NCBI GenBank assembly: GCA_963920635.1
Contig: OY987300.1
Span: forward strand, 62,472,915 to 62,536,914
Length of the DNA stretch: 64,000 nucleotides
Direction: 5' to 3'
Origin: Pseudeuparius sepicola
Lineage: Eukaryota; Arthropoda; Insecta; Coleoptera; Anthribidae
Position numbers and translations under genes: made by a program. This document shows, in pieces, positions 1-64,000 of this stretch (within the stretch, counting starts at the first letter, position 1; each line of letters opens with the position of its first letter). The notes beneath the pieces are model-generated. The model searched no databases, had not been told where the DNA came from, and saw only the letters and a program-made list of their open reading frames with translations.

Positions 1-1660
1 AAGTAATGACTTAGGTAAATTGCTTACATCATAGCATCCTTCCATATCCCCGTTTTCTTATTAAAAGCATCCAAAGCTTTATTACGTTGACTAACATATT
101 TATAAGACATGTAAGCTTCATGTGCTCTAAAACAGATGACGATGATGGCTGACAACATATTTTCCTTTGTCTTTTATCTTCGGAAAATGCATGGCGAGCC
201 AAAAAATTGTCAGACATGACGGCAGTGAACAGTCTATGAATACCTACATCAGTTTTCTAAAAGGGTTAAAACCCTTTTAGCAAAAGATATGTACCTAATT
301 ATTTGTCAGGTCGGCTGTGGAAGAAATACAAATGCAATGTATTTAGTTAATAATTGTTACTTTATTTTTTATTACTTTTATAAGGAAATAATAAATACTT
401 TGAAAACAAAAATGTCGGATAATTTTAAAAGGGGTTACTAGAGCAACTTAGCTAAAGAGCAAAAAGAGCTCACTGAGGGTGTACTGATATTTTCTATGAG
501 TAAGGACCCATTTTACCTTCTGAAAATATGTAATGAACTAACAAATAACTGAAAAATAGTCATTTGAAGAAAAGAGCTCAGAATTTAAAGAATTGTTGGG
601 ACTATAATAGCTACCAGTACATTTACAATGTATTTTTGTAATAAAATATATGTATCAAAATACAACAGAATAGGTTAATTTGGTTGCACCCCTAAGGTGG
701 ATTCCAATATTTTAATATCAAAATGTCGATTGAGATATGTATACAAAGAGAGTTTTCTACATTAGGTATGTGCCTAAATTAACCACTTACAACCTGTGGT
801 GTTCTCTCAATCGAAAATGGCACCCAATATCTTATCTTTGGCCTCTATATTAAATAAACTAATCCTAAATACCACATTTTTTATCTTCAATATGAGCAAG
901 TAACACATTCAGTTTATGATTTTAAAACTGTAAAGGCACAAGTCGAAACAATATCACAGCAGCTGAAATGTTGCGGTAGTCAGTTCAGTACATTTGTTGC
1001 TAAAATGACAATGTAAAATGGCAAAAATATTACTAGTGAAATTAATACTCTCTTTAATTTAGAGATTTAATTACATTACTGGAATGTAACTGTACAAAAA
1101 GGAGATTTGTCTGCTATAAGAATGGACAATGGACCTCCTAATTAGAAGGTCCCTTGCTATAAGTCATAGTGATGCTTTAAACAGATTTTTTTATATGATC
1201 ACAGAAGATAAAAGGTATCACAACACCTATTTAAGATCTGTACCTAATTTGTTGGAAAATAGCTGATAAAGAAGTTGCAAGAGTAATATACCTTGTGTTT
1301 GGTTTATACAAACAGTGGTGGCGACGTTGGGAGCAATGCAAACTATTTGGACTGCATGTGTTTTTCTGTCTTCGATCGACCCTGGTTCGATCCGGGGTCG
1401 GGGCAGACTGACTTAAAACACCAGTCATGGCCAAGAGTGCTGGGCAAAATGTGGATTTCCTGTATTGCTGCTTATGCAGAATATTTCTGGTGAATTCATA
1501 TATTAATAGCTTTATCTGAGTTATTTACTAATAATTGTCCTATAGTCACAGGGATTGCTACGGTTTTCTAGGGGTTTCCGTAGTACTTGAGCAAATGCTA
1601 TAACTTGTTCTATAAGGAAAAGTCGGCCTTAGCCGTAAATGGCAACAAAGACAAAATAAT
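1..1660. other. AT-rich stretch without a recognisable gene
   Basis: Short open frames occur here but none shows coding character or a recognisable domain, and no long repeat stands out. A T-arm-like motif near 1385 is not backed by a full tRNA cloverleaf. Confidence 0.5.
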
Positions 1661-1662
1661 AG

Positions 1663-1730
1663 TAATTGTCACCTCTCCCCCGCTCAAGCATTCGGTTGCT
1701 TTTGGGGTAATCCTAGTTTGGAGTGTTATG
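1663..1730. repeat. Short dispersed repeat, copy A (partner near 55.6 kb)
   Basis: About 65 bases match the segment at 55618-55682 in the same orientation. Both share the block CACCTCTCCCCCGC, then CAAGCAT, a TTTGGGGTA/TCTGGGGTA stretch and GTTTGGAGT. It may be a piece of a SINE or another small dispersed element. No target duplication was found. Confidence 0.5.
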
Positions 1731-3174
1731 AGGGCGATAATTATTATTATATTATTATGATGAAGAGAATAGGGTGAGTTTTTGTTTTTATGGTGAAGGG
1801 GATGGCAGGATGACCTTAGGGACATATTGCGCCCCTTAAGTTTATCCACCTCATGTTTATTCTGAAAAATTGCAATATTAGTGATTATTTTCAAAAATCT
1901 GACTGAAAATAGCTGTGTACAAATTTTCATCAAACGAGAACTATTTGAGTGTAAAAAAATAAACATTAAAATTTTTACAAATTCTAGTAGGCCAAAGAAA
2001 GCTGAAAAGAACATTTGTAGTTTAGTAATTTGCTCACAGATGCGAGCAGATTTAAGTCAGAAAGGTAATTAATGAATGGATCTATATCCAGATGTTTTCA
2101 AGTGTGACAAGTTCGGATTATAGAGACTTTAATAACTGACATATTTAAATAAATAAAAAATAATAATAAGGAAAACTTTTAAGTAAGTACGTATGAGTCA
2201 ATGCTTCTGTTTAGGAGCCATGGTTTAAATATACAGCTACAATGCGAACCCGAGATGTGGACATACAAAGATAAAAGTGTTAGTGTGGATTACGGAATTC
2301 AGTGGGTTCGGATTATGCATATCATTTTACACAATGGTGGCGTTCGGATTATAGAGTAGTTTGGATTGGAGAGGGTTTGGATTATCCATACATTAATGTA
2401 TGTATTTTTGAGGTAGATGTTTGAGAGACTTGCGGGATGCAATTTATTCTCAAAGGTTAACCTCCCACCTCCCTTCATGACAAAAAAGAAACAATTGACT
2501 ATCTCAAATCAAAACTGTTATTGGGGTGCTTGTTCACACTTAAGATGGAACACCATGTATAGAGCATAGTTTACTCCTGTCAAAATTTTTAAGAGGGGGT
2601 TGCCGACAGCGAAAGTGACCTTAGATTTCGTATTTTTTAAGTTGTATAGCATAAAATCTAATAACATTTTACCTGGCAAAAATTTAGTATAAACATCTCT
2701 GTCTTCATTTTAATCATAAGATCTTAAAAGCATATGCACTGGAATTATTATTTTTCCCAAGGTTTTCATAACCTATAAAATAAAACACTGCTTTTATTTA
2801 TTTTATACCATTTCTAGACCACAACTCTCGAAGAAAAAAATAGGGTGTGCAAATTTTGTCAAATTCAATCCGTTCCTTTTTGAAGCAAATAATTTGTTCA
2901 TAAGGAATTTTATTCTCACTTTAAATGGTACGATTATCTGTAAAGTTTGAAAGCCGCACATGAAAATTGTATTTTTCAAATTTTGAAGTTAACAGGTGCT
3001 TTGGGGCACATTTCACCAATTTAAACGCAAACGGTTGATTTTATTCTATACTTATCAAAAATAACGTAATTATCGCAAATATCTGTTAGCATTTTTCTCA
3101 AATTTTTCAATTAATTTGCCGAAACATGTAGATTTATGTCAATATTTAAAAATTGTTTTGCACTGTACTGCCAA
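1731..3174. other. Intergenic stretch, repeat debris
   Basis: No gene seen. The motif GTTCGGATTATAGAG and close variants recur several times between about 2110 and 2385. From about 2840 the sequence resembles the Tc1/mariner-type repeat family also present at 53.9-54.3 kb and at the right edge of the window. Confidence 0.4.
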
Positions 3175-3720
3175 ATATAGTGTATATCGAGCACCGATAT
3201 ATACAATGTGTTTCCGGATTGTTTGGACGACTCTTGTAGATAACAAAAAATAATCCAGTTGAAATTTGATCTTTTCGGATTAAACTCTGCTGAGTTTGAA
3301 ACTAATTTGTGACATAATTTTAGTTTCGAAAAAATCAGGTATGCCTTGGAAATTTTGAAAAAACTAGATTTTCACATTTTTGTAAAGCGTCAGTTTTGTA
3401 GGTTATACGACAAAATGTCATTAAGAAAACGTGTTGAAAATGAAAAACTGAGTATGTGTGAAAATTTTCAATAGCCTAAGCCTACTTTTATTTTTTTGCA
3501 TTAACATTTTTTATAACAACAAACTTCAGTGCCGTGGTACACAAATAACTATTTTTCAAAACCAAGCAGGACTTAATCCCAAAAGATCAAATTTCAACTT
3601 GAAAATTTGTTGCCATTCACAAGAGCCGGGGACACATGGTATATTGGCCAGCATTATATCAGTGTCGGCCAAAAAATCTTTAAACTTTATAGGTGTGCCC
3701 CAGTGGTCCCCGGTTAAAAT
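3175..3720. repeat. Foldback (inverted-repeat) element
   Basis: The segment around 3258-3292 returns as its reverse complement around 3565-3599. Outer parts near 3180-3240 and 3610-3680 also pair imperfectly. The spacer has no coding sequence. It is an old foldback-type repeat lying just downstream of the Dok stop codon. Confidence 0.55.
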
Positions 3721-3889
3721 TTCTGGCAAAATAAATGAAGTGCATACCTATTTAATACATTGAATAACGTTTTATAGGTATTTCAATAATTCAGGTATAA
3801 AAAACCTTTGAAAGATTGATTCTTCTAAATATAGCCTTAAAATTAAAATATGGCTTCAGGCAAATCTCCATTTTGTATAGCAGTTAAGA

Positions 3890-6800
3890 CTAGACCCTTT
3901 TTGTTTTGCTGATTACTGCATACGGTTCGTTGTTGTGGAAGTTGTGATTTATATCATCTACGCGAGAGCTTCTAACAGGCAACAAATTATCTTTTAATGG
4001 TTCTTTCCTTATCAGCGCATATCCCAAGTGAGAATCATCGGCCGGCCGCACAGCTTCTATACACTGGACTTCGTCATATTCATTCGCAACTTGAGGGGCT
4101 GCTACCGGCACCACTGGAGATGGAATGACTTGCTTATATCCTAACTGCAATTTATTGGAGGACCCAAAGAAGTTCAGCTTGTCATAGCTTGTATCCTCGT
4201 CGAAGTCTGTCATCGGCTGAGTAACGTTGTTGTTGGCAAGGTTTTCTGCCGGCTTGGTTTTATCTAGTTCGTTCTTAACGGAACTCCACTGGTACACACC
4301 ATGGTCATCCAATGCACCTACTTGCTCTTTGTGGTCAACATTATCAACACCCATAGTTTTCCAAGCCTGATTCCTATACTCCACTTGGTCATATTTAGTA
4401 ACCGGTTCATATTCGCATGTTACTGAATTTTGTGGCGTAAATACAGGCGGTGGGCTAGTTTTCCCGACAAACCTTCGAGGAGGTTTGACGGGCTTTGGTT
4501 TGACGAGCTTTTGGTGTGCGTGTATATCCCAATCGGAAAGATTGAGCTGCGATCTGCTAGAGTTGTTCGAGTCCGATGGCACGGAAACGGAGGTAGTAGG
4601 CGAGGGAGGTAGAGGGCTTCGCGATCTCGCTTCCATGCTTAAGGCTGCATGAAGTTGGACATCGTTGCAGTCTAAAAGAGAAGTCGTTGATTCTCCAGAG
4701 AGCAGTTTTTTCATAGATTTCATTTTAGAACCTAGACACCTGTAAATAAACAACTAGAAAACTAACTAAATTCTCTCTTCTTACAATATTTGTTCTACCT
4801 ATAGTATTCTGAACCCAATTGAATCTAAATACCAGCTACAGTGAATATTTATATTCAAAAGTAATGGGCTCGTATACCACATTTTGTTTATTTTTGAAAT
4901 GGATGGATATCGCCTTTATACGTCCGGAAACGCTAAATAAAAAAAAAATTCCCCGTAGTTTAGTTTAGTTTATGGCTGTGACGTGGTTAGCATTAATTTA
5001 AGAACCGGTAACGTCCCCTTCTCCGCTCTTGGCGGGAAAGTATTATTTATAAAATTACAGCAAATCTAAAGCAAATATGAAAAAAATGAAAGACACGGGT
5101 TGATTTTTTTTGTCATTTTCTACCGATAGATAAAAAAATTTAATATTTTTGTCCGAAGTATACGAGCCCATTTACCTAGTGCAGAGATTAGCCTATAAAT
5201 TTCCAATTTTCCGAAGTCCAAGTTACATCAAAATGTAATAATAGACAAGAAGTCTAGCAGCCACAGTATTAACAATCACACGTAGATTAACTTGAAATGG
5301 AGAATAAATTTTACATTTGTTACAGTTTGACACTTTTTTATATGAATGTACCTTTTTGAATTTGATCAGGTGACAAATTTTTATAGTGGTTCTGTTCTAA
5401 TTTGCTTGGATATCTCAGGGAAGAAAGAAAATCCAAGAGTACGGTTTAGCTACTTTATTTTGTTTGTTCTTTGGGAACTTCAGATGTAGAGTAAGGCAGC
5501 TTTTCAATTAACCTCATTTTATAATAGTAATAATAATAGTTCAATAATCTACAACTACCAATGAAAATACAATAAATTTAACCGAAAATATCCCGGGATC
5601 AGAGTTAAAAATATTCTTAATGCCAGCTACATGCGTGATACTATAATCTATAAAGATATGTCTACAGCAATAGTCAGCTCTAGTGAGCGGGTCAGGCCAT
5701 GGGAGGCGTGTATAATAATTTGTTCTCTGCAGCTACATTGAACAGATCATCAGTCAATGGAATACCTACCTATGCACAGTGAGTGTTGCACAAAGCGAAT
5801 CAAAATCAGGCTGCCATGTGTGTATATCTTTCTGCTTACGAGTATAATATGAAACATTCCAGATAGAAAGTCAATTATAATAATAATGATTCTAATATAG
5901 TTTCCCGGTCTTCAGTGTAACATTACACAAAACTTTCCCATAATAAGACCATTTTTTACAAAGTTTATATTAACAAATATTGTTATAAAAACTCGACGTT
6001 TCGCTCCTGATTCGGAGCTTTTTCAAGAGTAATTCCTATAAAAAAAATTAACATTAAATAGGTACTAATTAAATTTTATACAAATAGAAAAATCTATGAA
6101 ATAAATAAAATTGTAAACAGCCTACCTTAACATGACCTCAAAAATGTTTAAAAAGATTAATTTGCAAAATGTTGTTAAGATATAAAGAATTGTTTCGGGT
6201 ATTTATCAATTTAAAAACGATGGAAAAAAACATAAAATTAGAAAAATATTTATAAGACTATCATATTGACAAATAGGTAACAATTTTATATATACAAGGT
6301 TCTGTGTTACAAAGAAAAAACGGTGGATACTGTAAAAGAAAGTACAGTTATTGGTTGGCTTATTATATAGAAATTCAAATTAGGAAAAAACATATTTATA
6401 AAATTGTACAAAATTATTTATATCTGTTTTGTTGTTAAAATTATTTCCTAATGAATTAATATAACAGGCTTCAATTTATAAATACCCGAAACAATTCTTT
6501 ATATCTAACAACATTTTGCAAATTAATCTTTTTAAACATTTTTGAGGTCATGTTAAGGTAGGCTGTTTACAATTTTATTTATTTCATAGATTTTTCTATT
6601 TGTATAAAATTTAATTAGTACCTATTTAATGTTAATTTTTTTTATAGGAATTACTCTTGAAAAAGCTACGAATCAGGAGCGAAACGTCGAGTTTTTATAA
6701 CAATATTTGTTAATATAAACTTTGTAAAAAATGGTCTTATTATGGGAAAGTTTTGTGTAATATAATAATAATGAATAAAATTAAATAAAAAATAATAATT

Positions 6801-9800
6801 AAGTCATATTGTTTTTCGAACTTATACTGTGTAATGTTGAATATCTGTAATTTATGAGGTCCTCGGTTAAGTAGATCATCATTGCGCTACTTCACTGAAA
6901 TTTCTTCTTTTTCTTTCTCCTGGTAGTTTGTAGATCATTTAATAAAAATCCTGGGTTTCTACCAATTTGTATTTATTTCATCGGTTTTTTTGTTGTACAA
7001 CGTACGTTTCAGCGAAAAAATATGCCATCTTCAGGTACAATACATTTTGACAGTGTTCTTTGAGAGCAACAATCTTAAGTAAATTGTAGTCGAAAAAAAA
7101 AACAGCTCTGTCTAGTCAATTTTTAAAAAAATACTTCACGACCATAAGTGTTCATGACACATTAAAGATAAATTGAGAGATTAATTAATAGAAACTTGGT
7201 GGAAGAAGGAACTCTGGTGGTGTTTTTACGTAGGCTACATGTTAGCAAGTTCACTGAGGTTGAAATAAAGTCCTTTATTATTATTTCTGCTAGAGCTTTT
7301 ATTGTCGTGATGCCAATAAATAATATTTTTAAAGATACACTTAATTTTTCTTGTATCCTTTTTGAGGATTCATGCACTACATTTCTATTTTTATATAGAC
7401 GGTGTTTGTACTGGATTTCAAATTGCCGTTCTTTCTAAAAACTTGAACACTAATTCATTAGACCACTCCATTTTTATGAAAATAGCCAGATACATACACA
7501 AACCTTTCATGTACTGTAGGACCGCTAGGTACAACAATTTTATTCCTGAATTAACAACGCATAAAACACAAATCTCGCAAATATTTGTTTCATTTGGTGT
7601 GTGCAAATTTACCGACAACTGATGGAAAATGTTTAGTCTTTGGCGAGTGCCGAAAGTTCGGTTCAAACTCCATACCCACACTAGTGGTTGTTTGTCAAAT
7701 TACGAACATTCATTGTTTGCTATTCAGCAAATACCGCATGTTGCATTTTTGTTACCACACAAGATATTCCTACCTTTACTTGTCCTTTCGAGGTGCCAAT
7801 CTTAGTTGTTTGGGGATTACCTTCTTTCTGTCTGCATCTCAAAATGGGAAAACTCTAATCAAATCTGTGTCTGTAGTCCCAGGAAAATTGGTTTTTAAAC
7901 TAGAATTTAGTTAAACAAATAATATTGTCAGTCTGAACTAAAACTTGAATTTAATTCATGTGCCTAGCCTGGTAAAATTTAAAGAAAAACAATTTTGTGA
8001 CAACTTGGTGTCTGCTTCTTTGATCTCAGCAGTACTGTTACGTTGTTCTCAAAGTCTAGCGCAATTTCGAGAAATTCCGGCCAGTATATAGATAGATTTT
8101 TTTTCTGGGAACCTAAACGGGAAAAAAACAATCCCGTACCGATGTTGCCGAACCAGTGTGGGTTCCCCGTCGATAGCAAGCACGTCAGGTTTGAATGTTG
8201 TAGCAATTTTTCGCATTTTGGCGGATTGGGCATTTAAACAACCCGAAGAGGTAGTGTATTAGTGGTTGGTTAATTTATGGTTGCACCAAATCAGAACTCT
8301 CAGTAAGAAGATGGAATCCTGCAGTAAAAGAACATTTTCTTGGTGTGTTCACTATGTTTGGAGCAATTTGCATAATTGGAGGTGAGTCGTATTTTCTTTT
8401 TACCTATATCTTTTCGTTCAAGTCGGAAGATCGTTCCTATAAGGCCTGTTATGGTTGTTAGGTGCCCTTGTCTGAAGTCTATCCCGGTTTTGTAGGTTTG
8501 AGGATACATCTCTATTGTTTTGCTGAGCACACAACTAGAGGTGAGTTTTGAGGGTTCTTAAACTAGCTGTCAAATAGATTGGCTTTTCCTTGTATGGCGG
8601 AATGCAATTTTTAGATGTTTTTTCACGAGGTTCTACTTTTGGGTACGGTATGAAACTTGCGGGGGCCTGGCTCAAGCATTATCAAATTACCAAACTACCT
8701 AGACTGTGAGGTCCCACTTCGGAACTTGGCGCCTAGAAGCCTATACAAAGCCACCAACTGCTGGGTTGGCTTCACTGCAAATGCTTCATTGGTGGCTGGA
8801 TGGCTGGACCGTCGCGGCTGTGGATGAGTATTCTGGTACAAGATTCTCTGCGATTTTCTGTGATTTGCTCAATTTTAACGCCTGAGCCAATATCATATCA
8901 TCTTCGAGCGTGTAATACCTCCAATGTGTAAAACTTCAAGTCTTTCAGGAAAGCCAAAAAACTTGTCACTGTTAAATTATATCATATCTCAAATACTTTA
9001 ATGCATAGTATATTGTAAAAAATTAAACAAACTAATTAAGGAGTGATAGCAGTAAAAGGTAAATAAAGACAAAAACTGATTTTTTAGTAACATTGGAGGA
9101 ATTACACTCTTGTCCAATAGCACATTGTTGGTATTTTTCAGGCTTGTAAATAGCAATAATTTAAGAAGACATGTATGTTTTTTAATCAAAGTTTAATGAT
9201 GAAAAATACGTTTTACTTATACAAATTATGGAGCTATTGAAAATCAAACAAGAATCTCAGAAAATGGTTATGAACCCATTATCTAAAAACAAAAACTATC
9301 TAAGTATTGCATTTCCGCAGGTTATATTTAAACTAGGCATAGTTCACAAAGGTGTATTTAAAAGTCCAATCATCAGTTGATGTCATAGGAAATAAGATAG
9401 TATCACAGAGGATACCAGAATACAGATAGTTCATCTTGTTAAATTTCTCAAATGGAAAGTTATTTAAAAGTTGAATAATATAAGAAATTATTACCGCAAT
9501 ACATATTTACTACAAAATATTAGCCTCGGCCTTACCTTCAACCATTGAGTAAAGGAATATGTTTACTCAATGCTTCCACCTAAATGTGCATGTGATTCAA
9601 ATGTAACACGGGAACATTCTTTTTATAGATCAAAGTAAAAATTAGATTTTGAAAATTGTATTTTAAAAAAGTAGTTTCAAAGAATTAAACCTTAATTTTG
9701 AACCATATTTTAATTTAGGTACGCAGCTCTCACCTCTTCAGCCAAACATTACCTACAACCATGCCTTGCATAAATATTAATATTACTGTTTGTTTTTTGG

Positions 9801-12701
9801 TAGGGAATTATTAAAACTGGTTTATTAAAATTATAAACGATTTTTTAAATTATGGCCAAATATAAAGTGTGGGCCAACTGGTAAACCAGACACTACCTAC
9901 CTACCTATTACAGTCAAAATAATATTCTCTAGGTTCATACAGTCACATAAGGTAAGAAAATTTACAATGTGCAAGTAGTTACTTAAAACTATTTGAAATA
10001 TTCTGCATTCTGCAAATATTTGGCGCAGCTATTTAAACAGAAAACTTTTAAAAAGCTATAAAAACTAAAGCACTATAATTAAATGTAACTATCAAAACAT
10101 TGAGATTGTACACACAGATTAGCTCCGATGTACCGAATCGAAATATCAAGATATATCCAATGTGACAGACAGACGTCACATCGGAGATATTTCTAGAATG
10201 GGTAATATCAACTACGTTACATAAATGCACATAAGAGATGTTTTTGTCTCATTTGGCAGTACCGCGGCATATTAGAGATGTTAATATCTGGTATAAGTAG
10301 GGGTAAATACTATTATTTCACATTGAGGGTATTCTACATAGACGCGCCATGTTAAAATGAACCTAAATGTGCCAAAACCCGAATTTCGCCCTAATTGTCA
10401 GATTGGAGGTATTACACGCTCGACGAAGATATACCTCTATTATGTGTGTTTTTTAACCCGTAAATAATCTTTTATACCAAGGTATCAGTCTAAGGATTGT
10501 CAGCCGTTTTATGTTAATTTTAAGATCGCTAAGCTTCTTCTCTACTCTAGGTTTAATATATATAGATATATCTAGCTTTTAATCTGTTTCCCTACTTTAC
10601 GCTTGAAAATTAAAGTTAAAATATATTCTAATCATCTATCCACGAACGTTGATTTTTATTTCAATCGTAAATTCGCTTCTTATGTGCTTAACCGTTTTTT
10701 TTGCAACTCTTATGGGTTCAGTTGCTTAAGGGCCTAAACTTAGTATAGAATCAAGATATTGTTTTGTACATTTTAAGCGTGATTTAAAATCCTAATCAAC
10801 TCACACCTTCTCGACTGAGGCTAGTCGCGAGCTAATGCCTATACTTCTTTCTTCAAGGAAAAGAAAACACGTAACAGTACATGTTTTCATTTTTATGCAT
10901 CTGTGTTCCAATAGAATCTCACTCATTCTAAGTATTTCACAACCTTTGAAAAGTAAATAGATAAAATCCAGGTTAGAAAATTAGGTAGATTATTTTCTTA
11001 ATTTTTCATCGATTCTGGTCTGAGAGGAAAAAAAATCACCAATGGCGACGAGTTAATTTACTGGCGATTGTTAAATACTGTGCTGCAACGTAAATGTATT
11101 TTTCCTTTGAGAATTCAACGCCTGCCAATATGAACCAATGAAATGATATGATTTTTGAAATATTAACCAATCAGGTGATGATTTCAGCAATAATACCACT
11201 AGTGGTATTTTCGCTGAAATCCTACTCTTAGTTACGTCCTAGTTACGCTAAACCAATATTGTGGCAGCTAAAACTGATAACCCGATAACTTCTTCACATT
11301 ACCAAAGTTAATACAGGACTATAATATATATTATGCACAAAAAACATATTCAGAACCGAAAGTTCAATCTAAATGACAGCTAGCTGTCAAAGTAACTATT
11401 TGCAGTTGTTAAATTCTCTTTTTAAATACAACTCGTGGTATGCCTAATAATAGATAATACCTTTCCCTTATTTATCACTCATTATAATCCCAATGCTAAG
11501 AAAATACCACTCCTGCTGTGCAGTCGTGGTATTTTCAGCTTTGGGATTATAATTCGTAAAATTAACGAAAGGTATTATCGATAATAGGCACACCACTTGT
11601 TATATTACCCCTGAAAAAGGAGGGCATACGCAATATAAAATATGAGACAAGATAGGTACGAATAATCTCGGACATCATCCAATCGACTTAGTAAACAAGC
11701 CGATTCATCATCCATCGGACGGTAGAAATAAGGTTATGTGTCACGTGACTCAATCCACCAATGAGAGCGCAAGACGTATAGTGACTTTTATATACGTCGG
11801 ACGTATAGCCACTTCCTTAAATTTTACCTGAATATCTCCTGTTGATTGGAATGTTCAAGAAAAAACGTCCCTTCACCAGACTCGCACTTCCTCCCAGCTT
11901 CAAAAGTAAACCTTCCACTTTTGTAACCATATCTGCGAATATAGCAATACGGCCAAGTGAACAGCAACTTATTATTCAACTCATCTCTCAACTGAACAGC
12001 AGTGGATGTCAAAACGAGGGTGTAACTCTTCTCCTCCAGTCCGCATCTCTGAGATGCAGGGGAGCGATGTAGCTTCACATTAAAAATACCTTCCCCGGAT
12101 GAGCAGTATAAGTCGTTATCTTCTTCGATACTTGTTATTCTAGAAACATCATCAGGGAATACAACTGATTGGATGGCTGTCAGCCAATCCTTCATTGACT
12201 GCTCCGTTACAGCACTGAATTGGTAAACGGCAGTTTTTGTGATAATACTGAAATATGCTGGGTTTCTTGTGTGAATCTTAATAACATTTTCTAAGGTTAT
12301 TATTTTAGGTTGGCTAGCTTTGTCCGTACAGTCATATACTTCTATTCTTTGAATTCCAAACTTGCTCGACTTGAATAGTAGGCAATACTTCTGTTGCCAG
12401 GATTTCTAAAAAAATTGTTCAGTATCATACAGTGTTTAATAGTTTTCTCTTCTTGAGTCACGAGATTCTAGACAATTATTATATTTTGAATATTAAAGAT
12501 TGTGCCATTAAGGATGTTAGGATTTGAAATAAATATTATATCTTCTATGCTCAAGACTCTAAACATCACATTTGGCATTAATGCTATATCTAAAAATCGT
12601 TTAATTTGTTTCCGAAAATTATTAGGTACTACCTTTAAAATAATTTTTCCAATTGGAGGTAACAAAAGAAATCCTTTGTACACAGCATCATCAAAATCCA
12701 T
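3890..12701 (-). CDS. Dok: Dok-family docking adaptor (PH + PTB/IRS domains), complete gene
   Basis: Three coding exons on the minus strand, 12701-12633, 12405-11828 and 4739-3890, joined at GT/AG introns of 227 and 7088 bases. Phases match, giving 498 codons and a TAG stop. Exon 1 starts with MDFDDAVYKGFLLLPP, a Dok-like N terminus. Residues about 6-115 form a PH domain (KKSWQQKYCLLF). Residues about 122-220 form an IRS-type PTB domain with WPYCYIRRYG and FTFEAGRKC. The tail has a proline-rich patch (PKPVKPPR, about 297-305) and tyrosine motifs YEPV 326, YDQV 332, YDKL 401, YDEV 437, YALI 456 and YAVI 489, expected SH2-docking sites after phosphorylation. Dok proteins act at the inner plasma membrane, linking receptor and cytoplasmic tyrosine kinases to RasGAP and JNK signalling. 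Length and domain order are normal. The first exon is short, but its ATG and the splice into the PH domain are convincing. Confidence 0.93.
5924..6764. repeat. Foldback element with ~290-bp arms
   Basis: Left arm 5924-6212 and right arm 6473-6764 are near-perfect reverse complements. The outer ends read TTACACAAAACTTTCCCATA. Both arms carry a CTCGACGTTTCGCTCC block. The 260-bp centre has no coding sequence. It is a non-autonomous inverted-repeat element inside the Dok intron. Confidence 0.85.
8899..10430. repeat. Widely spaced inverted repeat, possible TIR element
   Basis: GAGCGTGTAATACCTCCAAT at about 8906-8925 recurs inverted at about 10402-10421, and both copies are bordered by ATCTTCG-like bases. 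This could mark the ends of a 1.5-kb non-autonomous DNA element. No transposase sequence or clear target duplication was found, so two unrelated MITE fragments remain possible. Confidence 0.4.
11118..11604. repeat. Dispersed repeat with an internal long palindrome
   Basis: Arms 11428-11510 and 11521-11604 fold on each other; both contain GATAATACCTTTC and AAAATACCAC blocks. A second dyad centred on ACCACTAGTGGT lies near 11200. The left part matches 49411-49740, and a short tail matches about 52650-52686, so this is a multi-copy family. Confidence 0.6.
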
Positions 12702-12924
12702 GTTTTACGTTAAATGTCAGGCACCATAAAAATTTAGACAAGTATACGATTAATCGTAAGGACTCTTATCACTAATATAAATGGAAACAATGAGAACATT
12801 ACTTAAAAAATTCAATAAAAATAATTAAGTTTTCAACAATCGAAAACCTTCCAAAATTCTTCACATTCCATGTCTGGATGTCTGTCACTACTGTGTCTGT
12901 CACAAGAGACAAGACTAGAGGTGG

Positions 12925-12991
12925 AAAACTATCGATAGTGCTATCGATAGTAGCGATAGTTTTAGACTATCGAAAACATCGATAGTTTTCT
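12925..12991. promoter_or_regulatory. TATCGATA cluster upstream of Dok (candidate DRE motifs)
   Basis: Two perfect TATCGATA octamers (12930-12937, 12942-12949) and three related half-sites lie within 70 bases, about 230-290 bases upstream of the Dok ATG. TATCGATA is the DREF/BEAF-32 element of many insect housekeeping promoters. The block is also self-complementary (GAAAACTATCGAT ... ATCGATAGTTTTC), so it could instead be a small transposon relic that carries such motifs. Confidence 0.45.
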
Positions 12992-13139
12992 AGACCACAA
13001 ACTAACCTATATATTTTGTGCCACAAACCACAAGAATAGAGGCGCTTTCGGGTATGATGTGTCAAGCTCTGTGTGTTTGAGACAGCAATCTTGGGTACCG
13101 ACAAATCACTAAATTCCATCAAAATTTTTCTGCAGAACG

Positions 13140-13790
13140 CGATCGAGCGAGCCCCTCCTCGAATATTTTCTCAAATGGAAAATTAAAATAAATGAACAAA
13201 AAACTCAGGCAATAATAATTTCCAAAAAGAGACATATTCCAAACATTGGCCGCATCGAGATCAATGACAACGAAATTGAATGGGCACAAACTGCTACATA
13301 CTTAGGCATTATCTTGGATTGCAAATTAACTTGGGCGCCACATATTAATTCCAGAGTGAACAAGGCCAAAGCGGCCTTTGCAAACCTATACTCTCTCTTA
13401 GCGAAAAGATCAAAACTAAGCATGAAAAACAAACTACTAATTTTCACTCAGATTATAAGACCCATTATTCTTCTTTATGCGTGCGCAGCATGCGGTGCTT
13501 CGCCGCAAAAACACATTACAAAAAGCTACAAATTTTACAAAATAAGTGTTTGAGACTTGTTGCCTGCGAAGATTGGTACGTATCCAATCGTACCATATTC
13601 ATAATGACTTGAACATACCACCTATTCTTGAATTTGTCCAAAACCATACAGATAGGATTTACAACTTAAAAATTCCGAATCACCCTAATAATCTTCTCAT
13701 TGACGCATGTACTTACGCGGCAACTAGAAGGCTACCGCATAAACGCATTAGACATTTTTGGAGGAAGACTAATTAATCCTTTTTAAATGA
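13140..13790 (+). pseudogene. Jockey-like non-LTR retrotransposon reverse-transcriptase fragment
   Basis: An open frame to 13553 encodes the C-terminal part of a LINE reverse transcriptase, recognisable from YLGIILDCKLTW and the following helices (HINSRVNKAKAAF, IRPIILLYACAACG). After a frameshift near 13540 the reading continues as an eroded tail ending at IRHFWRKTN. The N-terminal endonuclease and the catalytic YADD region are absent. It is a dead 5'-truncated copy, the usual fate of LINE insertions. Family level (Jockey clade) is my inference from motif style. Confidence 0.7.
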
Positions 13791-14157
13791 AAATGTCAAT
13801 TTACTATCTCATCTCCTAACATATTTTACCTTTCTCCGCACCATTAAACTAATTAATCTTAGTCTTACTATTAAGAATATTATATAAAGCACACATTAAA
13901 GCGACTTAGTCTACAGAGGGTCCACCCTTCTATTTCAGTCTGTCTTACCTAAAACCCCAATTTTTTAAAGTTACCATAGTATTATAAAAAGTATAAGACG
14001 TCACCACACGTCGACCCTATTTAATTCAATGTCAAAAAGCGAAAAAAAGCGACTCCGTTTTGCTTGTGTGCCGTTCGTACCCAAATACTATACGCCATTG
14101 AATATAAGAAATACGCCCCCTATAGGCGCAATGCTAAACTAGCCTATGGGCCATGCC

Positions 14158-14190
14158 CAAGAACGGTAGACGCACTCTACCGTTCTTGGG
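14158..14190. mobile_element. Minimal TIR-TIR relic with 8-bp target duplication
   Basis: CCAAGAACGGTAGA and its reverse complement are separated by only CGCAC. The unit is flanked on both sides by GGCCATGC. The same terminal sequence bounds the 1.15-kb element at 25040-26186. An 8-bp duplication suits the hAT or P superfamilies. It seems to be an element reduced to almost nothing but its ends. Confidence 0.65.
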
Positions 14191-14191
14191 C

Positions 14192-15488
14192 CATGCCAAC
14201 AATGAACAACAACAAAGAACAACCCAGTGTAGACAAGGTGGCTAGCCCCGTTCACATGGTGACGATGGCCCATATATTAGTTCGCATAGTCCCGTCGGGG
14301 CGTTGGTATCTTAAATTCAGTCGCGTATACAGGAGCCAGTTATTATTTTTGTTTTATGTCTATGAACTAACCTTAAATTTACGATGCAAATGCTATAATT
14401 TGCAAATAGAAATGGAAAAAATGGTTGATAGTGAAGTTATGGTAAGTTATATTTTTCGTTAATTAGCATTGATACCGCAAGAGAATCAAGCGAAGGTCCA
14501 TAAAACATCAAACTGACAATCAGTGATTCTACTGCGCAACTCGGAGCTTCACGTACCTAATAAACGGCTGGTGCTCGAGGAGGCAGGGGGGAGGAAGAAA
14601 GAGCAACTCTGGAGCATCAAGCTCAAGCATACCCGAAAGAATGAAATGGAAGTGTAGTACTCCTGGGTAGCTCTGGAGTGCTCTAAATGTAATACCCGAA
14701 AGCGACTATGGTAACAAGCCGGAACCGTCGCAGCGACGGTGCCGAACAAGCACAAGCACGATACACAGAAAACGGTATGCCCGCGCGCAGGTGCTGTGAC
14801 GTCAACGGTGACGCTTATTCGACAAAATCATGGCTTACTTTTATTTTTAAACGGAAATTTGACTCGTTTTATAGTGAGCTAGGCAACCACATATACACCA
14901 AAGTGTCTCCAGCGTCTAAGCTTGACGCGTTGATTGATAGGTCCATCGACGTTTGACGCGAAATTGATAACTGACGTATGTCAGTGAGACTAATTTTCGT
15001 ATTTTTTTATAAGTTGGGCGCGCTTTTGTCAGAGCATATTAAACAACCATGAGTAAAACTTGAGAAATCATCGGCAAATTCAATGACCTTGAGCCATATT
15101 GGGGGAATAGAAGTCAGAGGTGTAGTCGGGAAAATCAATTCAGAAATACAGAGTAGTATTAGTAAAGTATATAGTGTGTGGTAATCACAAGCAGCTTTGA
15201 CTCCTTCCTGGCATTCTTTATTTAAATATACTAGCCCAAAGCACAATTTACAAAAAAGTACAATTCACGGCACTGTAATAACTTTCATACAGCCAAAAAA
15301 GAACTGCCCAATCGCCCCGACATTGCATCCATTTGACAGAATCTATTCCCAAATGGCGGCTGCGCGAATAGGTGCGCAGAATTTTCCCGCCATGGGGTTA
15401 GAGACTGCTGGTTGTTTTATATGCTTTGCTAAAATTATATCTACTGGGTGATTCAAAACAAATACCGCACATACCATACAGAGATATA
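14192..15488. other. Intergenic stretch, no supported gene
   Basis: Locally GC-richer than its surroundings, with open frames on both strands, but no recognisable domain or coherent splice structure. I see no reason to call a gene. Confidence 0.4.
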
Positions 15489-16140
15489 GAGGGTGTAAAT
15501 GAATAAGTGCGAAAAAATTCAAGTGGTGAATCTTTGAGTGATTCTAAGTCGAAAAGTTTATATAAACATATAGGTCTGGTAATGCTTCCTTTTCAAGATA
15601 CAGGGTGTCAAACTCTTCTTAAAAAATCGCTTTTTCGTAAATATCTTAATTATCCTTTAGCCGATTTTGTTGAAATTTGGCAGTGTTATTTATGGTAGAA
15701 AGAGGCTAATTTAGCCCCTACTAGATTAAAATTATTAAGTACAGTGGCGCCCCGAGGGCACCTTAACCAATAATTTTGTAAAAAAAATATGCGCCAGACT
15801 TTTTTTTTGAGAAAAAAAAAATAAAAATAACTTTATTGCATGTCTCCGGGACAACATAATAAAAAAATTAAAACTACCAATTAACAAAAACTAGGGTATA
15901 CCCGATATTTTTTCTATATTAATAGCTTCTAGACTTAAAAATTGCTATAAACGGTAATGCTATATAGTATAGCTATAAAAAAATTTTGTTTTATTACAAT
16001 AATTATTAAAAAATGTTTGACAGCCTGTATTTTGAAAACGAAGCATTAGAGGACCTATATGTTTATATAAACTTTTGGTCTTAGAATTACTCAAAGATTC
16101 ACCCCTTGCATTTTTTTGCACTTTATTCATTTACCCCCTG
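15489..16140. mobile_element. Tc1/mariner-type long-TIR element (TA-flanked)
   Basis: GAGGGTGTAAATGAATAA at the left end pairs with its reverse complement at the right end. Homology continues through roughly 130 bases per arm, including the block near TTTATATAAACATATAGG. Both ends abut TA. No transposase frame is present, so it is non-autonomous. Confidence 0.65.
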
Positions 16141-16730
16141 TAGAAGTAATCTACACAAAAAATACAATTTTCAAGGAAAAATACATAAAATGAGATTTGG
16201 GAAATCATTAATATTATTTTGAAATTGACCGCAGACGTACCTAAGTAAAAACAGTAAATGGCAAAAATCTTGATATTTTAATAGAGTGTACTAATAAATA
16301 ATCCTATTAAGGTAGTTTTTACAGACAGCGAGTGGGTCATTTTTCAAATTTATTAAAGCAAAAATTAACGCCAAACTTGAAATTCTAAATATTCAGAGTT
16401 AAAAAGAATTCCCTAAATGATGCACACATTTTGAAGAATACTTATTGCATATAATTATGTGATTCTTAAAATCCACACGCTTTGTTTCAAATTGTATGGA
16501 AAATGATAATAATAAAGTTGTTATTCTTGCACCTTGCTCCTTTGCTTCAATAATTTTTGTTTGTTCAATACTGCGCTTTTGAGTATTGATTGGGTTGGGA
16601 TACAAATTAAATGAAATATTGTTTCCTGAAAATTGGAAAACGTTTGTTAAAGCTAATGGATCAAAACAGAACAAATTTTTATAATGAATAAAAAATGTAC
16701 AAGAGCAGTTTTTGTGTAATAAAGCTAAAT
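16141..16730. other. Gap between two long-TIR elements
   Basis: AT-rich, with no gene or repeat boundary that I can support. Confidence 0.4.
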
Positions 16731-16744
16731 TTTGTTTACGGCAA

Positions 16745-17400
16745 ACTTTAACAGATGATAGAAAAACTCATTTTAAGGTGTTTTTTTTTTTTATATAAAC
16801 ATAGATCCGTAAGTTCTTCGTTTCTGAGATACAAGGCGTTGTAGTTCTCTGTTAAATTGACTTATGGCAATATCTCCCAAAGTAGAGCTGCTGAACTGAA
16901 ATTTGGCACTGCAGGGTTTTTGCGGATGGAGACTATAAGCTGATAATGTGAATTTCTACGTACCTATATCTCACAGAGGGCGCTACATGCGCTATTTTTG
17001 GATGGTGCTTTTAGTCCTAACTTTTTTGAGGTTATGCTTTTAGCCTTGCATCATTTTAGTGCATAGTGCATCTTTTTATTCTGCAACAAAAAGGTAGATA
17101 CTCGATACTCTTGTTTCATAACGCCGTTTGCGTTAAAATTGATAAATGTGCCCCAAAACACCTGTTAACTCCAACATTTGAAAAAACATTTTTGCCTGGC
17201 GCTTTCAAATGCTACAGATCAACTGTACAGTCAAAATGATGAAAAAATGCCAAATATTTTGGGAGATATTGCCATAATTCAATTTCAAAAAGAGAACTAC
17301 AACGCCCTGTATCTCAGAAACGAAGAACTTTAGGACCTAGGTATATTTATATGAAAAACCCAACTTAAAATGAGTTTTTCTATCATCTGTTAAAGTTAAA
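16745..17400. mobile_element. Long-inverted-repeat element (foldback family)
   Basis: AACTTTAACAGATGATAG at the left end and its reverse complement at the right end start arms of about 120 bases. The inner arms share GTATCTCAGAAACGAAG-like sequence. A relative of this family occupies about 53841-54700. No coding sequence. Confidence 0.65.
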
Positions 17401-17623
17401 CAATCCGGCGGTTAATAGTTATTAGTGAACATATTTTACTTGATATTTTAGGCGATATGATTATATAAATATGATCTATATGACCTATAATAATATATGA
17501 TACTCAAATTTTTAATAAAACAAGACGCGTCCCTTCATATATGATGCGAGACCTGATACCCCTAAAACTGCCACGCGACTCACGCGAGTATGCAAATATA
17601 CAACCCAAATACCGGCAATTAGC

Positions 17624-17645
17624 GGGTTTTTCCAGGAAAAATCAA
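17624..17645. promoter_or_regulatory. Two kappaB-like sites head to head (speculative)
   Basis: GGGTTTTTCC is followed at once by AGGAAAAATC, which reads GATTTTTCCT on the other strand. Both resemble insect Rel/NF-kappaB sites, and they lie about 170 bases upstream of the ATG at 17803. Such short matches arise by chance, so this is a hint only. Confidence 0.2.
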
Positions 17646-17802
17646 TCGGTATCAGTCCAGCGCAGGTCAGCAAACACCGCGTGTACACGTGAAAGGGTGG
17701 TAAAGAGCCGATCGATTGATCACCCCCTCAGTAAGGCCGCGACTACCGAGCAGGGGGGTGCAGTCAGCCACCTCTCACCAATGTCTTTCGATCCGGGGTG
17801 AT

Positions 17803-18165
17803 ATGGGGCGCGCGATGCCTCACTTCTGGGACCACCTCGGCGGCCACCACAGTCCCCCCAAGCAGAGGAACCTGCAGGATGGGCTCTTCCAAATCGCCTC
17901 GCAGACTTGCAGCCTGTTGGTACAGGTCAACAACACGAATAACATCAGTTACGGGAACAACGCGACGAACGTGCACATGCACAACCCGTCATCGCCGCCC
18001 AGAGAGCCCAAGGGGGGTAACAGGGCTCCGGGCCCTCAGGGTTCTGGGACTAGGACCGAGGCGGATAGGGAACAACTGATAGTGCTCATACCTCCCAACG
18101 ACGACAAGCAAATAAACCATAATAAGTTTAGATCGGGCAGCCTCTTCAATAGACCTAGATTACCG
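17803..18165 (+). CDS. 5' coding exon of an unidentified gene (partial)
   Basis: An ATG with good context (G at -3, G at +4) opens 121 codons that end at a strong donor, CCG|GTAAGT, in phase 0. The region is clearly GC-richer than its surroundings. Upstream lies an 86-codon reading frame (17541-17801) ending just before the ATG, perhaps a uORF in the leader. The protein starts MGRAMPHFWDHLGGHH, has a hydrophobic/Asn-rich segment SLLVQVNNTNNISYGNN at about residues 44-60, then a polar Pro/Gly-rich stretch. The segment resembles the RHIM-like motifs of insect IMD and PGRP-LC/LE proteins, but I am not certain. I could not find downstream exons before the PLD gene at 36.5 kb, so the rest of the gene is unlocated. 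Confidence 0.55.
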
Positions 18166-19042
18166 GTAAGTATTATTTCGGGGTACCTATATACTTATCT
18201 ACAGGTTGTCTGTCGTCTTAAAAAATAAAAAAAAATGCTGCTAACGAATATACTTCCACATAGGGTTAGCAGATGAAAACTTATCTACCCAGGACAAGCC
18301 TTCGAGAAAATGCGGACGTCACAATTATTGTCTTTGTATTTTTTTGAGTTTTTAAATTATTATATTATTATGTATATATTTTTTTAATTTTTATTTTTTT
18401 TTGACAAAGTAACAATTTTCCCATTATCTACTGATTGACTGATGCTGGTTACCATTTTCTTTTTACCAATAAAACAAGGCCCAAGGGCAAAAAAAATTAT
18501 CCACAAAAACTTACAAAGTAAAACAAGTTACAACACGCACACTTTACAGGTACTTTTCGCTGCTTTGTATTTTATTTAAAAAGTTAAATTTTCTGGCAAA
18601 ATCGTAATTATAAGTAGTCATAAGTATTCCTTATTCCTTTCACAGAAGATAAAGGCAGTCTATTTCTTTCTTTGGTCCACTGGGCAGAAATAGCAATAAG
18701 TAAAAATATTCTCTCCACATTGGAATTGTGGCATTGTGAGATGGGATTGTAAAAATAAATTCGTCTGCTTTTAGTTTTAGTAACTGTGAAAAAGTTTATT
18801 ATGTTGCATTATTTGTTGTTTTTAACCACGCATAGGTATAGGTACTTTAAAATCCGGACATAACTATTTTTAAATTCATGAAAACAATTCAAAACTACAT
18901 GATTTTTTGTTATGAAAATAAATTTAAAATACTTAATAGTTTCAATTTAACATAATACTTAACAGTGCCATAGCAATTATCTTAAAAATGACAGTATCAA
19001 AATGGACTGTACACTGTACCACAGAATAAATAGAGCTTTGCA
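18166..19042. other. Putative intron of the exon at 17803, no feature
   Basis: AT-rich and without coding character. If the upstream exon is real, this is the start of its first intron. Confidence 0.3.
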
Positions 19043-19274
19043 ACAGAAGCCTCCTTACGGACATGTGTCAAAAATAAGCGACCCTCCATTTCAATTTACA
19101 GAAAGACAGACAGTATTTTAAGCATAAATTTGGTTCTAATATAATCTCTTTGTTATGTAGATTAACGTAAAATCCAATAAAATGCATATTATAACGATAT
19201 TATTCATGTCTTTAGAAGATATTTCGCTAAAAAGCGAGCCTTCTTTTGACACATGTCGCTAAGGATTTGTCTGT
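19043..19274. mobile_element. Small MITE with ~30-bp imperfect TIRs
   Basis: ACAGAAGCCTCCTTACGGAC at the left and the reverse complement of ACAGACAAATCCTTAGCGAC at the right, both followed inward by ATGTGTCAAAA. The 230-bp element has no coding sequence, and its superfamily is not assigned. Confidence 0.55.
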
Positions 19275-19772
19275 ATTACTCGTTAGTCTGTGACTACTAT
19301 TACAATATAAATGCTCAGTGAACATCTACACTCTATTCAATCAAAATGCAAGTTGGACGTAAACATTTACACGATGGAAACACGTGAACAATCCTGAGGA
19401 CTAATACGGGGCAGGGCCGCATTAAGCACGATCTCTATGAATTTTGAAATATAAAATATTAAAATAATATGCCCCGGTATTAAGAACTTTAAAAACAAAC
19501 TTTTATGGCACACCTAGTCATTCACTTACCTGCAAACTTCTACTATTAACACAAATCGTAGCTCCAACAATTAATAAACAGCGAAAGAATTATATCGGAA
19601 AAAATTAAAAGTCCACTTGTAACTCAATACACCTCTGTAATAAATAACGACTCGCTGAACTCGCCTGCCGGGAAAAACTTTATAGCCAACTAGCCAATAG
19701 CAAGCCGATCACGTGCTTACCATGCAACAACTTTTGTTTATCTTTCACTTGCGTTTAGTTTGAATAGAGTTT

Positions 19773-21266
19773 AGTGTTTACACCAAGGTTAGTTTATAGG
19801 AAGGTTAGGACATTCCCCCACTCTTAAAGAAAACCAAAGGCCGTCCCTTTGAACCGGCAACATCGCGCGACGGTGCGGCTCTCACCAGCTGCCCTTCAGC
19901 TTGATGCCAATGACGTATCAAAAGGGACAACACGGGTATTGAAAGCCGAAAACAAAGTAAAAACACAAACATAAAACAAAAATGCGATGCACCAACATGC
20001 ACCACAAAGTTCCGTTATTTCATTGCACAAACATTAAAATAAAGAAATAACCGAAAACAGCTAAAACAACATAAATATGCACCATAAACAAAGTACAGGG
20101 TTATGCACATAACATTTTACCCCCCTTAACTCTTTTATTTTTCGTGATAGAAAAAAATGGTAAATAGAAAAGTTGTAGGGAATTTTATTGTGAGTTTAAA
20201 GAGCATATCAGATCTGCCGATATACAGGGTGTTGTCAAGATACAAACCAAACCTTTGTTTTTTTAAATAGAATACCCTGTATGTTATTAGTTTTTTCAAA
20301 TCTATTCTTCATTCCGATTCCAACGATATATATATATGTATATGTCTTATGTTTGGTTCAATGGTTTACTCGCAATTTGCTTTTAAATACTGGATTATCA
20401 TATACCTACCTATTAGTTAAATATCCAGATGGCCATGAAAAATAATAAACTGTCATGATAACAAAAGTTTGACATTTGAAAGAACAAACGATATCAACCA
20501 ATTAAAACAGAAGATAACTGAAGAAATCCGACTCCTCAATGAATCCAGCGCAGTAATAAATTTTAAGGGAAGCCTAGTTAAGCGATATAATCTCTGTCTT
20601 GCGCAGAATGGAGGCGTCATCGAACATCTTTTATAGTGTAGGTGCTAACTTCATAGTAGTTTATATATAGGTCTAATTCATCAATAAACCTGGTTTGTTT
20701 TTATGTTTAATATTTTTTATTTATTTATTGTAAGAAACTACAAAACTAAACCTAATGGTTTACAACTGTCAAATGTCGAACTTTTGTTATGACAGCAAAT
20801 TCCGAGTAAACCATTGAACCAAACATATTACATATATATATCGTTGGAATCGGAATGAAGAATAGATTTAAAAAAAAATCAATAATATACAGGGTGTTCC
20901 ATTTTAAAAAACAGGTTTGGTTTGTATCTTGACAACACCCTGCATATCGGCAGATCTGATATGCTCTTTAAACTCGCAAGAAAATTCCCTACAACTTTTC
21001 TATTTACCATTTTTTTCTATGACGAAAAATAAAAGAGTTAAGGGGGGTAAAATGTTATGTGCATAACCCTGTACATGCCAAAAACGTCTGTGTGCGCCTA
21101 TGGCTGGATGCGTTATCTATTTAGGGAGTTACTAAATCGCCAATTCACGTGTAAATGCTACCAACTTAAATTGCGACCTTTGCCCCCTTTGCCTCTCTCA
21201 CCCCCCCCCTTCCCTTCCAAGTCGTCGAATGTTCTAACCTTCCTATAAACTAACCTTGGTTTACAC
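19773..21266. repeat. Outer inverted repeat enclosing a nested foldback
   Basis: About 39 bases around CCAAGGTTAGTTTATAGGAA (19773-19812) recur inverted at 21228-21266. Inside sits the 976-bp TA-flanked foldback at 20096-21071. This suggests a TIR element that received a later insertion, or a larger foldback with decayed intermediate arms. Confidence 0.5.
20096..21071 (+). mobile_element. Tc1/mariner-type foldback with transposase C-terminal remnant
   Basis: The ends CAGGGTTATGCACATAAC and its reverse complement are each bordered by TA. Arms run about 300 bases (to about 20400 and from about 20760). Between them, around 20470-20635, the plus strand encodes a piece ending RYNLCLAQNGGVIEHLL and a stop. 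This resembles the C terminus of IS630/Tc1/mariner transposases of insects. The catalytic domain is deleted. Confidence 0.75.
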
Positions 21267-21652
21267 CTACTTTTCTCAACAAACAACTCCACATTCTTCA
21301 ACATTTCATCTTTTCAGCTGCAGCATTTCAGTTGCTACATTTACTTCAAATATTCTTATTTTTTAATAATTATTATACATTTTGCGTTGCTGGTGCTATT
21401 GGTTGAGTAAACACACATTCCTGTTCAGGAAAAATTCTATTGGGGATGTCATTTACTAACGTCATAAGTACGTCCATGGGTAACTAATAAGACTTTATGT
21501 CAACCAAAAATATTACCAATTTTTTCGTAAATTTTTGTAACAAAAATATAGAACAGGCAAGTGTGGCACATCAGAAATCACACATAATTGAATGATTTTA
21601 TGTAGGTTCACTAAAATTGTTTTGAATGAAATATACAAATAGGAAATTACTT

Positions 21653-22520
21653 ATACAATGTGTCCACGGCAAAGGGGTATTATAGGTCTATATGACAATT
21701 TTTTTTTGCATTACCAACACAATTTTTTGTATTCTGCTCTTGCTTCATCCAAAAACGATTTTAAGTATCTTGGACTTTAAAAAATTTATAGAGGGCGCTG
21801 GTAGCAGCTTAAAAATAAAAATCGCATCAGGTGAAGGGCTTTTTCTGTGCGAAATATTGAAACATTTTATTAGAAAAACTTGCTCAGAATTAAAAAATAT
21901 GACATTGTATCAAATTACAGAACTAAATAATTTTTTTATTTATATATATTTTTAAAATTATAAATGTAATCATAATTTAAATTTATTTATTCTACCCATG
22001 TTCCTCCAACAATAAATTATTCTGAAACAAAGACGGATCACTTATTTTTGTTTCCATGGCATACGCTTCTTAAAACATTAAAATTACAAATAAATGCTAT
22101 AAATTCAATTGACCTACAACCATTCAAAATAGCTACAAAGAATTTAAGAACAGAGTTGAGATGTGTGCTGAAAATGGAGGAACATGGGTAGAATAAATAA
22201 GTTGAAATTATGATTACATATTATTTATAATATTTTAAAAAATATATAAATAAAAAAAATTATTTAGTTCTCTAATTTGATACAATGTCATATTTTTTAA
22301 TTTTGAGCAAGTTTTTTTAATAAAATTTTTTAATATTTCGCACAGAAAATGCGCTTTACCTGATGCGCTTTTTATTCTCTATAAATTTTTTAAAGTCCAA
22401 GATGCTAAAAAGTGTTTTTGAGTGAAGCAAGAGCAGAATAAAAAAAATTGTGTTTGTAATGCAAGAAAAATTGTCATATACACCTGCTACATAATACCGC
22501 TTTGCCCTGGTCACATTGTA
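21653..22520. repeat. Foldback element with ~350-bp arms
   Basis: Left arm 21653-22010 and right arm 22180-22520 are reverse complements at roughly 85-90 percent by eye. The ends read TACAATGTG...CACATTGTA. The non-paired centre is short and has no reading frame. Confidence 0.75.
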
Positions 22521-22997
22521 TGTATTATTTAGAAAAATGAAAAAAATAGAACTATTTTCTAGAGGTCTGAAATCTGGTACAGCGGGATAAAATTGAAAGA
22601 ACAACTTTTCTATACAATATTTTTCGAAATTTTGAGAAATAATGGATTTTGAGTTCTCTTTTTAAATGACAAATTTAACATTTAAAGAAAATAACATGGT
22701 TGCTATTATTTGAGCGCTCATTATTTGATATCATTTTTTAAGCAAAACATAAAAAATTTCTTAAATCGAATACTTAAGTAATGATTAACAGATCAAAATC
22801 AAACAAACTTACCTGTAAAGTTCCATCGTAATAAGTCATTATTGTACTAAAATAGACTGCTGTCCGAAGACCAATCATTGGCAGGCTGTAAACCAGTGGC
22901 AGCGCTGACCTCACCTTTTATTTCATATGCAGATGCAGACGGAACGCCGCGCCTGATGCAAATTATTGAGGGCGGCACGCCGTAAACACCACATAAC

Positions 22998-23030
22998 CCC
23001 AGAAAAAGACGAATTCGTCTTTTTTCTGGG
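22998..23030. repeat. 33-bp near-perfect palindrome
   Basis: CCCAGAAAAAGACGAA is followed directly by its reverse complement with one extra T, leaving no spacer. It may be a second case of transposon ends fused together, as at 14158-14190. Confidence 0.5.
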
Positions 23031-23493
23031 ACATAACGTCGCATGTGTTTATGAAATTATTACGTAATGTATGTGCCATGTTAATGTAACGTTGAACGTT
23101 TGAAGTAAAGATCATTATTATTAAGTCCGTCAGTTTGATATTTAGTGTGCGTAATTAAACCGCGCGGGGATGATTCTCTGCGTGTGTGATGCAGGGTGGA
23201 CAATTATTCCAAAACATTATATTATATTATTTAGGACATATTTTAGGCATTTTGCTGATTATGAGATTGAGCAACTAATTGTAATAGTTACTGTTATAAT
23301 AAATATAAAATGGAACGATGACCAGCTGAGTATTAGAAAATAACCAATTATTAGTTCATAGAATGGGTATGAACACTTGTATAACAATCTGTATCGAGAC
23401 GTTGAATAAAGCACGTCGATTACGATGCCAGTATATTAACTCTGTGTATCATTAAGTCGTTAACATCACATGTGTGTGGCGACATAAGCGGTA

Positions 23494-24150
23494 CCAGCTG
23501 GCGACGCGAAACGTCAGTACGTCGAGAGGGAGGTAGCTTTTTGTAGTTGTTTTGTGTTGGACTGTGTTTTTAGTAATATAGGACGTGGAGTTTTATTAAT
23601 AAGGTGGTAAAACAGCATTGATTCAGAATAAAATGTTTAAAATTCAATTTTAGTTTATAGGTTTTAAGTTGTGTCTATAGGTAGTTTCGGACTTATTTAA
23701 ATCATGATGTGGACGTATCCCGTTCCCAACTGCAAGGGAAACTATACGAAGGAGGTCCTAAACTGTCCTCTCCCCCCCCTAATAAGACCCCATTTTAAGG
23801 AAAAAGTGGGTTAAAGGCCATCAAAAGATATTCTGTTCCTACACGGTCTTTCAGGCTAAAAGTGGTTTTGGTTTGGACTGTTTGTTAAAATCAGAAAGTT
23901 TTATGGTTTTATTCTTTCGAATTTAGTTGTATCTAGGCACGCAAATAAGTAATAGGTAAATGGCATTTACGAAAATGTCACCGGTAGGTAGATATCTAAA
24001 TGCACCAAAAGCCCTAGAAAATGTGACTTTCACTCGTAGATTATTATCCGGGTTGTAAAACCATGAGATATATATGTAAACAATCATTTTAAAGTGTTTA
24101 TTTACAAAGTTGACATCTTGAAATATGAATTTGGCGCCTTAGGACTCATC
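23494..24150 (+). repeat. Tandem duplicate unit A with degenerate THAP domain
   Basis: The unit begins CCAGCTGGCGACGCGAAACG and matches the next unit (24187-24930) along its length, with small indels. From the ATG at 23704 it encodes an eroded THAP zinc-finger start (P-V-P-N-C-K-G-N) that soon loses frame. A second ATG follows at once. THAP domains of this type form the DNA-binding N terminus of P-element-like transposases and of domesticated genes. This is a pseudogenised first exon inside a repeat. Confidence 0.65.
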
Positions 24151-24186
24151 GGCCTCATCCGGCACCGTCGCAATGATAAAGGCCTG

Positions 24187-24930
24187 CCAGCTGGTGACGC
24201 GAAACGTCACTACGTCATCACAGGGAGGTCGATAGGTTGTTTTTTGAAGTTGTTTACGTTTACTTGTCTGGCGATTTTCCTGTTTTAAAGAATGTTTGTT
24301 GTGTGTTGGACTGTGTTTTTTAGTAATATAGGACGTGGAGTTTTATTAATAAGGTGGTAAAACAGCAGTGGTTCAGAATAAAGTGATTAAAGTTCAATTT
24401 TAGTTTTAGGTTGTGTCTATAGTTTCGGACTAATTTAAATCATGCCGTGGACGTGCTCCGTTCCCAACTGCAAGGGAAACTTCAAAGGCGGTCCTAATGT
24501 GTCCGCTTTTTCCTCCATAAAGACCCCATTTTAAGGGAAAAGTGGGTTAAGGCCATCAAAAGAGATTTTGTTCCTACACAGTTTTCCAGGATTTTGGTTT
24601 GGACTGTTGGAGAGTGTTATACCTAAAAATTTTACGTGATTAAACGTAACTACCTTGAAATCAGTAAGTTTTATGGTTTTATTTATTCGAATTTAGTTGT
24701 ATCTAGGCAGGCAAATGAGAAATAATTGGCATTTACGAAAATTTTACCGGTAGATATCTCAATGCACCAAAACCCCTTGAAAATGTGACTTTCACTCCCG
24801 TAGATTATTATCCGTGTTGTAAAACCATGAGCTATATATGTAAACAATCATTTTAAAGTGTTTTTTTACCAAATTTACCAAGTTGACACCTTGAAATTTG
24901 AATTTGGCGCCTTCGGCTTACCTCCCTTGG
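24187..24930 (+). repeat. Tandem duplicate unit B with degenerate THAP domain
   Basis: The ATG at 24442 opens MPWTCSVPNCKGNFKGGPNV, a good THAP N terminus (C-x4-C spacing and the conserved MP start). A one-base shift then moves the expected continuation (DPILREKWVKAIKRDFVP) into another frame, so the copy is dead. Unit B is better preserved than unit A. Two short GC-rich repeats of about 46 bases (24928-25025) follow it. Confidence 0.7.
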
Positions 24931-25039
24931 ATGACTCATCGCTTTCAGCTGGCGGGCCTTGTTATTGCGACGGTGCCGCCTCATCGCTGTCAGCTGCCGG
25001 GCCGTGTCATTGCGACGGTGCCGACATAAGTCGTTGTGC

Positions 25040-26186
25040 TCCAAGAACGGTAGACGCACAGGATTGCTCGATCTCATAAGCGTAATGTTCGACAGTCGGC
25101 AGACGGGTGTGACGTCAGCGCTAGACCAACGGTTAATTTGTATATCGTGCGGTGCGGGTTTTGGCGTGTGTTTCGTGTATTTTATTTAATCTGTTTTTAG
25201 TTTTCAAACTATTATTGAATCTTTATACTAAATTAGTACATCTTACTTAGTATTAAAAACGTAAGAACTAATACAGGATGATTTTTTTAGGACTACCACC
25301 GCGATTTTCTCCCTTATTTTGCGCCCTACAAAAAACATAAGAAACAAAAATGTGACAATTTTGAATAGCTAGGAGATGCTGAAAAATAAATCGGCATCCA
25401 TGGCCTACTTGTTGCGCAGTATAAAAAACTTAATATTGAGCAAAACTATTAATAGCCGTAGCATGTTTATTTTAAGAGATAGGGGAAAACTTTCATATTA
25501 AAAATTGAGGGTCTTCGGCCCTCTTGCGAGGCTATGAAATTTTTTTGTTTATTTCTTATTAGCGATTTTCTCGCTTACCTTGCGCCGCACAGAAAATTCG
25601 TAAATAAACAAAATATTATGACGATTTTGGAGCATAATACTAAGAAACCCACAAAGAGACAAAAATTTGAATGGCTTTAAGAGAGCCGAAGACCCTGTGT
25701 AATTTTCTTTAATTAACTAAATACCCACCCAGTGCTATTGTTAGTGCCATAAATTTTTAATAAAGTTTTCTTCTATCTCCTAAAATAAACGGCTATTATT
25801 AATTTCGCTCAATTTGAGTTTTTTTATATTGCGCGACAAGTTGTCCATGGATGTCAGCTTCTTTTTCAGCGCTACCTATCTCTCCAAAATTCCTACATTT
25901 TTGTTATAATCTCTCCAATAGGTATCGAATCTGTTGTGCCATTATAGCATAGAAGTTAGATTTGAGATCACCTCGTCATTGTCCTCGATTTTTTTGTAGG
26001 TATTGGGTGATTTAATACTTAGTCTTAATACATTCTAAGTAAAAAATAAAACTTCTCTGAACTCTTAATCTAAAAAACAAAGGATTGGCAAAATTAGTTC
26101 AATAATACAGAATATCCACACTATATGACGTCACGCGTGCGGCGAATTTTGTCGGATCGAGCAATCCTGTGAGTCTACCGTTCTTG
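25040..26186. mobile_element. 1.15-kb TIR element (same ends as the 14158 relic)
   Basis: CCAAGAACGGTAGACGCACA at the left is matched by its reverse complement at the right; the TIR runs about 33 bases to GGATTGCTCGATC. The flanks GTTGTGCT and GATGTGCC agree at 6 of 8 positions, consistent with an old 8-bp duplication. An inner imperfect foldback (about 25330-25500 against 25720-25890) is present. No transposase was found. Confidence 0.7.
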
Positions 26187-26253
26187 GATGTGCCCTTCGT
26201 TCTTTTGACATTAGCGCGCCCGCAATAAGTTCACGCGGTAGATGATGGCTCTA

Positions 26254-26584
26254 TTTGCCCTCGTAAATTAAACTGGACTGCTTTTCCAATACAATTATTT
26301 GTCCCATCTTTATACATATATATGTCCCACCGAAAGGTCGGCCATATTGGGCGCACACGTCATTGGCTGTCAAATGCACGAGGACCGTTTTTGGTCGTTG
26401 TCAAATGTCATTTTGTGTTGCCACCACAAATTTTGCTTTTCCCCTAGAATGTACTCTAAATCCCCTAGAATACACACAATATGGAGACTATCCAGGCGGG
26501 CGCCAGCGCCCTCTGCTGGATGGCTAAAAATTGGTGGAGGGACTAGGGCCCAATGGCGGTCCAGTTTATTTTACGAGGGCCATT
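26254..26584. mobile_element. Mutator-like MITE, copy 1
   Basis: Left end GCCCTCGTAAATTAAACTGG and right end (reversed) GCCCTCGTAAAATAAACTGG form TIRs of about 26 bases. The body closely matches the copy at 42658-42997. No coding capacity. The target duplication is not clear here, unlike in copy 2. Confidence 0.7.
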
Positions 26585-27460
26585 TTTAAAATAAATAACG
26601 TCCGTAATAATGCAATTCCTCCAACAGAACTACCTTGTCTAACGGGATCGACGATTTGTCCTGTACCTACTTAATAAAGCTCGTTTCTCGATCGTACTCG
26701 CATATTATATATTTCTCATCTATGTTTCTCGATAACAAACTATGGAAGCGCAAAGTTTCAAACAGGCGGGGAAGGCGCACAGTGAACGGTTATTTCTCTG
26801 AGGGATGAACTGAGCGGTACGGGTTTAACGGGAAAACGCAAGGACCAACTGTGCGGTCTTCCCTTTGTCTGTGTGTGGGAGGCCCTTTATGGTTTTCTAT
26901 CACCTGTTGAAGTGTACTATATAGTACACAATAAAACTCAAATCACTCTGTAGGTATATAGTTTATAGGTATCTATGATCTCCCATGAGCCATTATGAGC
27001 CATGGGTCTATCCCAGATATATAGAAGAGGAGAATGCGCTTTAACCTACTGCGCAGCCGATTTTTCGGCGACACATTGGGAGCCTAGACGGCCGCTATTT
27101 TAACCCATGCAGTCTTGTCTTGTAGTTTGTTTACGTTTTGACCTCGGTTTTGACGTGCTTATTTCTTACTTGCTTTTTTAAGACATTTTTAGAGTGTTTG
27201 GCGTTCTTGCTGAATTTGCCGCCCTTTCGTGGGTTAAAATGGCGATAGAAAAATTAGCAGTGTCTGGTCTATCCATCGATGAAGTGATGAGTCTTTCTTT
27301 CAGGAATCTTCCAATCACAAGCGGGTTTTCTCAGGCTTGGATTGCCGCGTAAATTATCTACGCTTGCGCAATTCAATCCATTGTCCCAGGATGAATTTAT
27401 GCAGGATTGTATTATATTCTACATTTATCTCGCTTAGCCTTGGCGCAACACGACCCATAT
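26585..27460. other. Intergenic stretch, no supported gene
   Basis: Mixed repeat-like sequence with some GC-richer patches (26.75-26.9 kb). I see no coherent coding structure. Confidence 0.4.
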
Positions 27461-28095
27461 ATACCCCGATTACTGTAAGAAGTCCCGATTTTGTCAGATG
27501 ACAGTCTCCACAAAATCCCTAGAAATTTTCTGTTAACTATGGGTATAACAGTGGTATATGTGTCTCAACCAGTTAATGACGTCACTCATTGAATTATGAT
27601 GTGAAAAGTTACCCAAGTGATACGAAAAAAGAACATAATAAAATAAAAACCCTATTGCCAATCACGATTATACCGCTACAAATAAAAATAACTATGACTA
27701 CAACTCATTTTAATAATAATTTCAAACGTCATGAAAACACTTTCATTTTGGTATTTTGTTAAAATCAGCCACTTGCGCCAGCGTCTATGGGGCGGACTCA
27801 GGCAAATTTTGTTTCGGTGTTGTGAAAGTGTCAGTGAAGGTTTTCCGGATCGTTCAAAAGGGTTCAAACTTTGGGCAGTGAAAATATTCGCGGGTATTAT
27901 ACGTCTCATGAGTTTTACCGTTATCTATGTTGTTCTTGTTCGTGTAATTAGTAGTTATTCATTGTGCAAATGGGCTCGTTACTAATCTGGACTTATGACC
28001 CGGTTGCTTTTTTTGCTGCATTAATGCCAACTTAGGATGGCGAAATTACCATTTGACAGTCCCAGTAAGGACTTCTTAAAATAATTTTACTATAT
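27461..28095 (+). mobile_element. ~635-bp dispersed element, copy 1 (partner at 59976)
   Basis: Nearly identical to the inverse of 59976-60612, so it moved recently. Both copies have TATA at each edge. Both carry the subterminal inverted motif AAGAAGTCC. An 84-codon frame (27731-27985 here) and an overlapping antisense frame persist in both copies, but neither matches a family I know and sequence youth alone explains them. Superfamily unknown. Confidence 0.65.
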
Positions 28096-28284
28096 ACTCT
28101 TTACATGTAATTATTATCGAGATATAAGGGACACTGAGGACTTTAGCTCAGTTGTTAGCCGAGCCACTCAGTTTGTTTTTTCCTGTCAATGTCAAAGGCT
28201 CATCTTGTGAAAGGGTTATTTTCCCTCCACCAAACTGAGCCAATATGCTCGATAGTGAGTGTCCTCGCGAGGATGTGTTTGAAG

Positions 28285-30526
28285 CATGATACAATGAAAA
28301 GAAGGTATGATCAGTGACTATAGAAAGTAGTCACTGGTATGATAGATCGGTGTCACAATTTCGTCCCGCTCTGCGCATGACGTCACGCGGAGCGGATTAT
28401 TTGAATTTTAAGGCGGGAAGCTGGTTTTTCTAATGGAATATTGAGTTATGTATCCGTAAATTAATGTTGTACTAGGTAGCATGATTTAGAACATACGACT
28501 AATTTAAAAATAACATGATAATCAAGCTAAGAAAATTCTCAGTAGGGTAAGCATTTGTATTTTTTTAACACAAAGATAATGCATCAACTGTAAGGACTTC
28601 CTTAGTGCAGGCACAGACATATACAGCTTCGCTATATAGGTCTGTGGTGCAGGTAAATAACTCAAAGTTTATTTCTTCTTACAAAGGAAATAAAAATAAT
28701 CGATAACAACGAAAATTTCCAAGGATTGCAAGAGAATACTAGAATAGCAATCGCCATAAGTAAAAAATAAATACCGATGATATAGTTTGTAATTATTGAA
28801 AAAATAAATAAAACATAGAAATTAAAAAAATAAAGTCAATTTATAAGGCAACAATGTAAAACTTTTTATTTTAAAAAATGTAATACATATTTTATTACTT
28901 AAAATTATGATGTAATTTTTAACCTTTTCCGTTTTCTAATTATATCCTTATCTTGTAAAGCTTTGTTCAACTTTTTTATTCAAAAATACATCCTCGACTT
29001 AAAAAATATATATTTTTTAATTTCTGCTGAACAATTTATCCTTAAAGAAGTATTCTATGAATTGCTTATGTTACCTTTGCTAATCAAGAAACTATCGGGG
29101 CATGGAATTAAAAATTGCCTCCAATTCTTCCATGTGGCTCATCATTTGCTGGGATGGTTTACTTAGTCCACCAATTTTGTTCACCATCATTAAGCTCTAA
29201 GCTTAAGCTAAGGTATCACTTGTTAGATTGTTAACATATAATGCATATCTACATAAAAGCAAACTGTAATAAAACGCAAATATGGAAAAATATATATTTA
29301 TTAAGTTTTGTTACACTTTTTTTAACCAAGAGGTCCAGACTGGGAATCCCTCAAAACTTATTTTGAACATTTAAGAAAATCCTATAAAAATCTAAAGATA
29401 AACTGTTGAGAAAAAGTTTTTAACATGTTCCTTTTTCTATACAAGGTCATTTCTCATGAATTTGTATTTAAATTTTTCATTCTAAAGTACATTCTTGACC
29501 TAAAAAAGGTTTTTTAATCTGCTTACTACAGTTTATCTTTGATGCTTGTTCTAGCAAATGTTAAATAATATCCTTTACAAATAAACAGTTACATATCCTT
29601 TACAAATAAACAGTTCACCCGAATTTACATCATTAAATATTTTTTCTAGTTCCTCTATATATTTTTCATCATTTCTTCTGATGGCTTGGCCAAACCCCCC
29701 TCAGACACATGATCAACCCAGGTGAAATTCTTCTGATTTGTTGATGCCATAGGTTCAGTGGTTCGTAATTTGCAGCATACAAAGCCCGTTAAATATTCTA
29801 AACCATCATAAACTAAAGAATCGATTTCTTCAGCTAACTCATTTCTGACAGCTCTATCCAATTCTTTTCCTTTAGAAGTCAAATCAGCAAGGCATTCACT
29901 GCTTAAAAGTTTTTCGGCTCGTTTTTCGGGCAATGGGCAATGGCTGCAATTTTGGGGTATTAAAACAAATTAAACAACTTAAGATGTCCAACGAACCTGT
30001 CTTGAGGAATTTCATCCACAATTTTTGATGGATTTCTTTTATTTATTCGTTCATTTCTCGCCTTACCATATTTCACTGTTAACTTTTGATTTGGCAAATT
30101 AAGTATCGGTATGGAGTCTGATGGCTTCAAAAGCCGGTGATTTTTTTGCTGAATACCCTGGCAATTCATATTTTAAATTCCTCTCATAGCTTTCCTAACT
30201 AAAATGTGAGCAAACTAGCGGTATTCACATTAAATTTGTCCTTTCGTTTACAAGCAATCGTCCACTGTTTAATAAGATTTTCATCCTTTGGGAAACGGAA
30301 AAACATGAACTATCCCGTAAATGTCTTTGCTTCATTGTCTGCATTACAACTTGCTCCAGCACAACGCATTTTAAAACATTATGCAAATTAACGTCGCGAC
30401 AAACTGACACTGACACCCCTAACCTAACCTATATATTTTGTGACTGCCACCGAAACCGCTCCGCGTGACGTCGCATAACTCCGCCCACAATGCGCAATAT
30501 CATACCTTCTTTATTATTATATCATG
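28285..30526 (-). mobile_element. P-element-like transposon relic, 2.24 kb
   Basis: The ends read CATGATACAATGAAAAGAAG (left) and CATGATATAATAATAAAGAA (right, reversed). They are flanked by TGTTTGAAG on both sides, an 8-9-bp target duplication. They resemble the CATGATGAAATAACATAAGG start of the Drosophila P element. Inside, both arms share GACGTCACGCGGAGCGG. On the minus strand a THAP domain and a transposase C terminus remain, with the core missing. The element is internally deleted and carries stops and frameshifts, so it cannot be autonomous. Confidence 0.8.
29600..30369 (-). pseudogene. P-type transposase remnant (THAP domain plus C-terminal piece)
   Basis: From the ATG at 30369 the minus strand reads MRCAGASCNADNEAKTF, a TAG, then FRFPKDENLIKQWTIACKRK, together a THAP zinc finger (about 30369-30205). 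KYELPGYSAKKSP follows, then a frameshift into LLKPSDSIPILNLPNQ. At 29933-29655 the piece FTWVDHVSEGGLAKPSEEM resembles the C-terminal region of THAP9/P transposases, with another frameshift near 29655. The RNase H-like catalytic core is gone. At least one nonsense codon and two frameshifts make this a pseudogene. Confidence 0.75.
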
Positions 30527-30535
30527 TGTTTGAAG

Positions 30536-31437
30536 GGTGAAGGGGGAGAGGAGAGGTAAAAAATCTCACTTTAGCTCACATTCTCATTTGTAAAAGGAAT
30601 GGCCACCAACTGAGATAGGAACGCGGCTACTGTTATTGGGAACCCTTGAAGTTAGCTCGCTTCCCAGGTCAACACAAATCTGTGATGGAATCCATGTAAT
30701 GTGATTGGGCCGTTCAAAAATTTCCGCACTTATGATTGGCTTGATGGATTCAATCACAGATTTGTGTTGACCTTAAAAATTCGCCCATATTCTACTCCAA
30801 ACACCTTCGAACACAGAACACAGCCCACGCCTCACAGACATCACAGCTCAAAAAAGTACGAACAAAAGGCTACCTCTAGAGTCCTTGGTCTACAACCTTC
30901 GTTTATGGAATCCCTAGATAGTAGTTAGCCAATGTGTGACAGAGTTATATAAGGATAAGAGAGCAATATTGGATACAAGCAACAAATGGCACCAAAAATT
31001 AAAGTTTCCCACTAATTTTCTTATATTCATATTTACTAAAAAAATATCTGGACAACTTTATATTTTGCAAAATCTGTCCCACAGGGGACCCATATATGCC
31101 ATAGATACGTATCTACTGGATTTCTGTCATATCCTCATGTTAGTGTCAGATATTCGCTAACTAGGGTATTCATAAACAAGGCTACAACCCACTCCTTGAT
31201 TAGATATAATTAGTTTAAATGCGACCGAGATGATTTTTTTACTTGAAAAATTCGTGCACATAGTGGCAATATCACCTTTCTGTGGGCATTACGTCGATGG
31301 AATCAATCAACGGCATTATAGGCAATGGTAATATCAATGACGTCTAGGTTTTGACGTCATTGGGTAATATCCAATATATCCAAGGATAACAGAGTTGACT
31401 TGTCCCTTGTCCCATTGAGTAACGGATATACCCATTC
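30536..31437. other. Intergenic stretch, no supported gene
   Basis: A local inverted repeat of about 20 bases (AATCACAGATTTGTGTTGACC and its reverse, about 30670-30770) is the only structure noted. Confidence 0.4.
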
Positions 31438-31439
31438 TA

Positions 31440-32167
31440 CAGGGAGATTCAAAACTATACGGCACCCTTTCAGGGGCGTAATTTACTCGTTAAAATAAGA
31501 CGAAAAGTTCATATCAACATAGGTCCAAAAACGCTTCGTTACGAAGATACAGGGTGATAAAGCTTTCAAAAAAATATCGATTTTTGTTTATACCTTCCAA
31601 ACTAATAAGAATGTTTAAACCAAACTTGGTACACAATAATACCCTCATAGGGTGACATAACACATGTTAATATCAGGTCTCTAAAGTAACCAGTGGCGGA
31701 GGTATGGGTAATCAGTACCATTAATTAAACAAAAAAAATAGTACGGCCCTGCACAATACAGGACCCTGTATACAAAAAAAATTATTATCTTGTCGAATAA
31801 ACAATACAATATGGAACAAAAAATATCTCTTTCATTTTTTTGATATCTCTCTCCCTTTCGTGGAAAATTTGAGTTTTTCCTATTTCTCATCTTTTTTGGA
31901 CTCTTTACTTTACTTTGAAGTAACTATTATTTCAAGTAAACGAAATGATTTTCAATGGAATTGCAGGAGTAGGTAATTTTTGATACTAGAAAGGCGCTAA
32001 GGCACAAAATAAGATTAATAATAATAATAATATTTTTTTGAAAGCTTAATCACCCTGTATCTTCGTAACGAAGCATTTTTGGACCCATGTTGATATGAAC
32101 TTTTCGTCTTATTTTAACGAGTAAATTACGCCCCTGAAAGGGTGCCGCATAGTTTTGAATCACCCTG
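31440..32167. mobile_element. Tc1/mariner-type MITE with ~125-bp TIRs
   Basis: Starts CAGGGAGATTCAAAACTATA and ends with TATAGT/CATAGT-type complement ...GAATCACCCTG, flanked by TA on both sides. Both arms include ACTCGTTAAAATAAGACG. The 480-bp centre has no coding sequence. Confidence 0.8.
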
Positions 32168-32192
32168 TATACCTGTATATATAGAACATATA

Positions 32193-33479
32193 CAGGGTGT
32201 CTCATTTTGATCTGGAACACCCCTGTAAAATTTGAACTGGCTTACGGATTTTAACGATTTTTTTTTGTATACAGGGTCCTCCTAGACGCACTTATCAAAC
32301 ACTTTTCAATGACCATACGATTATTCCAGGGCCGGATTAAAAATTTTTTTTGACCCAAAATTTCGAGTTAAGGTATCAGCGATTTTTTTTATCGGAAATC
32401 TGATAACGTAGCGTTAATCAGCGCCCCAGAAAACCCCCAGATTCCAAATTTCAAGGAATTATTCCCACGAATTATACTTTTTACACTGCATCACAATTGC
32501 AAAAAATCAAAATTTCAATTTGAGTTCAGCTATTAAGGTGGCTATGGAAACAAGTGAAAATGGTAAAAAGAGGTCCACAGGGGACAATGGTAATATACCT
32601 GATCGGAAACTGTACTCGGTTTCTCTTTTCATTATTGCTGTACAGTACAAATTTTATCCCATTTGAGACGCAAGAGAGCTCGCTGCCGTCGCAGGCAGCC
32701 GTGGAAAAACAATGGCTTGCAGAAATGTCAGTTTATGCATTTTTACAACAAATGTTATTCAGGGGTTGATGTTGCTAAAATAATTAAGGTGTTACCAATA
32801 ATTTAGTGGGTATAAAATGTAATTTCTAATCGATTCGTCAATACATTTCTGCTGTTTAAAATATTGCTGCTTTTAATTACATTCTTCAAATACGCACTTT
32901 GTAGTGTACAATCTTATACTTTATTATTTGTAACAAAAAAAAACTAAAAATTAACGTTTCTCACTTGCACGACTGCCTGCGACGGCAGCAAGCTCTCTTG
33001 CGTCTCAAATGGCATAAAATTTGTAATGTACAGAAATACTGAAAAGAGAAACCGAGTACAGTTTCCGATCAGGTTTATTACTATATTGTCCCCTGTGGAC
33101 CTCTTTTTACCATTTTCACTTGTTTCCATAGCCACCTTAATAGCTGAACTCAAATTGAAATTTTGATTTTTTGCAATTGTGATGCAGAGTAAAAAGTATA
33201 ATTTGTGGGAATAATTTCTTGAAATTTGGAATCAGAGGGTTTTCAGGGGCGCTGATTAACGCCACGTTATCAGATTTCCAATAAAAAAATCGCTGATACC
33301 TTAACTCGAAAATTTAAGTAAAAAAAATTTTTTAATCCGGCCCTGGAATAATCGTATGATCATTGAAAAGTGTTTGATAACTACATCTAGGAGGGCCCTG
33401 TATACAAAAAAAAATCGTTAAAATCCGTAAGCCAGTTCAAATTTTACAGGGGTGTTCCAGATCAAAATGAGACACCCTG
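32193..33479. mobile_element. Tc1/mariner-type foldback with ~515-bp arms
   Basis: The ends are CAGGGTGTCTCATTTTGATC and its reverse complement, each bordered by TA. Arms run to about 32705 and from about 32965 and are roughly 95 percent alike by eye. The 250-bp centre is AT-rich. It abuts the left edge of the 122-bp satellite, with about 50 bases between. Confidence 0.85.
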
Positions 33480-33524
33480 TATATCCGTTACTCAATGCTT
33501 GTACCTTGTACCACAGACCTATAA

Positions 33525-35770
33525 AGCTTCGCCGCCATTGTCGTTTGTCACGCACATGTCTAATTTTTTTTCGATACCCCGGAGTGTTCTCCACACACCT
33601 GCCAAACGACTTCCCGATCCCAGTCCATTTATGTATTTTCCGAATTACCCCCGCCGCCACTGTCGTTTGTCACGCCCATGTCTAAATTTTTTTCGACACC
33701 CCGGGGTGTCCTCCACGCACCTGCCAAACAACTTCCCGATCCCAGTCCATTGATGTATTTTCCGAATTACCCCCGCCGCCATTGTCGTTTGTCACGCCCA
33801 TATCTAAATTTTTTTTCGACACCCCGGTGTGTCCTCCACACACCTGCCAAACAACTTCCAGATCCCAGTTCATTTATGTATTTTCCGAATTACCCCCGCC
33901 GCCATTGTCGTTTGTCACGCCCATGTCTAAATTTTTTTCGACACCCCGGGGTGTCCTCCACACACCTGCCAAACAACTTCCCGATCCCAGTTCATTTATG
34001 TATTTTCCGAATTACCCCCGCCGCCATTGTCGTTTGTCACGCTCATGTCTAAATTTTTTTCGATACCCCGGGTTGTCCCCCACACACCTGCCAAACAACT
34101 TCCCGATCCCAGTTCATTTTATGTATTTTCCGAATTACCCCCGCCGCCACCGTCGTTTGTCACGCCCATGTCTAAATTGTTATCGACACCCCGGGGTGTC
34201 CTCCAAACACCTGCCAAACAACTTCCCGATCCCAGTTCATTTATGTATTTTCCGAATTACCCCCGCCGCCATTGTCGTTTGAAACGCCCATGTCTAAATT
34301 TTTTTCGATACCCCGGGTTGTCCTCCACACACCTGCCAAACAACTTCCCGATCCCAGTCCATTTATGTATTTTCCGAATTACCCCCGCCGCCACTGTCGT
34401 TTGTCACGCCGATGTCTAAATTTTTTTCTACACCCCGGGGTGTCCTCCACACACCTGCCAAACAACTTCCCGATCCCGGTTCATTTATGTATTTTCTGAA
34501 TTACCCCCGCCGCCATTGTCGTTTGTCACGCCCATATCTAAATTTTTTTTCGACACCCCGGGGTGTCCTCCACACACCTGCCAAACAACTTCCCGATCCC
34601 AGTTCATTTATGTATTTTCCGAATTACCCCCGCCGCCATTGTCGTTTGTCACGCCCATGTCTAAATTTTTTTCGACACCCCGCGGTGTCCTCCACACACC
34701 TGCCAAACAACTTCCCGATCCCGGTTCATTTATGTATTTTCCGAATTACCCCCGCCGCCACCGTCGTTTGTCACGCCCATGTCTAAATTTTTTTCGACAC
34801 CCCGGGGTGTTCTCCGCACACCTGCCAAACAACTTCCCGATCCCAGTTCATTTATGTATTTTCCGAATTACCCCAGCCGTCATTGTCGTTTGTCACGCCC
34901 ATGTCTACATTTTTTTCGACACCCCGTGGTGTCCTCCACACACCTGCCAAACAACTTCCCGATCCCAGTTCATTTATGTATTTTCCGAATTACCCCCGCC
35001 GCCATTGTCGTTTGTCACGCCCATGTCTAAATTTTTTTCGACACCCCGGGGTGTCCTCCACACACCTGCCAAACAACTTCCCGATCCCAGTTCATTTATG
35101 TATTTTCCGAATTACCCCCGCCGCCATTGTCGTTTGTCACGCCCATGTCTAAATTTTTTTCGACACCCCGGGGTGTCCTCCACACAACTGCCAAACAACT
35201 TCCCGATCCCAGTTCATTTATGTATTTTCCGAATTACCCCCGCCGCCACCGTCGTTTGTCACGCTCATGTCTAAATTGTTATCGACACCCCGGGGTGTTC
35301 TCCGCACACCTGCCAAACAACTTCCCGATCCCAGTTCATTTATGTATTTTCCGAATTACCCCCGCCGCCATTGTCGTTTGTCACGCCCATGTCTAAATTT
35401 TTTTCGACACCCCGGGTTGTCCTCCACACACCTGCCAAACAACTTCCCGATCCCAGTTCATTTATGTATTTTCCGAATTACCCTCGCCGCCACCGTCGTT
35501 TGTCACGCCCATGTCTAAATTTTTTTCGACACCCCGGGGTGTTCTCCACACACCTGCCAAACAACTTCCTGATCCCCATTTATGTATTTTCCGAATTACC
35601 CCCGCCGCCATTGTCGTTTGTCACGCCCATGTCTACATTTTTTTCGACACCCCGTGGTGTCCTCCACACACCTGCCAAATAACTTCCCGATCCCAGTTAG
35701 TTTATGTATTTTCCGAATTACCCCCGCCGCCACCGTCGTTTGTCACGCCCATGTCTAAATTGCTATCGAC
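33525..35770. repeat. 122-bp satellite array, about 18 monomers
   Basis: GCCGCCATTGTCGTTTGTCA recurs every 122 bases (33531, 33653, 33775, then 33898 with one extra T). Each canonical monomer contains the perfect palindrome GACACCCCGGGGTGTC and a CCAAACAACTTCCCGATCCC block. Because 122 is not a multiple of 3 and the monomer has no plus-strand stop, overlapping frames of up to 252 codons arise. These are not genes. Monomers differ by a few substitutions, and one near 35570 has a short deletion. Confidence 0.95.
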
Positions 35771-36463
35771 ATTCGGGCGAAAACTGCGGCCGGGTCGGAC
35801 GTAAACACGGCAAAAATCTTTCAAAATTTCGGGTTTGCCGCGGGTTTTCGCGAAGTTTCGATGTGGCAAAGGGTGTAAAATAGGGTCGTGATCAGTTTCA
35901 GCTGAATTCATCTCAATCATAACCACAAATAACGCCGTGAAAAGTGATGTGTCAAAGGAAATTTGAAAATTCATTTTCTCGGAAACTACGTCCGAGCGCC
36001 ACAAACTGAGGCCAGATTCGTGTTCAGGGACCTCGAAAATAGGGGGGGTAGCGATAATTTCAAGATCGGGCCGTGCATACGGTGTGTTCCATAATTACCA
36101 GTATTTGGGCGCTAGCTTCACGCTGGACGTCAGCTTCTAAGAAGCAGTAAAAAAACTGATCCACTGAAAATTTCTTGGAGCTGGCTTTTAGTTTGGAGCT
36201 AGCTTCACGGACATAGAAAAAGATAGGAAGAAGAACTAACCACTAACCTCTATTTTCAAGAAACGTCAAACTCGAAATTTGGATTTTTTTCTAAAATTAT
36301 ACCTATTTCTTTTCTTTATTTTTATTTTAATTTTCTTTTTTGTTCGTCAGTTGCATCAATTAAAAAGATGAATAATTGAAATTAAAGATAATAAACTTTA
36401 TCGCCCAATTTCATTGTTTTATCACCAAGAAACAAATACTTTTTTTGAATAGATGAGAGTATT
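35771..36463 (+). promoter_or_regulatory. Upstream region and probable 5' UTR of the PLD gene
   Basis: Non-coding sequence between the satellite and the PLD start codon. A stop codon (TGA at 36446-36448) lies in frame upstream of the ATG at 36464, supporting that start. No TATA box could be assigned with confidence. Confidence 0.4.
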
Positions 36464-39400
36464 ATGAAGCTTAAACTAAACTCTTATATGAAGGTATGAG
36501 AGAAGTTGTGGATTTTTTTTTTAAATTTTAATGAAATTTTATTTTTCCAGACAGTCTTCGAAACACCGCCACCTAGTGCAAACAATGTTGAGGAGGAGAG
36601 TGAACCATGGGGCCAGTTTATGATAACAGATAATGATGGTAGTCCTAATAGGTCAGTAAGAATGTAAAACCTCTGCTAAAACATACCCAAGACATGATTT
36701 TTCTCTATTTCATTCAGATGGGGCCAAAAAAACAGATGGTGCCGGCCGTCCTGCATACCCATATCAATAATTTGTATACTGATCTTCCTTGTTGTACTTT
36801 TACCTCTGTTAGACCATGCTGCTGAGAGAGCATTATTAGAACTAAACACGCCTGACAATATTTGCAATACATGCAGGTAAATCTAATTTACTAATGGATG
36901 AGAAACGAGTATAATAAAATAACCCTAATTTATTTCAGCTTATCATTAGTAGAGAGTATTCCCGAAGGTTTAATTTACGATAATGATTCCGTAAAGTTTC
37001 CTACCACTTTTTATACTTGGTTAGATTTAATAGATTGTGCTACTGAGTCAATAGAGATAGCGTCCTTATATTGGACTCTTAGACAATCCGAAGTATATCC
37101 AGATCCATCTTCCATTCAGGTAATAAAAAGGTACCTTATATAACTTGATTTTTTAATTATTTCATTGATGTTTTTAGGGTGAATTAATTTTTCAAGCTCT
37201 CTTAAAATCAGGCACAGAAAGAGGAGTAAAAATTAGGGTAGCACAAAATTATCCAAGCCAAAATTTCCCCAATGTAGATACTGAAGTACTGGTTAAGCGA
37301 AAGGCAGCCGAAGTTAGGAGTGTCAACTTTGCGAAACTGTTAGGAAGTGGGGTTTTGCATACAAAATTATGGATAATTGATCGAAAACACTTATACATTG
37401 GTAGTGCTAACATGGATTGGAGAGCTCTTACCCAAGTGAGATTTTCGGTTTTTCTTATTATTATTTTTTTAAAATTCTTTTAAATGCATAAAATTTAATT
37501 TATTGTTTATGGAAAACCTCTGTTTTACATAGTACCTATAGTTGCACTTCTTTTGCCCATATTTTCCTTATATTTAAATCGTATCGAGGCCATTTTACCA
37601 CAACCTGGATAATAACACGATCTTTAATAAATCAATATTATGTTTCCGTGTTTCACAGTTCTTCGTTGATTGCCTCTCTATCGTTCTCCCTATATTCCTT
37701 GCTTTTCTGTTTTAGATTCAGGAGATGGGTATCGTTATCAAAAACTGTTCGTGCCTCGCAATGGACGCTGCGAAAATATTTGACGTAAGATATTATCTCT
37801 TCCCAAAGCATTAAAAATAATAGCGGCATTTATTTTTAGATTTATTGGACTCTAGGTGTCGAGGACGCGAAAATTCCACCTTCTTGGCCAAGCATATTGG
37901 CGACAAAATACAATATGGACACACCACTGAACTTGACCTATGGAAATGAGACTTTTCAAACATACCTCACTGTAAGTGGACCCAATATATATATCATTTG
38001 CAAAATTTACACCAAATTGATGAAATTCAGATTTGTGATACTAATATACGGTGTAAACTTTGAGAATAGAAAGAAACATAAAAGGTTGTCCTTAATTTAC
38101 TACCAAATGTAATCGATTCCATTAATAAGTTGTCCAGGCACATATAAATATTTTTTTCTACAATATACGAATAAATACGTTCTGTAATAACACAAAAATT
38201 CAAATAGAAAGGACAGCGCCACATGTGATGTTAGTCAGAACGATGCCCTTGAGAGTGGCCTATCCTAATGTTATATTTATTTAATCTGTGAGAGTTACTG
38301 TTACTGGCATTATGGGGCTTATGTTCTCACGATAATAAGATACGAATCGGAGAGTCATCCTGATTCCTTCATATGGAAAAGTAAGTCTTCATTTATTCGA
38401 AAACTATGGGTTTTGGTATGATTCTATTCAGGCTGCCATGTGTTTTAAAATGAAGTTTAAAATATAAAATTCGTCGGAAACCATAGACATAGCATTAGCA
38501 TGGGTCAAAAAGGCTATTATTGTCATGTGAACATGTATTCTATTAAATAACTTTTCCATGTTTCTGAATAGGTACCTATATGATAAGTATGCAAGTTCTT
38601 GCTATAAAACTGCTGAAGAAAAGATGGCATACTGTTTGCGTACATGCTCAAGTACCGTTTACATTGAATGTTATTTAATAATTTACAAGATTTATTCAAA
38701 TCGATTCTTGATTTATAACTTAGTTTTCATTCATCGTCATGCTTATAATGAGAAAGTGGCTGTAACACGCTGCATGTTCTATGTTTATGTTAATGAATTT
38801 TTTGCAGAGTTCTCCACCTCCCTTCAGTCCACAAGGCCGTACAAATGACATTGATGCATTAATTAACGTAATAAAGCATGCAGAAAAATTCGTGTATATA
38901 GCGGTGATGGATTACTTCCCACTGATGATTTATACGCCGAAATTGAAATTTTGGCCGGTGATAGATGATGCGCTGAAAGCCGCCGCCATAGAACAAAAAG
39001 TGAAAGTGAAACTGTTGATCAGCAAGTGGAATCACTCTCGGGAGTCTGAGGATAATTTCTTGAAATCGCTCACAAGCGTTAATAAGGCATATCGAGGAGT
39101 TTCTATTGAAGTGGTAAGTGCAATGTTTTTCTTTATATCACCCCCCTCTTAAATGTTATTGAGATGAAAGCAAATTTTTTAAAGGATCATTTGGTAGCTG
39201 TAGCCTTTTAGGTGATACCTGCAACAAAAATTCTACAAATAAGTTCTAACTTCAATGATCAAAATGTCTTTCCCTATATTTTGTATTGAAAAGTGTTGTT
39301 TGAAGTTTGTAGATGAGGTAGGTAGTTGTCATACTGCCATTGTCTTGATTTATTTTATTTAAACACGACGTTTCAATAAGTACAAATCTATGATCGTTTT

Positions 39401-42400
39401 CAAGTAAATATGATCTTTTCTTTATCTATATAATTTATGATCATTTTCACTCGAAAACTATAATAGATTTGTCGTGTTTAAATAAAATAAATCAAGACAA
39501 AGGAAGTCCGACAACAGATTTTTACTCATTAATGAAAGCAACCTAATATATTTGTCCTTTAAAAACCGATGTTGTAAAAAATGTGTTAAATTTTAAGTAC
39601 CGATTTAATAGCCGCTATTGCAAAGTTGGGACGCTATATATACTCTCTTTTTCACAGCCATAGATTTTCACAAGCAACTTGAATGAGAGAACAAAATTAG
39701 ATTTCTTCTTTGACTTATGAAATAAGCAAATGTCATTCCTAAGGTGTCCCGATTATAACATACAATGGGTATTTTATTATTTTTTGTTATCAGCTTAGAC
39801 GCTAAATAATGACAAAAAAGAAACATCATGGCATATCTAAGAAAAAATCTATCAATTTTTTATTTTTCTAAATTGGACTCTATGGCCATTCAAAAAAGTT
39901 CTATCATTTTTCAAAGTTTGACAGTACCAATGTAGGATTTTGTAAAAAAAGTTCTAGCATTTTTCAAAGTTTTACCGACTTTGGCAGTACCGATGTAGGA
40001 TTTTGTATACAGATGTAACACAAATTTTGGTGCAACTAATTGTTTTTGCTTCAAAAAGGATGTCAAATTACGTGCTCAAAAGCAATCGCGTGATTTTATT
40101 CATGTGTCAGATTTGTCATTTTTTGAAAAAAATTGTTAAAAATCGCATTATTTCTCAAAATCTCGAAAAATATTGTATAGAAAAGTTGTTCATATTTCAA
40201 TTTTATACTGCTACAGCAGATTTCAGACCTCTAGTTCTGACTCTTCAGTCTATCTTTACTGTCTACCTGTAGTTTCATTATTAGCTTTCGTTTTAAACCC
40301 ACTTTTTTTTACGAAAAATGGAAAGTCCCATCTGAAAATTGGTCCAATTTGATGCAAAGTGTATGTACTTTCAATAGTTTTCCCCGAAGGAAAGTTACGC
40401 TATGCGGACAGAAGTGCCAGATAATGTATAGTTACCATTTTTTCCTTGGAGGGGTACTGGGGTAGTTTTTATCCAACAAATGTTTTCAATAACAAATTCG
40501 TGCATCTGGAATCATTAGGAATGTCCTTGTTAAAAATGGACAGTGAGGTTATATTTTTTCTTCAAGGAGTGCTGGGGGTAGTTTCTCCCAACAAATTTTT
40601 GCAACAACAAATTCGTACGTCTGGAATCATTAGGAACGTGCTTGCTAAAAACGAGGAATGAAGTTACCATTTTTTTTCCTTAAATTGGTGCTGGGGGTTA
40701 GTTTTCGCCCAACAAATTTTCTTAACCATGCAACATGTATGCACTTAGTCCCAAAATTAAATAGTAAAACTGATAAAATTGTCAACATTAACACCCTGTT
40801 CATATCTTTTATATTGAAGAAATATTTAGTGTAGGTACCTAAGTGTGTAATAATTAATAAATATGACTCAAATATATTTGTAATATTTCCCTATATTTTA
40901 GTGAGATAATTATTGGCCCTGGAACACGCTGTATAACTGAATACAGTTCGTGCACTCTAATCTGAATCTGACACGCGAAAAACCTCAGTCTAAGCGCCAG
41001 CGATCCATAAGCAGCTTATTGTGCGTCGCTTAGACTGAGGTTCTCGCGTGTCAACTTAGAGTGCACGGACTGTATATGTCGTACGACTTATACAAACGCG
41101 CAGCAAATAAATACATGTTTGTCGTTTTCCTCGATATGTTCCCACGCCTCAAGCATTATTTCGTATAGTTCAAGGTCTTCTGGCTGGAAACAGAGTTGGG
41201 CAGATCTATATCTAAGGTCTTTGAAGGGGTCTAAGATCGTAATAACGATCTAGATCTTTCCCAAATAAGATCTTTTAAGAATTCGGCTTCGATTCATTGG
41301 AGGGAGAAACGAATTGTGCAGTGGTAGGGCGCCAGCCTATTCTCCATAGGTATATCAAACGATTGATTACGTAACCAGTTCGGTTAGGAAAGTAACTTTA
41401 CGTAAAATTTTACTTTTCAGAACTAGTTAAGCAAAATTGGACGTATCATCACAATTTGCTCCGGTTTTGAAAGATATCACTTTCTACTAAAAGTATGTCA
41501 AAATTAGGAAACTATTATAATTTATATTATGAATTTTTAGATGTAATATTTTAAAAGACCTTAGATCGTTTACAAGATCGTAAATCATTCAGTAGATCTT
41601 AGATCGTTTAGAAGATCTCAGATCGTTAGAAGATCTTAGATCGTTAGAAGATCTTAGATCGTTTACAAGATCGTAAATCATTCAGTAGATCTTAGATCGT
41701 TTAGAAGATCTCAGATCGTTAGAAGATCTTAGATCGTTTAGAAGATCTTAGATCGTTTAGAAGATCTTAGATCGTTTAAAAGATCAAAGATCGAATGATC
41801 TTTTTTAAACAGATCGTTTTTAGACGATCTTTAATCTAAGATCGTTTTTGTATGAGAAGATCTATTTTTAAACGATATTAGATCTTTTTTAAAAAATGAT
41901 CTGATCTATGATCTAGATCTTTTTTGACGCGATCTTTCCCAGCTCTGGCTGGAAATAGATTTCGATGACCGGAAGGCGCCACCAGCGCAGTCAGCGTTTG
42001 TCAAAACTATATTCCTAAACCACCGGCAACACTGTTAAGCTTCTTCAGCTGACTGCTGGTGCCTCTAGCGGTGACTTAGCAGAGGGCATTTCAGGGTATT
42101 AAAAATCGAATGATTCTGTATCCGAAGGCCTTCTGTTAGGCCAAGGCAAAACCAAGTTTCGGTATGCTATACATATTTTATGAGTTCAATGCTACTGGCA
42201 CTTCTGTCAGTGTAGCTTATATTTTCTATGGTTTTCTCCAAAACTCCCTTTATTTCAATATTTCACGAAGTAAAAAGACCCACGATTACACTCATTACAA
42301 AAGATAGGATAAAAACATCCACCATTACTTTTTAAAAAATATTTTTTAATAATGAATATACCTAGATCTTTATTCCAATAGCGACTGAGGGCCATCTACA

Positions 42401-44931
42401 AGTGGGTAGTGGGTTTAAAATGGCATTTAATAATGTAAATGCATATACATACATACATACATAGGTAGTAAAATTGGATGATTTAATGTAGGTTTACGGA
42501 GATTAATTTAAATGAAAAACTCAGAAAATCGTTTATTTAAATAAAATCACTGTTTTTTATTTTTTTATTTTGTTCTTAGTGCACGGTAAGTATACATTTT
42601 CATTGTCAACAAACATGTCATTCTTTGTACTATTTTAATGTCATCTAGGAAGGTACCAGGGCTCTCATAAAATAAACTGGACTGCTTTTCCAATACAATC
42701 ATTTTTCCCACCTATATAGATATAAATGTGACACCGAAAGGTCGGCCATATTGGGCGCACACATCATTGGCTGTCAAATGTCAAATGCACGAGGGCCGTG
42801 GTTGGCCGTTGTCAAATAATGTCATTTAGTGTTGCCACCACAAATTTCGCTTTTCCCCTAGAATGCACTCTGAATCCCCTAGAATGCACACAATATGGCG
42901 GATATTCACGCGGGTGCCAGCGCCCTCTGCCGGATGGCTAAAAATTGGTGGAGGGACTAGGGCCCAATGGCGGTCCAGTTATTTTACGAGGGCCGTTGAA
43001 GGTACCTATTTCATGAATTTGAGTATTATAAAATTAAAATAAAATAGAATTCACAAAAAAGCCATTCTTAGGATACTGTGGGTCGACCGGCATGTTTATG
43101 CAAAAAAATTCCTGTGGCAACAAAGAAGTAGAAAGAGCAGATAAATGGAAATTTAACAAGTGTTTTTTGAATTATGTTAATAGATGTCTATTATTTATTT
43201 ACAGAACACAAAATTAAAGGCGGGAGGCTAGAAAAGGCCCTGGTGCGGGTGTCCTTAGCATTTGAGAGTGCCAGATTTTTCACTTGCGCCTTGTCTGTTC
43301 TCTGCTTGTACTTCAGAATGATACAGGGTCAGGCTCAGAAACTTTGAGTATTTAATATAAGTTTATTTCATTCAAGCGAATTTGATATTTGATATTACAT
43401 ATCAAAATATTGTAATCCGAATATTGTATCCGAGCCAATAACCTAATAGCAGGTTTAGAATGTACCATATCGTCATCATATAACTCTTCGAAATTCCTTA
43501 CTCCGGTCCTGAATAGCTCTCTGAAAGCAAAATGAAATGCGCATGTACCATACCTGCCAGTGACCTACATCAGAGCCCTATGGAAATGGGTCACCGAACT
43601 GTTTACTTTAACATTTGACCTCCATTCTCCCCCCTCTAATTCTGTAGTCTAGAAGAAAATAAAGTTATATCTCAGTTTTACATAAAAAACATCATGCAAC
43701 TGATGTAAATTTTTTTTGGTTTCTTGTTTTGTAATTAAAAATGGTTGACTAAGTTATTTATTTTTCTTTCAATACATTTTGTAAAACTATCACACATTTT
43801 GGTTTAAATTGATATTGGATTTTTTTGTAGGTTATGTTTATGTATTTTTAGGTATATTATATTTTCGTTTTTAAAATATAACTTGATTTTCTGTATTTAT
43901 ATGCCGAATATGGACGAGTTGACGAGTTTACCATTTTGGCTGACGAAAAAATAAACCGACGCAACACCTAACAAAAATTTTGAGGTTAAGAGTTTCAGAG
44001 TATCAAAGACAGTTGAAATGATAAAAAATAATAGAAGTATGATAAGTCCCCTATCAAGAAAATCTAGTAAAAAAGAAATCGCTGCCGAACCGAGGGCAGC
44101 GCTAACTAGCGCTATCTGTCATTTCTGTCCGTTCAATGTACATTGACGTAAAGCGCTGGCAGCGATTACAATTTTGGGGGCACATTGAACGAAACCAATT
44201 AAAAAAAAAAAACAGTTGATTTAAATCGGCTCAATCCTGGAAATACCTGTGTTTAGGAAAAAAAAGTATTTTCTAGAGGTCTGAAATCTCTTCTAGCGGA
44301 ATAAAATTGAAAGACTAACAACTTTCTATACAACATTTCTGTAAATTTTGAGAAATAATGAAATTTTCGGTGATTTTTTCAAAAAATACAAAATTTTACA
44401 GATAAAAAATGACCTGCTTGGTTTTGAGCACATCATTTACTTAAATTGCATAACAAACAAATTTCCGATATTATCATGATGCGGACTTTATGTGTGACAC
44501 TGTAAATTGCTAAACTCATATGCTCCATTATGTGGCTTTGAAAGAAGATAAGAACAAAGAAAAATTCTTTGTAAATCAGAAATACACAAGGACAATATAG
44601 AAAATATGTTTGTTTCTGCTCTATAAAAGTTGATGATTGGCCCAATGTGCATTTATTACAGAGGCGTTTCATTGTGCCAGCCGACAAAGACCAAGAGAAA
44701 ATCCCATTCGCGAGGGTGAACCACAACAAGTACATGGTGACGGACAACACGGCCTTCATAGGCACATCTAATTGGTCTGGGGATTATTTCACTGACACTG
44801 CAGGGGTGTCGTTTGTCTTGCACGACCCTGTCTTTGACAGGAACGAGACACACACGACCATCCGCAGCCAGTTGCAGGCCGTGTTTGAAAGGAACTGGTT
44901 TTCAAATTACTCTGTCCCGTTCGATTTCTGA
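36464..44931 (+). CDS. PLD3: PLD3/PLD4-like HKD-family protein, complete gene
   Basis: Nine exons: 36464-36493, 36551-36651, 36718-36876, 36939-37119, 37178-37435, 37716-37784, 37840-37971, 38808-39113, 44662-44931. All borders are GT/AG and phases agree, giving 501 codons. This is a type II membrane protein: a cytoplasmic N terminus, one hydrophobic segment at about residues 57-76, then a lumenal domain with two HKD motifs, HTKLWIIDRKHLYIGSANMD (His218, Lys220, Asp225) and HNKYMVTDNTAFIGTSNWSG (His433, Lys435, Asp440). All catalytic residues are present. Length matches vertebrate PLD3 (about 490 aa). Family members act in the endolysosome as 5'-3' exonucleases on single-stranded nucleic acid and in lipid transphosphatidylation. 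The first exon codes for only 10 residues and is followed by a 57-base intron, so an alternative upstream start is possible. Confidence 0.94.
39345..39502. repeat. Small inverted-repeat element in PLD intron 8
   Basis: TTGTCTTGATTTATTTTATT and its reverse complement bound about 155 bases, and the arms extend through TTAAACACGACG. Non-coding. Confidence 0.6.
39514..40433. other. PLD intron 8, no gene
   Basis: Contains a segment (about 40140-40240) whose reverse complement occurs at 22550-22650 and 44275-44365, a dispersed repeat with the core TTTCTAGAGGTCTGAAATC. No coding sequence. Confidence 0.5.
40434..40735. repeat. Tandem repeat, ~117-bp unit, 2.5 copies
   Basis: CTGGGGGTAGTTT...CCAACAAAT occurs at about 40455, 40570 and 40690, with the intervening TCTGGAATCATTAGGAA block conserved in two copies. 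Inside PLD intron 8. Confidence 0.65.
40944..41072. mobile_element. TA-flanked hairpin MITE, 129 bp
   Basis: CAGTTCGTGCACTCTAA and the reverse of CAGTCCGTGCACTCTAA form the ends. Inner arms with CCTCAGTCTAAGCG pair as well, so nearly the whole element folds. It is bordered by TA on both sides, fitting the Tc1/mariner superfamily. Confidence 0.75.
41191..41947. mobile_element. Non-autonomous hAT element packed with GATCTTAGATCG repeats
   Basis: Starts CAGAGTTGGGCAGATC and ends with the complement of CAGAGCTGGGAAAGATC. A perfect 8-bp target duplication, GCTGGAAA, lies at 41183-41190 and 41948-41955. The interior, mostly 41560-41870, is a run of AGATCTTAGATCGTTTAGA units on both strands. Repeats of short motifs next to the TIRs are typical transposase-binding sites in hAT elements. 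No transposase. Confidence 0.85.
42440..42466. repeat. (CATA)n microsatellite
   Basis: A short run of ATACATACATACATACATA within PLD intron 8. Confidence 0.7.
42658..42997. mobile_element. Mutator-like MITE, copy 2, with 9-bp target duplication
   Basis: The 340-bp element ends with AGGGCTCTCATAAAATAAAC and (reversed) AACGGCCCTCGTAAAATAAC. It is flanked by GAAGGTACC at 42649-42657 and 42998-43006. A 9-bp duplication is the Mutator (MULE) hallmark. The body matches the copy at 26254-26584. No coding sequence. Confidence 0.8.
43007..44661. other. 3' part of PLD intron 8, no gene
   Basis: Apart from a dispersed-repeat piece at 44275-44365, nothing recognisable. It ends with the acceptor TTTATTACAG before the last PLD exon. 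Confidence 0.5.
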
Positions 44932-45067
44932 TTTGGTGATATCATCAGGATTATGCAAACAAAAAAGTTCTGTATACTTGCCCATTTCATTTTTTCAGTG
45001 ATTTTCAACATATTTTACAATAGACTATAGCAACTTTTGGTTTCTACAAAAAAGCAGTTTACTATTA

Positions 45068-45396
45068 CAGTAGAGTCGCGATTTAGTGAACTAATTGATT
45101 GCACTATTTCGGGGGTGTCCACTTTTGCGAGGTTTAAATGTTTGAAATTAAGGGCACGTATTCAAAGAAATAATGTTTATTCTGCAAAAAATAACAGTGC
45201 AATATATGTATTGTACAATACTAAATAAGGGTTCATTTGTAAACAGGGGAATCACCTACAATATTAATGCAATATTAACACGATGAGCGCCGCAGTCACT
45301 GATTGGAGTTACCACTGTTTCGCGATGCACTGATAAAATTTTCATTCTACGGGGTAGTTCATTCAAAGTGAAGTTCAATAAATCGCGATTTTACTG
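45068..45396. mobile_element. pogo/Tigger-type MITE in the PLD 3' flank
   Basis: CAGTAGAGTCGCGATTTAGT and the reverse of CAGTAAAATCGCGATTTATT form TIRs of about 25 bases with TA on both sides. CAGT...CGCGATT termini are characteristic of pogo-like elements. The 329-bp body is non-coding. It lies 136 bases downstream of the PLD stop codon and may be part of the 3' UTR. Confidence 0.75.
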
Positions 45397-45961
45397 TATT
45401 TCTTTTTGTACCATGGTTACCTTTGAAGTAAAATATTTTCGTAGCCGATTAAGGCCAAGGTTCTATTTTAAGTGACATATATTAGAAATCGCAGTAGTAT
45501 TTCCATTAAAATATAAGGAACCCTATAATATCGGAGAAATCTATATGTTTTTGTAGATTTCTAATTTCAAATTATCACATTTCTTTCTAGGATTAAGATA
45601 TTTTGAGTTCCTCAATATTACAGTATTTATCAACAGGTGTTTTGGAGTGTAGTTAAGTAATTAATTTATTTTTTAGTTTATAAGGTTTTTGTATATTTTG
45701 GTGATAAATTAATTACATTTCAATTATTGATAACATATTATTTTTTATTTAAAAACATTTATTTATTTTCTGTCGTGAAGATCCTAACAAAAATATAAAT
45801 ATATTTCTGTCTAGCACAACAATTATTACTTAAAATGGGGATACTTGGCACACTTTTCGGTTAATATTTTAAATTAAACTGATCTTAGCTTTTTGTTTAT
45901 AGAGGTATGAAACTAACAATTGGTGAAACTTTTCTTTGATGTTAGTAGAACAACTAGATGC

Positions 45962-46200
45962 CTACTTGCTTAAGCCAGTTAGTACTCCAAGTTCCTGAAA
46001 TGAATATTGCCCTCTATTTATGTTAACATTTTTCAAAACTTGAAGAATATCACTTATATTCAAAGGATTTGTTCTTCTTTTGATATACAAACCGTCCCTC
46101 GCATCTTCTATACCTTTATTCAAATTGTTTTCGGAAGTCATAGTATTACCAACTAAAAACTTTTTTTGAGATCTTGGCATTTTGGCGTAAGAAAGGCACC
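45962..46200 (-). CDS. Small unidentified protein (72 aa)
   Basis: An acceptor TTTTTTCAG at about 46201-46209 precedes an exon whose ATG at 46180 opens 72 codons to a TAG at 45962. Base composition and residue mix look protein-like (MPRSQKKFLVGNTMTSENNL; a predicted helical NPLNISDILQVLKNVNI stretch; YSFQELGVL near the end). AATAAA-type poly(A) signals lie about 190 bases downstream on the same strand (about 45760-45775). The gene converges with PLD. I do not recognise the family. A spliced 5' UTR exon should exist upstream but was not found. Confidence 0.5.
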
Positions 46201-46209
46201 TGAAAAAAT

Positions 46210-47180
46210 GATTTTAACTATAATCATAAACAGAAAAACACAAGGCTGTTACTTGGGACCACTGTCCCAAGTTACACCAAAGATGAGGGGTAGACATTAT
46301 TTTTTTGCTCCCCCAACCCTAACTTTAGAATATGACCTAAAGTAATTATTGACATATTCAAAGTCCCTGAATATATATTCTAACAATCTTATAAGTAAAA
46401 TATCTGGACTGTTGCTACTAACCTGAACAGTTGTTTGTTATTCCTCCCACACAAAGTTTTTTTTTGTTATTTTTTGAGCTTACAATAATTGTAAAATTTG
46501 AAGGCAGTCAGAAACCTCCTAAAATAATAAAAAAATTGCCATCTTCAATGTTATTTAAAACATAAAAAAAATTGTGATAAAATTTGATCGCAAGTCAGGA
46601 GTACGTTCAAAGTTGGCTTTTGAGACATTAGTTTGTCCCAAATTACTCCAGTGCCTCAAGTATTGCCATTTTACGGTACACAAAGTCATTCCAATATCAC
46701 AAATAGTTTTTTTTTATCGAAGAAGTGGCACATACTTGCTGTTGTTCAAAGATATATAGTTTTATTTTTAGCGTCAGTGGCATAACAAAGAATGATGTGT
46801 AAACAAAAAGTAGATCATTGTATAATTTCAATTTTAGGAGACTTGCTCTTTGAGTTTTAGTGACCTTTTTGATATTTCTGGTGCTAGCCTAATTGTCAAA
46901 AATAGCCGTTTAACGAAATGGTAGCTCTAGCAGGCGGGGATTACAAAGTACTACAATCAAAGTGCTTGGAATGCTTGGTAACCTTAAACGCAGCCAAAGT
47001 TACCCAGATAACTCTGAGAAAATATACATTAAATACATTAAAACACTGATGTCATTTTAATATTTATCTAAATTGGAGCGCTGACGGAACTCAGTAAAGG
47101 GTTGTATAGTATGAGTGCGCTAACCTGACACTGGAAAACCTTATTCTATGTGCCGCACACTAAGTCAATTTGTATTGCTT
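46210..47180. other. Intergenic stretch, no feature seen
   Basis: May contain the leader exon and promoter of the small minus-strand gene at 46 kb. No candidate could be supported. Confidence 0.3.
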
Positions 47181-47188
47181 GTGCTTAA

Positions 47189-47359
47189 CAGTGGCATAGC
47201 CAGGGGGGGCTTTGGGGGCTTTAGCTCCCCCAAAGATCTGCCGCATGGTATTCATTTCTAAATAAAATTTATTTTAAAACTAGTTTTGCCATAAATATTA
47301 CTGAAGATTTTTTAAAAATAATTACTCCCCCCCAACTTTACATTCTAGTTACGCCGCTG
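47189..47359. mobile_element. 171-bp hAT-type MITE
   Basis: Starts CAGTGGCATAGCCAG and ends with the complement of CAGCGGCGTAACTAG. It is flanked by GTGCTTAA and GTGCTTAG, an 8-bp duplication with one mismatch. The interior has a poly-G tract and its C-rich counterpart, so the whole unit can fold. Confidence 0.75.
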
Positions 47360-47626
47360 GTGCTTAGTCAGAGTTTTTCGAGTATAAAGTTGGCACATGC
47401 AAACTAGCAATATATAAGAGATTATATTATAGGGTAATAGCACAGAAATCTTTTTAATGATGTGTTGAAGTGACTATATGTATAGTCTCCTTTTATTGAA
47501 ACTAAGTAAGGAAGGAGTTATCTGTTTATTACTCATTAATCTGTGGTAATAAGGAGCTTAGAAAATAATATAATTTGCCGGATTTTGGATTATGTCTGGA
47601 TCTCTTTGAGACCTGTAGGAAAAGTA

Positions 47627-48209
47627 CAGGGTGGCTCAATTTATACATGACAATTTCCTGTCATTTGTGTAGTAGGAAAAAAATGACAATCGTCCCTTTT
47701 ACTACCTAGTTTTTATAGTATTTTCAGTTACTCTACAAGGAAATATTTTCAGTGATCCCAAATGAGTGAGACTTTTTTTTAGCAACGTTTTTAACCCAAT
47801 CAGGACCGTTGATGTACTGGTACTATTTTGAAAGGGACCTTGAGGGCCAGGTGCCGTACATGTACGTCAGAAATAATGTCTCAGAAAGACTGACGCCGTA
47901 CGGGTACGGCAATCGTAAAAACGATTAGGTAGCAGAACGGCTGACGTACAGGTACGGCATTTTGTTTTTTGCGTCTCAACAATAATAGGTATTTGAAAAT
48001 TTTATTATGACATTATTATGAAGGAAACAGTGAAATGAAACTAATATGGAAATTAAGAAGTCTTTGGATACCTAACAAATAAGGAAAATGAATAAGTGGG
48101 AACTAATATAACAATTAATGGGTTAAGTACCAATGAATGGGTTAAGTACCATTTTTATAGAAAAATTTCAATTGTTCCCAACGAAATCAGCAAATTGGAG
48201 CACCCTTTG
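47627..48209. mobile_element. Tc1/mariner-type element (short TIRs, TA flanks)
   Basis: CAGGGTGGCTCAATTT and the reverse of CAAAGGGTGCTCCAATTT bound 583 bases, with TA outside both ends. The interior includes a cluster of near-palindromic GTACGTCAG/GCCGTAC motifs at about 47850-47960. No coding sequence. Confidence 0.55.
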
Positions 48210-49410
48210 TATAGTTTGTTTTGCTACTATCCATAGATTTATCTACATATGAAATTATTTTATATTATATTGTGCCTTTACCTATACATGTTTATTACAG
48301 TAATACAAGTATAAATGAAAATTACTAATATAGTTTGATTTATATTGTTTTTTACATGCATTACTCGGCTGTTTAAATTTGCGTGCCTTAACTAATTTTA
48401 ATATTGTGCCTTTTGTAATTTGTATATTTTAGTTATACCTGTAGAAACTGCACATCTGGTATGTACATATTTTTCGTGTTACCAAATAAAACTAATATAA
48501 CATTTTTCTAATCGTTTTATTTCAAACTTATGAAATGTTAAACACAACAGATTTAATTGTGGTGTGGGGATCCACCTTTTTAGTATCCCTCACAAAATAT
48601 ATAGGTTAGTATCCCTGGAAATAACATCATAGAATAGTATATGCCATGCCAAAGATTATAATATCCAAGCATGATCTTTGGCCATGCCTACTCGTATATT
48701 ATGTAAAATAACGACCGACTTTTTACATAGGTAATTGATGGTTATTAGAGAGGGTATGAGAATTATTTTGGCTTTAACCCCTTCACTGCTCACAGCTCGA
48801 GAGCCTGCCAACGATGTGCGCAATTATTCCACCGCTGGCAAGTTACTCGTCTGGAAGGGTACATTCAAATTTTTGTGAAGTACTTTTTGATTAATATATT
48901 TTTTTAAAGCTTATGTAAAGACTAAGTTATTATGTTTCTCTGATTTCCAATCAAGACTAGTCATTAGATTTCACACAAAATTGATTGCAAAATATTTGGT
49001 TTGCCTCATGAAAATTTCAGCAATGGTATAATAAAATATTTCAAGATAGAAATCTGTAAAAAATCTGTATCATAATGAATGTCTAAATAACATAATAAAT
49101 CGAATGTCTAACATAATAAATCATAATTAAAGTATGGGAGTAGAAAACTGTAAGCCATTTCTTATGGGTGAAAATTTGTAGCATTCGTCAAAGGTTTAAT
49201 TCAGAATTATTAATCCAGTTACCAAACCATATTTGGTTGAAAATAGATGATTTTTTTAATAAGTATTTTTATGAAAACCTAATTTAAGAATTATTACTGT
49301 TGACAAGAATCATTCACAAAAAAAAATGAAGTGCTCAACCAAGAATTATTGTAGAACCCCTTCAAAAATGTAAGCTTTTTTTGGAGAAATTGACAACAAC
49401 TGTCACTTTA
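48210..49410. other. Intergenic stretch, no feature seen
   Basis: AT-rich; no gene, RNA or element boundary recognised. Confidence 0.4.
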
Positions 49411-49740
49411 GGAATTCAACACTTGCCAATATGAACCGATAAAATGACACGATTTTTAAAATATTACACAATCAGGTGGCGATTTCAGTGATAACACCAC
49501 GAGTGTGGTATTTTCGCTGAAATAATTCTCTCTTAGTAACGCCTTAGTTACATGTTACACTAAACCAATATTGTGGCAGGTAAAACTGATCTGTAACCCG
49601 ATAACTTCTTCACAGTATAAAATTTAATATAGGACTAGAAGACAGCTTCAGTTAACACATTGATAATATCTTTTAACACAATAAACATATTCGAAACTGA
49701 AGGCTCATCCTAAATGACAGCTATCAAATAGACTTCAACT
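49411..49740. repeat. Second copy of the 11.1-kb repeat family (5' part)
   Basis: Matches 11110-11390 with scattered differences (shared CACTTGCCAATATGAACC-like and ACTAAACCAATATTGTGGCA blocks). A short further match resumes near 52650, after the inserted TIR element and the tRNA-like sequence. Confidence 0.6.
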
Positions 49741-49975
49741 TTATGGTAATTAAATTAAAGCTGGATTTATAGATTGACGTAACGTAACAGAAATACAACT
49801 GTACCAAATTTCGATAATGTACCTAGTATAAAGTAGAAGTTGCAGTCAATATTCAATTTTAAACAGCAAACCTGGATGTATCTAAGAAACTAAAGACGAT
49901 CAACACATGGACAATAAGAATTTTATTTTTTGAAGTTCTGTATGCTCCAGAAGGTATACCAGGTATTTCTGAAAC

Positions 49976-49979
<4 letters not shown>

Positions 49980-50034
<55 letters not shown>
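49980..50034. repeat. (TA)n microsatellite, left border of the array
   Basis: About 27 TA units. A shorter (TA)n tract at 52010-52040 borders the other side of the array. Confidence 0.95.
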
Positions 50035-50037
<3 letters not shown>

Positions 50038-50089
50038 AAAAGGTGATAATGGGCAAACACTCAAAGTTAACAAAAAGAAAAAACTAGTA

Positions 50090-50134
50090 ACCGCATACAC
50101 GTGTTTCATGCTATTTGGCAATCATCAGTACGGT
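50090..50134 (-). ncRNA. Type I hammerhead ribozyme, copy 1
   Basis: Reading the minus strand: stem I strand ACCGTA, CTGATGA core (50128-50122), stem II TGC/GCA closed by loop CAAATA, GAAA (50107-50104), stem III ACAC/GTGT without extra loop, unpaired A17 (50096), then TGCGGT pairing back with ACCGTA (one G-U). Predicted cleavage is between 50096 and 50095. The CAAATA loop and loopless stem III are the arrangement known from schistosome and other animal hammerheads. Confidence 0.88.
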
Positions 50135-50415
50135 GTAACATTAACCAAATCAAAAGATAGGCATGATTTGGGAAGCAACAAGTGAAGTCCAGGCAGGAGC
50201 CAACAGCACATTTGCAGCTTCAGTCAGCGCATCCCCTATTTTGGGGCTTGTACTAACATCGCCACGGAGGCTGCTAAAGCGACCTGCGTGGAAATCTTCA
50301 TAACCCAAGATACAATGACAATAAGGATGTAAGATTAGCGAGTGTAAATGTAACAATTACAAGAAAAGGTGATAATGGGCAAACACTCAAAGTTAACAAA
50401 AAGAAAAAACTAGTA

Positions 50416-50460
50416 ACCGCATACACGTGTTTCATGCTATTTGGCAATCATCAGTACGGT
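50416..50460 (-). ncRNA. Type I hammerhead ribozyme, copy 2
   Basis: Identical to copy 1, shifted by 326 bases; all core and stem residues are conserved. Predicted cleavage between 50422 and 50421. Confidence 0.88.
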
Positions 50461-50741
50461 GTAACATTAACCAAATCAAAAGATAGGCATGATTTGGGAA
50501 GCAACAAGTGAAGTCCAGGCAGGAGCCAACAGCACATTTGCAGCTTCAGTCAGCGCATCCCCTATTTTGGGGCTTGTACTAACATCGCCACGGAGGCTGC
50601 TAAAGCGACCTGCGTGGAAATCTTCATAACCCAAGATACAATGACAATAAGGATGTAAGATTAGCGAGTGTAAATGTAACAATTACAAGAAAAGGTGATA
50701 ATGGGCAAACACTCAAAGTTAACAAAAAGAAAAAACTAGTA

Positions 50742-50786
50742 ACCGCATACACGTGTTTCATGCTATTTGGCAATCATCAGTACGGT
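50742..50786 (-). ncRNA. Type I hammerhead ribozyme, copy 3
   Basis: Identical core and stems, predicted cleavage between 50748 and 50747. Together with the neighbours, cleavage would release unit-length 326-nt RNA. Confidence 0.88.
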
Positions 50787-51067
50787 GTAACATTAACCAA
50801 ATCAAAAGATAGGCATGATTTGGGAAGCAACAAGTGAAGTCCAGGCAGGAGCCAACAGCACATTTGCAGCTTCAGTCAGCGCATCCCCTATTTTGGGGCT
50901 TGTACTAACATCGCCACGGAGGCTGCTAAAGCGACCTGCGTGGAAATCTTCATAACCCAAGATACAATGACAATAAGGATGTAAGATTAGCGAGTGTAAA
51001 TGTAACAATTACAAGAAAAGGTGATAATGGGCAAACACTCAAAGTTAACAAAAAGAAAAAACTACTA

Positions 51068-51112
51068 ACCGCATACACGTGTTTCATGCTATTTGGCAAT
51101 CATCAGTACGGT
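51068..51112 (-). ncRNA. Type I hammerhead ribozyme, copy 4
   Basis: Core identical. One substitution just outside (CTACTAAC instead of CTAGTAAC, 51064) lies in the outer stem I region. Predicted cleavage between 51074 and 51073. Confidence 0.86.
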
Positions 51113-51616
51113 GTAACATTAACCAAATCAAAAGATAGGCATGATTTGGGAAGCAACAAGTGAAGTCCAGGCAGGAGCCAACAGCACATTTGCAGCTTCA
51201 GTCAGCGCATCCCCTATTTTGGGGCTTGTACTAACATCGCCACGGAGGCTGCTAAAGCGACCTGCGTGGAAATCTTCATAACCCAAGATACAATGACAAT
51301 AAGGATGTAAGATTAGCGAGTGAGTGTAAATGTAACAATTACAAGAAAAGGTGATAATGGGCAAACACTCAAAGTTAACAAAAAGAAAAAACTAGTAACC
51401 GCATACACGTGTTTCATGTTTCATCCTTATTGTCATTGTATCTTGGGTTATGAAGATTTCCACGCAGGTCGCTTTAGCAGCCTCCGTGGCGATGTTAGTA
51501 CAAGCCCCAAAATAGGGGATGCGCTGACTGAAGCTGCAAATGTGCTGTTGGCTCCTGCCTGGACTTCACTTGTTGCTTCCCAAATCATGCCTATCTTTTG
51601 ATTTGGTTAATGTTAC

Positions 51617-51661
51617 ACCGTACTGATGATTGCCAAATAGCATGAAACACGTGTATGCGGT
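51617..51661 (+). ncRNA. Type I hammerhead ribozyme, inverted copy 5
   Basis: Same structure on the plus strand: ACCGTA 51617-51622, CTGATGA 51623-51629, loop CAAATA, GAAA 51644-51647, ACACGTGT, A17 at 51655, TGCGGT 51656-51661. Predicted cleavage after 51655. Confidence 0.88.
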
Positions 51662-51871
51662 TACTAGTTTTTTCTTTTTGTTAACTTTGAGTGTTTGCCC
51701 ATTATCACCTTTTCTTGTAATTGTTACATTTACACTCGCTAATCTTACATCCTTATTGTCATTGTCATTGGGGATGCGCTGACTGAAGCTGCAAATGTGC
51801 TGTTGGCTCCTGCCTGGACTTCACTTGTTGCTTCCCAAATCATGCCTATCTTTTGATTTGGTTAATGTTAC

Positions 51872-51916
51872 ACCGTACTGATGATTGCCAAATAGCATGA
51901 AACACGCGTATGCGGT
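51872..51916 (+). ncRNA. Hammerhead ribozyme with altered stem III, inverted copy 6
   Basis: As copy 5, but stem III reads ACACGCGT, which replaces an A-T pair with an A-C mismatch. All catalytic-core bases remain. Activity may be lowered. The monomer also lacks about 80 bases elsewhere. Confidence 0.8.
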
Positions 51917-52005
51917 TACTAGTTTTTTCTTTTTGTTAACTTTGAGTGTTTGCCCATTATCACCTTTTCTTGTAATTGTTACATTTACACTCGCTAATCT
52001 TACAT

Positions 52006-52044
<39 letters not shown>

Positions 52045-52462
52045 AAGATTTTTGTGTTCCAAGAGCAGTGAATTAGACTAAACTTATTTGTATTAATATT
52101 TCATGTAGGTATGATTAAAAAATTTGAAAAATTAATGTGTTTTACTAAATGCTAACTCTTCTTTTCGTTAAATAAATAATATGCCTACTTAATATTGCGC
52201 CTGGAAAACACTTTGGTAAACTTTGGTTTACTAGGTACACAAAAATATAATATTCCTATTATACAGCGTGATCAGTTAAGGGTGGCCCTCGGCCATTTCT
52301 CGGGAACTATGCAAGTTAGAAATATTATTGGTCGAACGTAATAACGTAACGTAAGAAGTTAAAAGTTGACGAACTTCTTACGGAAACGTTACGTTATGGC
52401 TTACGTTACGTCAATCTATAAATCCAGCTTTAAGGGCCGCTAGTTAAGAAATTTTATATGAA

Positions 52463-52533
52463 AGCACAATGGTCTAGCGACATGATTCTCGTTTTGGGTG
52501 CAAGAGGTCCCGGGTTCAAATCCCGGTTGTGAC
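52463..52533 (+). tRNA. tRNA-Pro(TGG)-like sequence, probably a pseudogene
   Basis: A-box-like TGGTCTAGCGACATGATTC, anticodon loop TTTTGGGT with TGG, and a perfect T arm (CCCGGGTTCAAATCCCGG) are present, followed by a T7 pol III terminator at about 52538. The acceptor stem pairs at only 5 of 7 positions and the anticodon stem has a C-A mismatch. It is therefore probably a decayed gene or the head of a SINE. Confidence 0.6.
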
Positions 52534-52686
52534 TACTTTTTTTATTTTTAAGTCATATTTTCGAAGAGGCAACATATTTATAATTTTTGTAGTTAATTTA
52601 TTTAATAAGTTTGGTTGTCAAATTATGCCTAAACACTGAATAATTAAATTTGCAGTTGTTAAATTCTCTTCCTAAATACAACTCGT

Positions 52687-53840
52687 CAGACTTGGGCAAT
52701 ACTCAAGTACATGTACTCTAAAATAATACTAGCCCTCATTGTATTCGAGTACATATGTACTCACGAGTACTTTTTTGCTTATGTATTGGAATACAGATAC
52801 TCCAATAGAGTTCTGATATACTCTAAATGTACCTACTCCTGATGTACTAGTAAATTTGACATTTTTCAGGAATAGACTTGTTTGCTTTCCCATCAGTCCC
52901 TCCCACTATTTATTAACTATCCAGTTCCATTAGTAATAAAATTTGTTTTTGTAGACCACATCGTCCACAGCATGACATCCCTGTTCATTTGATTTGAAAT
53001 TTGAAACCACTTCATCGGATAAAAAAAGTAGATTTTTGCGTTTTTCTTAGATCAAAACAGATAATTTTTATATGGTTTGTTGTGCATTAATGGGCTGATC
53101 AATTACACTTTAGAGAAAAGGCCCAAATTTCTGCTTTTCCATTATCACCTCTCTTATCGACCATCAGCCGGCATTGCGTTCCCGCGACCTCTAGAAGGAT
53201 AAAAAGGAGCAAGTACAGCAGTCCGGAGGCTCGCGATAAATTATATACTACGAAAAGCAATGGCAAGTTTGATTATTGACATAAATTTTGTCACGAGATG
53301 ACGGCATGCATTCGTTCCAGAAGTGATCATATCTTACTAGTTGTAGTATCATAAATATTTTTTTATTTGACATTTCACTTTTTCACTACTAGATATAATT
53401 TGTATGATGATTTGAAATATTGATTTTTTTGGCAGCTCAAAAACTTGAGAACCAGATATAGTACCAAATCCTTGTCAACAACGCTAAAATCTAAGTAATC
53501 AGCGTTTTAGGGGCATGAAGTCACGACTCTAGAAAATTTCAATTTAATATTTAATTTTAGGCCCTTTCTCAATCTCAAAAGATCTTAAAAATATGTTTGA
53601 GCTTTATTTTAAAAATAGTTCATGATTCACTTATAAAAAAATATGTGAAGTGACCCATTAAAAACCTAAAAAAAATTGTTTTTGTTTCGAAAAATTCAGT
53701 GTTTCGAGTACAGGGTACTCCAAATGAACGAGTCCTTGGAAGATGGTGTACTCGTACTCGAAGCATGTTAAGTATATTTAAGATGTACTCGTACTTGAAG
53801 ATTTTCGAGTACTTTTTGGTTGTACTCGGCCCAAGTGCTG
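52687..53840. mobile_element. hAT-like element with GAGTAC-rich ends
   Basis: Left end CAGACTTGGGCAATACTC and right end (reversed) CAGCACTTGGGCCGAGTAC. Many GTACTC/GAGTAC motifs occur within about 170 bases of each end, the layout seen in the AGATC-rich hAT element at 41.2 kb. The target duplication is not clear. The 0.8-kb core shows no transposase that I recognise. Confidence 0.6.
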
Positions 53841-54384
53841 GCGTGTTTTTAATTTCTACGTATCTCACAAAAGTCGCCACTTGCGCTAATTATGGATCGA
53901 GCTTTCCCGTGCAACTTTTTTGAGGTTATCTTTTTGGTCTTGCAGGTCCATCAAACACCTGGTAACTCAAACATTCGAAACATAAAATTTTCACTTACCA
54001 CTTTCAAATGTCACAGATCAAAATGCCAACTGGACATTGGTCAAAACCAGGGACCCTTTTTTATTTTAAAGAGTCCCTGGTCAAAACACTTGGTTTTCTT
54101 GAAATAGGGTGTCAGGGTGTCCAAATTTTGTCGAATTCAATCATTTCTATTTTGAAAGCGAATAATTTCTGGTTCGGAGATTTTTTTCTCACTTTAAATA
54201 GTATAGTTGATCTGTAACATTTGTAAGCAGTAGGTGAGTTAGAAGTTAACATTTTAAGCTTATTCTCCATCCCCAAAAACACAGCAGTGCCAAATTTCAG
54301 TTGAGCAGCTCGATTATTTTGGAAGATATTTCCATCATTCAATTTTCAAAAAGAGAACTACAACGCCCTGTATCTTATATAGAA
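53841..54384. repeat. Copy of the 16.7-kb long-TIR family, interrupted
   Basis: Matches 16950-17320 and continues after a small insertion into 54622-54700. Similar pieces lie at 2840-3100 and 63790-64000. Confidence 0.6.
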
Positions 54385-54622
54385 AGTTTTTTTGTCTGAT
54401 GAGTACCAAAATATTGTAGAAATTTTGTATGCTTCAGTTTAACACTCTGATGTCACAATACAATAATTATTGACAACATGATAGGTCTAAATTTTATGTA
54501 TATAATCTCCAACCCCTTTCTTATAATCACGAATTGCAGATATTCTCACAATAAAATCGCAAAAGGTGCACTTAATTCATATACCTGCAAAGTCTTTTTT
54601 TCAGAAATTTAGAAAATTTATC
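54385..54622. mobile_element. Retroposon-like insertion with 14-bp target duplication
   Basis: ATCTTATATAGAAA occurs just before and just after an insert of about 230 bases. Without it the host repeat would read through as at 17325. A direct copy of the insert lies at 55690-55945. A long target duplication points to target-primed retroposition (SINE or LINE fragment). No pol III boxes or tail recognised. Confidence 0.6.
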
Positions 54623-54933
54623 TTATATAGAAACGAAGGACTTTAGGACCTATGTTTATTTAAACAATCCACCTTACAATGAGATTCTGTACAAAATGTC
54701 AAAGTACTGATCAAAAAACCTGGGACTCTTTGTTATTTCAACTTTGAAGTCAGTGAAAGAATTTGACATTGTATCGAGTGAAATTATGAAATAAAACACA
54801 ATTTCATTTGATATCTATATTTGGAATTATATGAATCAATTATAATTAAGTTACAAAATAAAACTTGCTACAAATAATTACACTTAACTTTAAGCAATTA
54901 TGAAAAATATGTAAACTTAAACCCGAACATAAC

Positions 54934-63498
<8,565 letters not shown>

Positions 63499-64000
63499 CT
63501 TGGATATAGAAAAATTGAACAGTCATCAAAAACAGTTTCGTGGCATTTTTCTTTAGAGATAATTTTCATGTCTCTACTAATAACATAAATAATTTGAAAG
63601 TAGCAGAACTTTTTGCAATTATTGTGCTTTAGTCTTTACTCCTATGACAACAAGCTGTTGTACTTAAATTGCAAAACCATGGAGCTAACATAATGTACAA
63701 CATGGCACAAAAAATATCTTGTTTTACAGTGGGATGTCAGAATTTTTTCGTCTGTTGAAAAGTTTACAAGTGGGAAATTCATTATGAATCGGTATACAGG
63801 GTGATTCACCTAAAGGCATATAATAAAATTTTCACTTACTGCTTTCAAATGTTACCTCGAATGTTACAGATCAACTGTCCATTGAAAATGAAGAAAAAAA
63901 TGCCAAATGAACATTGGTCGAAACAAATTCGTTTTCTTGAAATAGGGTGTCCAAATTGTGTCTAGTTTCAATCCCTTCCATTTTGAAAGTGAGCATTTTT
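63499..64000. other. SMC3 intron upstream of the hinge exon, with repeat edge
   Basis: Starts with the acceptor ATATCCAAG next to 63498. From about 63793 (TACAGGGTGATTC) it enters another copy of the CAGGGTG Tc1/mariner-type repeat, truncated by the window edge. No further SMC3 exon seen. Confidence 0.6.

Follow-up and report, generated by a model that had tools for sequence, protein, structure and literature searches.

What is the 326-bp repeat array at positions 50032-52011 of this window (the whole 64-kb stretch of DNA that was analysed), and how could an element that appears to encode nothing have been copied there? We consider it probable that a metazoan non-LTR retrozyme has inserted here, a non-coding RNA of 326 nt that carries a type I hammerhead and was copied by Penelope machinery.

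Layout of the array and its surroundings

Unit positions (u) are counted on the hammerhead-sense strand, with u1 immediately 3' of the predicted cleavage point in GUGUA^UGCGG. The array comprises 4.25 units followed by ~1.8 units in inverted orientation, with (TA)n on both sides. The left arm (50032-51418), delimited by repeat and alignment, has the retrozyme sense on the minus strand and runs from u64 at its outer end to u312 at its inner end. The right arm (51416-52011, 596 bp) has the retrozyme sense on the plus strand and runs from u87 at its inner end to u101 at its outer end, skipping from u110 to u183 at 51765/51767. The arms thus lie head-to-head, and their alignment ends overlap by 3 nt (ATG) at the inner junction, 51416-51418. 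The target is represented by a (TA)28 microsatellite on the left (49980-50035) and a (TA)16.5 microsatellite on the right (52009-52041), both detected by TRF, and the first letters of the left arm, TATA, are also part of the left (TA)n. The initial annotation had described a tandem array at 50035-52010; the 326-bp repeat array is confirmed, but it is not purely tandem, since the second arm is inverted. In addition, no stop-to-stop open reading frame (ORF) of at least 110 aa was found inside the array, in agreement with the earlier proposal of an element without a protein of its own. The GC content of 50001-52000 was 0.402.

The (TA)n tracts and the array are bracketed by perfect 33-nt inverted arms with TTAA at the start, at 49755-49787 (plus strand) and 52401-52433 (minus strand), which are 100% complementary to each other. 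These arms possibly belong to a TTAA-type DNA transposon or MITE hosting the array. About 30 bp outside one of them, ARAGORN reported a tRNA-Pro (TGG) at 52462-52536, with a weak Rfam tRNA match of 33.4 bits. Copies of a dispersed repeat lie at 11190-11457 and 49490-49723; the latter is seemingly split by the block ~49724-52647, and another copy elsewhere in the genome (C1_781769) took a retrozyme insertion.

As for the other features of the window, TRF detected a 122-bp tandem repeat at 33530-35761 (18.3 copies, 93% matches) and 13 copies of the 19-bp unit TTTAGAAGATCTTAGATCG at 41550-41793. The segment 34001-36000 had a GC content of 0.493 and a GC skew of -0.353, unlike its surroundings. 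Exons of an SMC3-like SMC gene occupy 54934-63635 on the minus strand, including an SMC3 exon at 57389-58456. This exon most resembled environmental sequences (up to 85% identity); arthropods predominated among the matches with a species name, which included a moth (Ostrinia, 69% over 79% of the query), a firefly (Photinus, 80% over 50%) and a weevil (Sitophilus, 81% over 37%), pointing to an insect host, perhaps a beetle. PLD-like pieces were seen at 38766-39152 and 44575-44931, and a protein with PH and IRS-type PTB domains at 11824-12405.

Hammerhead cores in the repeat units

Six hammerhead cores were found in the array, each with the order CTGATGA, CAAATA, GAAA, stem III, A17 and a 6-bp stem I; the topology is type I, with a hammerhead in every unit. 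Four lie on the minus strand: 50073-50144 (C3 at 50128, predicted cleavage 50096/50095), 50399-50470 (C3 at 50454, cleavage 50422/50421), 50725-50796 (C3 at 50780, cleavage 50748/50747) and 51068-51112 (C3 at 51106, cleavage 51074/51073). The other two lie on the plus strand, at 51607-51678 (C3 at 51623, predicted cleavage 51655/51656) and 51862-51933 (C3 at 51878). The stem II base is a U-U mismatch. Stem III is the palindrome ACACGTGT, which can form either 2 bp with a 4-nt loop or a loop-less stem in a dimer, and the last unit has ACACGCGT as its stem III sequence. The annotation had assigned a complete type I hammerhead to every full monomer; the six cores bear out the assignment, while "complete" is generous for structures with a U-U mismatch, a 2-bp palindromic stem III and the ACACGCGT variant.

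At the Rfam gathering thresholds, no hammerhead was reported. In permissive mode, Hammerhead_HH9 matched four units, including that at 50073-50144, at 27.1 bits (E 5.2e-4, against a threshold of 52 bits) and a fifth, at 51862-51933, at 24.9 bits, and Hammerhead_1 matched the sixth, at 51068-51112, at 26.5 bits (E 1.2e-3, against 34 bits). The covariance-model check named in the annotation therefore yielded matches only below the gathering thresholds. The shortness of stem III and the basal U-U mismatch of stem II may account for these low scores. Our sequence descriptor, which recovered all six cores, found 0 further ones elsewhere in the 64-kb window and 0 matches among 20,000 shuffled units; shuffling the other 62 kb 100 times gave 1 match over both strands. 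The minimum-free-energy fold of an isolated 53-nt stretch did not recover the hammerhead (z 0.20), the circular fold of the unit had a z of -1.1, and a scan of IMG/VR for the core returned 0 matches. Judging from the sequence of the cores, transcripts of the array would self-cleave into 326-nt units that could circularise.

Dispersed copies and their insertion ends

Throughout the 769-Mb assembly of 16 contigs, the core pattern with up to 2 mismatches occurred 5,137 times (2,497 plus, 2,640 minus), and the reversed pattern had 0 matches in the same genome. A first DNA search gave at least 110 matches, spread over nine contigs in at least ~35 places by hand count. Over 35 loci, comparison with the reference unit gave 32 differences at 1,696 positions (1.9%) for the hammerhead segment u288-u10, versus 5.5% for the whole unit. 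This was the 6th lowest value of 326 equal-length windows along the unit, all lower ones also overlapping the hammerhead, and the lowest hammerhead-free window stood at 3.6% (35 loci). When differences were counted per copy, where related copies are not independent, u288-u10 ranked 13th and the best hammerhead-free window was at 2.6%. The hammerhead core is thus among the least diverged parts of the unit.

We next considered the insertion sites. Among loci at least 98% identical, 15 of 19 adjoin (TA)5 or longer, compared with 0.5% of random place pairs in the window. Outside (TA)n, the script found shared edges of at least 7 bp at 10 of 35 loci (retrozyme and Penelope together, L009 omitted), versus 2% of mismatched pairs. 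For the retrozyme by itself, the corresponding figure was 4 of 27 loci (14, 12, 11 and 7 bp), the other 23 being below 7 bp by script; at L019 and L041, a duplication was recognised by eye and not by script. Furthermore, another member of the repeat family that harbours the C1_781769 insertion (C1_1857934:3086-2894) lacks it and carries one copy of the duplicated stretch, and so represents an empty site. The many core matches, the low divergence of the core, the duplications at some loci and the empty site lead us to regard the element as a mobile retrozyme, and the small retroelement lacking a protein that had been proposed from the window gains support from these other loci.

The shape of the insertions was then examined in 47 clusters, which comprised loci L009-L042, six consecutive stretches of contig C1 and the window itself. 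Note that the first 34 loci were chosen for similarity to the window, that L001-L008 were left out since they overlap later stretches, and that clusters shorter than 80 bp were dropped. Twenty-eight clusters were minus-plus, one was minus-plus-minus, one minus-plus-minus-plus, 10 minus only and 7 plus only, and plus-minus clusters were not seen (0 of 47). Outer 3' ends (RNA sense, n = 76) fell at u57-72 in 31 cases and at u97-112 in 22, with 23 elsewhere; the array of C1_1758464, split in two by the alignment, adds one false 5' end and one false 3' end to these counts, both "elsewhere", and the u65 end of L009, which coincides with the limit of the stretch, may be spurious. Within these two ranges, which take in 53 of the 76 ends, the favoured places are u64-67 and u101-102, ~37 nt apart, so that head-to-head retrozyme arms have two end positions separated by 30-40 bp. 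On the other hand, only 1 of 18 outer 5' ends lay inside u57-72 or u97-112. Twenty further short stretches were sited to capture ends expected near u64-u101, a choice that would miss ends elsewhere; of the 21 ends sought in them, 11 fell in the second range and 4 in the first, with 1 at u96, 2 elsewhere and 3 not seen.

The two places tend to be used together. Inverted loci with both ends in these ranges had one end of each kind in 14 cases, versus 2 with the same site twice (permutation p 0.007). Adding later and eye-read loci gave ~19 versus 7 (one-sided binomial by hand ~0.014), a count made up of the 14 to 2, 5 later mixed pairs, 3 same-site pairs from a list able to show only same-site pairs, and L017 and L036, re-sorted by eye as same-site pairs. 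One-of-each pairing is accordingly a bias and not a rule. Inner junctions often overlap by 1-3 nt, and several contain filler of 1-80 nt. At four places on C1 (~9.398, 15.694, 24.115 and 51.389 Mb), the ends of a plus arm and a minus arm face each other across ~30-200 bp of TA-rich DNA; these are perhaps neighbouring insertions, maybe within one microsatellite.

These observations bear on two other explanations. The array could be plain satellite DNA, expanding by unequal crossing-over, with the hammerhead as an idle relic. Long homogeneous arrays do exist, as in the variant array L009 (C1:3142600-3147100), where 12 complete 299-bp units lacking 27 nt (u167-193) are 0-4 differences apart, and three-unit blocks recur in L010 and partly in L013. 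However, the insertions are dispersed over nine contigs, some with duplications and one with an empty site, the hammerhead has diverged little, and crossing-over does not predict head-to-head arms whose outer 3' ends favour two places. A simple satellite was rejected on the empty site, the favoured ends and the dispersal, and we regard this explanation as highly improbable. Alternatively, the same element could be copied by a LINE-type reverse transcriptase instead of Penelope machinery. Target-primed copying and variable 5' ends are usual in LINEs, and the twin-priming model for LINEs also yields inversions. Against this stand the two internal start regions ~37 nt apart, the lack of plus-minus clusters among the 47, and the similar end positions of elements of the same genome that encode a reverse transcriptase (RT) and a GIY-YIG endonuclease, so that copying by a LINE enzyme appears improbable.

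Candidate helpers and the form of the template

The retrozyme array contains no ORF with RT and GIY-YIG, and such ORFs are present elsewhere in the genome. A GIY-YIG search yielded 1,366 first-look candidates, of which 150 were scored, with 132 matches. In one family, Penelope A, locus L073 is a tandem unit with a period of 3,136 that encodes an intact protein of 816 aa combining RVT_1 and GIY-YIG domains. The ends of Penelope A lie at -30 to -32 relative to the ORF on one side and at -61 to -68 on the other, with one of each in 5 of 5 loci; measured from a hammerhead site recognised by eye, they lie 97-99 and 61-68 nt after it in all 5 inverted loci. In Penelope B (3 loci), the ends lie 66 and 97 nt after the by-eye hammerhead site, with 2 loci one-of-each and 1 long-long. 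Note that these loci (5 A, 3 B) were selected as minus-plus GIY-YIG pairs, so that their inversion is a choice and not a result, and only the end positions are informative. The Penelope hammerheads have one extra nucleotide in the core, and Rfam gave no hammerhead match in L073 up to E 5. Shared edges of at least 7 bp were present at 6 of 8 Penelope loci: those of Penelope A measured 12-17 bp in 5 of 5 loci, some including element letters, and those of Penelope B were 13, 0 and 2 bp by script. A (TA)n location was found for 0 of the 8 loci.

The Penelope ends thus stand at about the same distances from the hammerhead site as those of the retrozyme (~64-67 and 101-102). No DNA similarity between the retrozyme and Penelope A was found. 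A tail motif shared with Penelope looked promising by eye and was rejected on a shuffle test, as the retrozyme tail was not significantly similar to either of two Penelope tails (p 0.98 and 0.18). The link between the two is therefore matched hammerhead-to-end geometry, not sequence similarity; the retrozyme shares no tail sequence with the two Penelope families compared, so that neither is singled out as the helper. The head-to-head inversion, the two favoured 3' ends and the Penelope-like geometry are points beyond the initial annotation.

The arms also carry information on the template. Of 53 arms from the two start sites, 49 cross the cleavage site and 31 are longer than one unit, indicating that the template is not usually a cleaved monomer in linear form; the crossing is compatible with circles or multimers. 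Eight of the 53 arms have 5' ends at u1-u10, a weak excess because two of the eight (the window and C1_1758464) are alignment cut-offs. At a spacing of three units, L010 shows 0 and 2 differences, against 4-10 between adjacent units; for L013, the values are 18, 0, 0 and 5 at that spacing and 3-23 between adjacent units. This three-unit period fits, in part, a three-unit circle copied repeatedly, or a later block duplication, and was not seen in C1_973763, C1_1758464, L009 or the window.

A variant that is compatible with a Penelope helper holds that the template is the uncleaved multimeric transcript and that the hammerhead acts at another step. In its favour, hammerhead mutants of Penelope RNA insert unchanged in vitro and unprocessed RNA is the dominant substrate, according to passages of PMC11167929; moreover, neighbouring units can differ, as in L010 and L013, and successive units of L021 share changes in runs. 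On the other hand, published animal retrozymes build up as circles, as described in parts of PMC7229834, and the four complete units of C1_973763 have at most 1 difference, as copying of a single circle would give. We consider this variant rather unlikely.

Returning to a retrozyme copied by Penelope machinery, we propose the following cycle. Transcripts of the array would cut themselves at GUGUA^UGCGG, the dimer probably being the more active form, and the RNA would be ligated to a circle or kept as a multimer, most templates being continuous across the cleavage site. A Penelope-like RT/GIY-YIG endonuclease would make staggered cuts, ~10-15 nt apart, in the two strands of AT-rich DNA, as the duplications suggest. 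Each 3' DNA end would then prime inside the RNA, mostly at u64-67 or u101-102, the observed junction positions, one site per side being the commoner arrangement. The reverse transcriptases could travel round the circle or along the multimer to give up to several units per arm, and the two cDNA 3' ends may join, often via a few shared letters as at the inner junctions, to form the head-to-head array. We infer both the identity of the helper and the order of these steps.

Relation to known retrozymes and Penelope-like elements

Metazoan non-LTR retrozymes are described in parts of PMC7229834 (Cervera and de la Pena 2020) as ~170-400-nt units in dimers to multimers, with low GC, no protein and, when present, duplications longer than 4 bp. 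The window array shares with them the type I hammerhead per unit, the unit size range, the low GC and the lack of a protein. Unlike the tandem copies portrayed there, those of this genome are head-to-head with two favoured 3' ends, and the young ones lie mostly at (TA)n. In the axolotl hammerhead HHR_Amex2, which cleaves more efficiently as a dimer, helix II has a U-U mismatch at its base and helix III consists of 2 bp capped by a tetraloop (PMC7229834, in part); the window hammerhead resembles it in both respects. Plant LTR retrozymes (PMC4918200) have type III hammerheads, LTRs and 600-800-nt circles, as given in PMC7229834. The window element is, like them, a non-coding hammerhead retroelement with proposed mobility through RNA circles, and differs from them in its type I hammerhead and 326-nt unit.

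Penelope has been named a strong candidate helper of animal retrozymes in a portion of PMC7229834, and retrozyme repeats have no conserved motif telling the helper according to an excerpt of PMC7761336. Among the open-licence papers surveyed, we saw none describing where retrozymes end, retrozyme arrays with inverted arms or a common hammerhead-to-start distance. According to parts of PMC11167929, a Penelope protein, once purified, initiates synthesis at a pair of neighbouring positions within the RNA, and the distance between them matches a genomic "tail" of 30-40 bp; the protein also cleaves and extends both strands and favours AT-rich DNA. The Penelope hammerhead studied there needed added protein for its cleavage, and mutating its core left insertion in vitro unchanged. 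Penelope-like elements are, in the corresponding parts of PMC3846280, mostly head-to-head, with a 31-bp tail optional at one inverted pseudo-LTR and duplications of 8-10 bp. As far as these portions of the two papers go, the retrozyme matches such elements in its head-to-head arms, ~30-40 bp tail, short duplications, AT-rich targets and hammerhead in the repeated part. It differs in having no ORF, RT or GIY-YIG and in a hammerhead longer than the minimal Penelope type.

We tentatively extend this comparison to animal retrozymes in general, at a confidence a little below even: they may be Penelope satellites, whose hammerhead would precede two internal start sites by a fixed ~65 and ~100 nt, and in which one circle, perhaps of three units, is primed from both sides of a double-strand break and copied repeatedly by the Penelope enzyme pair. 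The helper enzyme of animal retrozymes is treated as an open question in the parts of PMC7229834 and PMC7761336 concerned with it. Here, retrozyme insertion junctions resemble Penelope junctions in a genome with intact candidate helpers, which makes the question directly testable with one protein, one RNA and two predicted start sites.
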